From Actinomycetota bacterium (GTDB lineage Bacteria > Actinomycetota > CADDZG01 > JAHWKV01): a DNA stretch of 64,000 bases. The stretch covers positions 448,927-512,926 of the forward strand of contig JAUJPC010000002.1 of assembly GCA_030447305.1 (NCBI GenBank). The letters run 5' to 3'. The notes under the pieces are model-generated. The model was not told where the DNA came from, did no database searches, and saw only the letters and a program-made list of their open reading frames with translations. The position numbers and the translations under genes were made by a program. Positions 1 to 64,000 of the stretch are shown here, one piece after another; within the stretch, counting starts at the first letter, position 1; each line of letters starts with the position of its first letter.

Positions 1-897
1 TGGAATGCTCCTGTCACGGAAGCATCTTTCGTCTTTCAGATGGTGCAGTAATCAGAGGACCAGCCACCGTCCCGGCTCCGGTGTACGAGGTTAGGCGTAG
101 AGATGGAAGGATTGAGGTTCGGCGGCTGTTGCGTTCACAGTGGGGAACAAAGAGAACAGACCCAAACCAGCCGTCTCGAGATCAGGAAGGGCCATAGGTG
201 CAAAACACGATCGTCACGCTGCAACGTCCTCCAGGTAGTACTCGTGGAGGACTCCGCCAAGGCGATCCCGCGACGAACCGACGGAATTTCGTACCCCGCC
301 GATCCATGACTCCCTCGGAATCCAAGGGTGACCGAAGACCGAGGCCGCCTGCTCGCAGCCTCTTTGCCGCCTCTGCTATGGTCTCTGAACGGACCCGGGT
401 GGATGAGGTTCTAGGGCTCAGTCCATACCCTGCCCTTAGTAGGGAGAACGTGGTGCGCTCCCTCCTCTAGAGCCTTCTTGGGGTCATTCCCAGTGGCAAC
501 GTAGGCGAGGCAGGTGATTGAAAATCTCCTTTCCCTCTGGCTTCGTTGCTCGCCATCTGAGGGCAGCATTGCGAGGTTGCGACGCCAAGGACGGCGCACA
601 CGTTTAGGACCTCGTAATTCCGACGAGCAGGCCTGGCGGCGTTCGCTGGCGGAGCGCACGCCCACTCCTTTGAGACGTCCAGCCGGCACATTCAAAAGGG
701 GATGCTCGAGTCGGTTCGGACGTCCGAGGTCTTTGCCGGTATGCTGGCGATGCATTTGTGGAACCTGTGGATGCGTTATGCCTGCTCTGCCTACTACTCC
801 CACCCGTGGGCCTGGAATGAGATTGGTTTGGTGGTCCGGCATAGTCGGCTCGCCACAAATGCCACCGATGGGTGCCTCACTCGCACGTGCAACCCCA

Positions 898-1605
898 CTA
901 GCCAGAGTCATGGCCGCGGCAGAACGTGAGAAATTCCTCCCTCATCGCAGGCTGGTTTTCATAGGTGCCTCGCCAGAAGGATGTCCAGGTTCGGGACCGC
1001 TCTTCCCGTACCCCTCTCATCTGCGTGCAAAGATGCGTCGCCTCGAGGTGAACCGCAACCCCGTGCGGCTGAAGCAACTCCACCAGCGTGTCGGCAATCT
1101 GCTGCCCCATTCGCTCCTGGACAGTAAATCTGCGGGCGAAAAGGCGGACAAGCCTCGTCAGCTTCGAAATGCCGATGATGTTCTCGTGAGCGACGTATCC
1201 CACATACGCATGCCCGAAGAACGGTAGAGAATGGTGCTCGCAAAGGGCGTAGAAGGAGATCGGACCCTCGACGATCTGGCTTATCGAACAGTCCGGACCG
1301 CCCCGGCACTCGGTGGGGAACGCGGTAAGGAGCTTGGAGTCACCTTCATATCCAACTGTGGAATCAAATAGAGCTTTCAGAAATCGCTCCGGGGTCTTAA
1401 ACGTGCCGGGCGTGTTGAGATTCATCCCCAAGTCCTCGAAGATTTCGGCGACGTACGACTTGTACCGTTCCCACTGCCCAGCCGGAATACGCCGGGGCCA
1501 GGTTTGCTCCCAATGCGACGTTTCTTCGGGATCCTCAAAGAGGGCCGAGGTGACGGGCTCACTTTTGCTAGTGGTGTGGCCGGAAGAGACGAAGCCGTCC
1601 GCCAT
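898..1605 (-). CDS. folE: GTP cyclohydrolase I
   Basis: Protein contains FYALCEHHSLPFFGHAYVGYV and KLTRLVRLFARRFTVQERMGQQIADTL, hallmark FolE motifs. Start placed at internal ATG MADGFVSS. Confidence 0.92.
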   Translation of the reverse strand: MADGFVSSGHTTSKSEPVTSALFEDPEETSHWEQTWPRRIPAGQWERYKSYVAEIFEDLGMNLNTPGTFKTPERFLKALFDSTVGYEGDSKLLTAFPTECRGGPDCSISQIVEGPISFYALCEHHSLPFFGHAYVGYVAHENIIGISKLTRLVRLFARRFTVQERMGQQIADTLVELLQPHGVAVHLEATHLCTQMRGVREERSRTWTSFWRGTYENQPAMREEFLTFCRGHDSG

Positions 1606-2087
1606 GAGTACTCCTTGTTTGGCTCTACTCCGAGGAGCAGAGATCAGTGGGAGGGATAATGTCGTCTGACTTGGTCGATAAACTGGGTGGTCAGTCGCGG
1701 TTTCCACGTTGAAGCCGCAGTCGGACTTTAGTGAACCGCCCAGGGTGCCACGCAACGACCAAGTCCAGCATTCCAGGTCGGCAAGAGCCACGCGTATAGC
1801 AGTGGTGCTGGCCGCGACGCGGTGGGCGTCTCCTCCTAAACCCCAGAACGCTTGGCTTAGATTCTAAGTAACAATTGCTTTGGCATCAACTGAGAATCGA
1901 TAATCGAATAAGGTGTTACAAGAAGTTCAAAGAAGAAGTAGCTTCTATAGTCAAACGAGGTTGACGTTACGACTAACCCTGCCTCTAGCTCGCCAAGAGC
2001 ATTATGAAAGTATCCGGGCAACTCGTCATGAGTAACGCTCTCGGGTTTGTTAAGCAGGCCGATTGCCTGCCGGTTTGACGGAGTATC

Positions 2088-2834
2088 TTAGTCGGACCCC
2101 TTCGCCGACTGTCGCTTCGGTCCGACACTGCGTCTTTGCGGCGCCCGTAAACTCACACAGCACTGCCCGGGAAGGCGCTTCAGGTCGACCGTTACGGTTT
2201 CGTTACCGAGGCCGCGAACCATCCCCTCGATAAACGCCTGATTCATCGGACATATGAGATCGGGCGCGTAGGAAGAAAGGGCGTGAAAGGGACAGTTTCG
2301 AAGAGCGATCTGTTCGAGAGGACCTTGATGGGGCTCATAGCCGTACCGTTCTAAGACCTCCTTGGCGAGTGTGAGTGTGCGTTCCGTTCCCGGCCGACCG
2401 AGCCTTTTTGCTTCCCGGAGTTCCCGTCCAAGGCTAAATCCCGCCTTCCTCGCAACCCGCTGAGCGTGCTCGTGGCCCGATGAAGCTGCTTGGCCCCTTA
2501 CCGTGTCAACCAGAAGAGCACCGGCAAGGTCGTAGCGACGCTCCGGAATCGAAACCTCGATCTTCACGTCGGCTGGCTCATACACCTTCGCTGGCCGTCC
2601 TGCACCGGGTCCGGAACGACCCGGTGGCCGCGCGTAGTGGAACTTGAGGAGTCCTTTCTCGCTGAGCTTGTCTAGATGGAACGCTGCGAGCTTTCGGGAA
2701 AGCCCGAGCTCCCTGGCGACGTCCTCACGGGAAACCGGGCGGCCTTGACGGCGAATGAAAGCGTACATCCGTCGCCGATTCTCGTCCTCCAACGCTGCGA
2801 GGCTAGGCGCAGCTTGCGTCAAGCGTTCGTACAT
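2088..2834 (-). CDS. Winged-HTH transcriptional regulator (ArsR/DeoR-like) with C-terminal Cys motifs
   Basis: N-terminal HTH (RPVSREDVARELGLSRKLAAFHLDKLSEKGLL); C-terminal RNCPFHAL and GQCCVSL. Confidence 0.75.
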   Translation of the reverse strand: MYERLTQAAPSLAALEDENRRRMYAFIRRQGRPVSREDVARELGLSRKLAAFHLDKLSEKGLLKFHYARPPGRSGPGAGRPAKVYEPADVKIEVSIPERRYDLAGALLVDTVRGQAASSGHEHAQRVARKAGFSLGRELREAKRLGRPGTERTLTLAKEVLERYGYEPHQGPLEQIALRNCPFHALSSYAPDLICPMNQAFIEGMVRGLGNETVTVDLKRLPGQCCVSLRAPQRRSVGPKRQSAKGSD

Positions 2835-3125
2835 GGCTTACTCGTACGGTTCCCCGACATCCTTCGATCACACTCACTCCAGTCAACGCCCCGGCTGGCG
2901 GTCGATGCCAAAACCTGCCACCGCCCATCCACGACGAGTTGCGACGGACGTGGAAACTTGGCTACGATTCCTATAGCTAACGGATGTTGGTGGTAGATGT
3001 AGAGACATCCGAGCATCTTCCGACAAAAGAGTCTTCCCAATTCCGACACGAACTGGAAGTGCGATTGAATAATGCCCCACCGGTTGGGCTGAAAAAGGCG
3101 ACGGGAGCTAGGAGGAGGAAAGCGC

Positions 3126-3368
3126 ATGAATCACGCGTCGGAAAAGTACGAGGTCAACCTCGAGGGGAGGATCCATCCCTGGAGCAAGAGCAAGATCTCA
3201 GTTCCGGAGATCAGGGAGCTTGGTAGTTTTCCAGCCGGCAGCCCCGTCGTGGCCGTCGATCTGACGGATAACAGCGAGAAGCCTCTCGCCGAAGATTCCG
3301 TCCACGATGTGGTAGCCCTCGAGGAAGGCAAGCCTCTAGTCAAGCGAACGAGCTTCAAGCGCGGCTGA
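3126..3368 (+). CDS. Stand-alone ubiquitin-like (multiubiquitin-type beta-grasp) small protein
   Basis: 80 aa YEVNLEGRIHPWSKSKISVPEIRELGSFPAGSPVVAVDLTDNSEKPLAED...FKRG resembles multiubiquitin-domain proteins; strong AGGAGGAGG RBS upstream. Confidence 0.6.
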   Translation: MNHASEKYEVNLEGRIHPWSKSKISVPEIRELGSFPAGSPVVAVDLTDNSEKPLAEDSVHDVVALEEGKPLVKRTSFKRG

Positions 3369-3450
3369 GCCGGGGTCAGATGGTTGCCATCGGGCTCGCA
3401 TCCGGATCGCGCCCGTGGGAAGAGCTGTCAAACTCGCTGAAAAAAGTTCG

Positions 3451-4323
3451 TTAAGTGGGCGAAGCGCCTATCGGGAGGGCGGAGGTCTGGAGCTCGACCG
3501 ACCGCGCCTCGATGCAGTCGAGCAGTTCACGGTAGGACTGGCAAAATGACTCCACGCCCTCCCGCTCCAACTCTGAAGTGACCCTGGGGAGGTCGATATC
3601 GGCGCTCGGTAGATCGTTCAGAACCCGCTGCGCACCCCCAGGTTTGGCGTCTAGGGTGGGGCGGACCTGGCCATGATCGGAAAAAGCTACCAGCGTCTTT
3701 TCGGGCATGGTGTTGATGACGTCGGAGCCTATCAGCTGCTCGACGTAGAGCAGCTCGGAGTGAGCCGGATTCTTTGTGCCCGTGCTGGCCCACAGCGGCC
3801 CGCTGCGACCTCGCCCCGGCGGCCGCCAGCATCTCCCAGCGGGGCTCCGAGAACCGGGAGAGGTATCGTTGGTAGGCAACCTGCGCGTTGGAGACGGCCA
3901 CCCGGCCGCGCAGGGGGGAATCAGCCGGCAGCAGTGGGTCAACCTTGGCGTCGACCCGGGAGACGAAGAATGAGGCCACTGAGGTGATGGGCCCAATTGC
4001 CTCACCAGCGTTCCGGCGCCGCTCGAGTCCGCTGAGTACGCCTCCATCACTTGCTCGTGGCGCTCGATCGAGAAAAGTACCGCGACGTTGACGTTAACTC
4101 CCAGAGCGGTCAGCTCCCCGATGGCGCTAATCTCGGCGTCGGTGGCCGGCACCTTGATCATCACGTTGAGGCGGTCCAGACGGCGCCACAGGTCGAGGGC
4201 CTGTGTGACGGTGGCCGTGGCGTCGTCCGCCAGGTCGGGAGTGCACTCAAACGACACGAACCCGTCGCGCGCTGCTGTCCTGTCGTACTCGTCGCGGAGC
4301 AGGTCGGCTGCCCGGCTCACGTC
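3451..4323 (-). pseudogene. tal: Transaldolase fragment (5' end missing, at least two frameshifts)
   Basis: Segments in different minus frames: FVSFECTPDLADDATATVTQALDLWRRLDRLNVMIKVPAT; MASFFVSRVDAKVDPLL; GTKNPAHSELLYVEQLIGSDVINTMPEKTLVAFSDHG. Confidence 0.85.
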
Positions 4324-4330
4324 ATTGCGA

Positions 4331-5092
4331 TGGCATTACCAGTGGACCCCGCATGACCTTTGGGACTTCGACGGCAACAACGAGAACATTCTGTTTGACC
4401 GGGATGGGCGGAAGCTACTGGTCCACTTCGACAAGAACGGCCTCCTTTTCATCTTGGATCGAACCAACGGACAACTCGTCCGCGCGGCGCCGTTCGTCGA
4501 TCGCCTGGACTGGGGAGAGATTGACCCCACTACCGGGAAAGTAACCGTCAAGAACACCCCGACGAGGGAAGGTGCCGACATTTGTCCGTGACCAGCCGGC
4601 GGGAAGGAGTGGACCCACGCCGCCTACAGCCCAAAGACTGGGCTTTTGTATGCCCCAATCATCGAAACCTGTGCCAACTTCAAGGTTCTTCCAGTTGAAT
4701 TTAAGGAGGGGCTTCCCTACTACGGCGGCGAAGCCACCACGCACATGGATCACTGGGGAGCGGTCAGAGCCTTCGATCCCTCCACCGGCAAAGAGGCCTG
4801 GGAGTGGAGAAACGACAAGCCGATGGTGGCATCGGTACTGGCGACCGGCGGCGACCTGGTGTTCGCCGGCGAGCCGACGGGGGAGTTCAACGCCTATGAC
4901 GCCCATACCGGTGCCCTGCTGTGGCAGCACCAAACCGGGAGCGGCCACCACAGCAACCCGGTGAGCTACAGCATCAACGGGAAGCAGTACATAGCAGTGC
5001 CGGTGGGCTGGGGTGGCTGGGTCAAGGGATTCGCACCGGGGACCCTCGGTGTACCCCGAGGAGATGCTCTGGTTGTTTACTCTTTGTCATAG
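4331..5092 (+). pseudogene. PQQ-dependent (methanol/ethanol) dehydrogenase C-terminal fragment with one in-frame TGA
   Basis: WHYQWTPHDLWDFDGNNENILFD...ADICP*PAGGKEWTHAAYSPKTGLLYAPIIETC...GWGGWVKGFAPG in a single frame; TGA at 4589-4591. Confidence 0.85.
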
Positions 5093-5260
5093 ACGAAGAG
5101 GACCGACTGGTGCCTGAACTGATGACAACCTTTTGTTCAGGAAAAGCACAGCTTTACCTGCGTTAGAGCGATCCCTCATCGCCAGTAAGCAGGGTTCTAA
5201 AGGGAACCATACTCTTTATCCCATGATCGAAGCTAAGGGTTAGCGTTGAAGGGAGCTGCA

Positions 5261-5752
5261 ATGAGCGTCACAGATGAGCTGCTTAAGAACAATGAGGCCT
5301 ATGGCGCATCGTTCACGAAGGGTGATCTGCCCCTTCCTCCAGCAAAGCATGTGGCTGTCCTGGCTTGCATGGACGCTCGGCTAGATATACATAAGATATT
5401 GGGGCTGGAGGAAGGCGAGGCTCACGTCATTCGTAACGCCGGAGGGGTGGCAAGTGATGATGCGATCCGCTCCCTCGTAATCTCTCAGCGATTACTGGGC
5501 ACCGAGGAAATCATCCTCATCCATCACAGGGATTGCGGCATGCTAACCTTCACCGACGATCAGGTGAAGAGGCAAATCCAGGATGACGTAGGGATCCGAC
5601 CTCCCTTTGCGCTGGAAGCTTTTGCCGACCTAGATGAGGACGTACGTCAGTCGATCGCTCGCATTAAGGCTAGTCCCTTCGTCCCCAAGAAGGACAATGT
5701 CCGGGGCTTCGTCTACGACGTAAAGACGGGGCGGCTGAACGAAGTGAGGTGA
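5261..5752 (+). CDS. Beta-class carbonic anhydrase
   Basis: VLACMDARLDIHKILGLEEGEAHVIRNAGG and IILIHHRDCGM: Zn ligands C/D/H/C; RBS GAAGGGAG. Confidence 0.92.
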   Translation: MSVTDELLKNNEAYGASFTKGDLPLPPAKHVAVLACMDARLDIHKILGLEEGEAHVIRNAGGVASDDAIRSLVISQRLLGTEEIILIHHRDCGMLTFTDDQVKRQIQDDVGIRPPFALEAFADLDEDVRQSIARIKASPFVPKKDNVRGFVYDVKTGRLNEVR

Positions 5753-5940
5753 AAGTCATCACGTAAAGCGCTCATCCGTTCGACGCGGGCCACATCCACC
5801 GCACCATAAAGCTCCAAGGATATCGGGACGCGTTTACCCGGTCCGGTCCCCCGATTGGCCCTCGGGCTACGCCATTTCTTTATCCTGTGCGCCGCCGACT
5901 TAGCCGCTCCGCTACCCAGCGGTCGCCTGTGCATTGTAAT

Positions 5941-6990
5941 TTAAGGCTTGCTGCCAACTCCTGTGGCAATCTCCCGGCTCCGCAGTAAGCCTCCCGCCTT
6001 AGACGCCAGCGGGGGAGTATCCATTCCGGCAGCTTCCCTAAGCCCCTCAAGGAACTCTTCGATGGCATGAGTCGCGCTGTGCCGAGGAGACCAACCCAGA
6101 TCCGTGCGAGCCCGGGTGGTGTCCATGGTGGGAAGGGCGCCCACCAGGTCAAGGAGGTATGGGGAGGCGGGGACGAGCCGCAGGCGCCACGCAGCTGCCG
6201 TTCCTGCCCGCAGGGCCAGACCCGGCAGCTTGACCAATCGAGCTTTAAGGATCTCAGCCAACTGCTGTGGATCGATTACCGGATCGGCGGCGACGTTGAA
6301 GGCTCCCCGTACCGGTCGCAGAAGCGCCAGGCGGTAAGCCTGGCCGGCGTCCGAGGAGTGAAGCGCCTGAAAATGAAAATAGGGAAGATTGGGCAGGATC
6401 GGAATGAGCTGATCGCGAACAAGCGGGTTGGGAATGAGGGGACCTGCGAACAGACGTCGCTGCTGCGACGCCGACTCACGTTTGAAGATGAAGCCCGGGC
6501 GCAGGCGGACCACTCGGATGCCGGTTTGGTCCCTTTCGAAAGTGTCGAGCACCCGCTCTACGTAGGCCTTTTCCCTTCCATATGCGGCTGTTGGAAGGCT
6601 GTGAGTGGGCCAGCTTTCATCAACGGCTCGATCCTTGGGACCCGGTGAGTAGGCACCGACCGACGAAGCGTAGACGAGTACCGGAACGCCCGCCTCCGCT
6701 GTCGCTTGGAACACCCTGATCGATCCTTCGACGTTGTTTCGCCAAGTGATAAGGGGGCTGTGCGTGGGCTGGAAGAGCCACGCCAGATGAACTACCGTGT
6801 CAGCGCCCTTGAAGTGGGGGACCAAGTCATCACTCGTGATGTCCGCCTGCACCCAGCTGGTCTTCGGAGGGCTCCAGTTCGGCCTCCGTCGAGCCAATCC
6901 CAACACTGAGGTGACCTTATCGTCCTCTGCAAGGGCGTCTATTAGGCTGGTGCCGACGTTGCCGGTTGCGCCCACGACGACGATACGCAT
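5941..6990 (-). CDS. NAD-dependent epimerase/dehydratase (extended SDR)
   Basis: MRIVVVGATGNVGTSLIDAL, YASSVGAYSP, YGREKAYVE. Confidence 0.88.
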   Translation of the reverse strand: MRIVVVGATGNVGTSLIDALAEDDKVTSVLGLARRRPNWSPPKTSWVQADITSDDLVPHFKGADTVVHLAWLFQPTHSPLITWRNNVEGSIRVFQATAEAGVPVLVYASSVGAYSPGPKDRAVDESWPTHSLPTAAYGREKAYVERVLDTFERDQTGIRVVRLRPGFIFKRESASQQRRLFAGPLIPNPLVRDQLIPILPNLPYFHFQALHSSDAGQAYRLALLRPVRGAFNVAADPVIDPQQLAEILKARLVKLPGLALRAGTAAAWRLRLVPASPYLLDLVGALPTMDTTRARTDLGWSPRHSATHAIEEFLEGLREAAGMDTPPLASKAGGLLRSREIATGVGSKP

Positions 6991-7487
6991 TGCGACCTAG
7001 TTAAGACAGCCGGTCTTCAACTTGGAAACGTTCATATCTTGAGCTCCCCCATGTACATCCGGCCAGCCGTGCTATCGATGCTACCCGCGTTTCCAAAGTC
7101 CAATCGGACCCGGAAGACCTCCGAGATTAGATACGGGCGGCTCGAATCTACAGGGTCAGCTAACGTAGCGGTTTGGCCGTCTCCCAAGGCCGTGACAGAA
7201 GAGTGAATTAAGCTACGAACGCCTTGCTCAAGGAGCCCGCATCATCTGAAAACGACTGTCCCCTTACCGGGGGATTCCCCCAGGTTAGACCCACGGCCCG
7301 TGTGTGCCCACACATTTCTACTTTAAAAAGCGACACTCTTGCCGATCTCTACTTCGAGCGTTTTCATCTGGCTGGACCGATGAGATGGCTAACCTCACCG
7401 ATAAGACGACCTGGCCGTGAGGCGAGCGAGCAATCTCTCCGGACCTGGCAAACAGTGTCCGGACGACCGAAGCGAAGGAGAAGGTTC

Positions 7488-8117
7488 ATGTTTGAGTCAT
7501 TATTCGCCACCCTGGCGGCGAAGATTGCTGCCGGCACTATGGCCGCCGTAATGGCTGTCACCTCAGGGCTTGCTGCCGGTGGTCATCTGCCCGACGAAAT
7601 GCAGACTGCCATCTCCCGTGCGCTAAACGAGATTGGTTTCGACATTCCTGGCGGCGACACCTCGGAAGGTGCCGAGGATACCGACGACTCGGATGACCCG
7701 GCAGATGTCGAGGACTCTGACGACGACTCGGACGACCCGGCAGATGTCGAGGACTCTGACGACGACTCGGACGACCCGGCAGATGACGAGGACTCTGACG
7801 ACGACTCGGATGACCCGGCAGATGACGAGGACTCTGACGACGACTCGGACGACCCGGCAGATGTCGAGGACTCTGACGACGACTCGGATGACCCGGACTC
7901 TGACGACGACTCGGATGACCCGGACTCTGACGACGACTCGGATGACCCGGCAGATGTCGAGGACTCTGACGACGACTCGGATGACCCCGCGGATGTCGAA
8001 GACTCGCAGGACGACGCAGATCACGACGACTCGGTTGACGACGAAGATGTCCGCGACTCCGACGACGACGAGCATGCAGAGGTTGCTGACTCTAACGATG
8101 ACTCGGAAGAGGACTAA
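7488..8117 (+). CDS. Asp-rich low-complexity repeat protein with hydrophobic N-terminus
   Basis: MFESLFATLAAKIAAGTMAAVMAVTSGLAAGG then (DSDDPADVEDSDD)n; RBS GAAGGAGAAGG just upstream of ATG 7488. Confidence 0.7.
   Translation: MFESLFATLAAKIAAGTMAAVMAVTSGLAAGGHLPDEMQTAISRALNEIGFDIPGGDTSEGAEDTDDSDDPADVEDSDDDSDDPADVEDSDDDSDDPADDEDSDDDSDDPADDEDSDDDSDDPADVEDSDDDSDDPDSDDDSDDPDSDDDSDDPADVEDSDDDSDDPADVEDSQDDADHDDSVDDEDVRDSDDDEHAEVADSNDDSEED
7686..8012 (+). repeat. Tandem 39-bp coding repeat (with two 27-bp short units)
   Basis: Unit GACTCGGAYGACCCGGCAGATGWCGAGGACTCTGACGAC repeated; units at 7881 and 7908 lack GCAGATGTCGAG. Confidence 0.95.
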
Positions 8118-8449
8118 CAGACTCGGTAATCGAACCACGACTAGTGGTTGCTTGCGCATTGAACACCAAGCCACGCCTTACGGTCGAGAAGGGTGGCCGC
8201 TGACCCGCCACATGTCTCCTGCCCGGCGGCGGCCTAAGTACTGCAACCAAGGGCGGAGACGTTGGGTTCTTTTTCGAACGTCCCCACTTTCACTTATACG
8301 AGCGTGTAACGCACGCCTCTAGAACTCCAGGTCATCTCCACACGCGTATGGTGTGGTCCGGCTGCCTCACAGTGACGGGATCCCTAAAAGTGGTCCACCG
8401 CATGTGAGAGTCCAATCGCCCACAATGTTGGGCAGAGAGGACGGACCAC

Positions 8450-8717
8450 GTGAAACGACACCGCCACACCCCCGAGCAGGTGATCAGAAAGCTGCGAGAG
8501 GGCGAGAAGATCCTCAACGAAAGCAAGGACCTCACCCAGGTGCTGCGCCATCTCGAGATCTCCGAGGCGACCTGGAACCGCTGGCGCAATCAGTACGGCG
8601 GGATGAAGGCCGAGGAGGTCAAGCGGCTCAAGGAGCTGGAGAAGGAGAACTCCCTGGCTGAAAAAGATCGTGGCCGACCAAGCTCTGGACATCGACATGC
8701 TCAAGGAGCTGGCGGAG
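8450..8717 (+). pseudogene. IS3-family OrfA (frameshifted and truncated by IS110)
   Basis: MKRHRHTPEQVIRKLREGEKILNESKDLTQVLRHLEISEATWNRWRNQYG; +1 nt relative to the copy at 59556-59872. Confidence 0.88.
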
Positions 8718-8734
8718 GATGCTCCTATTGATTG

Positions 8735-9792
8735 TCAAGCCATGGCCAGGGCTTTCATGTCCTCCTCGAGCGTCTTGAAGACCTCCCTTGCGATGTAGCG
8801 CTTAAGGCAACGAATGATGTCTTTCTTGGAGAGCCCATCACCGGTCCGCTTGGCCACGTAGGCCTGGGTGCGGGCGCAGTAGCGCATGCGAACCAGCGCC
8901 ACGACGTACAAGGCTTGGTTGGCAGATCTGTCGCCTCCGCGATGAAGCCGATGCCGGCGGATATTCCCACTTGAGGCCGGGATGGGCGCTACCCCGCACA
9001 GGTGAGCAAACGATGGCTCCGATCCAGGCGCTCCGGATTCGATCCGGCGGTGACCAGCAGCTGGCCGGCTGTCTCGGTGCCGACGCCGAAGATGGCTAGG
9101 GTTCGAGGAGCCGCCTTGGCGACCAAAAGGGCAAGGCTCCGATCAGCTTCGGCGATCTCTTCGCGCAGCGCCAGAATTCGTTTGGCCAGGCAGCGCAAAG
9201 CAAGCTTCGTTCCCTGAAGCGGGTCGCCGAGCTGATCCGCGTGCGGCCGGAACTGAGCGCAGGTTCTGATCAGCTTGGTCTTCGGCAGAGGCTGTAAGAC
9301 GACCCTCAGCTCCTCCGGCGCGGTGACTATCATGCTCCGTACGGTGTTGATCGCAGCCGTCTCGGCTTTTAGCGCACCGGAACGGGCGGCGCGCAAAGCC
9401 CTGATCGACTCCACCAGACCGCTGCGGTCCTTGGGCACGGCACTGGCGGTGCCTGCGAGGACCGAACGAGCGGCCGCCTCAGCATCGATGGGGTCCGATT
9501 TGCCGGATTGACGGCGGGTCCGGCGGTCGGGGCGATCGACTTCGACCACATCCACTCCGGTGCTCATCAGGTAGCTGCACAGTCCGGCCCCCGTAGCTGC
9601 CGGTTCCCTCACTCCAACCTTGTCGAGGCGTCCAAACCGGCTCATCCATGCAAACAGCTGCCGGTAGCCCTTGAGGCTGGCCTCGAACTCGGCGCTCCCG
9701 ACTACCCGACCGACCTCATCGACCACCGCCGCATGGTGGGCATGGCCGTGTGTGTCCACTCCACCGATCACAACCCTCGTGCTTTCTGCCAT
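8735..9792 (-). pseudogene. IS110-family transposase (one frameshift near 9028)
   Basis: MAESTRVVIGGVDTHGHAHHAAVVD...SGKSDPIDAEAAARSVL...; C-terminal part in another frame (LCGVAPIPASSGNIRRHRLHRGGDRSANQALY...GLSKKDIIRCLKRYIAREVF). Confidence 0.85.
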
Positions 9793-10165
9793 GATGCTGA
9801 CCACCTTCCCTGAGAGGGCACGCACCGGCCGGAGGGCGGACACACCAGTAACGGGACTTGATAGCGCAAGCTCCTATGAAGTCACAGCCGCCCGTCCGGT
9901 CGCGTGCAACGTTGGATTTCCTGCTCGGCCGCACCGGTCGACAGATCCTGAGCATGACACCGCAGAGGTCAGGAAATTGGCGAGTCAGGCCAGCTGGGCG
10001 GAGTGGCGGGCACTTCGAAACTGAAGGCTGCCGCAACACCTTCCTAGTTGGGCCGACACATCCTCAGACCGACACATCGGGTCAGGAAACTTCCGAGTCA
10101 GACCGCTTCGACAGGAGCTGCGCACCATCCTCTGCTCGAAGAACGTCCACATCCGGATCATCACT
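9793..10165 (-). ncRNA. Candidate IS110 bridge-RNA region (5' non-coding end)
   Basis: About 370 bp non-coding DNA upstream of the transposase, with two 25-bp near-repeats (9967-9991, 10080-10104) that differ mainly in their core. Confidence 0.35.
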
Positions 10166-11057
10166 GGAAACTTCAACCCCGCAGCGCCGCCGACGGGCCG
10201 TGGTGGCTTTGAGGACGCGCTTCGGGGTCTCCGAGAGAAGGGCTTGCAGGGTTGCCGGCCAGCACCGCTCCACCCAGCGCCTGCAGCCCGTCGGCCGCCG
10301 GCCGAGGACGACACCAAGCTTAGAGGCAAGCTGCGCCAGATCGCCAAGGCGCATCCCCGCTACGGCTGGAAGATGGCTCACCGGGTGCTTGTTCGTGAGA
10401 ACTGGCTGATCAACCGCAAGCGAGTGCAGCGGATGTGGCGTGAGGAAGGTCTAAGACGACCCGCCAACAGCCGCAAGCGCCGGCGGCAGAGCCCGGACAA
10501 CCCCGAACGGCTGATCGCCACCGAGCCCAACCAAGTCTGGGCGTTGGACTTTTCAGTTCGATGAGACCACCGACGGGCGGCGACTCAAGTTGCTGAACAT
10601 CGTCGACGAGTGCAGCCGGGAGGCGCTGGCGATGCGGGTGGCCCGCCGCTGCGACGCCGACGACGTGGTCGCTCAGATTGAGCGGCTGGTCGAGCAGCGG
10701 GGTGCTCCTCAGTTTCTCAGGATGGATAACGGTCCCGAGCCGATTGCTTGGGCCCTGCGGGAATGGTGCCGCCTGTCGGGCATCGGGACCTGCTACATCG
10801 AGCCGGGATCACCCTGGCAGACCCCTTACGTTGAGTCGTTCAACGGCCGAGCTCGCGACGAATTGCTCAACAGCGAGGAGTTCGGCACCCTCATCGAGGC
10901 GCAGGTCGTTGTGGAGGCCTGGAGAAAGGAGTACAACACCTTCCGACCCCACTCGGCTCTGGGCGGGCTGACCCCCGCAGAGTTCTACGCCAAGTGGATC
11001 AGCGAGGCACCAACTGGCACTCTCACACTGAGTGGACCACAAAGTGGGGCCCCGTCA
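10166..11057 (+). pseudogene. IS3-family OrfB (rve transposase, +1 frameshift near 10553)
   Basis: FGVSERRACRVAGQHRSTQRLQP; RYGWKMAHRVLVRENWLINRKRVQRMWREEGLRR; GAC TTTT CAGTTCGATGAG breaks WALDFQFDETTDGRRLKLLNIVDE. Confidence 0.88.
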
Positions 11058-11420
11058 ACAGTTTCCGGACCGCACGATAACTTCACACCGAGCATGGCCT
11101 ACCTGCTTTCTAAAGAGTCGTGCCGGACGGTGAACATCTGGCCCGGCCCCGAGAGCCATCTCTTGATGCTGCGATAACCTCAAGGCCCATAAAGACCAGG
11201 GCTTCCGTTGAGATTACCAATAAGGAAGGAGATGACTTTTCGGGCTCGCCTCTCCTTACCCAGAATTCTGGCGCGTTAGGGCGGCCAACTTAGACGAATA
11301 CTGTGGCGTCCAAAACCAAGGAATGGACATCATTCAATTGGTCAGAGGCATTATGGATGGATTTCGGACCAAACCTGCGCGTACGACGACAGACTGTTGC
11401 ATCAGCGGCTACTGGCTGAC

Positions 11421-11442
11421 TTTCGGGCAAGTTTCGGGCAAA
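11421..11442 (+). repeat. Tandem 11-bp direct repeat (arm-like site a)
   Basis: TTTCGGGCAAG TTTCGGGCAAA followed by CGTTCCGGGAC. Confidence 0.8.
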
Positions 11443-11444
11443 CG

Positions 11445-11540
11445 TTCCGGGACGGTGTACGGCTCGCATATTCACTTCGAGATCACAGTCAACGGCAGTC
11501 CCCCAAAATCCTATGAGGTTCTTTTGAGCGGGTGGCGGGA
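11445..11540 (+). pseudogene. M23/LytM peptidase C-terminal fragment
   Basis: SGTVYGSHIHFEITVNGSPPKSYEVLL: HxHFEI..NG motif; no N-terminal domain. Confidence 0.4.
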
Positions 11541-11684
11541 GCGGTTGGGGCGGTGCGAGGCTGCGGCGGCCTTTCCCAATGCTTCGAGGCGGATCCTTCT
11601 TTTCGGCTCACTGCATTAGTCAAGGGCGGCGTTCCATTCTGCAGCTCTGGAATCCGAAAATGCGTTTTTAAGAATCCACACGAC

Positions 11685-12422
11685 CTATGGCAGCAGGCCG
11701 CTTCCGGGTTCGCCCGGGAGCTTGGTGGTAACGTTGCCGCTCGCCAGCTGGAATACGTAGTAAGCCGAGGCGAACATGAACAGCAGCCCGACCACGAAAT
11801 CCAGCCGGGGCCACGGTATCCGGCTTGTTCCGTCGGGAAGCAACCGCGAGCCGGCAATAGCCGCTGCCATCAACACGGCGGCGTGGCCGGCGACAAACAT
11901 GAAAAGGATTAACAAGCCGTACAGCGGGCCCCCAACAAGAGCGGCGGCTGATCCGACTCCTAGTGCGATAGGACCGCAGCCGGGACAGCCGCCGACCGAA
12001 AAGGCGACGCCGTACAACAAAGCTGGAAGCGGCTTGGGGGGAATAGTCTCCGCCCGCCTGCAGAGGCTGGTCTTACGGGTGAGCAATCTGACCCCAATCA
12101 CCCCCAGAACGGCCGCCGACAGCCCGTACAGCACCATGGAGGAGCGAGCCAGGGCGACGGTGAAGGACACGAACACGTAACCGAGCATTCCCAAGACGCC
12201 GTTCATTCCAAAAACGAACGCCAAGACAGATGGAAACACGCGGACCCAGCTCAGTGGCCTGCGGACCCCATCCTCGTCCAATCGGCCGGGGGCGAGCACT
12301 CCGACCACGGCCGGTATGGTGGGAAGGGCGATGGGGGAAAGCCCCAGCACAACGCCGATTGCAAAACCCAGGAGCGGACCTGCCATTGAGCCATTGCCCA
12401 GCATCTCGATGAGGGTATCCAT
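11685..12422 (-). CDS. CcdA/DsbD-like membrane protein
   Basis: Six hydrophobic segments, GVAFSVGGCPGCGPIALGVG motif. Confidence 0.7.
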   Translation of the reverse strand: MDTLIEMLGNGSMAGPLLGFAIGVVLGLSPIALPTIPAVVGVLAPGRLDEDGVRRPLSWVRVFPSVLAFVFGMNGVLGMLGYVFVSFTVALARSSMVLYGLSAAVLGVIGVRLLTRKTSLCRRAETIPPKPLPALLYGVAFSVGGCPGCGPIALGVGSAAALVGGPLYGLLILFMFVAGHAAVLMAAAIAGSRLLPDGTSRIPWPRLDFVVGLLFMFASAYYVFQLASGNVTTKLPGEPGSGLLP

Positions 12423-13136
12423 TTATATGGGCGGCCAGCCGGTTCTGCTGAACAGGCGAAGAAGGGGAACGAACAATCTCGTCCATTGGCCCGTGATCAG
12501 CAGTACCCCCATCGCTATCAACAGCCCGCCGCCCGCCCTCTCGATAACTAAAGCGTGGCGCTTGAAGAACCCCGGGGTTCGGCCTTCTCTGGTGTATGCG
12601 AGCGCCATCAACATGAAGGGCAGTCCCATCCCCAAGGAGTAGATCATAAGGAGACCTGCACCGCGGGCTGCGCTCTGCGTAGCTGTTGCAGCCGTGAGGA
12701 TGGAAGCTAGAACCGGCCCTATGCAGGGCGTCCAACCGAAGGCAAATGCCATTCCAAGAGGAAATGCCCCGGCAGGTCCGGACCGGATCCGTCTCACGTC
12801 AAACCGCTTTTCCTTGTATAGGAAGGGCAACTTCAGGACTCCGAGCATCGACAGGCCCATAAGGATCACAAACACTCCGGCGATCTTCAGGAACAACGGA
12901 AGAGCACCTAGAAGAAAGGAACCGAGCAAAGAGGCGGCGGCGCCGAGGGCAGTGAAGATAACCGCAAAGCCGCCTACGAACAGGGCTGCGGCACCTACGA
13001 CCCGGCGGCGATTGGAGCCATCTCCGGTGGCCACTCCGCCCATATATGAAAGGTAGCCGGGGATGAGGGGAAGACAGCATGGCGACGAAATCGACAGAAT
13101 CCCGGCCAGGAAGGCAAGTGCGGCAAGCTCCATCAC
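12423..13136 (-). CDS. ccdA: Cytochrome c biogenesis protein CcdA
   Basis: AFLAGILSISSPCCLPLIPGYLSYMGG and AFAFGWTPCIGPVLASIL. Confidence 0.9.
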   Translation of the reverse strand: MMELAALAFLAGILSISSPCCLPLIPGYLSYMGGVATGDGSNRRRVVGAAALFVGGFAVIFTALGAAASLLGSFLLGALPLFLKIAGVFVILMGLSMLGVLKLPFLYKEKRFDVRRIRSGPAGAFPLGMAFAFGWTPCIGPVLASILTAATATQSAARGAGLLMIYSLGMGLPFMLMALAYTREGRTPGFFKRHALVIERAGGGLLIAMGVLLITGQWTRLFVPLLRLFSRTGWPPI

Positions 13137-14083
13137 GGTCCTCCGACAATGTCGATCGCTACGTTGGTTGCAAAGACCTGCGCTTGGGACTTTCCTCGAT
13201 ACCGGTATCTGATTCTCAGCCCGTTGATGGAGTAGAAGCCCTCGGCGACCCCTTTCACCCTTGAGTAAAGAGCCAAGTCCGGGTGGTCGTTGGTCGGCGG
13301 AACAGCCACGTTACCGAGGCTTCCTTCCCAGACGTCAGACCGATCGCCTCGCTGTACAGGCATGACAAAACTCTCCAGGGCCTGGGCGGCGTCGCCGCCG
13401 TCGGAGATCACTTCCACCGCGGTGACTGTTAGGTGTTCGCCTCCACAGTTGACGATGAGGCCACTCAAAATAGGCCTGGTCTCCCCCTTGCTTAACCGCG
13501 TCTGTGGATTATCGCTCGGCAGTATTGAGTGGCCTTCAACGGTCCCCAGAGGACCGTATACCGGATTGAAGTGGGTGCAAGCCTCTCGCCTTGCCATTAC
13601 AGGCCAGCTCACTGCGGCTACCGATACGACAAGCCCTACAAGACCCAGGGCCACGCCCGCCGGGTAAGCGATCCTCGCTCCATCAACCGGAGCCGACAAC
13701 AGATATGTGGCGCTGAGGACGGAGGCAACCTCGAGGAATGTTGCAGCCAGGTCCGCTGGCTCCACAGGCTGCCGGACGCCTGCTTCAATGCCGAGCGGTA
13801 CTCCAGCCATTCGGGTCAACAGCCAGAGGGCTATGACACCAAGGTTTCCCATGGCGATCAGGTAGAGGACAGACGTTGATCTCCAAAAGATCATGGCTCC
13901 AGCAGCTAAGGTCTGACCGGCGGCCACCGCTACGAAAAACCAGCCGTAAAGAGGGTCGACCTCAAAGTGCTCGGGAACCTCCAGCATGTGAAGCACCGCG
14001 GCCCCGAGCAACAGACAGGCAGCAACCCCACCAAGGACCGCCCCCGAGGACACGGTTCGCGGTGTAGTTTGCTCGCAACTCAT
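13133..14083 (-). CDS. Hypothetical multi-TM membrane protein with soluble C-terminal domain
   Basis: Hydrophobic N-terminal half; overlaps ccdA start by 4 nt; start at MSCEQTTPRT. Confidence 0.6.
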   Translation of the reverse strand: MSCEQTTPRTVSSGAVLGGVAACLLLGAAVLHMLEVPEHFEVDPLYGWFFVAVAAGQTLAAGAMIFWRSTSVLYLIAMGNLGVIALWLLTRMAGVPLGIEAGVRQPVEPADLAATFLEVASVLSATYLLSAPVDGARIAYPAGVALGLVGLVVSVAAVSWPVMARREACTHFNPVYGPLGTVEGHSILPSDNPQTRLSKGETRPILSGLIVNCGGEHLTVTAVEVISDGGDAAQALESFVMPVQRGDRSDVWEGSLGNVAVPPTNDHPDLALYSRVKGVAEGFYSINGLRIRYRYRGKSQAQVFATNVAIDIVGGP

Positions 14084-14099
14084 TGGAGAATCGGGGCCT

Positions 14100-14722
14100 T
14101 TAGCCTTCGTCCCGAAGCAACGACTTAACCTCGAACTCCAGGACCGCGGGGGAAATGGCGCCCAGGATCTTGGTACCACCTTGCGTCCCCTCCTCAGGAG
14201 TTCCACCCGCTGCCACGAATCGATAGCTTCGATTTACGAAGAAGGTTCGGGAAGCCCCCTCACTCCGAACTGCGTCCACAGCTTCAGGTCGGTGTCCCGG
14301 ATGCTCGGGTAGGTCAGTCCGAACTCGTCTACAAAGCCCTGCGCGTCCTCAATTGAGTCCTGAACGTTGACACCCACGAACATCACGCCGTCATCTTTGT
14401 ACTTGCGCCAGGTCGCCTCGAGGGTTGGAGCCTCTTCCCGGCAGGGAATACACCAGGACGCCCAGAAGTTGAAAACCACCGGCTTGCCGTTCAATTCTCC
14501 GCTCGCCATGGTGCCGCCGCCCAACAACGGCATCTCAAACTCAGGAGCTGACTTGCCCTCGAGTTTCTTTTCGGTCGTTCGGAACAGCCCAAACGCAAGG
14601 AAGCCTACGAACAGGCCGGGCACCACGATGAATGCAAGAAGGCGTACGACCCTTAGCTTGTTCCGAGCCTGGCCGGGCTTCTCAAGTTCAGCGACGGACG
14701 ACGAACTTACGGGGTCTGCCAT
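14100..14722 (-). pseudogene. TlpA/ResA-family thioredoxin, single frameshift near 14248
   Basis: VFNFWASWCIPCREEAPTLEATW...FGVRGLPE in one frame, then TFFVNRSYRFVAAGGTPEEGTQGGTKILGAISPAVLEFEVKSLLRDEG* in another. Confidence 0.85.
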
Positions 14723-15642
14723 GTACCACCACCGTCACGGCTCACCTTCACCGACACCCGTTCTCTGTCGTGGATTCCCGCATAAAGCACCTGAGGATCA
14801 TTGGGGTCCACTTCGACTATCGATGCCCCGGCAGGCAGGTCAAGCGCATTCCAGGTCTGGCCGCCGTCTCGGGACTCGACCGCCCGACCGCCCCCGCTCG
14901 CAACGATCCTGGTGACATCCGACGGAGCCCAGCTCACCCACTGCACTCCCTGGAGACCGCCGAGGCTCCTCCAGCTTCGGCCCCCATCCTTGCTCTCAAC
15001 TACCCCGAAGGTCATGTCTGGCGCAATGAGATGCTCCGGCTGCCGCGGATCGACCAAAATACGCCCCATGAACGACTGCCCCGCCTTCTGGTTGCGAACC
15101 TCCCAGGATTCGCCCCCGTCGGTCGAGGCGAGTAGCCCGGCCGGCGAACCTGCGTAAAGTACTCTCCCGCCCGCGCCAAACGAATGCAGGTCGGTGGCCG
15201 GCAGACCATCGTTGCTCCGACTGAACGCGTTGCCTCCATCGGCCGAGACGCTCAGCCCCGGGTGGCCTGCAAGAAAGACCGCTTCTTCCGTGAAGCCCCA
15301 GCCCATGGCGTCGGCCCCTTGAAGAGACTCAACATCACGCCAGCTCTTGCCCCGATCATCCGACACGGCCACCGCCTGATGGCCTCCGGCGTAGAGTCGT
15401 CCCGGCTTGGATGGATCGGCAACTAGAGAATGGAAGTCACCGCCGGTAAAGGCGCTCGCGCCCTTTGACGCTTCGTCCGATCCACCACGCGTGACCACGA
15501 ATAGGGTCAGCACCAACAGAGCCAGCCCTCCAAGCAGAATTTGCTTGAGGTTGCGGCCACGAAAGCTCCTTCCGTGCCTCTTTCTCGTCTTCTGGTTCCG
15601 CGCCCGTGCCGCCGGCATCGACCGGGCGTGGGTCTTATTCAT
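14707..15642 (-). CDS. BNR/Asp-box repeat (sortilin-like/F510_1955-type) exported protein
   Basis: Repeated S.DGG.SW motifs (VSDDRGKSWRD, STDGGESWEV, SKDGGRSWRS, SRDGGQTWNA). Confidence 0.8.
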   Translation of the reverse strand: MNKTHARSMPAARARNQKTRKRHGRSFRGRNLKQILLGGLALLVLTLFVVTRGGSDEASKGASAFTGGDFHSLVADPSKPGRLYAGGHQAVAVSDDRGKSWRDVESLQGADAMGWGFTEEAVFLAGHPGLSVSADGGNAFSRSNDGLPATDLHSFGAGGRVLYAGSPAGLLASTDGGESWEVRNQKAGQSFMGRILVDPRQPEHLIAPDMTFGVVESKDGGRSWRSLGGLQGVQWVSWAPSDVTRIVASGGGRAVESRDGGQTWNALDLPAGASIVEVDPNDPQVLYAGIHDRERVSVKVSRDGGGTWQTP

Positions 15643-15694
15643 CGTTTACCTCGCTCTTTCGAAGTGCCGCTCATCTCGATACCTTGACTTGCGG

Positions 15695-16153
15695 CTAAGG
15701 CCGGGCCTGGCCACCAGCGGTCTCCGACGCTTCTCTTTTGCTGATTTCACGGGCCAGTCTGTCCTGCTCGGTCCCCAGTTCCGCCAGCCTGCCCTTGAGG
15801 TCGGCGAGGTTCATCTCTCCATCCGTACTCGGAGATGCCGGGGGTTCTATGCCATCCCCTCTGGCGTTGGTCTGTCTCTCAGCTTGTCTCATTCCTCGCA
15901 TCATCAACACCATTGAGAGCGGACAGGCCGCGAGAATAAGAACAGGAAGCGCCGCGGCGGCCAACTCGGGCGCAACAGCCCACGTCCCGAGTGCTACCGC
16001 GACTAGTCCGAGGATCACCTTCGGGTTGAAACACATCATGCCTCGCTTGCTCGTTGCGCAGGCTTGGCCCTCGCCGCCGTTTCCGCTCTGCTTTTTCGAA
16101 GCGAGTGGTCCCCGCTCCGATGAGGAATCCATTGAGTTGTTTGCGCTGCTCAT
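15695..16153 (-). CDS. DUF2933-like small membrane protein
   Basis: MCFNPKVILGLVAVALGTWAVAPELAAAALPVLILAACPLSMVLMMRGM. Confidence 0.6.
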   Translation of the reverse strand: MSSANNSMDSSSERGPLASKKQSGNGGEGQACATSKRGMMCFNPKVILGLVAVALGTWAVAPELAAAALPVLILAACPLSMVLMMRGMRQAERQTNARGDGIEPPASPSTDGEMNLADLKGRLAELGTEQDRLAREISKREASETAGGQARP

Positions 16154-16544
16154 CCCAGTCCTCCTGTCATGTATGGTCTTGCCTCCAATCCCGGCCCGGA
16201 GAGCCAGAACATCTCTGACCTTCCCGGCCGGCATTCGGACCTGACTTCCAACTCGATCACTTTGCCGATCCGCTGTACCGATTTGGCTTCGACTTTGCGA
16301 GACTCCATGAAGGCCGCCCTGGCCTCAAGAAGCCAATTCCTCTTCTAGCCCGGCCACTTCTTGGCTGGTTAGGGCTGAGACGGGCTGCAAGCCGAGGGCT
16401 TCTTGCGGCCCCACCTCACCATGCCCGTGTGTGAATCAATTCCAAGCTATGCCAGAGCAGCCCGAAGAGAACAGAGAGTAGGAGTTCGCATAGTCACTCC
16501 GTCCGACACTGAGTCGGCCCCCGATTGGGGCAGGTGAAGCTAGA

Positions 16545-16805
16545 TCAGGCCGCGCGCGGAGGGCGAAGCAGGTTCTGGCTGTGAAGGCGACCGGAATTTG
16601 GCCGGCCGGGGGAATGGCTATATACAGAACGAGCCAACGACGCCAATACGAAAAACGCGGCAAGTAATCCCAGACATAGGCCCATGAGATGTGCTGAGCC
16701 GGTCAGACATGCAGGACACCATCCCATCCCGTCCATGGTCAACATGATCGGCAGGCCGGTTGCCAATATCAGCAGGATCAAAATCACCACGACGACGGAT
16801 TTCAT
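16545..16805 (-). CDS. Small CxxC membrane protein (paralog of 17731-18000)
   Basis: MKSVVVVILILLILATGLPIMLTMDGMGWCPACLTGSAHLMGLCLGLLAAFF...LLRPPRAA. Confidence 0.65.
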   Translation of the reverse strand: MKSVVVVILILLILATGLPIMLTMDGMGWCPACLTGSAHLMGLCLGLLAAFFVLASLARSVYSHSPGRPNSGRLHSQNLLRPPRAA

Positions 16806-16976
16806 ACCGCCCAGCTTAACTCAGGAGGACTTATCGACATATCCGTGTGACGAAATACCAGTGACAAATTGGCTGGGCATTCAGTTGACCGGTAGACAGA
16901 GCAAACCTGATGGACACGATTGGTAGGCCATGAAGCCCTAAAACAGAGCTCGCAGCATGAACCGGCAGCGGGCAGG

Positions 16977-17008
16977 TTGACCTTAGAGTCGACTCTAGGG
17001 TTTACACT
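16977..17008 (+). promoter_or_regulatory. MerR-type promoter/operator
   Basis: TTGACC - 20 bp spacer containing palindrome TAGAGTCGACTCTA - TACACT. Confidence 0.85.
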
Positions 17009-17014
17009 GCTGGG

Positions 17015-17410
17015 GTGAGGACGTTGAAGGTATCAGAGGTGGCGGCTGAGGCCGAAGTGTCGGCGCACACCCTGCGCTTTTATGAGAATGAGGGACTGCT
17101 TGGTCCGCCGGCCCGTTCCCCATCGGGTTATCGACAGTACGACGAGTCGGCGTTGGAGCGCATTCGATTCATCAAGACCGGCAAGGCCCTTGGCCTCAGG
17201 CTGTCGGACATCAAGGAGCTGATCGAGATCCGGGAACACGGGCGCTGCCCGTGTGGCCACACCACCGAGGTCCTCGACCGCCGGATCAGCGAGATCGAAC
17301 GGGAAGTTGACGGCTTGATTCAGCTCAAGGACAACCTCATTGCAATGAAGGAAAGCTCCGGCGACGGAAGATACCGGTGGTGTTGTCCGGAATTAAAGGA
17401 GGAGTTGTGA
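17015..17410 (+). CDS. MerR-family heavy-metal-responsive regulator
   Basis: VSAHTLRFYENEGLLGPPARSPSGYRQYDESALERIRFIK; C-terminal CPCGH and CCPELKEEL. Confidence 0.9.
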   Translation: MRTLKVSEVAAEAEVSAHTLRFYENEGLLGPPARSPSGYRQYDESALERIRFIKTGKALGLRLSDIKELIEIREHGRCPCGHTTEVLDRRISEIEREVDGLIQLKDNLIAMKESSGDGRYRWCCPELKEEL

Positions 17411-17679
17411 TGACAAAACGTTTGGTGAAGGTCTTTACCGCTGCATGTCCGGTATGTGAGCCCGCAGTAGAGCTGGTAAAGCAAACGGCATGCCCCGACT
17501 GTGAGGTGACCGTTTACAACCTTAGCGTTGAGGCCGCGGACAGGGCCAGGCAGTACGCCCTCAAGACCCTGCCCGCGGTCGTGGTGGACGGCTCGGTTGT
17601 CTCCTGTTGCAACAATCAGGGCGCCAATGTCGATGAGCTTAAGGCTGCAGGCGTCGGTCAGAGGATCAGTGGAGACTGA
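17410..17679 (+). CDS. Glutaredoxin/thioredoxin-like small protein
   Basis: VKVFTAACPVCEPAVELVKQTACPDCEVTVYNLS...KTLPAVVVDG; ATGA overlap with merR. Confidence 0.8.
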   Translation: MTKRLVKVFTAACPVCEPAVELVKQTACPDCEVTVYNLSVEAADRARQYALKTLPAVVVDGSVVSCCNNQGANVDELKAAGVGQRISGD

Positions 17680-17730
17680 CAAGGTAACCGGGTTCGATAC
17701 CTAATTCCCCGCTTCGGATAACCTCGCCTT

Positions 17731-18000
17731 ATGAAGATTCTTTTGATTGGCGTGCTGATCATCGCCATGGTGTTGGTCGTGCTGCCTCTGCCCATGGCAA
17801 GTGGGATGGCATGGTGCCCAGGATGCCTCTCCGGACACGCCAGTCACGGGCTGGGACTTTGTGTCGGAATTCTCTTCTTGCTCTTTTCGATTCTGGGTCT
17901 TTCTTTGTCGGGCGGCAACAGGACTGCGCCGCCCAATTTCAAAACGGCTCTCCTGGCCGATTCGCTTCTTCGCCCTCCGCGGTTCGCTGTAGGCCTGTAG
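17731..18000 (+). CDS. Small CxxC membrane protein (paralog of 16545-16805)
   Basis: MKILLIGVLIIAMVLVVLPLPMASGMAWCPGCLSGHASHGLGLCVGILFLLF...LLRPPR. Confidence 0.65.
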   Translation: MKILLIGVLIIAMVLVVLPLPMASGMAWCPGCLSGHASHGLGLCVGILFLLFSILGLSLSGGNRTAPPNFKTALLADSLLRPPRFAVGL

Positions 18001-18053
18001 CAATTCGCGCCCCTTTCCTGGGGTGCTGCCTAGCGAACAAAAGGAGGAATCGA

Positions 18054-18665
18054 TTGAAAATACCTATCGCCATTCTGGCTGTTGCCTTGCTCGTGCTGAC
18101 TGTTTCCACCCTGCAGTTCAGCGCCTTGGACTTCGGGATGGGAACAGCGGAAAGCAACACCGAAACCAGGGACGTAGCGAACGCCGCTGGTAGCCCTGAG
18201 CGCTTCGAGTACCTGTCGAATCAGAAGAGCAACAACTGCGGGTTGCAGCCCAAGACGGTGCTCGACTATCCCGATTCCCGGCATCTACAAGGATCTTGCT
18301 GCTCTCCCATGGATCGGCAGGAGTACCGGCGTCAAGTCGAAGGACTAAAGGAATACGAAAACATCTCCCAAATCCCAGCCGACCCTTACGACATCCCGGT
18401 ATCCCAGGCAAAGCTTCTTCTCGGCTATCAGAGCTCGATACAGCTCACGCCACATGAGCAAGCGACCTACGACGAGGCGATGCAGATGTCTCCGGAAAAA
18501 GGCCCGTGCTGCTGCGAGTGCTGGCGTTGGTTCGCCTTTGAAGGTATGAGCAAGTACCTGATCCAAGAACAAGGTTGGCAAAGCTTCGAGGTGGCAGAGC
18601 TGATCCACCTTGTCGATGGTTGCGGCGGATCACACGCCGAGGGACATGGCGGAGGGACGTCGTGA
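18054..18665 (+). CDS. Cys-rich exported conserved hypothetical protein
   Basis: TTG start after AAGGAGGAA RBS; NNCGL..., GSCCSPMD..., GPCCCECWRWFAFEGMSKYLI, GCGGSHAEGHGGG. Confidence 0.75.
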   Translation: MKIPIAILAVALLVLTVSTLQFSALDFGMGTAESNTETRDVANAAGSPERFEYLSNQKSNNCGLQPKTVLDYPDSRHLQGSCCSPMDRQEYRRQVEGLKEYENISQIPADPYDIPVSQAKLLLGYQSSIQLTPHEQATYDEAMQMSPEKGPCCCECWRWFAFEGMSKYLIQEQGWQSFEVAELIHLVDGCGGSHAEGHGGGTS

Positions 18666-18750
18666 GGGACTTTGCGGATTCGCAAACGGTAGCTATATGC
18701 CAAGGAGGTTTTTCTCTCCCGATATCGGTTAGGCGAAGGGAGGGTGGGAG

Positions 18751-19425
18751 ATGATGACGATGCTCCTGTTTTGGTTTCTGATGCTCTTGGTTCTTGCCGG
18801 CCTAACCCTCGGCGTGGCCACCTTGCTTACAGGCCGTTCCTCCGCCATCGAGGCCCTCGGGGACAGGCTGGCTCGCGGCGAGGTGACGGCCGAGGAGTAC
18901 CGAGAGCGACTGGAATTGCTCAACACCGCCCGCAGGGGATCTTCGAAGCTTTCATGGGTCGCTGGTGCCTTGGTCGTTGTAGGGCTATTGGGACTCCTTC
19001 TGCTCGGGGGATCGATGGATGGACCGGGCATGATGGGCCGGATGATGGACAACTCGATGATGGATCGAACCATGTTGGGCGGGATGATGGGCAACTCGAT
19101 GATGGGTGGCGAGACCAGAAGGATCGCCCCCGGCCCCTCTCCGGGCGCCCGTGACGTACAAGTGGAGGGCCGGGAGTTTTACTTCAGTCCCGAGGAGGTT
19201 CGAATGGGGGCCGGGGAAACCGTCAACCTCTCCTTCGTTAACGAAGGGCACATGTTTCACACCCTGACGGTGCCCGAGGTCGGGATTGACCTAAGAGCTC
19301 GTCCGGGCGATCGGATTGCCGCCGCCTTTAACGCACCGGAACCGGGGCGTTACGAGTTGGTTTGTACCGTCCCGGGCCACGAGGATGCCGGTATGCGGGG
19401 CGAGATCGTAGTGGAGCAAGAGTGA
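18751..19425 (+). CDS. SHOCT-domain, Met-rich, cupredoxin fusion protein
   Basis: DRLARGEVTAEEYRERLELL (SHOCT); MDGPGMMGRMMDNSMMDRTMLGGMMGNSMMGG; EGHMFHTLTVPE...YELVCTVPGHEDAGM (type-1 copper ligands). Confidence 0.8.
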   Translation: MMTMLLFWFLMLLVLAGLTLGVATLLTGRSSAIEALGDRLARGEVTAEEYRERLELLNTARRGSSKLSWVAGALVVVGLLGLLLLGGSMDGPGMMGRMMDNSMMDRTMLGGMMGNSMMGGETRRIAPGPSPGARDVQVEGREFYFSPEEVRMGAGETVNLSFVNEGHMFHTLTVPEVGIDLRARPGDRIAAAFNAPEPGRYELVCTVPGHEDAGMRGEIVVEQE

Positions 19426-19460
19426 AACGGTAGATCGATCAACCCGAGGGGCGGATTGAA

Positions 19461-21725
19461 ATGGACAGCAAACGAGAAGCGGTAGACGTTGCTCGCCACG
19501 ATGTCGAGGCCACCGAGCAGATCGAGCTGGCGGTTGAGGGGATGACCTGCTCATCCTGTGCGGTTAGGGTGCAGAAGGTGCTCGGCCGCCAGCCCGGGGT
19601 CGAGCAGGCATACGTCAATCTGGGGACCAACCGGGCGACCGTGTCGTACCGGCCGATGTCGATGTCCCTGGAAGAGCTGCAGTCGGCGGTCTCCAAGATT
19701 GGATACCAACTAAGGCCGCTCGACGAAGACCAAATCGAGTCTAAGGACACCCATGAGCTGGATCGCAGACTATGGCTGAGGCGCGTCTGGATCAGCTGGC
19801 CTCTGGGGCTGGGGGTGCTTTATCTCGGGCTTTTCGAGATGCACTCGCCGTGGGGCCGGTGGGGAGCGCTCGTTCTCACGGTGCCGGTTCAGTTCTACGC
19901 CGGCTGGCCCTTCCTCAAAACAGCGTGGGAGCGCACCCTCAAGTTCACGGCCAACATGGACTCTCTGATCGCACTCGGCACCCTGGCGGCGTTTTCCTAC
20001 TCCACCTATGAGCTGTTCGCCGGCGGCGACCTCTACTTCGATACCGCTGCCCTGATCATCGCCTTCCTGGTCCTCGGCCGCTACTTCGAAGCAAAGGCCA
20101 AAGGGCGCGCCTCCAACGCATTGAAGAAGCTGCTGGAGCTGGGGGCCAAGCAGGCCCGGCTGGTCCAAGACGGCGTGGAGCTCATGGTGCCGGTGGAAGA
20201 GGTCAAGGTAGCAGACCTGGTCAGGGTTCGCCCTGGCGAGAAAATTCCGGTCGACGGAGAGGTGGTCGACGGCCACTCGGCGGTGGACGAGTCGATGCTG
20301 ACCGGAGAATCGGTCCCGGTGGAGAAATCGGCGGGGGACAAGGTGGCGGGAGCCACCATCAACACCAACGGTGCCCTGACCATCCGGGCGACCGCCGTCG
20401 GATCGCAAACCGCGCTGGCTCAAATAGTCCGACTGGTGGCGGAGGCCCAGGGGAGCAAGGCGCCGGTGCAGCGGCTCGCCGACCGGATCTCGGCGGTGTT
20501 CGTGCCCGTGGTCATCGTGGTGGCGGCGCTGACATACTCAAGCTGGTGGCTCGCCGGAGGCGACCTTCGTCAAGGCCTGATCTCAGCGGTGGCGGTGCTG
20601 ATCATCGCCTGCCCCTGTGCGCTCGGCCTGGCCACCCCTACCGCGATCATGGTGGGCACGGGACGCGGCGCCGAGATGGGAGTGCTCATCAAAGGCGGTG
20701 AGGTGCTGGAGGGGTCGAAGAAGGTTCAGACGATAGTCTTCGACAAGACCGGGACCCTCACCCAAGGCCGGATGTCGCTGACCGACGTGCTCGCCGCAGA
20801 TGGCGAAGATCCAGAGGAGATCCTTGGTCAGGCTGCCTCGGTGGAGGCCTCGTCGGAGCATCCGGTTGCCGCGGCCATAGTAGCTGGAGCCAAAAAGCAG
20901 GAGGGGCTTGCACTGGCCGAGGCCGAAAGGTTCACCTCGTTCGCCGGGCACGGCGTCTCGGCTTTGGTTTTTGGACGCGAAGTGGTCGTCGGCAGGCGCA
21001 AGCTCATGCGCGACCGGGCTTTGGTGCTGGACGAGGACCTGGAGCGCGCCGCGGTGGATCTGGAGTCCCGAGGGCGAACTGCGGTCTTCGTGGGATGGCA
21101 GGCAAAGGTCCGGGGCGTCCTGGGCGTCGCCGATACCCTCGAGCCCGAATCCAAGGAGGTGATCTCCGCGCTTAAGCAGATGGGACTACAGACGGTGATG
21201 ATCACGGGCGACAACCAGCGCACCGCCCGCGCCATAGCGAAGGAGGTGGGCATCGACCGGGTGCTGGCCGAGGTGCTGCCCGAGGACAAGGTGTCGGAGG
21301 TCAGCCGGCTGCAGGAGGCAGGCGAAGTGGTGGCCATGGTCGGGGACGGAATCAACGACGCCCCCGCGCTGGTCCGGGCCGATCTCGGCATCGCCATAGG
21401 TACGGGGACCGATGTAGCGATTGAGTCATCCGACATAACACTTATGTCTGGGGACCTGCGCGGGGTCCTGACAGCGCTCAGGCTATCCCGCCAGACCTTC
21501 CGGGTGATCCTGCAGAACCTGGGATGGGCGTTCGGCTACAACACCGCCGCAATTCCCCTAGCCTCGCTCGGTTTGCTGAACCCGGTGATCGCGGGAGCGG
21601 CGATGGCTTTTTCCTCGGTCAGTGTGGTGACCAACTCCCTTCGCCTCAAAAGGTTCGGGCGAAGCCGCAGAACCCGAGCCGCCACCCCCAAACTGGAAAG
21701 GTCACGGGAGGAGGTCCATGTCTAA
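19461..21725 (+). CDS. copA: Copper-translocating P1B-type ATPase
   Basis: [52 protein letters not shown]. Confidence 0.95.
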
Positions 21726-21755
21726 AGCTTCACTGACGCATAGGGAGATAGAGCC

Positions 21756-22874
21756 ATGATTGAGCATGGATGGGACGCCGTCTACACAGGGGCGGGTCTG
21801 TTCTGGAAAGCTCTTTGGGCACTCGCACTCGGTTACGCGATCTCGGCTTTCATCCAAGTATTCCTCTCAAGACGTGAGGCAGCCAAATACCTCGGCGAGG
21901 GGACACCACGGCAGCTGGCTCTTTCTATGGGCCTTGGCTTTGCTTCCTCGTCCTGTTCCTTCGCAGCATTGTCGGCCACAAGGAGCCTGTTCACAAAAGG
22001 TGCGCACCTTATCTCGGCACTTGCATTTATGTTCGCCTCGACCAACCTAGCGATAGAGGTCGCCGCACTGGCGTGGATCTTCCTCGGCTGGCAATTCGTA
22101 GTCGCCCTCTTTGTCGGGGCTCCGATCCTCGTAGCGGTGATGGCGCTCGTGGTGCGACTGACGTATCCGAAGAGGTGGGTCGAAAGTGCTCGCCGGCACG
22201 CCGAAGGTGTCGGGGGACAAGCGATGGATGCATCCGACGGTCTGCCCGGCTCGGTTGGCAAGCGGCTTAAGTCCCGGGAGTCATGGCACCGGGTAGGGCG
22301 CTCGTTCGTCATGGAGTGGAAGATGGTGTGGAAGGAGTTGCTCGTCGGCTTCCTCGTTGCCGGAGCCGTCGCCGCCCTGGTTCCCCGGTCGTTCTTTGAA
22401 GCGATCTTCCCTCAAGGGTTGCCGGGCTGGCTGCTTGTACCGATTCACGCTCTGCTGGCTCCGGTACTGGCGATCTTCACCGTCATCGGTTCGATGGGTA
22501 ATGGTCCGCTGGCGGCGATCCTATTTCAAAACGGGGTGGCATTCGGGGGGATAATGGCGTTTCTGTACTCCGACTTCGTCGTTCCGCCCTCTCTCAAGAT
22601 CAACGCCAACTATTACGGGTGGAGGTTCGCTACATACCTGGGTGTGGTGTTTGCCTTCGCTGCCTTCGTCGCTGGAGTTGCGGTCCACGGCCTTTTCACA
22701 ATCTTCGGTTTGCTCCCCGAGCAAGGGCGGGATGTTCGAGAGCTGGCGAATTTCAGCATTGACTACACCTTCTTCCTGAACGTCTTTTCACTTGTCGTCT
22801 CGGGTGTTCTCGTCTACCTGAGCAAGCGAACGCCGCAAGCCGGTGGGCGCAAAGCAAAGGCCTCGATTGCTTGA
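21756..22874 (+). CDS. Permease (UPF0718/DUF318, ArsP-like)
   Basis: Multi-TM; FASSSCSFAALSATRSLFTKGAHLISALAFMFASTNL; IGSMGNGPLAAILFQNGVAFGGIMAFLYSD. Confidence 0.85.
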   Translation: MIEHGWDAVYTGAGLFWKALWALALGYAISAFIQVFLSRREAAKYLGEGTPRQLALSMGLGFASSSCSFAALSATRSLFTKGAHLISALAFMFASTNLAIEVAALAWIFLGWQFVVALFVGAPILVAVMALVVRLTYPKRWVESARRHAEGVGGQAMDASDGLPGSVGKRLKSRESWHRVGRSFVMEWKMVWKELLVGFLVAGAVAALVPRSFFEAIFPQGLPGWLLVPIHALLAPVLAIFTVIGSMGNGPLAAILFQNGVAFGGIMAFLYSDFVVPPSLKINANYYGWRFATYLGVVFAFAAFVAGVAVHGLFTIFGLLPEQGRDVRELANFSIDYTFFLNVFSLVVSGVLVYLSKRTPQAGGRKAKASIA

Positions 22875-22899
22875 CCCGTCTGCGCGCTGCCCGACTCCC

Positions 22900-23578
22900 G
22901 GGGTTCGAGCCGCGCTGCTCGTCACGATGTCGACGGTCGTGGCGCCTTTGATCGCGGTCTGACTGGTGTCCAGCATCGCCGCGACCTCGGCGCGGCTGTA
23001 GCCGAGCACGTCGCACAGCAGGAGGGTCGCGGTCTGGCGTGGCGGAAGGTGCTGCAGTGCGGTGACGAAAGCGAGCTCGATTGCCTCGCGCTGTTGGTAG
23101 CGGGCCTCGGGGCCCGGTGCTCGCTCTGCGACCTGCTCGAGCAGTGTGTCCGGGTAGGGCTGTAGCCAGGTCACGTCACCGCGCCGGGTGGGCTCGGGCG
23201 GCTCGAACGGAGGCACAGGCTCGGGTGGTCGGCGCCGCCCGGCGTCACGCTGGAAGTTCAGGCAGCGGTTGGTCGCGATGCGGTACAGCCACGCCCGCAG
23301 CGAGGCTCGTTCCGCGAAGCTGTCCAGGCCACGCCACGCCGCGACCAGTGTTTCCTGCAGGATGTCCTCGGCGTCGTCAGCGATCCGAGCATCCGGTAGC
23401 AGTGCAGCTGAAGCTCGCGAACGTACGGGGCGGTGAGCTCGTCAAAGGCCTGGGCGTCACCTCCCCGGGCGCGGTCCAGCGTGGTGTGGCTCACCGCCAC
23501 ATTCTCCCACCGGGCCCAGAGATTCCAGAGAATCTCCCGGCCTGGAGCGTTCCCTTTGACGCTGCGGCGGTGTCTCAA
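22900..23578 (-). pseudogene. ECF sigma factor (SigX5/SigJ-like), frameshifted and 3'-truncated
   Basis: ARGGDAQAFDELTAPYVRELQLHCYRMLGS... and LPPRQTATLLLCDVLGYSRAEVAAMLDTSQTAIKGA in different frames. Confidence 0.8.
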
Positions 23579-23616
23579 CAGGAAACGATTGCGAACGAAG
23601 CCAGCAGGAGTAGCCC

Positions 23617-23943
23617 ATGGCCAGCGACACCGACGTTTTCGAGCGGACGAGCCGCAGTATGCTCGATCAGCACCCCGGCGACGAGCGGGGCCGCATGCTG
23701 CACGCGCCAGGCCAGAAGACCGCCGGCAAGTTCTACGCCTTCCCCAGCGGCGACGATCTGGTCGTAAAGCTCCCCGCCGTGCGGGTCGCCGAAGTCATCG
23801 CAACTGGCGCAGGTCGGCCCTGCGAGCCGCGCAAGAGACGGCCGATGAAGTAATGGGTCCTCCTGCGGCTGACCGACGAACAAACCTGCGCTACGTACCT
23901 GATGGAAGCGCGCGACTTCGTCGCCAACCTCGCCAACCGCTGA
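23617..23943 (+). pseudogene. Small TfoX-like conserved protein with in-frame TAA
   Basis: 109-codon frame; TAA at 23851-23853 between RKRRPMK and WVLLRLTDEQTCATYLMEARDFVANLANR*. Confidence 0.6.
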
Positions 23944-24483
23944 CCGGACACAGAGCCACTGACTGCAAAGGAGGCACCACCATGACCGAGAACCCCAGCC
24001 CGGCCTTGGACATCGCGCAGAAGTACTACCGGGCCTGGACCAGCCACGACTTCGAGCAGGCCATGACCTACATCGCCGAGGACATCGTCTGCGATGCACC
24101 GTCGGGACGCATCGAAGGCAGCGAGGCATTCCGCGAGTTCATGGGACCCTTCACGCAGATCCTCACCGACTCCAAGCTGATCGCCGCCTTCGGTGATGAC
24201 GACACCGCGCTGATGATGTACGACAGCGAGACTGTTCCGGTCAAGAACGCCCCCGGTCTTGGCGATCACTGAAAACCGCGATTTATGATCACCGAAATTC
24301 GCGATGCGATTTACTCAGAGTGACGCTCCTCGCTCGATTAACCTTAGCAGCGACCTCCTTTGCGCTCTTTTGGGCCACCAGACACCTTCATAACGGTTCT
24401 GGCAGATTTTTCAGTTCCTGAGTTGGGCTGAGAGCCGCGTTTGGGAGTTGGGGAGGGGCTTGAGTACGGCACAGAGCAGTCCC

Positions 24484-25275
24484 TCATTGCTTTACCGCCT
24501 CGGCGAGGGCCTGGTGTTCGCGCATCCTCCAGGACGGCCCCTTGATGTTGAAAACCACCGCCCGGTGCATCAGCCGGTCCAAAATTGCGGCGGCGACAAC
24601 CGAGTCACCGAAGACCTCGCCCCAGGAGGGCAGCCCCCGGTTGGTGGTGACGATGGTAGATGAGCCCATCTCGTAGCGGCGGTTGACCACCTGGTAGAAG
24701 GCGTTTCCCGCCGCCCGGTCGAGCGGCACCAGCCCGACGTCATCGATCACCAGGACCGAAGGACCGGTGTAGGTGCGCATCTTGAGCTTGAAGGTGCCCT
24801 CGGCGTAGGCGGCGGCGATCGAGGCGCACATGTCGGCTCCCGAGGCGAAGTAGCCCCGGTACCCTGCCTCCACCGCCAGGGTGCAAAGGGCCACCGCAAG
24901 GTGGGTCTTGCCGCAGCCGGGCTGGCCTAAAAACAAAACTGGCCTTCCCTCTTTGACGAACCTCAAGGAGGCCAGATCCTCGACCAGCTTGCGATCGATC
25001 GAGGGCTGAAAGTCGAAGTCGAAATCCTCGAGGGTGCGCCGCCCGGGAAGGTGAGCGAAGCGCATGCGGGAAGCCAGCCGGCGGTTGCGAGTGGCGGTCA
25101 CCTCCTCGTCCACCAGCCGGGCCAGAAACTGCAGGTGGTCCCACTTGTCGTCTCGTGCCTGCTCCACCAGGGTGGCAAAGCACTCCTCGGCCTTGTTGAG
25201 CTTTAGGTAACCTAAGCCGTCTTTGATCTGCTCGTACACCGATTCGCTCACCGCACACCCCCTGCCCAGCCGCAA
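24484..25275 (-). CDS. istB: IS21 helper ATPase IstB
   Basis: VLFLGQPGCGKTHLAVAL (Walker A), VLVIDDVGLVP (Walker B). Confidence 0.92.
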   Translation of the reverse strand: MRLGRGCAVSESVYEQIKDGLGYLKLNKAEECFATLVEQARDDKWDHLQFLARLVDEEVTATRNRRLASRMRFAHLPGRRTLEDFDFDFQPSIDRKLVEDLASLRFVKEGRPVLFLGQPGCGKTHLAVALCTLAVEAGYRGYFASGADMCASIAAAYAEGTFKLKMRTYTGPSVLVIDDVGLVPLDRAAGNAFYQVVNRRYEMGSSTIVTTNRGLPSWGEVFGDSVVAAAILDRLMHRAVVFNIKGPSWRMREHQALAEAVKQ

Positions 25276-26605
25276 CCGCAGCAGGCTGAGTCCGGGTCAT
25301 AGCTCTCAAGCCGAACCGGCTCGACGTCGTAGTCGCCCTCACCAAGATCGAGCAGATCAACCAAGACCTGCTCATGCGGGGAGAACCTCGGGGTTCGCCG
25401 GTGGCGGCTGAGTGCAATCTGCTCCGCTTCCCGGCGGTGGCGCGGGTCCCAGACCGGCTCGGAACCTGAGGGGGCAATCTGGTGGGTAACCTGCAGCTGG
25501 CCCCGGTGGCGTACCTCGATGATTCGCCGGTCAACCGGCAGCCTGACCTCCACGATCTGGCTGGCCAGGGCCGGTGGCACCGAGTAGAAGACCCCGTCGA
25601 CCTCGATCATCGGAACCGCTTGCCCGACCTGGCGGGACTCCCGCTTTGAGGTGTCGAATCTGAGGCGGGGAAGCGGCCCCAACATCTGCAGCTCGTCTTT
25701 GATCCGCTCCGCCGGAGCCATCCCGGTCACCCGATGGGGCCGGTGGTGGACGTTGTGCTCGAGCCATTCGTCAGCCCTTCGGTTCAGCTCGTTGATGCTG
25801 GCGGGTGGTCCGGTCACGGTCACCTCCTGCAAGAACGCCTCCTTCATCTCCCAAAAGGGACGCTCCACCTTGCCCTTGCGCTTGGCGTCGCCGGCCTGGC
25901 ACGCCTTGAAGGAAAAGCCGTGGTAGGCGGCGAACTCCAACGACTCAGCGAACCAGCGAAACACCCGGCCGTGGGAGCGACCCAGGCACCCCATCCGGTC
26001 GGTGCGTCCGACTCCGGGGACTCCGCCGGTGTCCTCGAAAAGCGCACCAGCCCCTCGAAGGTGTGGTGGCGGTCGATTGAGTCGGTGAACCACCAGTGGC
26101 GGCGCCGGCAGTAGCACAGGATCGCCCCGAAACAGTGCAGCTGCTCCCACCCCCACAGCCGGGCGAAGTCGCAACAGTCGGACCAGTCGAACTGGAACTC
26201 CTCCCCGGGGGCGGTCTCGATCGGAACCGAAACCTCGACCTGCCGGCCCCGACGTGAGCCTCGCACCCCGCACAGGTACCGAGCGAGCGTCGGGTAGCTG
26301 CCGGTGAAGCCTTTAGCTCGGAGCAGCCGCTCGACCGAGGTGGCGAGCAGGTTGGGGTTGGCCTTGAGCAGCATGGCTATCTCTTGGGCCCAGTGCTCGT
26401 TGATCACAAGGTTGGCCGGATCGATCTGCCGCTTCTGTGGCGGTCCACCCCGGCGGATCCACTCCCGTACCGTCGCCGGGTGGTACCCGACCTCCTCGGC
26501 GATCTGCTGCAGGGTCCAGCCTTGCCTTTTCAGTCCTGGAATGTCCAAATACTCCTCCTGAGTCATCATCGTGTAGCCCTCCTGGCTGTTCGGCTTGGTC
26601 GCCAA
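25248..26605 (-). pseudogene. istA: IS21 transposase IstA, frameshift near 26040
   Basis: N-part QQIAEEVGYHPATVREWIRRGG...FQFDWSDC; C-part AKRKGKVERPFWEMKEAFL...NVHHRPH in a different frame. Confidence 0.88.
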
Positions 26606-27260
26606 CAGCCTCGGAGGGCAATGACCACGCAGGGTGGATTAACCCTGCGGGAGGAGCGTCAATTTGTCAGATCACCGCGAGATTCGATGATCATGTTTCG
26701 CGAGATTCAGTGATCGCCGACACCGGGCGCCGAATGCCACACCGTCCAAGACGGCAAGATCACCCATATCCGGATCGTGTTCGATCGGGCGCCGTTCGAA
26801 GCCGCACGAAGCGCGGCGGCGGCCGGCTGACAGCAAGATCGCCGACTTGCGATCAGCGCCGATCTATGTACAGCACTGACTGCTGAATCATTTTCAGATC
26901 TGATCAGCCTGAGTGCTGCTCTCGCGCTCGCTCGATCCGCATGGGCGCCGTGGTAAGGGAGGCATTCCGGTTCGGTTTATGTGACGTTGAGACCACTGAA
27001 AATGCCTAGGACGGACACTTTACGCCTCACCGAGCTCGAAATTCAGGCCAGGCGTGCTCGAGTCCAGATGGCGACTCTTCCCCCATAGGCGGTGAGTAGG
27101 AGTTTGCACCAACCGTCGAGGATCAACTGTCCGTCTTTACCTAGCCCAGTCAGTGAAGAGACCACGTATATAAGGGGGAATCTTCAGAAGCGGCCGGTGT
27201 TGGCGATGGTAACGGTTCCTCTCCTGGAAAGGGCAGCTGCTCATTCACATAAAAGCCGTT

Positions 27261-27662
27261 CTAATTGATCCGTTCCCTAACCCAGTCAGCAAGTTCTTCT
27301 ACCGTAATCGTTCCTGCCGCAACGCCCTCGATAGTGCGGACTGTCTCGTCGCCCCCTGAGTGCAAGTCAGAGGCTGGAGCAATCCAAGTGTGGCCGTTAC
27401 GTTCAACGAATTCGACCATTGCTATGAAACCTGCGCGCTTATTGCCATCTGGCAGGGGGTGGTTCTTTACCAGGTGCCAACCCAGGACGGCGGCCTTGAC
27501 GTGGAACTCAGGATAGAAATCATTCCCGCCAAAGGCCGCCGCCGGCGCTGCCAGGGCAGATTCGGCCAGATGGAGATTCACGTAACGTAGGAGAGTCTTC
27601 GGTTCAATATTCAAGACGGCTCCTGAGATAACGAGATAGTCAGCGAGATCGAGATACTCCAC
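27261..27662 (-). CDS. Fic/Doc-family toxin
   Basis: HPLPDGNKRAGF Fic-type motif; about 133 aa; antitoxin upstream. Confidence 0.88.
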   Translation of the reverse strand: MEYLDLADYLVISGAVLNIEPKTLLRYVNLHLAESALAAPAAAFGGNDFYPEFHVKAAVLGWHLVKNHPLPDGNKRAGFIAMVEFVERNGHTWIAPASDLHSGGDETVRTIEGVAAGTITVEELADWVRERIN

Positions 27663-27665
27663 CCC

Positions 27666-27881
27666 CTACTGAGCCAGTTTCTTTAGAATCGCTTCGTTCC
27701 GCTGAAGGCTGGCCCTAAGCCTTTCTTGAAATTCCTTATCTCGCATTTTGGCCTCAATGTGTGCTGCTATGGCTTTCCGGATCTCTTCTGAAACCGGCGC
27801 CCCCTCGACTTGAGCCACAGCCTCTAACTCAGCTGCCTGGTCTGCTGAAACACGCACGGTCATCGCTTTCATCTGCTCCAT
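27666..27881 (-). CDS. RHH-type antitoxin of the Doc toxin
   Basis: MTVRVSADQAAELEAVAQVEGAPVSEEIRKAIAAHIEAK; immediately upstream of doc. Confidence 0.8.
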   Translation of the reverse strand: MEQMKAMTVRVSADQAAELEAVAQVEGAPVSEEIRKAIAAHIEAKMRDKEFQERLRASLQRNEAILKKLAQ

Positions 27882-27953
27882 CGCATCCTCCTTTCGACGT
27901 CAATCATCATGCTACCTTGGTATCATCATGTCAACGAACAGAAAGGAGTTGTG

Positions 27954-28124
27954 ATGGCAAGGAATAGCCCTAAGGGAGGAGGACGGATAGGAACGGTTAA
28001 GGCTCGGAGTCAGACGAAGACGCCGTCGGGACACTACATCAAAAGGAATGTCGCAAACGGTCGATTCATGGACGTAAAGACAAGCGACAAAACGCCGTTC
28101 AAGGGAGTCCGCAAAGAGGCTTAG
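27954..28124 (+). CDS. Small basic conserved hypothetical protein
   Basis: MARNSPKGGGRIGTVKARSQTKTPSGHYIKRNVANGRFMDVKTSDKTPFKGVRKEA; RBS GAAAGGAG. Confidence 0.65.
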   Translation: MARNSPKGGGRIGTVKARSQTKTPSGHYIKRNVANGRFMDVKTSDKTPFKGVRKEA

Positions 28125-28360
28125 AGAAAGGGTCAGCGGCTCCGGTGGCATGGGCCAGGTTTGGAACGGAGAGTGCCTTCGAGGGAGTGGCGTTATTGGA
28201 CATGGTTGGTTTCTTCGGACGGCCAGACGCGGCGCACGTGCTTTTCTCGAGGACCGTCCCCACAAGCCCTTAGGAACGTAGGGTAAAGAAATCCGGCCGC
28301 TGCTCACCCTTACGCCGTTCGTGGAAGGCTGTGGGACCGAAGCCTGATAGCGGCGACCGT

Positions 28361-28382
28361 TTGTAGGCCATTTTGTAGGCCA
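28361..28382 (+). repeat. Tandem direct repeat (arm-like site b)
   Basis: TTGTAGGCCA TT TTGTAGGCCA followed by AACGTACCCGGACG. Confidence 0.8.
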
Positions 28383-28430
28383 AACGTACCCGGACGAAGA
28401 GGACGCTCAAGCCGGACGAAGCAAATAGGA

Positions 28431-28474
<44 letters not shown>

Positions 28475-28494
28475 AGGCAAATCACATATTTCTA

Positions 28495-28524
28495 CGCATA
28501 AACCCTCTGGTATGCGGTCTTTTT
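28495..28524 (+). terminator. Intrinsic terminator after the tRNA half
   Basis: CGCATA-AACCCTCTGG-TATGCG-GTCTTTTT. Confidence 0.6.
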
Positions 28525-28554
28525 AGTTGAATCGTGATGGGCCCCAAGTCCGAC

Positions 28555-28576
28555 TTGTCGGACATTTGTCGGACCC
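28555..28576 (+). repeat. Tandem 11-bp direct repeat (arm-like site c)
   Basis: TTGTCGGACAT TTGTCGGACCC. Confidence 0.85.
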
Positions 28577-28810
28577 GATGTACTCGGACAGACTGATTCT
28601 GACGTGGGTATAGCCGTAGTGAAGGCTTTAAGCCGGAGCCAAGCCTTCGCGACCATGTTGCCCGGCGTGTCGACTAGCCAGGGTCCCTTCCAGTACTACT
28701 CCTTGAGCCGCCAAGGAACACGACGGTTGAGAATCCTCAAGAATGCTAAGGAATTGTGCGCAAATAGCCCTTTTCGTGCATTCTCCGTCCGACTTGCTGT
28801 CCTCGGGAAG

Positions 28811-28857
28811 ATTTGCCAAGGTGAGGGTCGCCGGTTCGAATCCGGTCGTTCGCTCCA
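28811..28857 (+). tRNA. tRNA-Gly(GCC) 3' half, partial: att-like remnant
   Basis: TTTGCCAAGGTGAGGGTCGCCGGTTCGAATCCGGTCGTTCGCTCCA; TTGCCAA anticodon loop, T-arm, CCA; no 5' half. Followed by TTGTAGGCC. Confidence 0.7.
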
Positions 28858-29081
28858 GTTTGTAGGCCTGAAATGGCCCTTCCGAATGATCTATCTGGGA
28901 GGGCTTCTTACTGCCCCCCGTCCCGTCAGTCCTCTTCCAAAACTGGTAAAGATCGGGCAAATCTGGCAAATCAGTGCTTTCTCGTACTCCAGACTCCGCG
29001 CGGGCAGGTCAAGCCAGCAAGCGGTCACCAATACAGATCAATGAATCCGCGTCACTCGTAGGTATAAGATCATCCCCCCTC

Positions 29082-29612
29082 CTAGCTCGTCGTCGTCCTT
29101 ACGTCTATCTCTGCTTTGTGGTTTCCGCATCGGGCTGTGTCGTGATCTCCTTCATAGCCAAGGCGACTCGTGCATGACCACCTCTTGAGAGACTTACGAG
29201 CCTCGTCGTCAAGGTCGGCCTCCGGCCTCTCGGGATAGAGCCAAAGACGAAGCATCTCCGGCTGCTCACCGCCGATACGGTGCTCTTCGAGATTCCTTCC
29301 TCCCGGCGGAGACCTGAACGAGTCAACTGCCCGCTGCTCGGGACCGTATCGTCCGATGAAGGCCCAAAAGGCCATCAGTTCGGCCACTAGAAGAAGGCCG
29401 ACGGAGAGCAAGGCAGCCAGAGGCGCCCATCGACGCCATGTATGCGGATCGGTTTTACGTGTTCCAGCCGTGCCGATCAGGCCGACGACAGCCATGATGA
29501 ACGCCGCCCCCGCCAACAATACCAATCGCTCTCCAAGCCGCACCCCGTACGGCGCCGTAGGCCCCCCACCCAGGCTGTAGCCGAGCGCAATAAAGGAGCC
29601 GTGTAAGAACAC
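29082..29612 (-). CDS. Hypothetical membrane protein
   Basis: Hydrophobic segments LVLLAGAAFIMAVVGLIG and LAALLSVGLLLVAELMAFWAF; limits uncertain. Confidence 0.35.
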   Translation of the reverse strand: MFLHGSFIALGYSLGGGPTAPYGVRLGERLVLLAGAAFIMAVVGLIGTAGTRKTDPHTWRRWAPLAALLSVGLLLVAELMAFWAFIGRYGPEQRAVDSFRSPPGGRNLEEHRIGGEQPEMLRLWLYPERPEADLDDEARKSLKRWSCTSRLGYEGDHDTARCGNHKAEIDVRTTTS

Positions 29613-30090
29613 ACCAGAATCGATCCGACGATCCCCAGCGTGGCGACGGCTCTAACCACAGCCGGACTGATCCGGCGCAGTAGTCGCTCGAGATCGGCCG
29701 GAGCTTCTGATTCGATGCGTGGGCCTCCCATCTCAAGCGATTTGCATGCGCCCAAACGGAAGATACTACTCTTCGTCCGTTGACGGTCTCGTAGTAGTTG
29801 CTCAAGGCAGCCATGCGGAATCGACAATGTCATGTCATGGCGCGTAACGCCGCCGCCACAAAGCGGTCGTCACACTTACGCCAACGGTCACCTTTCCTCG
29901 CTGCATAGCTGCTTCAGGGATTACCCATGTAGTCCGGACCCCGTTGGGAGCACCTCTTAAGTGGGGGCACCTCTTAAGGCCCTGATGGCTTGATTCCAAC
30001 CGGTTAGAGGAAGTCGCAGAGTTCCTCGTTGACGAACCCGCTGGCGGATCTCAATCCATCTGCGCTACGCACTCGGCGTTCTGAGTCCGA

Positions 30091-30645
30091 TCAGTCGGAA
30101 GGTCGTTCCGGGGCTTGGGCGCGATGGTACCTCTGGAATTCGTTGAGAAAGGTCAAAGAAGACATGCCTGTCATTCTGTCCAGATAGACAAGCCCATCGA
30201 GATGATCGAACTCATGCTGAGCGACGATGGCAGGGAACCCCTCCAGCTCCAGCGTTAGGGGAGCTCCTTCGGCGTCCAGCCCTTTTAGGAGGACGTGGGT
30301 GGAGCGGGGCACCTGGCCACGAAGCCCTTCGATTGACAAACATCCTTCCCATTCTGTTTCTTGCTCCGTGCCCTCAAGCGTCAGCGATGGGTTGAGCACC
30401 ACGGTGAGGGGGAACGGCTCTGCATTTCGATATCTCGATGCGTCCCGCACCTCTATAACAAAGAGTCGTTTGGTGACGCGAATTTGTGGAGCGGCAATAC
30501 CTACTCCGCCGTAGTCCCGCATTGTGTCTATGAGGTCCGAGACCAGTCTTTTGAATTCTTGGGTGCCGATCTCAGAGTTCAAGACGGGTGTCGCCTTAGA
30601 CCGAATGGCGGGATGGCCGAGTTGAGCGACACGATGTATTGCCAT
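30091..30645 (-). CDS. def: Peptide deformylase
   Basis: GGVGIAAPQ, WEGCLSI, QHEFDHLDG: all three PDF motifs. Confidence 0.95.
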   Translation of the reverse strand: MAIHRVAQLGHPAIRSKATPVLNSEIGTQEFKRLVSDLIDTMRDYGGVGIAAPQIRVTKRLFVIEVRDASRYRNAEPFPLTVVLNPSLTLEGTEQETEWEGCLSIEGLRGQVPRSTHVLLKGLDAEGAPLTLELEGFPAIVAQHEFDHLDGLVYLDRMTGMSSLTFLNEFQRYHRAQAPERPSD

Positions 30646-30750
30646 CTAGTTGAGGCTCCAGATCCATTCCACCCGGCCAATCGCCAGAGCAATTCATCCT
30701 GCGTACTCGAACCGGAATTCAGACACTACCCTCGCAACTAGTTTGCGACG

Positions 30751-30787
30751 AAAAGCGGCTCTGGCGCACAACCTGGGCCGCTTTTTT
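30751..30787 (+). terminator. Intrinsic terminator next to a short tRNA 3' stub
   Basis: AAAAGCGGC ... GCCGCTTTTTT, preceded by CTACCCTCGCAACTAG. Confidence 0.75.
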
Positions 30788-30825
30788 GCTGCTGGAAGAG
30801 TGACTTCGCCCCACCGCCCGATTAC

Positions 30826-30847
30826 TTGTCGGACATTTGTCGGACCA
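30826..30847 (+). repeat. Tandem 11-bp direct repeat (arm-like site d)
   Basis: TTGTCGGACAT TTGTCGGACCA. Confidence 0.85.
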
Positions 30848-30901
30848 ATCCATCGCCGGACTGCCAAGCCGGGTTGCGATCCAACATGGCATCAGAGCCT
30901 G

Positions 30902-31593
30902 TCAGCCTAGGACGTCCACCACCTCAGCGATTACCCGGACGTCGTCCTCCATCACATCCTTCAGAACGATGGACTCAAAGCTGGGGTTCAAAGGTTCCAG
31001 CGGAATCTCGGTATGGCGCCAGGAATCGTCAGCGGGCTCTTTGATGCTGACGTAGCGCTTGACCGTGTAACTCCCGCCGTTCTCCGGATCCGAAATGTCT
31101 CGATGCTGGACCAGCAGGATCTTGGCCTGCCGGCTCCCTGCTACGTTGTCCGCGAACAAGCAGAAGGACCCATTGGGTATGCGTGGCTCCATAGAGCGGC
31201 CGACGACCTGAGCAACGAACATGCCGGACGGAACCTGACCCTTGAATCGAATCGCAGACAGCTGAGGGGTTTCACCTCCTGCACCTTACCAAGGGCGCCC
31301 GCCGCGGCCTTCAAGCTGAGGAGCGGCACACACGTCACATACCGCCCGCCCTCGGACGGTTCGACTAACTGGAAGGGCTGAGCTCTTGCGGGATGTTCGG
31401 GCGTGATACCTCGTCCCCGCAGATAGGCCTCCACCTCGCTTTCCGGCAGGGCACGGCTTGAGTTGTTCATCCGGACGAAGAAGACCCGATCGTCCTTGCT
31501 GGTCTTCGCCCACACCGGCTCGGCGGATCGTGCGACATCCAGCCGGCAGATCTCCCGCCCGTCGTGGACCATAATTCGCGCTCGGGTTCTCAT
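30902..31593 (-). pseudogene. AlbA_2-type tail fused to S24 (LexA-like) peptidase domain, frameshift near 31238
   Basis: PVWAKTSKDDRVFFVRMNNSSRALPESEVEAYLRGRG, then MFVAQVVGRSMEPRIPNGSFCLF...YTVKRY in another frame. Confidence 0.7.
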
Positions 31594-31859
31594 GGCAGCG
31601 GGATATCCAAACGCTCCGATCAGATAGGACCGGACGGTAGTTGGCCTCGACCTCGACTACAGCCGGGCCAAACCGCCGAACGGCGACGGGTTTGTCAACT
31701 GGCTCACCACCCAACGCGCGGAACGAATCCGTGCCCCCAGTCGAATTCATTTGCCTCCATTGCATCTCCTTGACCGATACGAATTGGACAAAGTGTGGAC
31801 ATTAGATGATCATAGTTGGGATAATAGCTGTCGAAATACAGACATGTAAGTAGGAGGGA

Positions 31860-32201
31860 TTGAGGTTGAGCGCCGTGAGATCGGTTCTGGAAGGCGTGTT
31901 GAGTGATTCGCTGATCGACAGCCGGGATCTCGCCGAGATGCTTGGAACATCGCCCCGCAGCGTAGCGAGATGGCAAAAGACCGGCTCGACGCCTCGCAGG
32001 GAGACAGAAATCCGGCTGCTCGAGGTGCAGGCAGTGACCGACCTCCTCCGGCGGGTGATGCGTGAGGACTCGGCAAGAATTTGGTTGCACAGCCCTAACC
32101 CCGATCTCGGCTATGAGAAGCCGCTCCAACTCATAGCTGAGGGCAAGTATCGACGGGTAATTGGAGCGATCCTGGCGCTGGCCGAGGGTGTCACGGCCTG
32201 A
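31860..32201 (+). CDS. Xre/MbcA/ParS-type antitoxin (DUF2384)
   Basis: DSRDLAEMLGTSPRSVARWQKTG...WLHSPNPDLGYEKPLQLIAEGKYRRVIGAI. Confidence 0.85.
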   Translation: MRLSAVRSVLEGVLSDSLIDSRDLAEMLGTSPRSVARWQKTGSTPRRETEIRLLEVQAVTDLLRRVMREDSARIWLHSPNPDLGYEKPLQLIAEGKYRRVIGAILALAEGVTA

Positions 32202-32247
32202 GCGCTCACTTTGAGCCATCCCTACTTGGATCGGTAGCGCAGTTCCG

Positions 32248-32742
32248 GTGGAGGGCATCGCGTTTAGGCACCAGTCGCCGGGCTTTGACCCCCTGAGTGG
32301 CGAGGGCGCTAGGATCCGCGGGGGCCGGTACAACCCACCTGAGAGCTTTCTGGCGCTGTACCTCTGTCTCTCAATGGACTGTATAGTCGCCGAGTTTGAG
32401 CGGCTGGGCGCCAAAAACCCCGCTGGTAAGGCAGCGCTGCTTCCCAGGGAGCTCTACAAGTACGAGTTCGAGTTTGAGAAGGTGTTGGATCTGACCTCTG
32501 CACCGGTCTTAGACGCCCTGTCGATCACTTCAGCAGCGAAGCTGATCACAGACCGCTGGGATCTATGCCAGGGCATTGGCCAAGCGGCTTATGCCGTCGG
32601 CTTCCAAGCGATCCGGGCGCCGTCTGCAACCGGTGTGGACGATGTGCTGTGCATTTTTCCCGGAAATATTGGAGGAGGGACGCTGATCCCGGCGTTGGCA
32701 GCGGTCTGGCAGGAGGCACCTGGTAAAGATGCTTCTGAGTGA
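32248..32742 (+). CDS. RES-domain toxin
   Basis: AFRHQSPGFDPLSGEGARIRGGRYNPPESFLALYLCLSMDCIVAEF; follows the Xre antitoxin. Confidence 0.85.
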   Translation: MEGIAFRHQSPGFDPLSGEGARIRGGRYNPPESFLALYLCLSMDCIVAEFERLGAKNPAGKAALLPRELYKYEFEFEKVLDLTSAPVLDALSITSAAKLITDRWDLCQGIGQAAYAVGFQAIRAPSATGVDDVLCIFPGNIGGGTLIPALAAVWQEAPGKDASE

Positions 32743-32848
32743 GGAGGGGATAGGCCTCAAGAGCCAGCGGGCTTCGGACCAAGGCCCTGTCGGACCGGAC
32801 TGACCGGCGAATCATACTTAAATTCGTGCCCTTTCGAGGGCTTGTACA

Positions 32849-32895
<47 letters not shown>

Positions 32896-32915
32896 AGGCA
32901 AATCACATATTTCTA

Positions 32916-32945
32916 CGCATAAACCCTCTGGTATGCGGTCTTTTT
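32916..32945 (+). terminator. Intrinsic terminator after the second tRNA half
   Basis: CGCATA-AACCCTCTGG-TATGCG-GTCTTTTT, repeat of 28495-28524. Confidence 0.6.
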
Positions 32946-32975
32946 AGTTGAATCGTGATGGGCCCCAAGTCCGAC

Positions 32976-32997
32976 TTGTCGGACATTTGTCGGACCC
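32976..32997 (+). repeat. Tandem 11-bp direct repeat (arm-like site e)
   Basis: TTGTCGGACAT TTGTCGGACCC, inside the right 280-bp repeat. Confidence 0.85.
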
Positions 32998-33525
32998 GAT
33001 GTACTCGGACAGACTGATTCTGACGTGGGTATAGCCGTAGTGAAGGCTTTAAGCCGGAGCCAAGCCTTCGCGACCATGATGCCCGGCGTGTCGACTAGCC
33101 AGGGTCCCTTCCGTACTACTCCTTGAGCCGTTTCGAGCGATCCATGTTGGCGGGCGTGCAAAAGGCGTCTTACCTACGCGCGTCACATAAACAATTGGAT
33201 GGCTGCTCGGCAAATCGATCCCCGACCTGTAGGGGCTTTATGGGGTATTCGAAAAACCCACAAAGTGATCCTGCCGGCGTCGAAGCTCGGTGTCGCACGC
33301 CCATGGTGGCGCCACAGCGTTAACCCAAATTTCACTCTCGCGTAGCAAGAAGGAAACCGTTCACGCCATATTCTCCGGGAATGGTATTCGACTTTGTATC
33401 CAATCCTTCAGCCTTGCCCCTCCGTTCCTCCTCATGCTGAAAACAGCTATGGGATCGATATCGTGAGGTTTGGCACAACTACCGTAGCTGAGGTCCGTGA
33501 CGTGGCGCGCCCGCGCCTGGAGGTC

Positions 33526-34287
33526 ATGCGGCCACACACCCATATCCATATACGAGGGCTCTGCAAGACCTTCGGCGAGAAGATCCTTTTTCAGAACTTG
33601 GACCTGGACCTTTTGAAGGGCAAGATCACATGCATCTTCGGTCCCAACGGCTGCGGTAAGTCGACTCTGCTCAACATGATTGCGGGCCTGGTCCCGATCG
33701 ACCGAGGGAGCATTCTGTTTGACGGAAAGACCTACGAAGAAACCCGCACCGGATACGTGTTTCAGAACTATCGGGAGGCTCTGTTTCCTTGGATGAGGAC
33801 GGAAGCCAACATAGCTTATCCGCTTAAGATTGCCGGCTACGGAGAGGCCGACCGGCGAGCCCGGGTTCAAGAACTCGCCGAACTCTTCGACATCAGTTTT
33901 GACCTACAGGGCTACCCGTACGAACTGTCGGGTGGTCAACAGCAACTTGTTTCGGTCATGAGAGCGCTGGCGTTGCATCCTGAGGTCCTATTCCTCGACG
34001 AACCCTTCTCCGCGCTCGACTACGAAATGACTCTGGTGTTGCGGGACAAACTGCAGGACATCTTTCAAGCCACCCGGCTGACCACGGTGGTGGTGTCTCA
34101 TGACCTGGAGGAGGCGGTCTATCTGGCGGACGAAATTCTTCTGCTCACCAAGCCGCCAACCGGGATCGCGGAGACGCTTGCCTTTGAGGCACCCCGGCCG
34201 CGTAATGCAGCAACTTTGGCAAGCGAGGATTTCGTTCGCACCAAGGCCAAGAGCCTGGAGGTCTTTCAGCGTGAGGTGCGACGATGA
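33526..34287 (+). CDS. NitT/TauT-type ABC transporter ATP-binding protein
   Basis: FGPNGCGKSTLLNMIAGL, LSGGQQQLVSVMRAL, LFLDEPFSALD. Start could be upstream (33394). Confidence 0.92.
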   Translation: MRPHTHIHIRGLCKTFGEKILFQNLDLDLLKGKITCIFGPNGCGKSTLLNMIAGLVPIDRGSILFDGKTYEETRTGYVFQNYREALFPWMRTEANIAYPLKIAGYGEADRRARVQELAELFDISFDLQGYPYELSGGQQQLVSVMRALALHPEVLFLDEPFSALDYEMTLVLRDKLQDIFQATRLTTVVVSHDLEEAVYLADEILLLTKPPTGIAETLAFEAPRPRNAATLASEDFVRTKAKSLEVFQREVRR

Positions 34288-35123
34288 ACCCGCCACCCAG
34301 CGAGAGCACCGTCTTGGAGGCCAGCGCCGCAGATCTCCGCCCGATTGACAAAGACCCGTCGTTGCAACGCCGGCCAACCAGGGCCCCTTACGTGTTAATC
34401 GGCCCCGTTGCCTTGTTCATGGCGTGGTGGCTTGCCGCCTCTGCCGACCTGGTAAGTGAAAAGCTTCTGCCGGGCCCGATCGAGACTATGGCTTCACTTT
34501 GGGGCAGCCTTTTGAACGGCGACATGTTGCTTGACGTCGGCCCCACGCTCATGCGGACGCTCTACGCCTTTGTGATCGCAGCCGGGATCGGGATTCCGAT
34601 CGGCATCATCCTGGGCTCCAGCTCCAAGCTCTACCGGACGATGGAGTTCGTGATCGACTTCTTTCGTTCGACGCCGGTCACAGCCGTGTTTCCGCTGTTC
34701 CTGCTCATCTTCGGTATTGGGGACGCTGCGAAGATATCGGTAGCCGCCTTCGCCGCAGGGTTGATCGTGCTCTTCAATGTTGCCTACGGGGTCATGAGCG
34801 CCCGCCAGACTCGTATCATGGCCAGCAAGGTGATGGGTGCCTCACGGACCAGGATCTTGAAGGACGTAATGTTCTTTGAGTCCTTAACCCAGACCTTCGT
34901 CGGCCTACGCACGGGCGTATCCATAGCGCTGGTCGTGATCATTGTGGCCGAGATGTTCATCGGGTCTGACACCGGCATGGGCCACCGGATCATCGACGCC
35001 CAGCAGGTCTACAACCTGACCGACATGTACTCCTCAATTCTCGTAACCGGCGCGATCGGCTACGGCTTTAACCGGCTCTTTCTCGTTCTGGACAAACGGC
35101 TGATTCACTGGTCCGGCCATTGA
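34284..35123 (+). CDS. ABC transporter permease (NitT/TauT type)
   Basis: BPD-type permease; EFVIDFFRSTPVTAVFPLFLLIFGIGDAAKI; overlaps ATPase by 4 nt. Confidence 0.92.
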   Translation: MNPPPSESTVLEASAADLRPIDKDPSLQRRPTRAPYVLIGPVALFMAWWLAASADLVSEKLLPGPIETMASLWGSLLNGDMLLDVGPTLMRTLYAFVIAAGIGIPIGIILGSSSKLYRTMEFVIDFFRSTPVTAVFPLFLLIFGIGDAAKISVAAFAAGLIVLFNVAYGVMSARQTRIMASKVMGASRTRILKDVMFFESLTQTFVGLRTGVSIALVVIIVAEMFIGSDTGMGHRIIDAQQVYNLTDMYSSILVTGAIGYGFNRLFLVLDKRLIHWSGH

Positions 35124-35151
35124 TGCCTTGTACCTCAACTTTGAGAAGGAG

Positions 35152-36168
35152 ATGTCCGTGAAGCCTTCACGATTCCGCCGAAAGCGGCTAATGGCCGCGT
35201 TGGCATGCTTGATGCTCCTGACGACCGCTTGCAGCAACAGTCAGTCGGGCAAGGAGCTGGAAAAGGTGACTGCATCGTGGTTGCCGATCATGCAGACCAC
35301 CGCCTACTACGTGGCGCTGGAAGAGGGCCTGTTCGAGAAGGCAGGCATCGAAATTGAGTCGGTCAAGTTCGGCAACCCGAATCAAATTATCGACTCACTG
35401 GTCTCGGGGCAGGCCGATTTCGGACCTCCAGGCGCCGCGGCCGGCATAGCCATGCTTGCGGAATCGGAGTTCCCGGGAACCTTCAAGGTTTTTGGCTTGC
35501 AGGGCGGCGGCATTGAAGTCGACCGGATCAATGACGGACTCATCGTCAAAAAGGGCTCGGAGATCAAATCGTTCAAGGACCTAAAAGGGCGTACCATCGG
35601 CACGGTGCCGGGGATTCAATGGAAGACCATCACACGACACCTGGTTCGACTCAACGGCCTCGATCCGGACAAGGACGTCAATGTGACCGAGGTTGGGGTT
35701 CCTCTGCAGGTGCCCTCCGTGGTCGCCGGAACCGTGGACGCGACGCTTTCGCTCGAGCCGGTCGGTTCGATCGCGGTGGCCTCGGACGAGGCAGAAAGAG
35801 CAATGACCAATCCAGTTGCAATGTTCATTGCCGACCCGTTCTATTCGGGGGCAGCTGTTCTCACTCAGAAGTTCATTGACGAACGGCCGGAGGTCGCCCG
35901 CAAGGTGGTGGAGGTGCTGGACGAGGCCACCCGACTGGTCAATGAGGACTTCGACAAGTACAAGAAGGTTATCCCCGAGTACACCGCGATCACTGAAGAC
36001 CAGCTCGATCTGCTGGCTCAGCCCTACCTGCGGGGTTTCTCAGATCTGAACGAAACCGACCTGAACTCCTACCAGGCTTTTGTGGACGTCTTCTTGGAAG
36101 AAGGCGTATTGAAGGAGCGCATCGATGTCCGCACGAAGATTCTCAAGACGTCCGACCTCGAAAGCTGA
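35152..36168 (+). CDS. ABC transporter substrate-binding lipoprotein (NMT1/SsuA-like)
   Basis: Lipobox LLTTACSNSQ; VTASWLPIMQTTAYYVALEEGLFEKAGIEIE. Confidence 0.92.
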   Translation: MSVKPSRFRRKRLMAALACLMLLTTACSNSQSGKELEKVTASWLPIMQTTAYYVALEEGLFEKAGIEIESVKFGNPNQIIDSLVSGQADFGPPGAAAGIAMLAESEFPGTFKVFGLQGGGIEVDRINDGLIVKKGSEIKSFKDLKGRTIGTVPGIQWKTITRHLVRLNGLDPDKDVNVTEVGVPLQVPSVVAGTVDATLSLEPVGSIAVASDEAERAMTNPVAMFIADPFYSGAAVLTQKFIDERPEVARKVVEVLDEATRLVNEDFDKYKKVIPEYTAITEDQLDLLAQPYLRGFSDLNETDLNSYQAFVDVFLEEGVLKERIDVRTKILKTSDLES

Positions 36169-37943
36169 TGGGGACAGGGGATGGGGCAGGAATGCTTCCA
36201 GGTCAAAACTGGCGTGCCGATCAAAAAGCCAGGGGGCCTAAGGGGATCGAGTTTCGTGCCGCGGTAGTTCAGACCCTGGCGACCCTTGATGACCTGGATG
36301 CCAATATAGCTCTGGTACGCCATTACACGGAAGAAGCGGTTCGCATGGGTGCTCGCCTGGTCGTGTTTCCGGAGTGCATGAACAGCGGGTATTTGTTCGA
36401 CGACGCGGCCCACTGCCGAAAGGTCGCTGAACCTATCTCCGGACGATACGTCGCGGCACTGGCGGATCTGTGCCGCGAGCACAACATCTTGATCGCCAGC
36501 GGCTTTACCGAACTGGGCGAACACTCGGGCAGGGTGTTCAACAGCGGGTTATTGATCGATTCTGAAGGTCGGGTCATAGCCCACTATCAGAAACAGTTCC
36601 TGGCGACCCATGACCAGAACTGGTTCAGCGTCGGTGAGTGCGGGTGCCCGGTGGTCGACACCGAGCTCGGACGCCTGGGCCTGCTCATTTGTTTCGACGG
36701 TCGGATCCCGGAAATCGCACGTAGCCTCATGATCCAGGGTGCCGACGTGATCGTCGATATGGCCAACTTCTTTGCCATGGACCAGGCGGAGATGTGGGTT
36801 CCGGCGCGGGCGTACGAAAACGGAGTTTGGGTCGTCGCTGCCACCAAAGCAGGGGTCGAGCGCAGCATCTACTATCCCGGGGGCAGCATGATCGTATCGC
36901 CTGACGGCGACGTAAGGGCTCAAGTCCCCTACGATCGTCACGGCGTGGCGGTTGCCGACATAACTGTCGACAGAGCTCGTGACAAACGGTGGTTCTACTT
37001 CGGAGACCGGGTAGCAGACCGGCGACCAGCCGCCTACTCAATCATGGGAAAACCCTTTGACCAAACGCCGGTCGCTGCGATGTTGGGTGAGGCACTGGTA
37101 CCGGAGCAGTCGACCGTCAAGGCCGCCTCGGTCCAGGCACATGCACTGGCCAACCCCAGCAGCCTTAAGGACGCTTTAGACATGGTGGACCATACCGCCA
37201 AACTGGGAGTAAAGATCCTGGTATTGCCACAGTACTTCGCGATGCCATCATGGCTGCCGGGGCACTCCGAGGTCAGCGACCAATCACAAGCCCAGGAGGA
37301 CGCACGGGGCCGTGTAGCCGGAATTTGTCGCCGCTACCGGTGTCTGGCAGTCCTGCCGACACTTGAGGAGCAGGATGGCGAACTGGTCCAATCCGCTTCT
37401 CTTATCGACGACTCTGGCCTCGTTGGGGTGCAGCGGCAAGTCCATCCAGACCCGGGTCTGCCCGGCCGGCTCGTGGCGGGACAGGATTTTGATGTGTTTG
37501 AGACCTCATTTGGGCGGCTGGGAGTGCTCATCGGCTACGACGGGATGTTTCCCGAAAGCAGCCGAGTCCTGGCCCTAAAGGGAGCAGACATCATCGCGTG
37601 GACGTGTGCTTGGCGAACGCCTCAGGATCGAAAGCTACTGGCTGTTCCCAAAGCCGAGGACAATCGCTGCTTTGTCGTTTGCGCGAACAGGACCGACTGC
37701 CCGTATCCCGGCGGATCCCTAGTGATAGGCCCCACCGGTTTTCCGATGTCGGATCTCGATGTGGCGGCCCCACCTGTGACCCGGCACGGCGCCGTGATGC
37801 CCGGCTTCGTGAACCTGGCGCTGGCGAGGCAGAAATCGATGATCCCGGGAGTGGATATGTTGCGAAACCGTCTGGTTGAAACCTACGGCCCGTTAACTGA
37901 TGGGGAGCTGGTCTCTACCAACTTTCCGGGTGCCGGCGCGTGA
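36168..37943 (+). CDS. Tandem carbon-nitrogen hydrolase (nitrilase) fusion, second domain lacks the catalytic triad
   Basis: Domain 1 FPECMNSG / YQKQFL / LICFDGRIPE. Domain 2 LPQYFAMP / QRQVHP / LIGYDGMFPE. Confidence 0.88.
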   Translation: MGTGDGAGMLPGQNWRADQKARGPKGIEFRAAVVQTLATLDDLDANIALVRHYTEEAVRMGARLVVFPECMNSGYLFDDAAHCRKVAEPISGRYVAALADLCREHNILIASGFTELGEHSGRVFNSGLLIDSEGRVIAHYQKQFLATHDQNWFSVGECGCPVVDTELGRLGLLICFDGRIPEIARSLMIQGADVIVDMANFFAMDQAEMWVPARAYENGVWVVAATKAGVERSIYYPGGSMIVSPDGDVRAQVPYDRHGVAVADITVDRARDKRWFYFGDRVADRRPAAYSIMGKPFDQTPVAAMLGEALVPEQSTVKAASVQAHALANPSSLKDALDMVDHTAKLGVKILVLPQYFAMPSWLPGHSEVSDQSQAQEDARGRVAGICRRYRCLAVLPTLEEQDGELVQSASLIDDSGLVGVQRQVHPDPGLPGRLVAGQDFDVFETSFGRLGVLIGYDGMFPESSRVLALKGADIIAWTCAWRTPQDRKLLAVPKAEDNRCFVVCANRTDCPYPGGSLVIGPTGFPMSDLDVAAPPVTRHGAVMPGFVNLALARQKSMIPGVDMLRNRLVETYGPLTDGELVSTNFPGAGA

Positions 37944-38704
37944 GACTTCTGAGCGATGAAGTCTATTCAGAACTCAAAAGGCGCCTGACGCTTTGGGAGT
38001 ATTTGCCCGGGACGAGAATTCCTGAAGAGGCGATCGCGGCAGAGTTCAAAGTGAGCAGAACGCCGGTCCGTGATGCCTTACGCCGGTTGGAGCAGGAGCG
38101 GTTTCTTGTGCGTCAGCCCTGGTCGGGCTACAGGGCGATCGTTCCCAACATGCGTCGAATGGAAGAGCTTTACGAAGTAAGGCTTGCCTTGGAGGAGACC
38201 GCTGTCCGCCAACTTGCCGTCCGTACCGATCAGGGCGACCTCCATGCGCTGGTTCGGGAATGGAATGAGATCCCCGCCAATCCGAAACCAAATCCCGACC
38301 TTGTTTACGCTGATGAGCGCTTTCATGAGACTCTGGCGGGTCTGGCGGGGAACCAAAGCCTTCTGCAGTACTTGCGATCGATCAATGAACATATTCGGAT
38401 TATCCGGGTCAACGATTTCAGTAGCCCGGAGCGAATCGCCGACACATACAAGCAGCATCTGGCATTGCTGCACTCCATTAAGCAAAAGGACGTGGAGGGC
38501 GCGGCCCACCACCTTCGGAAACATATCCAAGAGAGTCAATCTTTGGTCCGACAAGCAGCAGAACAAGCCCTGTCCAAGCTGATGCTGCACTGGGACGAGC
38601 CGGGAACGATCATGCCGGACGCCCGGTCGGAGGTGGAACCAAGAGATGGGCGGCAGACGGCGGCGATGGCGAGCATAAGTAGCAGTCAATCGGCTACCCG
38701 CTGA
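37940..38704 (+). CDS. GntR-family (FadR/FCD) regulator
   Basis: PGTRIPEEAIAAEFKVSRTPVRDALRRLEQERFLVRQPWSGYRA + FCD domain. Confidence 0.9.
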   Translation: MRLLSDEVYSELKRRLTLWEYLPGTRIPEEAIAAEFKVSRTPVRDALRRLEQERFLVRQPWSGYRAIVPNMRRMEELYEVRLALEETAVRQLAVRTDQGDLHALVREWNEIPANPKPNPDLVYADERFHETLAGLAGNQSLLQYLRSINEHIRIIRVNDFSSPERIADTYKQHLALLHSIKQKDVEGAAHHLRKHIQESQSLVRQAAEQALSKLMLHWDEPGTIMPDARSEVEPRDGRQTAAMASISSSQSATR

Positions 38705-38751
38705 ATGGTCGGGAGGGACGACGAAGTTCTTGCAGCAACGAGCCAAGCTCG

Positions 38752-40242
38752 TTGGTTAATGGGAAGCTGGCTATGAGTCTTGCCCGAAGGGCGGCAGGGG
38801 CGGCGGCGAAGTTTGTCGGCTCCCGCCATCTCGATTCATATCAATCTCTCGGACTCGATTTTGTCCCAAAGGCCCGCGCACATCCCAAGCAACTCCCCCC
38901 GGTGAACCGGCTACGGCTGGGAAATCTCGGTCGGTCGGCAAAGCGGCTACGAGCGAATGAAGTTTCCTGCACGCAGTTATTGGAGGAGGCACTGGCCGCC
39001 GTCGAGGTATACGACGCTCAACTGAACGCGTTTGCCGAGCTATTAGAAGGGTCCGCCCGCGTACAGGCGAAGGTAATGGACGAGGAACTTGCGGGTGGCA
39101 CTGTTAGGGGCCCCATTCACGGGATTCCGATAAGCATAAAGGACATTATCCATGTCGCTTCAGTTCCAACTCGGGCGGGCTCCAGCGCTTACCGGGTGGT
39201 TCCGGAAAAAGATGCAACGGCTGTGGCGCTTCTAAGGGCCGCCGGTGCGGTGATAGTCGGCAAGACGACCACGCACGAATTTGCCCTGGGGGTGACCACT
39301 CCTCAGAGCCGGAACCCACACGACCCGACGCGAATCCCGGGGGGATCAAGCGGTGGGTCCGCCATAAGTGTCGCCACAGGGATGTGCCTGGGGTCACTGG
39401 GAACGGACACGCGGGCATCGATTCGGATACCCGCCGCTCTGTCGGGCGTCGTTGGATTCAAGCCGACATTCGGTCTCGTCCCCGCCGACGGGCTCGTTCA
39501 GCTTAGCTGGTCCATGGATCACGTCGCTCCGATGGCTAGCTCGGTCGCCGATGCAGCAATACTGGTTGATGTGCTTGCTGGAACCAGTCTTTCCATGTTC
39601 TGCGGCTCAGATGCATCGGCACTGAGGGTCGGCGTTCCGGTGGACGGCACCGTGGGAGCGGACGACGAGGTAGTCTCAGCGTTCTCATCGGCGCTCTCAT
39701 TGATTCGCAAACTTGCCGGAAAAGTCCGAGAGGTTGGTCGGCCACACGACGTCGACTTCGAGACGGCCAAAGCAGCCGGCCTGCTAATAAGCCGGTGTGA
39801 AGCTGCCGACTTTCACAGCGGACTAGGTCTCAATCGCGCGCGCTACTGGCAAGAGACGCGGGACCAGCTGGACGCCGCCGACCAGGTCCTTGCCACCGAC
39901 TATGTGCGCGCACAGCGCTTGAGAGCGGTACTTGCGCAGGACATGGTACGTGTTTTCAATGATGTCGACGTCTTGGCGATGCCGACAAGTCTTGTTCCGG
40001 CTCCCAAGGTGGAGCAGGCCGACGACTATCTGCTGATACTCTCCCGCAACGCCATCCTCTGGAGTCTTATCGGGTTTCCAGCAGTGTCGATTCCTTGTGG
40101 GATGACATCAGGAGGTCTGCCGATAGGACTACAGCTAATTGCACCACCCTGGGAGGAAGCCAACTTAGTTGCGCTGGGAGCGGCATTTGAATCGGCCTTC
40201 AAGCCGGGGGATGACCGCGATGCTTCCCCCACTCAGAACTGA
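38752..40242 (+). CDS. Amidase (amidase-signature family)
   Basis: GPIHGIPISIKDI, PGGSSGGSAISVATGMCLGSLGTDTRASIRIPAALSGVVGFKPT. Confidence 0.93.
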   Translation: MVNGKLAMSLARRAAGAAAKFVGSRHLDSYQSLGLDFVPKARAHPKQLPPVNRLRLGNLGRSAKRLRANEVSCTQLLEEALAAVEVYDAQLNAFAELLEGSARVQAKVMDEELAGGTVRGPIHGIPISIKDIIHVASVPTRAGSSAYRVVPEKDATAVALLRAAGAVIVGKTTTHEFALGVTTPQSRNPHDPTRIPGGSSGGSAISVATGMCLGSLGTDTRASIRIPAALSGVVGFKPTFGLVPADGLVQLSWSMDHVAPMASSVADAAILVDVLAGTSLSMFCGSDASALRVGVPVDGTVGADDEVVSAFSSALSLIRKLAGKVREVGRPHDVDFETAKAAGLLISRCEAADFHSGLGLNRARYWQETRDQLDAADQVLATDYVRAQRLRAVLAQDMVRVFNDVDVLAMPTSLVPAPKVEQADDYLLILSRNAILWSLIGFPAVSIPCGMTSGGLPIGLQLIAPPWEEANLVALGAAFESAFKPGDDRDASPTQN

Positions 40243-40490
40243 GCTTCGCCCCATCTGAGACGGGCGGACTGGGTTGAGTTGTTGGGTTGTTGACCCAATC
40301 CATTCTAGGCGTGAGGCGGAATAATCGAGTAGCCCGCCATTCCGAAGATCTTTCGACAAATTCCTAGGTGGCTAAAGGGTTGCATGAGTATCTATTTGGG
40401 CACTGCGTCGTCAGGCGGCTTTAACGTCGACAGCGATGGGCAACCGTAGACTTCACCGGCCGGGTCGTGATGTCGTGATATCATGAATTC

Positions 40491-40700
40491 ATGACTAGGC
40501 AGACAACTGTACGGCTACCGGAGGAACTCGCCGATCAAGCGGAAGCTGTGGCAAGGGTCCGCGGGACAAGCGTGAACGCCCTCATCGTCGGGCTGCTCGG
40601 TGCGGAGATCGAGCGGGTGCGCTCAGACAAGGACTTCACTGCCCGCGCCCGCAAATTGCTCGAACGTGACAAGGAGTTGCTTGACCGCCTCGCAAGGTGA
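40491..40700 (+). CDS. RHH-type antitoxin
   Basis: MTRQTTVRLPEELADQAEAVARVRGTSVNALIVGLLGAEIERVRSDKDF; similar layout to 27666-27881. Confidence 0.75.
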   Translation: MTRQTTVRLPEELADQAEAVARVRGTSVNALIVGLLGAEIERVRSDKDFTARARKLLERDKELLDRLAR

Positions 40701-40930
40701 TCCGATATCTAAGTCTGGCCGAGTACTTATGGCTGGCTGAGCAGGTAACCGGAGTAGAGGCCGAAATCCTCGCCAAGACAGGTCGCATTGAGCTCGCGGA
40801 TTCGGCGCTTCACGCGTCCTGACCCGCCAGATGCCGACGACGCTGAAGCGGCCATGATGGCTGTCGCCGCCCACACGGTCGACGAGACCTGGTTTGCCGA
40901 CTGGCTCCGAACCCGTGCAATCTTTCCGGA
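40697..40930 (+). pseudogene. Doc-like toxin with internal deletion of the catalytic core
   Basis: IRYLSLAEYLWLAEQVTGVEAEILAKTGRIELADSALHA then, in a new frame, PDADDAEAAMMAVAAHTVDETWFADWLRTRA; no HxFxxGNKR. Confidence 0.7.
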
Positions 40931-41222
40931 GTCGAGCGATCCCACCTCCCCGGTGCAGTAGCCCCGGGGGCGGTCGTCAGGGTCAGTTATCGGGCATCCC
41001 ACGGTTTCGGAATCTTCGAGCATGCCACAAGTGACGCGCAGCGGTTCCGAACGTTAAGAAACTGGAGTGCCGATGAGGGTCGAAAGTATAGAAGTGTTTT
41101 GGATCATTCTTCGCCTGAATGTGAATCAGCGGGACGGCTTGCCAATGAGAGGGTCGCGACAGGCTCAGCCATCCTCCCGATTAACGATCCAGGTCGGTGG
41201 ATGCCTCTTCTTCACAAAAGAT

Positions 41223-41244
41223 CTTCGGGCAAATTTCGGGCAAA
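41223..41244 (+). repeat. Tandem 11-bp direct repeat (arm-like site f)
   Basis: CTTCGGGCAAA TTTCGGGCAAA followed by CGTACCCGGAGC. Confidence 0.8.
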
Positions 41245-41279
41245 CGTACCCGGAGCGGGCCGAACCAACTCGCATTAGT

Positions 41280-41721
41280 CGAGGAGCCGGGCCGAGACCA
41301 TTGCCGATAAGAATGCTGCGGATGCTGGTAGCTGAGACGCGGAACCCAAGCTTGATCAGCTCTCCTTGGATCCGGCGGTACCCCCACTTCGGATTCTCCC
41401 GACCCAGCAGGAGTATGAGTTCGACGACTTTCGGCGACAACGCTGGACGCCCGGGCGGCGCTGAGGATACGTCCATTTCCGAGCAACGATCCGACGGTGC
41501 CAACGCATGATCGTCTCGGGATTGACCAGGTAGACGTGCCAATGCCGGCGGGGGAGTAGTGAACTCAGGGCGGAGAGCACCGCTCTGTCGGGATGAGAGA
41601 ACTCCGGTCGTTTGACCTGTCGGCTGAGGATCGCAAGCTGGTGTCGCAGCACCGCGATCTCAACGTCCTTGGCGTGCTCGCGTCGCAGACGACCGAGAAG
41701 CGCGCGGTTCCGAGAGAGCAC
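41280..41721 (-). pseudogene. Integrase/transposase (rve-type) N-terminal fragment, frameshifted
   Basis: [103 protein letters not shown]. Confidence 0.85.
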
Positions 41722-42223
41722 TGCTCACGGGCGACACCTAGCCGGAAAATCCGCGTTCTGGCCAAACCTAAGGCAATGGAATCAGAGTGAGCTAATGAGT
41801 TATTGCCGCTTCCCTTTGGCGAGCTCAATGACGGACGGGTCCATCTCGTCGTGACTCACCGCTTTCTACTTCCTCCTAAAAACGTGGCCACGACTCGTCG
41901 GCCGGGATCCCTGCACTAGTCTGGCCGTTCGGGCTGCTAACGAACTGATTCTGTCATTTGCCTGACACCTCAACGCACTGTCCGGTTCTGGGAGGTTAAG
42001 ACTGAACGCATCAGGGTAACGCCGCCCCACTCGGGCTGCAGCCGTGACGATTCTCAGCGAGGAGCGCCAGAACTCTAGGAGGAGAAGGTTTGGGCAGGTT
42101 AGAACAAGCAGTGGCGAACCCCGTCGAGCGCCTCCCCGAGCCTGTCACGTTCGAGTCTCTCGCGAGCGGACCGTGGGTTGCGGCAGCGCAGCCGCGTCCG
42201 GTGCGGGAGGCGCGGTGAGCACC

Positions 42224-44056
42224 ATGAGCGGGCAGAAACTGAAGGCGAGCATCGGGGACTACGCGCTGCTCGGAGACTGCCACGGCGCCGCCCTGGTTAG
42301 CCGCGACGGCTCGATCGACTGGTGGTGCCCGCCGCGCTTCGACGCTCGCAGCATTTTCGCCCGCCTGCTTGACCCGCAAGCCGGCCACTGGTCGATCCGC
42401 CCGGGGATCCCATTCGAGGTGGACCGCGAGTACGTGGCGGGCACGATGGTGGTGCAGACGACGTTCCGGACTGAGCGAGGCGTGCTGCGGCTGTGTGACG
42501 CGCTTGCGCTCGGCAGTGGCGAACGCGGGCACGACATCGGCTTCCGCTCCCCGCACGCGCTAGTTCGCGTCGTCGAAGCCGTTGCGGGGGACGTACCGGT
42601 CGCCGTCGAGTTCACGCCACGCCCCGAGTACGGTTTGGTCGAGCCGACGCTCATCTCGCGTGCCGGCGTGATCCAGACCGTCGGTGGCGCCGACACGCTG
42701 TTTCTCGCCAGCGAACGTGACTTCGAGGTCCAAGGTAGCCGTGCGGTCGCCGAGTTCGTGCTCACCAGCGGTGAGAGCGCCGCGTTTACGGCCCAGTATG
42801 TTTTTGGTATCAACCCCGAGCGGCCGGAGGTGCTGGACACGCGGGTGGCGTTGGCGGACACGGTCGCAGGGTGGCGCTCGTGGTCGGAGTTGCACCAACG
42901 TTACGAGGGTGTGTATGTCGACCAGGTGCATCGCAGCGCGCTGGTACTTCAGTCGTTGACTTACCAGCCCACGGGCGCGGTCGTCGCGGCGCCGACGACG
43001 TCGCTTCCCGAGGAGGTCGGAGGCGCCAGCAACTGGGATTACCGGTTCGCCTGGTTGCGCGACGCGAGCTTCACGCTGAAAGCGCTGTGGGTGGGAGCGT
43101 GTCCGGATGAGGCGGCGCGGTACTTCGCCTTCATGGGACGCGCCGCGGGCGCTCCGAACCGCGGTGACCACGTGCAGATCATGTTCGGCGTCGAGGGCGA
43201 GCGCGACCTCACCGAACATCGGCTCCCGCACCTCGCCGGCTACCGCGACAGCGTGCCGGTGCGCATCGGCAACGACGCGTGGACGCAGAAGCAGCTCGAC
43301 GTGATGGGAGAGGTGCTCGAGAGTGCGTACGTTATGCGCGAACAGATCGGGCAATTCGACGAGCTCACCGCGTGGTTCCTGCGCGGGCTTGCCGACCGGG
43401 CAGCGGAGACCTGGGATCAGCCGGACGCAGGCATCTGGGAGGGTCGCGAGGGCGAGCGTCAGTACCTCACGTCCAAACTGATGTGCTGGGTAGCGCTGGA
43501 CCGGGCCGTGAAGCTCGCCGACGTGATCGCCGCCGGGGAAGACGCCACACAGCACTGGGCAGCCGCGCGCGACGAGGTCCGCAGCGCGATCCTCGAACGG
43601 GGCTGGCACGACGCGAAAGGTGCCTACACCGGCGCGTTCGGCTCCGACCATCTCGACGCGGGCGTCCTGCTGATGCCCATAGTCGGATTCGTGCCCGCCA
43701 CCGACGACCGGATGCGCCGCACGATCGACGTCATCGAGCGGGAGCTGGGCCAGGACGGGCTGGTCCGGCGGTGGACGGGAGCCGAGGCGGAGGGAGCGTT
43801 CGTAATCTGCTCGTACTGGCTGGCGCACTGCCGAGCGCGCGCCGGCGACGTGGAGCACGCGAAGGCGATCTTCGAGGCGGTGAGCGGGTATGCCAACGAC
43901 CTCGGGCTGCTGTCGGAGGAGATCGACCCCGGGGACGGTGAGATGATCAGCAACTTCCCGCAAGCGCTTTCGCACATCGGCCTGATCGAAGCCGCGTGGG
44001 AGATTCAGCAGGCGATTGACCGTACACGGGCAAGGCAAGGAGGAGGCAATGGGTAG
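42224..44056 (+). CDS. Glycoside hydrolase family 15 (glucoamylase/trehalase-like)
   Basis: IGDYALLGDCHGAALVSRDGSIDWWCPPRFDARSIFARLLD; NWDYRFAWLRDASFTL; GLLSEEIDPGDGEMISNFPQALSHIGLIEAA. Confidence 0.93.
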   Translation: MSGQKLKASIGDYALLGDCHGAALVSRDGSIDWWCPPRFDARSIFARLLDPQAGHWSIRPGIPFEVDREYVAGTMVVQTTFRTERGVLRLCDALALGSGERGHDIGFRSPHALVRVVEAVAGDVPVAVEFTPRPEYGLVEPTLISRAGVIQTVGGADTLFLASERDFEVQGSRAVAEFVLTSGESAAFTAQYVFGINPERPEVLDTRVALADTVAGWRSWSELHQRYEGVYVDQVHRSALVLQSLTYQPTGAVVAAPTTSLPEEVGGASNWDYRFAWLRDASFTLKALWVGACPDEAARYFAFMGRAAGAPNRGDHVQIMFGVEGERDLTEHRLPHLAGYRDSVPVRIGNDAWTQKQLDVMGEVLESAYVMREQIGQFDELTAWFLRGLADRAAETWDQPDAGIWEGREGERQYLTSKLMCWVALDRAVKLADVIAAGEDATQHWAAARDEVRSAILERGWHDAKGAYTGAFGSDHLDAGVLLMPIVGFVPATDDRMRRTIDVIERELGQDGLVRRWTGAEAEGAFVICSYWLAHCRARAGDVEHAKAIFEAVSGYANDLGLLSEEIDPGDGEMISNFPQALSHIGLIEAAWEIQQAIDRTRARQGGGNG

Positions 44057-44825
44057 GCTAGATGATCGAGTCGCGCTCATCACCGGGTCGGACTCGGGGA
44101 TCGGGCACGCGACCGCTGTGCAATTCGCCGAGCAGGGCGCCGACGTTGTCGTCAACTACTTGGACGACGAAAAGGGAGCAAACAAGACCAAGAAGGAGGT
44201 CGAGGCCCATGGACGCCGCGCGATTGTCGTGCAGGCCGACCACGGCTACGAGGACCAGGTCGAGAGGCTGTTCGGCGCCGCGTTCGACGCGTTCGGCAAG
44301 GTAGACATCCTTATGAACAACGCCAGCGTGGATGCCTCAGGCGTCTACGTGGCTGACCTCGAGATCGACAAGTACGAGCGGACGCTGCGCAGCAACCTGA
44401 TTGGCCAGGTGCTGTGCTGTAAGCACTTCGTGCGCCATCGCAAGCAGAACGGCGGTGGCGGCAAGATCATCAACGTCACCTCGATCCACCAGGACATCCC
44501 CAACCCCGGCGGCGCCGACTACGACACGTCCAAGAGCGCGCTACGAATGCTCACTCGCACGCTCGCGCTCGAGGTCGCCGAGGACGGCATCAACGTCAAC
44601 AACCTCGCGCCGGGTATGGTGCTCACGCCGTTCAATCAAAAGGCGATCGACGACCCCGAGTTCCGCAAGAAACAGGTGCAGAGTATCCCGATGAAGCGGG
44701 CGGCGAAGCCGGAGGAGATCGCCAAGCTGGCCCTGTTCCTGGCCTCAAGCGACTCGGACTACGTGACCGGTTCGACCTACGTCATGGATGGAGGCCTCAT
44801 GCGCAACATCGGCCAAGGCGCGTAG
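44049..44825 (+). CDS. SDR oxidoreductase (glucose 1-dehydrogenase-like)
   Basis: DRVALITGSDSGIGHATAVQFAEQGADVVVNY; YDTSKSALRMLTRTLALE. Confidence 0.92.
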   Translation: MGRLDDRVALITGSDSGIGHATAVQFAEQGADVVVNYLDDEKGANKTKKEVEAHGRRAIVVQADHGYEDQVERLFGAAFDAFGKVDILMNNASVDASGVYVADLEIDKYERTLRSNLIGQVLCCKHFVRHRKQNGGGGKIINVTSIHQDIPNPGGADYDTSKSALRMLTRTLALEVAEDGINVNNLAPGMVLTPFNQKAIDDPEFRKKQVQSIPMKRAAKPEEIAKLALFLASSDSDYVTGSTYVMDGGLMRNIGQGA

Positions 44826-45049
44826 ACCAAGGCGCAAGTCATTCGGCTTACACGACCAACAGGGGGCGGTAGACCGGATGGCTACCGAATCTCGCCGTTA
44901 GATGAGGAGCAGATCGATTCCGAGAACAGCCATGAGCGAGACCCGAGATTATTGCTAAGCGGGTTTATCTAAGCTGGGCGTGGGCATCGTGGTGCTATCT
45001 CGGGATGTTCAGGATTACGGCGACGGGGGGCTGGGCTTCGCCCTCGCTT

Positions 45050-45230
45050 ACCACGTCGGTACAGTTCTACGCGGGGTGGCCGTTTCTCAAGACCGCCTTG
45101 GAGCGGACACTTAAGTTCACAGCGAACACCGATTCTCTCCTTGGCTGCCTTCGGCTACTCAACCTTCGAACTTTTCGCTGGCGGCGACCTGTACTTCGAC
45201 ACTGCGGGCCTGATCATCGCTACCTCAAGA
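45050..45230 (+). pseudogene. CopA-type ATPase fragment
   Basis: [27 protein letters not shown] matches CopA at 19461-21725 ([27 protein letters not shown]); flanks unrelated. Confidence 0.8.
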
Positions 45231-46075
45231 CCGAAATCTGCGGGCTGCTTGTCCGGATGCCCGGGCTTGTGGGCACTCAACAGGCAGTAGCCAACCGAGC
45301 CCGACGCGAGTGCTCGGCGCGCCACGGCCATCCACTTCTTGACCTGTGCCGTATCGAGGGCCGGGAATTCGGGTGGCGTAAGGATCGCTGCAGCCACCAG
45401 GCGGGGCTCAACCCGGTCAAGTAGTTCAAGCAGGGCCTCTGGATGTTCCTCCCTACCCTCAAGTTGCAGGGCTGCCGCCGCCAACAGATCGCAGTAGCCG
45501 GTCATCGTACGCGCTCCCGCGATGCAGGAGACCCACCCGACCAAGCCGGAGAGTTCGAGAGGGGGAACCGCCGTATCCACAGTCATGTCGCTGATCCCCA
45601 CCCGTCCACCGGAGCGCAGGACTCGCACCATCTCCGATGTAGCTGCCGCCTTGTCGGGAAAGGTACAAAACGCACACTCACAGATGACAATGTCGAAAGA
45701 ATTCGAGGCAAACGGCAAAAACTCTGCGTCACCCACCGCAAACCGGACCCGATTTGCAACACAGGCGTCGACGGCCCGGTCGGTGGCATGTTTCGCCAAC
45801 GCGGCCGATCGGTCGATGCCAGTGACATCGGCGCCGTATTCTGCGGCCAACAGCAGTGCGGTGTCGCCGGTCCCACTTGCCAAGTCGAGTACCCTCATGC
45901 CGGGCCTGAGATCGACTCTCTCCGCCAAGCGTCGCGTCAGAGCCGGACCTCCGGGATGATAGCTTTCGCCGAGCAACATTCGGACCCATTGCTGCTCGTA
46001 CGCCGCTGCGCAGCACGATTTGATCTGTGCGAAGTCCGGCAAGGGAACAGCAGGGCCTTCCGGCAGGGCACTCAA
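45155..46075 (-). CDS. Class I SAM-dependent methyltransferase
   Basis: VLDLASGTGDTALLLAAEYGADVTGID; ICECAFCTFPDKAAATSEMVRVLRSGGRVGISD. Confidence 0.88.
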   Translation of the reverse strand: MSALPEGPAVPLPDFAQIKSCCAAAYEQQWVRMLLGESYHPGGPALTRRLAERVDLRPGMRVLDLASGTGDTALLLAAEYGADVTGIDRSAALAKHATDRAVDACVANRVRFAVGDAEFLPFASNSFDIVICECAFCTFPDKAAATSEMVRVLRSGGRVGISDMTVDTAVPPLELSGLVGWVSCIAGARTMTGYCDLLAAAALQLEGREEHPEALLELLDRVEPRLVAAAILTPPEFPALDTAQVKKWMAVARRALASGSVGYCLLSAHKPGHPDKQPADFGLEVAMIRPAVSKYRSPPAKSSKVE

Positions 46076-47634
46076 CGAAGTCTCTGGCCCACGTTGGTTG
46101 AGTCCGATCCTGTGTCACTGCTCTGTTCCGCCACAGTTTTCGAGCCAAAGCGAGTCGGGATGAGGGTGGGTTGAAGTGGGTGTGAGTTCGGAACAACCGT
46201 CGAGACGTTCACGCCGGAAAGCTGCTCTCTGACCTGTTCCCGGTACCCGACCGAGTTGTAGGCGCAGAACGGGATCAGCCGTCCGTCCGGGACGATTTCG
46301 GCGACACAGCACTTCATTAGCTGCCGGACATTAAGGGTGTAGGGGTCCTGGAAGTCCTGGATCACGATCATGAACGCCTTGTCGGAAAGGGACTCGAACA
46401 ACCTGGCCGGTTCGATGCCGCAGGCGGAGCACCCGAGTGCATCCAGGTTGGCGTCGGTGGTGGGACTGCCGGTGAATGCCGACGCGCTCCACAGCTTCTC
46501 CAGTGCCGCCCTGATCGAGGGGTCGGGCATCACCCGGTTGGCCACATAGTCCATGTGGTCCTCGACATCGAGCAATCGAGTCACCGGGATCACCGTTTCG
46601 CCGTCGGTGATGGCGTAGGTGATTGACCGGCAGGCAGGAAAACAGCAGGGAACCGGCACGAAGTCCGAGGCGCGGAACCATTGCGGAAGCTGGTCGGCCA
46701 GAGCGTGGATGACGTCGGCATTGGTCACCCGGCCACAGGGATCGAATTCGGGGTGGCGGCCAGAGTGGGTGACCGGCTGGAATGCGATGCCCTTAACTGC
46801 CGGGTGCTCGATGCCGAAGCGGACGATGTCTCCCACCTCGTGTTCATTGATCCCACGCTCGACGGCGGCCGCGACTACTACGACGATGCCGGCCCGGGCG
46901 CAACGGTCCAGGGCCTGCAGCTTGAGCGCCCTAAGGTCCTTACCCCGCAGGGCGATACTGGTCCGCGCCTCGAGGCCATCGAACTGCAGATAGATCCTCG
47001 GCCGGGGATTGAACGCCGCCAGCGCGTCCACGAACCGCTGGTCCCTAGCCAGCCGAATCCCGTTGGTGTTGAGGGTGACCAGCTCGATGTTTCGGTCTAT
47101 CGCCATGGCGATGAAGTCGAGTATGAGGGGATGGATCGTCGGCTCTCCGCCGGAGAACATGACCACCTCGGGATTGCCTTCCGCCTCAACGAAGGCGTCG
47201 AGCCCGGCGGCAACCTGCTCCCGGGACAACGAGAACCCATCCGGCTGGTGTCCGGAATCGGCGAAGCACAGAGGGCAGTCGAGGTTGCACCCGGTGTTGA
47301 CCTCAATGATCCCCAGGCAGGCGTGCTGTTTGTGGTCGGGGCAGAAGCCGCAGTCGAGCGGGCATCCCCGATCGACCTCGGTGTGCGTCTTGAGCGGGAT
47401 GGTCCCCGGCTTGTTGAAGCGCTGAGAGTCGAACCACATCTGGGCGTCCGAGTAGACCAGCGCTTCGAAGGGACCGTGCTCTTTGCATCGCTTGCGCAGG
47501 TAGACGCGGTTATTGCGGACGTTGACCTCTGCGTCAACCACTACTTTGCAGACCGGGCAGATGCTCTTGGTGAACTCGACGAACACTTCGTCACGATCTA
47601 GCTTCGTCGTGCTGTCCGGCTGTGGTTGGGTCAA
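46072..47634 (-). CDS. Radical SAM protein of the tetraether-lipid-synthase-like (Tes/MJ0619) family
   Basis: N-terminal CPVC...RKRCKEHGPFEALVYSD; CPLDCGFCPDHKQHACLGIIEVNTGCNLDCPLCFADSG; C-terminal Cys motifs. Confidence 0.82.
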   Translation of the reverse strand: MTQPQPDSTTKLDRDEVFVEFTKSICPVCKVVVDAEVNVRNNRVYLRKRCKEHGPFEALVYSDAQMWFDSQRFNKPGTIPLKTHTEVDRGCPLDCGFCPDHKQHACLGIIEVNTGCNLDCPLCFADSGHQPDGFSLSREQVAAGLDAFVEAEGNPEVVMFSGGEPTIHPLILDFIAMAIDRNIELVTLNTNGIRLARDQRFVDALAAFNPRPRIYLQFDGLEARTSIALRGKDLRALKLQALDRCARAGIVVVVAAAVERGINEHEVGDIVRFGIEHPAVKGIAFQPVTHSGRHPEFDPCGRVTNADVIHALADQLPQWFRASDFVPVPCCFPACRSITYAITDGETVIPVTRLLDVEDHMDYVANRVMPDPSIRAALEKLWSASAFTGSPTTDANLDALGCSACGIEPARLFESLSDKAFMIVIQDFQDPYTLNVRQLMKCCVAEIVPDGRLIPFCAYNSVGYREQVREQLSGVNVSTVVPNSHPLQPTLIPTRFGSKTVAEQSSDTGSDSTNVGQRLR

Positions 47635-48119
47635 CTGGTGCCTCCTAGAACCGGTGCCGGCGACGGTATCGGACGATGTGCTTTTTCCACCCTATTTCCC
47701 GTCGGCCGGTCGTGGAAGGTCCACGATTTATTCCTAGGGCGACTGCGTAACCCGGCGCCGTTAGGAGCGGGTCAAATCACCAGGCCGACCAGCGTTATCA
47801 ACAACCAGACCACCGCGACCGCGATGTAGAGCTTGGTTGATAGTCACAATCCGCCCCAAAAGGCCCTTAGGCCTGACTTTTGCGCGGTGGAGTGATGCCC
47901 GGAGACTCGGCAGCTTCCGAAAATCCTTTCTGGTATCTGTGTTTCTTCCGCGCTGGAGCCCGATCCAGCATCGTTAACTTCTGGAGAGGACATGGGCGCA
48001 CTCCGCACTTTCTTGATTTCTGGCTTCTTAGTGAAGCCCATTACCTTTAACCCGGCGACAATCAAACAAATTCCCCGTCTTTCGAGACACTGGTCAGCAT
48101 ATGGAAGCACACTGAACGG

Positions 48120-48668
48120 ATGACTTCTCTGCTCCAAAGCATGGCGGTATTCGCCCTGGCGGCGGGGATCAATACGGCAAGCGTCGCCCTCCAGCTCCGA
48201 ACCGGCTTGTTGACTCGGCGCTATGCAAGCAAGGCCTGGTACGTGCATCTGGCCATCGTCACTCCCGGTTGGCTCCTCTTTCTGTATCCGGTGTCGACAT
48301 TGGGCCGTCACCGTGGATGGCCTCTGCCGGAACAACTGCGTCCGGCAGGCTTGTCGATCGTTGTAGTGAGCTCTGCTTTGTGGCTGTGGACCTTTGCGAA
48401 ACTCGGTGCCGAGCGGACCGCCAACGGAAATATCTTCGGCCGCGGCTCTAACGAGCCGGTGGACACGGGTCCTTTCCGCTACCTGGAGAATCCGATGTAC
48501 GACTCTTACATCCTCGCCTTCGCCGGGTTGGCGCTGTGGAAAGCGAACGCACAGTACCTGTTGCTCGCTCTGGAGTCGTATGTCCTGCTCAACCTCGTGG
48601 AAGCGAGCGTTGAAAATAAAGTCATCAAGAGTGAAGGTGGTGATCCGGGACGCCTGTCTTATCGTTGA
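48120..48668 (+). CDS. ICMT/PEMT-like integral membrane methyltransferase
   Basis: VDTGPFRYLENPMYDSYILAFAGLALW; multi-TM. Confidence 0.75.
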   Translation: MTSLLQSMAVFALAAGINTASVALQLRTGLLTRRYASKAWYVHLAIVTPGWLLFLYPVSTLGRHRGWPLPEQLRPAGLSIVVVSSALWLWTFAKLGAERTANGNIFGRGSNEPVDTGPFRYLENPMYDSYILAFAGLALWKANAQYLLLALESYVLLNLVEASVENKVIKSEGGDPGRLSYR

Positions 48669-48701
48669 ATTTAAGCACCGGCCTACCGGGTTTGGTCAAT
48701 C

Positions 48702-49060
48702 ATGATTGCGGCAGCTCTATTAATTCTGGCCGGCACCGAAACCAGAGCAGATTTGGGACGGGTGGTAAACGCCCTGCAGATCGCGGGGAGCTCGAGCAAG
48801 CGGGCGACAAGGTGACCCTGATATTCGACGGGGCAGGGCCACAGTGGATCCCGGCCCTCTCTCTGACGTTAAGCACAAGTACCACGGCTGTTTGAGAAAC
48901 CAGGGGGCTAATTGGCGGAGCCTGCAGCTACTGTGCTGCAGCCTATGAAGTGAAGGAGGCAATTGAGGAGACGGAGGTGGAACCCCTAGACGAATTCGCG
49001 GCCACCCGAGTGTCCGCAAGCTCATGTCTGAGGGAAACCAAATCCTCACCTTTTGAGTCG
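48702..49060 (+). pseudogene. DsrE-family-like gene with several frameshifts
   Basis: ILAGTETRADLGRVVNALQIA / GDKVTLIFDGAGPQWIPALS / GACSYCAAAYEVKEAIEETEVEPLDEF in different frames. Confidence 0.65.
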
Positions 49061-49135
49061 TTGATAACCGTGGGGGGAGACCGACCTGATGCGTATCGCC
49101 AAGAGCGCTCTTTGCACTGCTTCTCATTGGCATGG

Positions 49136-49414
49136 CCATCGGCCAGCTGCGAGCTTCTCCGCATTTGTGGAGGCCATAGCCAGCACCAGATAGCCGGCGA
49201 AACCCTCAGCAGAGTTGTTGCGGTAGTTCTGGTCGCAGGCGAGATATTCGCAGGGAGCGGGTTGCTGACCGGGTGGCCACGTTTTCGGCTATTCGCTAAA
49301 GCTGTTGGGTTCGGGGTGGCAGTCACCTGGGCGGCTTTGGCGGTGCAGGCTTCGTTCGGGGACTCGAAGTGGCGAACTGCGGATGTTTCGGGCGTTATTT
49401 TGCTCAGCGCTTGA
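49136..49414 (+). pseudogene. DoxX/MauE-like membrane protein remnant
   Basis: GETLSRVVAVVLVAGEIFAGSGLLTGWPRFRLFAKAVGFGVAVTWAALAVQASFG; frame broken both sides. Confidence 0.35.
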
Positions 49415-49435
49415 GCTGATTGGTTCTGCTGCAGG

Positions 49436-50137
49436 ATGTGTACCTTGTGTTCTGGCTTATCTGGCAACGCGCAGCGCCTTCAGGGACCGGTTTGTCGAAT
49501 CGACGGATGGCCGAGGCGCCCGCCACGGAAAGGGTCGGGAGATGAGTTGAGGTCTTTGGGCATCGGATCGGCCGGCATCCTGAGGAGCGCTGCTACCGGG
49601 TTGGCCGGCATGTTTCTGATCTCTCGAGGCCGCATTCACCTGGACCTTGGGTGGGGTAGATCGCTTCACCCTTTGGGACCGTTCGCAGTTCAGATCAACG
49701 CACCCCGGGATCTGGTGTTCGAGCAAATTTCCAGCCCCTACCTTGGCCGAATGCCGGCAGCCTTGCGAAGCAAGCTAAAAGTTTTGGAGAAGGGATCCAA
49801 CCTGGTCGTGGCCGAGCACCGCACAAAGCTGCCTTTGATGGACGCGGTAACGGTGGAGGCGGTGCAGTTCCATCCCCCCGGTCGCATTAGCTTCCGGCTG
49901 TTAAGGGGTCCGGTGCCGCACGTTTCAGAGGAATTCCTGCTTGAAGAAACCGGGTCGGGGACGGCACTGAGCTATCGGGGCGAGCTCGGAGCTGACCTCT
50001 GGGTTCTCGGGCGGCTGTACGGCGGCTCGATCGTATGCCCTTCATGGGAGAGCGCGGTCGCTCATTCGATGGAAGAAATCAAAAAAGGCGCCGAGCGACG
50101 TGCGGCGGCTCGCTGGCGGAGGTCCGGCGAATCTTAG
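49436..50137 (+). CDS. SRPBCC-family protein (start uncertain)
   Basis: VQINAPRDLVFEQISSPYLGRMPAALRSKLKVLEKGSNLVVAEHRTKL...FHPPGRISFRLLRGPVPHVSEEFLLEE. Confidence 0.6.
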   Translation: MCTLCSGLSGNAQRLQGPVCRIDGWPRRPPRKGSGDELRSLGIGSAGILRSAATGLAGMFLISRGRIHLDLGWGRSLHPLGPFAVQINAPRDLVFEQISSPYLGRMPAALRSKLKVLEKGSNLVVAEHRTKLPLMDAVTVEAVQFHPPGRISFRLLRGPVPHVSEEFLLEETGSGTALSYRGELGADLWVLGRLYGGSIVCPSWESAVAHSMEEIKKGAERRAAARWRRSGES

Positions 50138-50139
50138 AG

Positions 50140-50830
50140 CTAAGGAAGCCGGGGCCCGATGTCCAGGCCGGTCAGACAGCTCAAGTACAGGAAATACGCC
50201 GCAATCAAGCCCAGCAGCGCTGCCGCCGATCTTTGAGCGAGCAGCTGCCGCCGGGCCGAGGGTGCCCATCGACGGGTGAAGAACCACGTCCCCGCGATCA
50301 GTACGGTGATATGGCCAGCTCCCAGAGCGAACATCACAGCCCCGCTGTACAGAGGTCGTCCCAGCTGCGCCACCGGCGCTGCAAACCCGGTAACGATCGC
50401 CGCGCAGGCAGGGCAGTTGACCAGTCCGCCCGGAATCCCGGCGAGGAAAGCGCCGAGCGCACTCCGGCTGGTTCGGAGCGGCTTGGCGCAGGCGCTACAA
50501 AATGCGGCGGGCCTGAGAAGAAGCCATCCCCGATAGCCCCAGCAGTAGCGCCGCAATCAGCACGTAGCTGATGCCTGCATAGGGGCGTAGGTAGACGTCG
50601 ATCACAGTGTCGATCCGCGCGCCGCCAAACCGACCGTCGCGTAGACCAGGATCACGCCGGCACCGAATGCGGCAACCAGCTTTACCCCACCTCCCCGGCC
50701 CGCCTACCGCTCCAGAGATCCCCAGCCCGGCGGCCGTACCGGTTAAAAGCAGCGAGAGGGGAGTCAGCCCAAGGAACAGGCCGGCAACAAAGGCGATCGG
50801 AATACCGAGCCACCAGGTGGTTTCGATAAG
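50140..50830 (-). pseudogene. CcdA/DsbD-like membrane protein, frameshifted
   Basis: WWLGIPIAFVAGLFLGLTPLSLLLTGTAAGLG / YVLIAALLLGLSG / GAFLAGIPGGLVNCPACAAIVTGFAAPVAQLGRPLYSGAVMFALGAGH in separate frames. Confidence 0.7.
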
Positions 50831-50959
50831 TTCGAACGGATCTATTTCGACGCGGGTAATCCCCTCTAACTGTTGCCGGAGGCGCTGCGGCCCCGGTGTA
50901 CCACGGCTGGTGCCGGCCGAACCCTCACGAGACCTTCCGGTAGGTCGACAGTTTTTGAA

Positions 50960-51636
50960 GACCGCTCGGATCCCCGGAGAGAGCCAGCAGAGGAAACGGC
51001 TTTGAGCGCAAAGAAGGTCAATTCCCTGGCTCGACGCCATCCAGGGACTGTTGGGCCGATCAAGAATCATCCTTGCGCCCGCCGCTTCGGGAAATGGCTC
51101 AGTGCTCACATAGAGTTGAAGCCTTAGGTCCGCCTCGTCCTGGTAGGAGAACCCGTCAACCTCAACGTTGCCCACCTCACCGGACCCGGCACCCGATACC
51201 GCGAAGCCGAGCCAGGTCGGGTGCATCCCGTCCTACCGGCCGCTACGCAGGGATGCGCCCATTCTGGAAATCGATGATCGCCTGCAATCGACTCCGGTTG
51301 TTGGGCCCTGAAACGATCACCCGGGCCGAAGTATGAGGGTAGTTCCGGCGATGACTACCAAGGCAACCGCCATGCCAGCGGCGCGGTTAGCCATCGGATT
51401 TGGAACCGCCGGGAAGAACCACCTTCGACCTGGGTGGCGGCCCGGATGTCCTCGCGCAATGACTGAGGAGCGAGCTCCCGCAACGACTCGCCAGTGGCCC
51501 TTCCGGCGCGGGCTTGGGTGACCTCCCGCCAGCACTCGGAACAAGCGAGGAGATGAGCCTCGAATTGTTCGCTTTGGCGGTCGGACATAGCGCCGCCCAG
51601 ATAAGCGGCCACGTCCAGGGACGGGTCATGTCTCAT
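50960..51636 (-). pseudogene. Zinc-finger (zf-HC2) anti-sigma-like protein, frameshifted
   Basis: MRHDPSLDVAAYLGGAMSDRQSEQFEAHLLACSECWREV; later VGNVEVDGFSYQDEADLRLQLYVSTEPFPEAAGARMI in another frame. Confidence 0.65.
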
Positions 51637-51830
51637 GCTTGTAAACCTGCCTCAATGTAGTGATCTGCGCCAAAGCCTTGCGTCCCCGGTGAACTCGTGA
51701 CAGCACCGTCCCCCTGGGGCATCGCGTGATCCGAGCGGTTTCGGTTGAGGTGAATCCACAGATATCAACTAAAACCACAGGGATTCGCTGCTCCTCCGGC
51801 AGCTCCCAAAGGGCCCGTTGGATGGCAGAT
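51624..51830 (-). pseudogene. ECF sigma factor region-4 fragment
   Basis: Reverse complement reads QRALWELPEEQRIPVVLVDICGFTSTETARITRCPRGTVLSRVHRGRKALAQI. Confidence 0.75.
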
Positions 51831-52193
51831 TTCTCGATTCGACTCGAGTGCAGTGTCCCAGTATGGTCGCCGCTTGTGAATCCAATCCCAACGCGTTTTC
51901 ATTACGAAGTATCGTAGCTACACCTTCAACAACTGAAAAGAACGAGCAAGGAGAGACACAATGCTGCGGGGGTCGCTTACGTCTTCGGAGCCGCTCAGGA
52001 GGCGCTGGCCACCGCCTCGACCAACCATTGTGGATGTTCAGGTGTGGATGTTCAGGCCTCAACCCCGAGTCCATCTCCCTAATTTGATCAAGAAAGTCGT
52101 TGCACGAGCTTCAAATGATGACCGCGCGTCTAGCCGGGTCCGGGAAATGCGGGCATGTGGCAGTTCGCTACAGAGCCCTGCGAGCATGACTCA

Positions 52194-53678
52194 GTGAGAG
52201 TTCTGGCAATCGACGCAGGAACGACCGGCGTCAAGGCACTTGTCTTGAATGAGGCTGGTGAAGTCGTTAGCCGTGGCTATCTAGAGTTTGCTCAACACTT
52301 CCCAAGGCCGGGCTGGGTCGAACATGACGGTCTTCAGATCGTCCGAGCGGTATTGGGAGCCTGCAGGCAGGCACTCTCCTCTGCCGGGATAGAGGCTGAC
52401 GACCTGACAACTATCGGTGTGACCAATCAGCGTGAAACTGCGATTGCCTGGGATCGCTCAAGCCTTCGGCCCGTTCAGCGAGCGATCGTGTGGCAGGACC
52501 GCCGAACCGCAGAGGCCTGTGAGGTATTGCGTGAGGCAGGACACTCCGAGCGTATTCGGGAGCTGACCGGATTGGTGGTCGATCCGTACTTCTCGGGAAC
52601 CAAGCTTGCCTGGATCCTCGACAAGTGCCCGGGCGCAAGGGAGGCGGCACTGGCAGGGAGCCTGGCTTTTGGCACGATCGACAGCTGGTTGGTCGCCTGG
52701 CTCACCGGAGGCGCGGCCCATGTAACCGATCCATCCAATGCCTCACGCACCATGCTCTTCGATATTCGGTCCGGGCGGTGGAGCGAAGAGCTTTGCGATC
52801 TCCTTGGTGTTCCAATGGGCGTCCTTCCCTCGGTCCGCCGCAACGCCGGAAGCTTCGGGGTGACCGATCCAGACCGGTTCTTCGGGGTTAGCGTCCCGAT
52901 AACCGGCGTCTGCGGCGATCAACAAGCGGCGCTTTTTGGCCAGGCAGGGTGGTTGCCCGGAGTATCAAAAAACACCTACGGCACCGGAAGCTTCGTCCTC
53001 GTCAACGCCGGTCATTCGCTGCCGACCAGCAGACAGCTGGTGACCACGGTGGCCTGGGACCTTGGTCAAGGCCTGGAGTACGCACTGGAGGGATCAATTT
53101 TCTCGACCGGGTCGGCCATTCAATGGCTTCGTGATGGACTGCGGGTGATCGGCCAAGCCCCCGAGGTTGGGCCTCTTGCAGAGTCGGTACCCGATACCGG
53201 CGATGTCTACATGGTCCCGGCATTCACCGGCTTGGGGGCACCCTACTGGGACCCTCGTGCCCGAGGGACCGTTGTTGGCATTACCGCAGGCACCACGCGG
53301 GCCCACCTTGCCCGTGCGGTGGTAGAGGCCATGGCCTATCAGACGCGCGATGTTCTGGAAGCGATGAAGGGCGACTGCGGTCTTGAGGTCAAAGAGCTGC
53401 GGGTCGATGGGGGAGCGGCCGTAATGGACTTTCTCTGTCAGTTTCAGGCCGACTTAATGAAAATCCCGGTCTTAAGGCCGACCGTCGTCGAAACGACAGC
53501 TCGCGGGGCAGGCTTTCTCGCCGGCTTGGGGGCAGGCGTATGGAGCTCCACCGAGGAGCTGGCAGAACTCTGGCGCGTCGAGCGGCGCTTCGATCCCTCG
53601 TGGGAGCGATCGAAGGGCGACAAGCTTCAGGCCAGATGGCGCCAGGCCGTCGACCGAAGCATTCGCTGGGCGGAGTAG
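52194..53678 (+). CDS. glpK: Glycerol kinase (FGGY family)
   Basis: VLAIDAGTTGVKALVLNEAGEVV; NQRETAIAWDRSSLRPVQRAIVWQDRRTA; CGDQQAALFGQAG. GTG start. Confidence 0.92.
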   Translation: MRVLAIDAGTTGVKALVLNEAGEVVSRGYLEFAQHFPRPGWVEHDGLQIVRAVLGACRQALSSAGIEADDLTTIGVTNQRETAIAWDRSSLRPVQRAIVWQDRRTAEACEVLREAGHSERIRELTGLVVDPYFSGTKLAWILDKCPGAREAALAGSLAFGTIDSWLVAWLTGGAAHVTDPSNASRTMLFDIRSGRWSEELCDLLGVPMGVLPSVRRNAGSFGVTDPDRFFGVSVPITGVCGDQQAALFGQAGWLPGVSKNTYGTGSFVLVNAGHSLPTSRQLVTTVAWDLGQGLEYALEGSIFSTGSAIQWLRDGLRVIGQAPEVGPLAESVPDTGDVYMVPAFTGLGAPYWDPRARGTVVGITAGTTRAHLARAVVEAMAYQTRDVLEAMKGDCGLEVKELRVDGGAAVMDFLCQFQADLMKIPVLRPTVVETTARGAGFLAGLGAGVWSSTEELAELWRVERRFDPSWERSKGDKLQARWRQAVDRSIRWAE

Positions 53679-53798
53679 GTGCCTGAGCAGGAAACTGGCG
53701 CTAATCTCCTCCGCCGAGTGGACCGTCCGATTTCCCGAACGACGAGCGGGCGATCCTGATCCGGGCGATAATTTGAAGATCGAGAAAGGAGCCTGTTG

Positions 53799-53966
53799 AT
53801 GCCCGAATTTCGGTGAGTGGACGCAGGGGCGAGCTGCAATGGCCACTTCAAGGCCGCGACAAAGGACGAGCTCAAGCGACAGGTCGCAGAGCACTTCAGA
53901 GAAAAGCACAAAGTGAAGGACCCGAATCCGGCGGCCGCAAGCCTGGTAGACAAGCTGGCAAAATAG
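53799..53966 (+). CDS. DUF1059-like small protein with in-frame TGA at codon 6 (selenoprotein candidate or nonsense allele)
   Basis: MPEFR[TGA]VDAGASCNGHFKAATKDELKRQVAEHFREKHKVKDPNPAAASLVDKLAK*; RBS AAAGGAG upstream. Confidence 0.55.
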
Positions 53967-54081
53967 GCAAACCCTGACTCCCCGGTCCGGGGGGTCGACC
54001 AGACCAAAACATCAATGGCGACGAATATATTTGCTGACCCGAACCTGGTTCGGGCGCCCACTGATCGCGAGGAAATGAAGG

Positions 54082-55776
54082 ATGCCAGAACGATTTGGGT
54101 CGAAGTTGGACTTAAACGCCCGATCGGTAATGACCGTGCTGTATCGGCGGTTGGTCTTGCTGGGACTGTGGCGCCACGTCCGCTCAGTTGGGGGCAGTTG
54201 GGCCCGCGGAGCTGGGGGCGCCTTTTTCAAGACCGAAGACAATCGGGAGTTCTTAGACGACCTCGTGAACAGTAAAGGGTTTTGCCGAGACACCACCCTC
54301 GGGAACATGCTGCATTTTGGAAAGATTTCGGTACGAGAGATCGCTGAGGGCCCAGGTCTGCACCTTTCGCTGACCGACGACAGCCGAATCTTTGTTCACA
54401 TAGACAAGGATTCACCCGCCAGCGGATCCAAGTTAGGCGGACTGTGCCAGTACGGACGAGGTCGTGTCGCCACGCACATCTGGCGGGAGGTGATTCCAAT
54501 GCTGCTTCGTTTGGGGCGCCCCGCCTCTGTCGAAAACGGAGGTGCGGAAAATCTGGAGCGACGACTTCGAGCTGCGGAGGCTAACCTTCAATCCGCTCTG
54601 GAGTCACAAGGCGGGGAAGCAGAGTTGGCCGCAGCCCGTATCACACTCGGAGCGGTCTTAGACGAGATGGACAAGCTCGGCCAAGCCGCGGAGCAATATC
54701 GCCAGGCGCTCGCATCGGGGGTTTCGGACGTAGTAGCGCCTGCGGGATTCAGCCTGGGCTCCCTTCTGGAAAAGCAGGAGGACTGGGAAGGGGCTGCCCA
54801 GGCCTTTCGGAAAGCTACTGTTTCAGACCACCCGGAGTTCGCCCCCTGGGCCTGGTCGAGTTTGGGCCAGCTCCTCGAAGATAAGTTGAAGGATCGAAGC
54901 GCCGCGGAGAAGGCGTACCGTAAGGCCATCGCCACTGAGCATCCGGAGATTGCTCCGTGGGCGGCGGTCAAGCTAGGAGGCCTGTTGTCTCAGATGGGGC
55001 AGAATGAAGAGGCCGAAAAGGCGTACCGCATCGCGATCGAGTCGCGCCATCCCGAGTTCGCGCCCTGGGCAGGGCTCGATCTCGCCGTCTTCTTGGACGA
55101 CCAGGGATCTACGGAGTCCGCTCTGGCCGTTTACCGGGAGACGATCGCGACGAGTCATCCGGATGCTGTTCCCTGGGCAGCTTTGAAGCTAGCCGGCCTG
55201 CAAGAAAAACTGGGTGATCATGAGGCTGCCAAGGACTCCTTGAAGTTGGCGACAACATCCGACCATCCAGAGGTTACTCCGTGGGCCTTTTCGAATCTCG
55301 CCGACCTGCTGCAAGAGCAGGAGCTTCATCAACAGGCCAGGCAGGCTTATCAAACTGCAATGAATTCCGGTCACAAGGAGGCGGCGCCTGCCGCCGCAGT
55401 CAAGCTTGGAAACCTTCTCGTCAAGATGAACGAGGCCGCCGCCGCCAAAGATGCCTACCAGTGGGCAATCAAAAGCGGCAACTCAGACGCATTACCAACC
55501 GCGTCCATTGGCCTTGCCAACCTGCTGGAGGAGACGGGCGAACGTGCCGGTGCTGTGGACGCCTATCGAACGGTAGTCGAGTTGAACGATCCTGAGATTT
55601 CGCCTTGGGCCGGGCTCAGTCTCGGGGGTTTGCTGAAGGATATGGGGAATTTGGAGGGAGCCCAGCAGGCGTTTCACCAAGCTGAGGCCTCGGGTGATTC
55701 GGAGGTGTCGGAAATTGCTGCGGAGCAGCTTAAGTCCGCCGGGGAATCGCCCCTGGACGGTAAGACGGTCTCTTAG
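54082..55776 (+). CDS. Tetratricopeptide-repeat protein
   Basis: Repeating HPEFAPWAxxxLGxLLxxxGxxxxAxxAYRxAIxS units of about 34-35 aa. Confidence 0.85.
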   Translation: MPERFGSKLDLNARSVMTVLYRRLVLLGLWRHVRSVGGSWARGAGGAFFKTEDNREFLDDLVNSKGFCRDTTLGNMLHFGKISVREIAEGPGLHLSLTDDSRIFVHIDKDSPASGSKLGGLCQYGRGRVATHIWREVIPMLLRLGRPASVENGGAENLERRLRAAEANLQSALESQGGEAELAAARITLGAVLDEMDKLGQAAEQYRQALASGVSDVVAPAGFSLGSLLEKQEDWEGAAQAFRKATVSDHPEFAPWAWSSLGQLLEDKLKDRSAAEKAYRKAIATEHPEIAPWAAVKLGGLLSQMGQNEEAEKAYRIAIESRHPEFAPWAGLDLAVFLDDQGSTESALAVYRETIATSHPDAVPWAALKLAGLQEKLGDHEAAKDSLKLATTSDHPEVTPWAFSNLADLLQEQELHQQARQAYQTAMNSGHKEAAPAAAVKLGNLLVKMNEAAAAKDAYQWAIKSGNSDALPTASIGLANLLEETGERAGAVDAYRTVVELNDPEISPWAGLSLGGLLKDMGNLEGAQQAFHQAEASGDSEVSEIAAEQLKSAGESPLDGKTVS

Positions 55777-55989
55777 AGCCCTGTTGCCTCACGTCAAGAT
55801 GTCCTCGTAGCTAGATCGGTTGCCTCACCAAAGATGTCCTCGAGTGGTGCATCGGCGAAACGATCTGACGACGCAGTGGATGATCGGACGGAACACTCAC
55901 CTCCTTAGGGTTGTCCGGTTTGTTTGCTGAAAACTCAAGGAGCCGGTCCTGGCAGCCGACGATGTCCCGCTTCAGCTGCGCCGGATTGA

Positions 55990-56581
55990 GTTGCAGGAAG
56001 GTCCGCCGCAACATGGTTTTGGTCTCCTCGGGGACGCACTAGAGGCCATGACCCGTTGGTAGGGGGTGTGGGCCACGTCGAATCGTTTGGTCACCTTCGA
56101 CCCTTGACGGATCTTTTCAACCAGCTTCATCTGAGGCTGAAAGAAGTTCACGTACAGGCGAAGGTGAACGTAGAGCTGGCGCAGAGCGGCGAGCTGTTGG
56201 GGGGTGTCGTAGCGGGCGTAACCCACCTGTTGGCGAATCACCGGCCAGTTCTTTTGCTCGACGAAGCAGTTGTCGTTCTTGTGGTACGGCCTTGAGCGGG
56301 TGAAAGTGATCGACTCCGACTCGCAGTAACGAAACAGCTCGACGTTGATGAATTCACCACCGTTGTCGCAGTCCAGGCCCAACAGCTCGAACGGCAAGGT
56401 TGCCCGGATGTCCTTGAGCGCCTGCAAGTCCCAGCGTTGAGCCTTGTTCTTTAGCGCTCGCATCTCGCTCGGTCCAGCCGGTGGCGACGCACACCAGGTC
56501 GAGGGTCTGGCAGTACTCGCCGGCCCCCAGACCGCCGTCGTGGGCGACCAGATCGGCTTTCACAAAAGCCCGGTCACTCAT
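55990..56581 (-). pseudogene. DDE/rve transposase remnant (ISNCY-like), frameshifted
   Basis: FVKADLVAHDGGLGAGEYCQTLDLVCVATGWTE / RALKNKAQRWDLQALKDIRATLPFELLGLDCDNGGEFINVELFRYCE. Confidence 0.8.
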
Positions 56582-56724
56582 CGCTCCACTCGGTGAAGGT
56601 GCGAATCGGGATTTCTAGATGAGGCTCAACCAAGGTTTCGAGGACATATCTGGTGAGTCAACTCGGAGCCTGGGAATTAAACCCCCACATGACATAGGCT
56701 TTGGAGACAGAGAAAGGAAGCCCA

Positions 56725-57162
56725 TTGGCAACTGCGGTTGGAACCTCCTCCATTGACATCGAGGCAGCGCCCGAAAAAGTTCTCGCCGTTGTGTTGGATG
56801 TCGATGCCTACCCGAAATGGGTAGATGGAGTTAAAGAGTCTCGAGTCACCGAGCGTGATGCGCAAGGGCGACCTGCCAGGGCCAGTTTCATTGTCGATGT
56901 CAAGGTCAAAACCGTGAGATACGATTTGACTTACTCCTACCAGCCGAACGGTGTTTCGTGGGAGATCGTCCCTGGGGGCGAGGTTAAGGAGATCAAGGGC
57001 TCTTACACGCTCACACGGGATGGGGCCAAGACGCACGTTATCTACGACTACGCCATCGACCCTGGGTTTCCTCTTCCCGGACCTATCCGCCGCCAAGCAG
57101 TAAAGATAATCGTTTCAACGGCTCTGAAGGGTCTTAAGAAACGGGTAGAAAAGTCCAGTTAA
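56725..57162 (+). CDS. SRPBCC/START-like cyclase (coenzyme Q-binding-like)
   Basis: SIDIEAAPEKVLAVVLDVDAYPKWVDGVKESRV; TTG start. Confidence 0.82.
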   Translation: MATAVGTSSIDIEAAPEKVLAVVLDVDAYPKWVDGVKESRVTERDAQGRPARASFIVDVKVKTVRYDLTYSYQPNGVSWEIVPGGEVKEIKGSYTLTRDGAKTHVIYDYAIDPGFPLPGPIRRQAVKIIVSTALKGLKKRVEKSS

Positions 57163-57624
57163 CTTCACGTTCGTCCCTCCAAAAGTGCTCGACCGTCGCC
57201 TCCCTCACCGCTGCAGCGGACCACGGGAGGGGCACTCCGTCTCCGCGCTGCCCGAGCGGAAGCTGGTCGTCGTAGTGGTTCAAGAGGGGGTTTCGTGACT
57301 GAGCGGCCGGCAGAAACCACAGGCAGGCGTCGCAGTTGCGGACAGAGGGCCGACGAGAGATCGGGCGTCGCCTTAAAAAGTTTACTATTTGTTCACAGGA
57401 CCAATCCGAATGGCTTTCTGCTACGTATATTCCAATAAAATCAGAGTGATCAAGACCACTTTTGACAGCTGCGGCACTTGGTCGCCTGCAATTCTGTTTG
57501 GTTTGTCGCCGAATTGAGGGGCGGGTAGGCGGCCGCGGCGGCAAAAGGCCCCTTTTGAAAAGCTTCGGGATCTGGCAGACGCACAGGTTCCAGACGGGTT
57601 TGGTGAGCCGATTGGAGGCAGTTA

Positions 57625-58320
57625 TTGAACGACAAGGATCCGAGTCGCACGCTGTTCGATGGCCAAGGTGTCATCAAGTTTCACAGCGAAGTCGATCGTC
57701 GAAGATTTCTTAAGTACGCCGGCATGGTCGGCGTCGGTAGCACTCTGGCTTTGACCGGAGTGGCATGCGGCACCGATGACAATGGCGGGACAGCGGCCTC
57801 TCCCGGCGCAACCGCATCGCCCACCGGTGCCGCAGCAAAGGACGCGGATGTCGGCATTCTCAACTACGCTCTGACGCTGGAGTTGCTCGAGGCGGAGTTC
57901 TACCGCCAGGGATTGGCCGGCAACATTCTCAGCGGCCGGGAGCGTGAGCTTATCCAGCCGATCGGACAGCATGAACAAGCCCATGTCGACGCGTTGACCA
58001 AGACTATCGGAGACGTGGGCGGAACCCCCGCCGAGAAGCCGGAGTTTCAATTTCCGCCCGGTACCTTCACCGACAAGGCGATGTTCCTCAAAACTGCCTC
58101 TACCTTGGAGGAGCTCGGTGTCACCGCCTATCACGGCCAGGTGACCAAGATTGAGTCGCCGGAGATTCTCGGCGCCGCCGCCTCGATCGCCGGAGTGGAG
58201 TCCCGTCACGCCGCCATCCTCGCCGCCTTGACGGGCGGCAAGCCGTTCCCTGCTCCGGTGGAGGCGTCCAAGGATATGCAGGAAGTGCTGGACGCCGCCA
58301 AGCCGTTCATCAAGAGCTAA
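57625..58320 (+). CDS. Tat-signal ferritin-like domain protein
   Basis: VDRRRFLKYAGMVGVGSTLALTGVACG; ILNYALTLELLEAEFYRQGLAGNIL. Confidence 0.85.
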   Translation: MNDKDPSRTLFDGQGVIKFHSEVDRRRFLKYAGMVGVGSTLALTGVACGTDDNGGTAASPGATASPTGAAAKDADVGILNYALTLELLEAEFYRQGLAGNILSGRERELIQPIGQHEQAHVDALTKTIGDVGGTPAEKPEFQFPPGTFTDKAMFLKTASTLEELGVTAYHGQVTKIESPEILGAAASIAGVESRHAAILAALTGGKPFPAPVEASKDMQEVLDAAKPFIKS

Positions 58321-58334
58321 GGGGGAAAACGACT

Positions 58335-58931
58335 ATGAATCGACGCAACTTTCTCAAGACCTCGGCAGCGGTGATCCCAAGCACCGTGGCGTTGCAGATG
58401 CTCGGTGGCGGCCACTGGGTCCTGGCGCAGACAGCCGACTTCAAGGACGACATCGATGTTCTTAACTATGCCCTGACGCTTGAGTTTCTGGAATCGGAGT
58501 TCTACCGGCAAGGCAACTCCGCCAACATCCTTCGGGGCCAGGAGGCGGAGTACTTGAGGCAGATCGGTGCCGACGAGGACGCTCATGTTCAGGCGCTGTC
58601 CCAAACGATCATGCAGCTGGGCGGCACGCCGGTCGCCAAGCCAACCGTCGAGTTCGGCGACGCGTTCAGCAGCCGGCAGAAGTTCCTGACCACCAGCCAC
58701 ACCTTCGAGAACCTCGGCGTCTCCGCCTATCTCGGAGCCGCCGGATCCATCAAGAGCAAAGACGTGCTGCAGGCGGCTGCTGGCATCTTCGGCGTCGAGG
58801 CACGCCACGCCGCCGTGGTGGGAAGCATCCTCGGATTGCCGGCGGAGGGTGGGGTGTACATGGGCCCCACGGAAACGCCCAAGCCAAGGGCGGAAGTGTT
58901 GGCGGCGGCAAAGCCGTTCATCAAGAGCTAG
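58335..58931 (+). CDS. Ferritin-like domain protein (paralog)
   Basis: MNRRNFLKTSAAVIPSTVALQML; VLNYALTLEFLESEFYRQGNSANIL. Confidence 0.85.
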   Translation: MNRRNFLKTSAAVIPSTVALQMLGGGHWVLAQTADFKDDIDVLNYALTLEFLESEFYRQGNSANILRGQEAEYLRQIGADEDAHVQALSQTIMQLGGTPVAKPTVEFGDAFSSRQKFLTTSHTFENLGVSAYLGAAGSIKSKDVLQAAAGIFGVEARHAAVVGSILGLPAEGGVYMGPTETPKPRAEVLAAAKPFIKS

Positions 58932-58944
58932 CGCCAGACTGACG

Positions 58945-59210
58945 ATGGGCAGCTTTGGCATCGGTGAGATGGCAATCATCGCAGTCTTCGGATTGCTGGT
59001 ATTCGGCTCAACGCCTGCCTGAGATCGCCCGCAGCATCGGCGGGTTCATCAGGGAGTTCAGGCAGGTAACCGGCAGCTTCAGCAGCGAGTTGCGCCCCGA
59101 GCTTGATGCCTCCAGAGCTCAAACGAAGGAGTGTTCGGCGGCAGGAACCGGTTCAACTGGCTCCAGCCGCCCGACACGAAGCGCCTTCGTAAATTGAAGA
59201 TCTTCTTGCC
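58945..59210 (+). pseudogene. TatA/TatB-like gene with frameshift
   Basis: MGSFGIGEMAIIAVFGLLVFG in one frame then QRLPEIARSIGGFIREFRQVTGSFSSELRPELDAS in the next. Confidence 0.8.
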
Positions 59211-59250
59211 CGCCGGCGGGAGCGCGGCCGTAGCTTGGGCCCCTCCCGAT

Positions 59251-59337
59251 ATGACGTTGCTGGAGCACCTCGCAGAACTGAGGGCGAGGCTCTTCAAGGT
59301 TGTGCTCGGGTATGGCCTCGCCGCGGTTATCGCGTGA
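59251..59337 (+). pseudogene. TatC N-terminal fragment
   Basis: MTLLEHLAELRARLFKVVLGYGLAAVIA*: TatC N-terminus then stop. Confidence 0.7.
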
Positions 59338-59394
59338 TTTCGCCTATCCGAAGCTTGGAGATGAGAATGGAAAGCCAACATACGCTTGGGTGCG

Positions 59395-59555
59395 TTCCCG
59401 GAGTTACCGGTGACCGATCAGATTGCGAAGCGCACCTCTGAGGGGCTATCCAAAAAGGAAATCATCCGCTGCTTGAAGCGCTACATCGCGCGGGAGATCT
59501 TCAAGGCTGGAGCAGGACATGAGGGCTTAGCGGCGGCTTGACATCAATAGGAGCA
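59395..59555 (+). mobile_element. IS110-family transposase C-terminal fragment
   Basis: KRTSEGLSKKEIIRCLKRYIAREIFKAGAGHEGLAAA*; homologous to the C-terminus of the element at 8718-10165. Confidence 0.8.
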
Positions 59556-59872
59556 TCCTCCGCCAGCTCCTTGAGCATGTCGATGTCCAACGCCTGGTCG
59601 GCCACGATCTTCTTGAGCCGGGTGTTCTTCTTCTCCAGCTCCTTGAGCCGCTTGACCTCCTCGGCCTTCATCCTGCCGTACTGATTGCGCCAGCGGTTCC
59701 AGGTGGCCTCGGAGATCTCGAGCAGGCGCAGCACCTGGGTGAGATCCTTGCTCTCGTTCAGGATCTTCTCGCCCTCGCGCAGCTTTCTGATCACCTGCTC
59801 GGGGGTGTGGCGGTGTCGTTTCACGTGATCCGTCCTCTCTGCCCAACATTGTGGGCGATTGGACTCACACAC
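59556..59872 (-). mobile_element. IS3-family OrfA remnant (second copy)
   Basis: VKRHRHTPEQVIRKLREGEKILNESKDLTQVLRLLEISEATWNRWRNQYGRMKAEEVKRLKELEKKNTRLKKIVADQALDIDMLKELAE. Confidence 0.92.
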
Positions 59873-60089
59873 GCGTTGGACTACTTTCAGGGGATCCCGT
59901 CAGGGGGGCTGGATCCGACGTTGAGGGAGTGCTCAATGGATGGGCTTGAGTTGCACGTGGAGTTCTGCTTGCTGGTCTTTTAGCCAGGTCGGTTCCAGCT
60001 GAACTTGTGGTACTCCACGCTCATACGGTAAGAGGACCGGTTATGGATGATGCTGCGAATTCATATCTCGTCTGGGGCGCTGGACGGCG

Positions 60090-61100
60090 GCGGCGACCAT
60101 TGCAAGCGCCGTCCTGGCGGACCTGTGGGTCGGACCTGACGCATCCCTGGTTGTCACTCTTGTCTTCGGCCCTTTTGTCGCCTCCGCGTTGGCCTCCGTT
60201 CGGGATACTGTCACCCTTGCTCTTTTGGCTACCTCGCTCGCAATTGTCCTCGCCCTGCACGATGGCACGTTGGGCACGCCCGCCCACCTTGCGCGACTGG
60301 CTGGTGTCTTAGCCGGAAGTGCCTTGGCCACATGGCTTTCCATCCAGCGCATTGCAAGAGAAGCCAAGCTCAGGACGGTGACCCGCGTTGCTGAGGTAGC
60401 CCAGCAGACGATCCTCAGGCCTTTGCCTTCGGTCATCTGCGGCATCGGTTTGCAGTCCGTTACGTATCAGCCGCAACCGACGCCAAGATAGGAGGGGACT
60501 TCTACGAAGCAGTTGCTACGCCGTTTGGCGCGCGGGTGGTAGTGGGGGATGTGAGGGGAAAGGGCTGGAGCCGTCCGGCTGGCCTCCGTGTTCCTAGGCG
60601 AATTTCGCAGTCGGGCCCAAACGGAGCCGGAGCTGACTGTCTTAGTAAGACTGCTTGATGCGGCCGGTTGCCGCCACAGCAGTGACAGCGGTGAGGACTT
60701 TGCCACTGCCATCATCGCGGAGCTGGCCCCACCCAGGCTGAAACTTGTTAGATGCGGTCACCACTTTCCCGTGTTGGCAGAAGGGTCAGGAGTAAGGCTC
60801 ATAGAGACGGCTCCTTCACTTCCGCTAGGTCTGGGAGGGGAGCATATAGCTGAGGAAGTGACACTGTCTTCACAAGCTCGGCTGCTTTTCTATACCGACG
60901 GGGCCCTAGAGAGCAGAGATGAAAAGGGTCACGAGTTCAACTTGGAGGAGAGCTTCTCGGGAAACGTCGGAGCGGGCGAACTCGAAGATATAGCGGATGC
61001 AATCCTTCTTGACCTGCAAAGGCACACCGGCAAGAACATCAACGATGATGTTGTTCTCCTGCTCAGCCAGGTGGGCCCAAAGCAAGCGGAGACTGATTGA
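60090..61100 (+). pseudogene. Membrane-anchored SpoIIE/PP2C phosphatase, at least two frameshifts
   Basis: VAEVAQQTILRPLPSVICG / AVRYVSAATDAKIGGDFYEAVATPFGARVVVGDVRGKG / ASVFLGEFRSRAQTEPELTVLV...LLFYTDGALESRD. Confidence 0.8.
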
Positions 61101-61192
61101 TTCTCTTCCCGACCCCCCGTTGATGCCCTCAAGTCTGAGCACCCACCGTCCCTTTCCACCGGAGGGTGCCGCATATTACCTAAGCGCTTGGG

Positions 61193-61753
61193 TTACTCCT
61201 GCGGAGTTAGACGTTCCTCCGGTGTCGGGGCCACGGTCTCGGGAACTTCAAGAGCCGGAGTCGGTGGGGCCGGGGATGGCGAGCTCGATGTTCCCTCCTC
61301 CGCGTTGGCGCGGCATTCGTCGATCGCCGTTTGCAGCGTCTTCGCCTGAAGGGCTATCAACGCTTCGCGAAGGGCCTGATCGACATCCGAATAGGCCCTA
61401 TTTGCTATCTCCTGATTGGCCCCCGAGCGGGCAATGTCGGCCTCCATGAGCCTCCTCCGCACAGGCTCCAAGTCGTCTAACGCATCGCGCAAGCCATCGA
61501 TCGCGACCAAGCATTGCCTGGGAGTCCTTACGGTTTCTACTGGCACCCTTTCGATGATCGGGGTAGGGGCTGGGGTAGGCGTCCGGCTTGGTTCTACTCC
61601 GAGGATTGGGTCGAAGAGGCCGCTGCGGTGAAGGAAAAAGCCTCCTGCTGCGCCCGCGATGAAACCCAGGAGGAGCATCAAGAGGGGTACTCCCTTTCTC
61701 GAGGCTGGGCGCTTTGGCACTCGTTCATTGTTATCGTCTCGCTGTTCGGCCAT
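61193..61753 (-). CDS. Hypothetical single-TM protein with coiled segment
   Basis: GVPLLMLLLGFIAGAAGGFFL TM plus Pro/Thr linkers; plausible start. Confidence 0.5.
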   Translation of the reverse strand: MAEQRDDNNERVPKRPASRKGVPLLMLLLGFIAGAAGGFFLHRSGLFDPILGVEPSRTPTPAPTPIIERVPVETVRTPRQCLVAIDGLRDALDDLEPVRRRLMEADIARSGANQEIANRAYSDVDQALREALIALQAKTLQTAIDECRANAEEGTSSSPSPAPPTPALEVPETVAPTPEERLTPQE

Positions 61754-61840
61754 GGCCTACCTCCACGGTTGGATTAGGTCTGTCAATGGACGGGCGGGCG
61801 AAACCAAGCGTTCCGCTTCTGTTCCGCCCTCTTCCCTCCG

Positions 61841-62371
61841 CTATTGACGGTGGCTGATTGTTGGGATGCCATCACCATCCCAATGCACGTCAAACTCGGG
61901 AGGTCGGCCCGATCCGAGATGGGCAGTTCTCCAACCCCACTCAGCTGCCACATTCAGAAGGTTTTCAAGCTGGACACCCTCTTGCCGTCCGTCCCCCTCA
62001 GTTGATGTCCCATCATCCCTGACCTCTGCGGCATCACTGGTTTGCTGAACGGCTGACTCGCTCTGGGGAGATTTTGCGCCGGCAAGAGAGCGTGCAGCAG
62101 TTTCCAAGTCCCGAACCAGTCGTTCGCTCTCCAGGCCGGGATGGTGGCGGCTTCGGTTTCTGAGTGATGAAAGGTCGAATTCCACCAGGGCGAAAAGAAT
62201 GACCGCCAGGAAGGCCACAAGTCCGACCGTGAAAGCCGAGCGGATTTGCCACGATGCGACAACTGCCAGAACCAGCACCGCAAACCCGCCACCGCTTGGC
62301 CAGAGGCTGATGTCGCTGTTTCGCCTGCTGGGCGGGTCCCGCCAGATCTGTTGCGCCATAGTCACAATCAC
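61841..62371 (-). CDS. Hypothetical membrane protein
   Basis: GGGFAVLVLAVVASWQIRSAFTVGLVAFLAVILFALVEF. Confidence 0.5.
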   Translation of the reverse strand: MIVTMAQQIWRDPPSRRNSDISLWPSGGGFAVLVLAVVASWQIRSAFTVGLVAFLAVILFALVEFDLSSLRNRSRHHPGLESERLVRDLETAARSLAGAKSPQSESAVQQTSDAAEVRDDGTSTEGDGRQEGVQLENLLNVAAEWGWRTAHLGSGRPPEFDVHWDGDGIPTISHRQ

Positions 62372-63249
62372 CGACGACGTAGTCTTCCTGCGGGCATCCG
62401 ATGTTCCTTTACCTTAGTTCGACTTCGCTAAACCGCCGGACCGAGCCGGCTGTCTCAACCACTCCTTCCCCGGGTAGGTGCTACGTCCCCTCGGGTCCAT
62501 GATCCTCTATGGGCATTAGGTTGACGTACTCCGCCGCAGAGCGATACGGAAGCAGTCGTAGCACAGAGGGGAGGGACACTCCTCTTGTTCACGGAAGGCA
62601 GAGCTTCACTACGGCGCCGTACCAGAGCAGTTTGCTGTCTGCGCGGGATCGACGGAGCGGACGGGCAGCTTTGACCAGCAGCTCTGTCGCCTAGACGACA
62701 GTTTGGCACTAACCGCAATGCCGACGGTTACAGCGTCTACGTCGCGCATCGAACGAAGGGAGCTGAAAAGTGATCGGCGCCGCCGGTTCATCGTCTCAGT
62801 GATCACCGCCGTCCTTTTGCTCGGCATTGCTGAGGGGGCTGCCGGCGCGGGGAAGCGAAAGAGGCATAAGCCGTCAATGGGAGGTGCCCCTTGAACTATT
62901 CGTCGTACGGAGGGACGGAGAATGGAAGCTTTGTTGGCTCAGGAGACGGTTCAGATCAGGTTCACGCCGTCAGTTTCGGGATTTATCGCACTGTTGTTTG
63001 GAATCGCGATTCTCGTCTATCCAAAGTTTCTCAACTACTACGTGGCGGTATACCTCATATTCGTGGGGCTCGTGGCGCTCTTCAACCTCAACATTTGATC
63101 CAAGAGCCTGAAGACTCCCAACCCCTTTCTCGGAATGTCGCCGCGGCGATAGTAGGAACGTGGTGAGCGCGATCGGTAATCGTCAAATTCGAACGTAGAG
63201 GTAAGCCTTGAAGCTGGACAAGTAGCAACCGTCATACGAGGGAGGGGTC

Positions 63250-63897
63250 ATGAGGAAACCTGTGCTCGCGCTTACCGTTGTATTAATGCTCGCCGCGTCC
63301 TCCTGCGGTCAAGACGAACCGGCCGTCACGGAGCCGGAAGACGAACAGGAGGAGTCTCCTACCCTGGGCACCTTCCAGCTTCAGGGCAGGATATTGGAGA
63401 CGCTGGGAAGCACCGAGGGAAGCCCGACAGCGTCTCCCACCGCGACATCAACGGCTACTCCGACCGCGTCTCCCACCGCGACATCAACGGCCACTCCGAC
63501 AGCGTCTCCCACCGCGACGCCAACAGGCGCTCAGCCTGAACGGGCAGTGATCGAGCGGGGGGCGCCGGGATCGATGTCGATTCGTCTGAGTTCCTATTCT
63601 GCGGAAGGCACGTCGTGCACCTTTCAGAATGGCGACACAGTCGTCGTCGCGCTAACCCGGGCGACCAACTTCACACCTTCTGATCTTCGTGAAAACGAGC
63701 GATTCCCAAGGAACTTGCGTGAGGTGAACGTGAATGTTCAGGGGAAGGTCGTCAACGAGGAGAACTGCATATTGGCGGCAGATTCTGTGGCGACCCAAAT
63801 CCAGGGCCAGGCGAGTCCCACCCCTACGGGAACAGCCGGTCAGCAGTCCCCGACGGCAACTGCCTCGCCCTCACCGACGAGGTCACCTCAGTCATAA
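63250..63897 (+). CDS. Lipoprotein with Ser/Thr/Ala/Pro repeat linker
   Basis: MRKPVLALTVVLMLAASSCGQDE lipobox; SPTASPTATSTATPTASPTATSTATP; RBS GGGAGGGG. Confidence 0.75.
   Translation: MRKPVLALTVVLMLAASSCGQDEPAVTEPEDEQEESPTLGTFQLQGRILETLGSTEGSPTASPTATSTATPTASPTATSTATPTASPTATPTGAQPERAVIERGAPGSMSIRLSSYSAEGTSCTFQNGDTVVVALTRATNFTPSDLRENERFPRNLREVNVNVQGKVVNEENCILAADSVATQIQGQASPTPTGTAGQQSPTATASPSPTRSPQS
63430..63521 (+). repeat. 36-bp tandem coding repeat
   Basis: GCGTCTCCCACCGCGACATCAACGGCYACTCCGACM x2 plus partial. Confidence 0.85.
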
Positions 63898-64000
63898 ACA
63901 GGTCAACTCCCGGACATAGATAATCGCGTTCTAGCTCTTCAAGGGATCCTTCTCTCAACTGCCAAGCTTGGCGGATGCCCGAACTGGGCAGGCGAATGCC

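What the first reader, a model, noticed from the sequence alone, without database searches (positions are those of the whole stretch)
8718..10165. Two diverged IS110-family elements occupy the same position in two IS3 copies
Seen: in copy 1 (8373-11057, + strand) IS3 OrfA ends at CTCAAGGAGCTGGCGGAGG and continues ATGCTCCTATTGATTGTCAAGCC into an IS110 transposase tail. In copy 2 (59395-59872, reverse complement) OrfA ends at the same base and continues ATGCTCCTATTGATGTCAAGCC into a different IS110 tail. By eye the IS3 parts are much more alike than the IS110 parts, which suggests two independent insertions rather than one duplicated nest. Established: IS110 transposases use a bridge RNA to choose target and donor sites. 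Inference: this IS110 lineage targets the OrfA end of this IS3 family.
Basis: partly seen in the sequence, partly recalled or inferred. Interest (0 to 1): 0.75.

Follow-up and report, generated by a model that had tools for sequence, protein, structure and literature searches.

The report
Jumping gene targets another's frameshift signal
One kind of bacterial jumping gene (IS110 family) carries a guide RNA that steers it into the ribosomal frameshift signal of another kind (IS3 family), splitting it; the same precise insertion recurs in very different IS3 elements of several actinobacteria.

Summary
The window carries a complete IS3 element (8373-11057, 4-bp target duplication ACAG) split by an IS110 element (8719-10166), and a remnant (59902-59425) broken at the same base by a different IS110. 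Two further complete nests lie elsewhere in the genome; related nests occur in Rhodococcus and Mycobacterium. Decisive case: one Rhodococcus IS110 (99.8% identical DNA) sits at the same point of two IS3 elements whose OrfB proteins are only 41% identical, and an empty copy of one host is 100% identical on both sides. In 52 relatives the bridge-RNA left target guide matches the flank of its own insertion (8.4/10; shuffled 4.9; 0 of 5000). The site is not merely 'the OrfA end': it is GGGAAA(C/A/T), in phase as a canonical -1 frameshift heptamer, followed by the OrfA stop. The window's element also carries two tandem target-binding loops, seen in no other locus searched. ISEc21 (IS110) was reported in 2024 to target IS3 at another site, so this is a new variant of a known kind. 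Unresolved: how the nest multiplied in this genome, whether the guide arose once or twice, whether both loops work. No experiment was done.

The parts
8373..11057 (+). IS3-family element, copy 1 (nest N1), interrupted by the IS110; 4-bp target duplication ACAG at 8369-8372 and 11058-11061
   Evidence: ends and duplication read; HTH_Tnp_1, HTH_21 and rve domains; two more complete copies
8450..8718 (+). IS3 OrfA up to the junction (frame broken in N1 by a 1-bp insertion near 8655)
   Evidence: PF01527; alignment of the three nests
8719..10166 (-). IS110-group element inserted in OrfA; the shared core base is the G at 8718 and 10166
   Evidence: junctions; one-base overlap confirmed by an empty site in a relative
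8718..8739 (-). IS110 right end, conserved motif CTTGAC...ATAGGAGCATC
   Evidence: shared by the subfamily
8735..9792 (-). IS110 recombinase gene (352 aa, intact in the other two nests; frame broken in N1)
   Evidence: PF01548 DEDD_Tnp_IS110; intact reading frame in L016
9870..9884 (-). donor-guide part of the bridge RNA (TGACTTCATAGGAGC), repeats the right end
   Evidence: conserved across relatives; role as donor guide inferred from PMC11208160
9916..10015 (-). inner target-binding loop; left guide GCCAATTTCC at 9972-9981, right guide around 9945-9952
   Evidence: covariance model R1, 49 bits, E 1.2e-8
10031..10128 (-). outer target-binding loop; left guide GGAAGTTTCC at 10085-10094, right guide at 10059-10065; matches the occupied IS3 site
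   Evidence: covariance model R1, 35.7 bits, E 8.5e-6; guide-target match
10166..11057 (+). IS3 part after the insert: rest of the split heptamer, OrfA stop and OrfB
59557..59902 (-). IS3 5' end and OrfA, copy 2 (remnant), up to the same junction base
   Evidence: 94% identical to copy 1; PF01527
59425..59556 (+). right-end fragment (about 130 bp, end of the recombinase gene) of a different IS110, coding strand +
   Evidence: 75-81% to copy 1's IS110; tail no closer to it than to L063

Best explanation
The insert is an IS110-group element whose bridge RNA targets the programmed -1 frameshift site of IS3-family elements. [quoted passage not shown] (2) the left target guide GGAAGTTTCC is antisense to GGAAACTTC, the last OrfA codons, which hold the G_GGA_AAC heptamer, and the right guide matches the other half-site; (3) elements of this lineage lie at that site, always antisense, in IS3 elements that are otherwise very different; (4) insertion leaves one shared base and splits the heptamer, separating OrfA from OrfB. 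Inferred: insertion goes through the circular IS110 form and RNA-guided recombination as in IS621; it stops synthesis of the IS3 OrfAB transposase; and the heptamer is a good target because an IS3 can hardly change it without losing its own transposase, so one guide covers many IS3 lineages.
For: Empty site 100% identical on both sides (845 and 300 bp) of a filled Rhodococcus site; the same IS110 (99.76% over 1223 bp) in two IS3 hosts with 41% OrfB identity. Further nests in R. erythropolis PR4, M. ulcerans and M. attenuatum. Left guide matches own flank 8.4/10 against 4.9 shuffled, 0 of 5000; right guide +1..+4 2.66/4 against 1.25, 0 of 5000. Consensus bridge-RNA fold with 16 of 31 pairs showing compensatory change. 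GGGAAA(C/A/T) plus stop at 28 of 30 readable OrfA ends; OrfB open in the -1 frame in 14 relatives.
Against: No transcript, circle or recombination was observed. Frameshifting at this IS3 heptamer is inferred from sequence, not measured. The shuffle tests use related elements, so they overstate independence. Copy 1's own recombinase and OrfA reading frames are broken (perhaps by assembly error). The nest is rare: only this genome among 399 sampled Actinomycetota matched the left-junction pattern.
Confidence: 0.87

Rival explanations
1. One ancestral IS3[IS110] nest was inherited, or moved as a unit by the IS3 ends, and the shared position reflects common descent rather than targeting.
For: The three complete nests in this genome have identical IS110 copies and each a different 4-bp IS3 duplication, so passenger transposition or gene conversion probably did multiply the nest locally.
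Against: It cannot explain one IS110 (99.76%) in two IS3 hosts with 41% OrfB identity, nor the empty site identical on both sides. The remnant's IS110 is too diverged for its 94% identical IS3.
Confidence: 0.08
2. The guide simply follows conserved OrfA codons (G-N/K-F/W, stop); the frameshift signal as such is irrelevant.
For: The guide spans protein-coding codons, and the amino-acid motif is conserved as well.
Against: The glycine codon is almost always GGA preceded by G, in the phase of a slippery heptamer, and OrfB lies in the -1 frame, so the constraint is on nucleotides, not only on residues.
Confidence: 0.15
3. The double target loop is a decaying leftover of an earlier IS110 at the same site, not a working two-guide RNA.
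For: The outer loop fits the model less well (35.7 against 49 bits) and has broken stem pairs; no relative has two tandem loops.
Against: The outer guides, not the inner, match the occupied site, and all three copies keep both loops.
Confidence: 0.6

Closest known systems
ISEc21 (IS110 family, E. coli; PMC11187229)
   Same: An IS110 element with an upstream noncoding guide RNA that targets IS3-family elements at a conserved coding site
   Different: [quoted passage not shown] here the target is the OrfA end with the -1 frameshift heptamer
IS621 bridge RNA system (PMC11208160)
   Same: Left noncoding region with target and donor loops; left and right target guides that match the insertion site
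   Different: IS621 targets REP elements; the recombinases were not compared directly; the window's element has two tandem target loops
IS4321/IS5075 (IS1111 group)
   Same: DEDD elements that prey on other mobile elements (the terminal repeats of Tn21-family transposons, cited in PMC11187229)
   Different: IS1111 group with the guide downstream of the gene; target is a transposon end, not a coding signal
ISAau1 (IS3 family, host element)
   Same: OrfA ends in GGGAAAATTCTGA with OrfB in the -1 frame; its relative in Rhodococcus sp. BH4 is a host of the IS110
   Different: ISAau1 itself was seen only uninterrupted here

Membership tests
IS110 family, IS110 group | DEDD recombinase | tested here: met
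   PF01548 at 2.7e-16 in the window ORF; intact 352-aa frame in L016
IS110 family, IS110 group | long noncoding region upstream of the gene encoding a bridge RNA with target and donor loops | tested here: met
   consensus fold with covariation in relatives; model R1 matches in the window
IS110 family, IS110 group | guide matches the insertion site | tested here: met
   outer left guide 9/10, right guide ATCCTC
IS110 family, IS110 group | no target duplication beyond a short core | tested here: met
   one shared base at the empty/filled pair L243/L058
IS110 family, IS110 group | circular intermediate | not testable with these tools
   needs PCR or reads
IS3 family (host element) | OrfA with HTH, OrfB with integrase core, inverted ends, short target duplication | tested here: met
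   Pfam hits; ends and 4-bp duplications of three copies
IS3 family (host element) | -1 frameshift site between OrfA and OrfB | tested here: met
   heptamer in phase and OrfB in the -1 frame in uninterrupted relatives; frameshifting itself not measured
[quoted passage not shown]
   all nests here are at the OrfA end; ISEc21 target from PMC11187229

The most novel reading that the evidence does not exclude
The window's IS110 has a bridge RNA with two working target-binding loops: the outer guide matches the GNF* form of the IS3 frameshift site (GGAAACTTC) and the inner guide would match the GNW* form (GGAAATTGG), so one element could reach two classes of IS3 host.
Probability: 0.2. Interest if true: 0.75.

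Novelty: new variant of a known kind. Interest (0 to 1): 0.58.

Why it matters
It is a clear natural case of guide-RNA target choice by one mobile element against another, with empty and filled sites that can be tested directly. The choice of a frameshift heptamer suggests a general rule: such elements may aim at the few nucleotides their prey cannot change. It also supplies a large natural set of guide-target pairs for one bridge-RNA subfamily, and a candidate two-loop bridge RNA.

Tried and rejected
Rfam found no known RNA family in the window. A scan of 399 Actinomycetota genomes for the left-junction pattern found only this genome, so such nests are rare. The same pattern in viral contigs gave 75 stretches, none with a matching recombinase. 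Independent (convergent) origin of the IS3 guide in two IS110 clades was suggested by the first tree, but one clade is not rejected (p-AU 0.135), so it is not claimed. Minimum-energy folding of the noncoding region alone was uninformative; the alignment fold was used instead. Simple movement of the three local nests as IS3 passengers was considered but does not explain identical IS110 copies next to 90-95% identical OrfB.

Full report
OBSERVATION. In the window an IS3-family element (8373-11057, ends TGACGGG...CCCCGTCA, duplication ACAG) is interrupted after ...CTGGCGGAGG by an insert (8719-10166) that carries an IS110 recombinase gene on the opposite strand. At 59902-59425 (minus strand) an IS3 fragment is interrupted at the same base by the right end of another IS110. 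The genome holds two more complete nests, on contigs C6 and C2. Each nest has its own 4-bp duplication: ACAG, TGGT, CTTC.

IDENTITIES. Copy 1 against the remnant: IS3 94%, IS110 75-81%. The 81-nt coding tail of the remnant's IS110 is 80.2% identical to copy 1's lineage and 80.2% to a Microbispora element; the median over relatives is 69%. OrfA differs at 15 of 268 bases (Fisher p = 5e-4). This favours a separate insertion in the remnant. Among the three complete nests the IS110 is 99.86-100% identical, OrfA 99.6-100%, the first 215 bp after the insert 98-100%, and the rest of OrfB 90-95% with a mosaic pattern. That block structure fits homologous recombination between IS3 copies better than three separate IS110 insertions, but is not resolved. 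Copy 1 also has several 1-bp indels with almost no substitutions, which may be assembly errors.

OTHER NESTS. Searches of plasmids and genome contigs gave about 90 relatives of the recombinase, mostly 48-62% identical. Those inside IS3 elements at the same place and in the same orientation are in Rhodococcus sp. YL-1, Rhodococcus sp. BH4, R. erythropolis PR4 (two), M. ulcerans (two plasmids) and M. attenuatum; left-end matches without the rest are in Rhodococcus sp. 008 and a second YL-1 plasmid. The YL-1 and BH4 IS110 copies are 99.76% identical over 1223 bp, yet their IS3 hosts share only 41% OrfB identity and no extended DNA homology. A copy of the YL-1 IS3 without the insert is 100% identical over 845 bp and 300 bp on the two sides, with one shared C at the junction. 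Empty copies of the BH4 host, and ISAau1, keep the uninterrupted site CAGAATTTTCCCTTGGCC. One duplicated nest cannot explain this.

GUIDES. The elements share ends (left C[AT]GTGA[GT]GAT; right CTTGAC...ATAGGAGC[AT]TC) and a conserved noncoding left region. Its consensus fold has a target-loop stem and a donor-loop stem, with 16 of 31 pairs showing compensatory changes. The 10 nt after CTGAC[CT]C match the left flank of each element's own insertion: mean 8.4 of 10, 0.88-0.98 at each of the last eight positions, against 4.9 after shuffling, 0 of 5000. The right guide matches the first bases of the right flank: 2.66 of 4 against 1.25, 0 of 5000. The pairs come from related elements, so the shuffles overstate independence, but the flanks differ widely. 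The layout agrees with the published left and right target guides (PMC11208160).

THE SITE. In uninterrupted IS3 relatives OrfA ends GGGAAA(C/A/T), then TT(C/T/G) or TGG or similar, then a stop: 28 of 30 readable cases carry GGGAAA (my count). The heptamer is in the phase of a -1 slippery site, the OrfA stop lies 10 nt after its start, and OrfB is open in the -1 frame for 278-301 codons in the 14 of 19 relatives that passed the script's length filter. G_GGA_AAC is a known shifty heptamer, shown mainly with mammalian ribosomes, and frameshifting is very common in IS3 elements (PMC5009743, PMC4066793). The guide GGAAGTTTCC is antisense to this site, and insertion splits it. The consequence, loss of the IS3 transposase, is inferred.

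TWO LOOPS. A covariance model of the target loop, built from 31 relatives without this element, finds exactly two matches in the window, side by side in the IS110 noncoding region (9916-10015 and 10031-10128), and genome-wide only these two in each of the three nests. No other element among the loci searched has two tandem loops. The outer loop's guides match the occupied site; the inner left guide GCCAATTTCC would match the GNW* form of the same site. The outer loop fits the model less well, so it may be a leftover of an earlier element; whether both work is open.

ORIGIN. IS3-inserted elements fall in two places in the recombinase tree, but a single clade is not rejected (p-AU 0.135).

KNOWN OR NEW. 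[quoted passage not shown] IS110 elements preying on IS3 are therefore known; the frameshift site as target, the range of hosts and the double loop were not found in the papers searched. Most subscription papers are outside that library.

Noticed in passing
window 7682-8069: Tandem repeat array (39-bp unit and longer periods) inside an ORF (7224-8117) rich in Asp and Ser, with no Pfam match.
   Followed up: no
window 57625-58931: Two adjacent Ferritin_2 (PF13668) proteins with weak TAT-signal matches, directly beside the remnant nest.
   Followed up: no
window 8373-11057: Copy 1 carries several 1-bp indels relative to the two other nests with almost no substitutions in the IS110, which looks like uncorrected assembly error in a repeat.
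   Followed up: partly
G000:C4:543633-544140 (L158) and G000:C4:33278-33405 (L160): Further fragments of the same IS3: an OrfB 3' part (92% DNA identity) and a 5' end (83%); no intact uninterrupted copy was found in the genome.
   Followed up: partly
L056 2220-2290 compared with L241: An M. ulcerans plasmid has a 49-bp tandem duplication of the IS110 left end whose border falls exactly at the left target guide, as if the element had recombined at its own guide sequence.
   Followed up: no
L080, L081, L082, L086: Four copies of one IS110 relative in Streptomyces sp. V4I2 lie in near-identical targets (AGGACTCAC...CTCAG), apparently a dispersed repeat.
   Followed up: no
L129: A distant IS110 relative carries the guide-like sequence GAAGTTTCCG, but no IS3 was found around it.
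   Followed up: no
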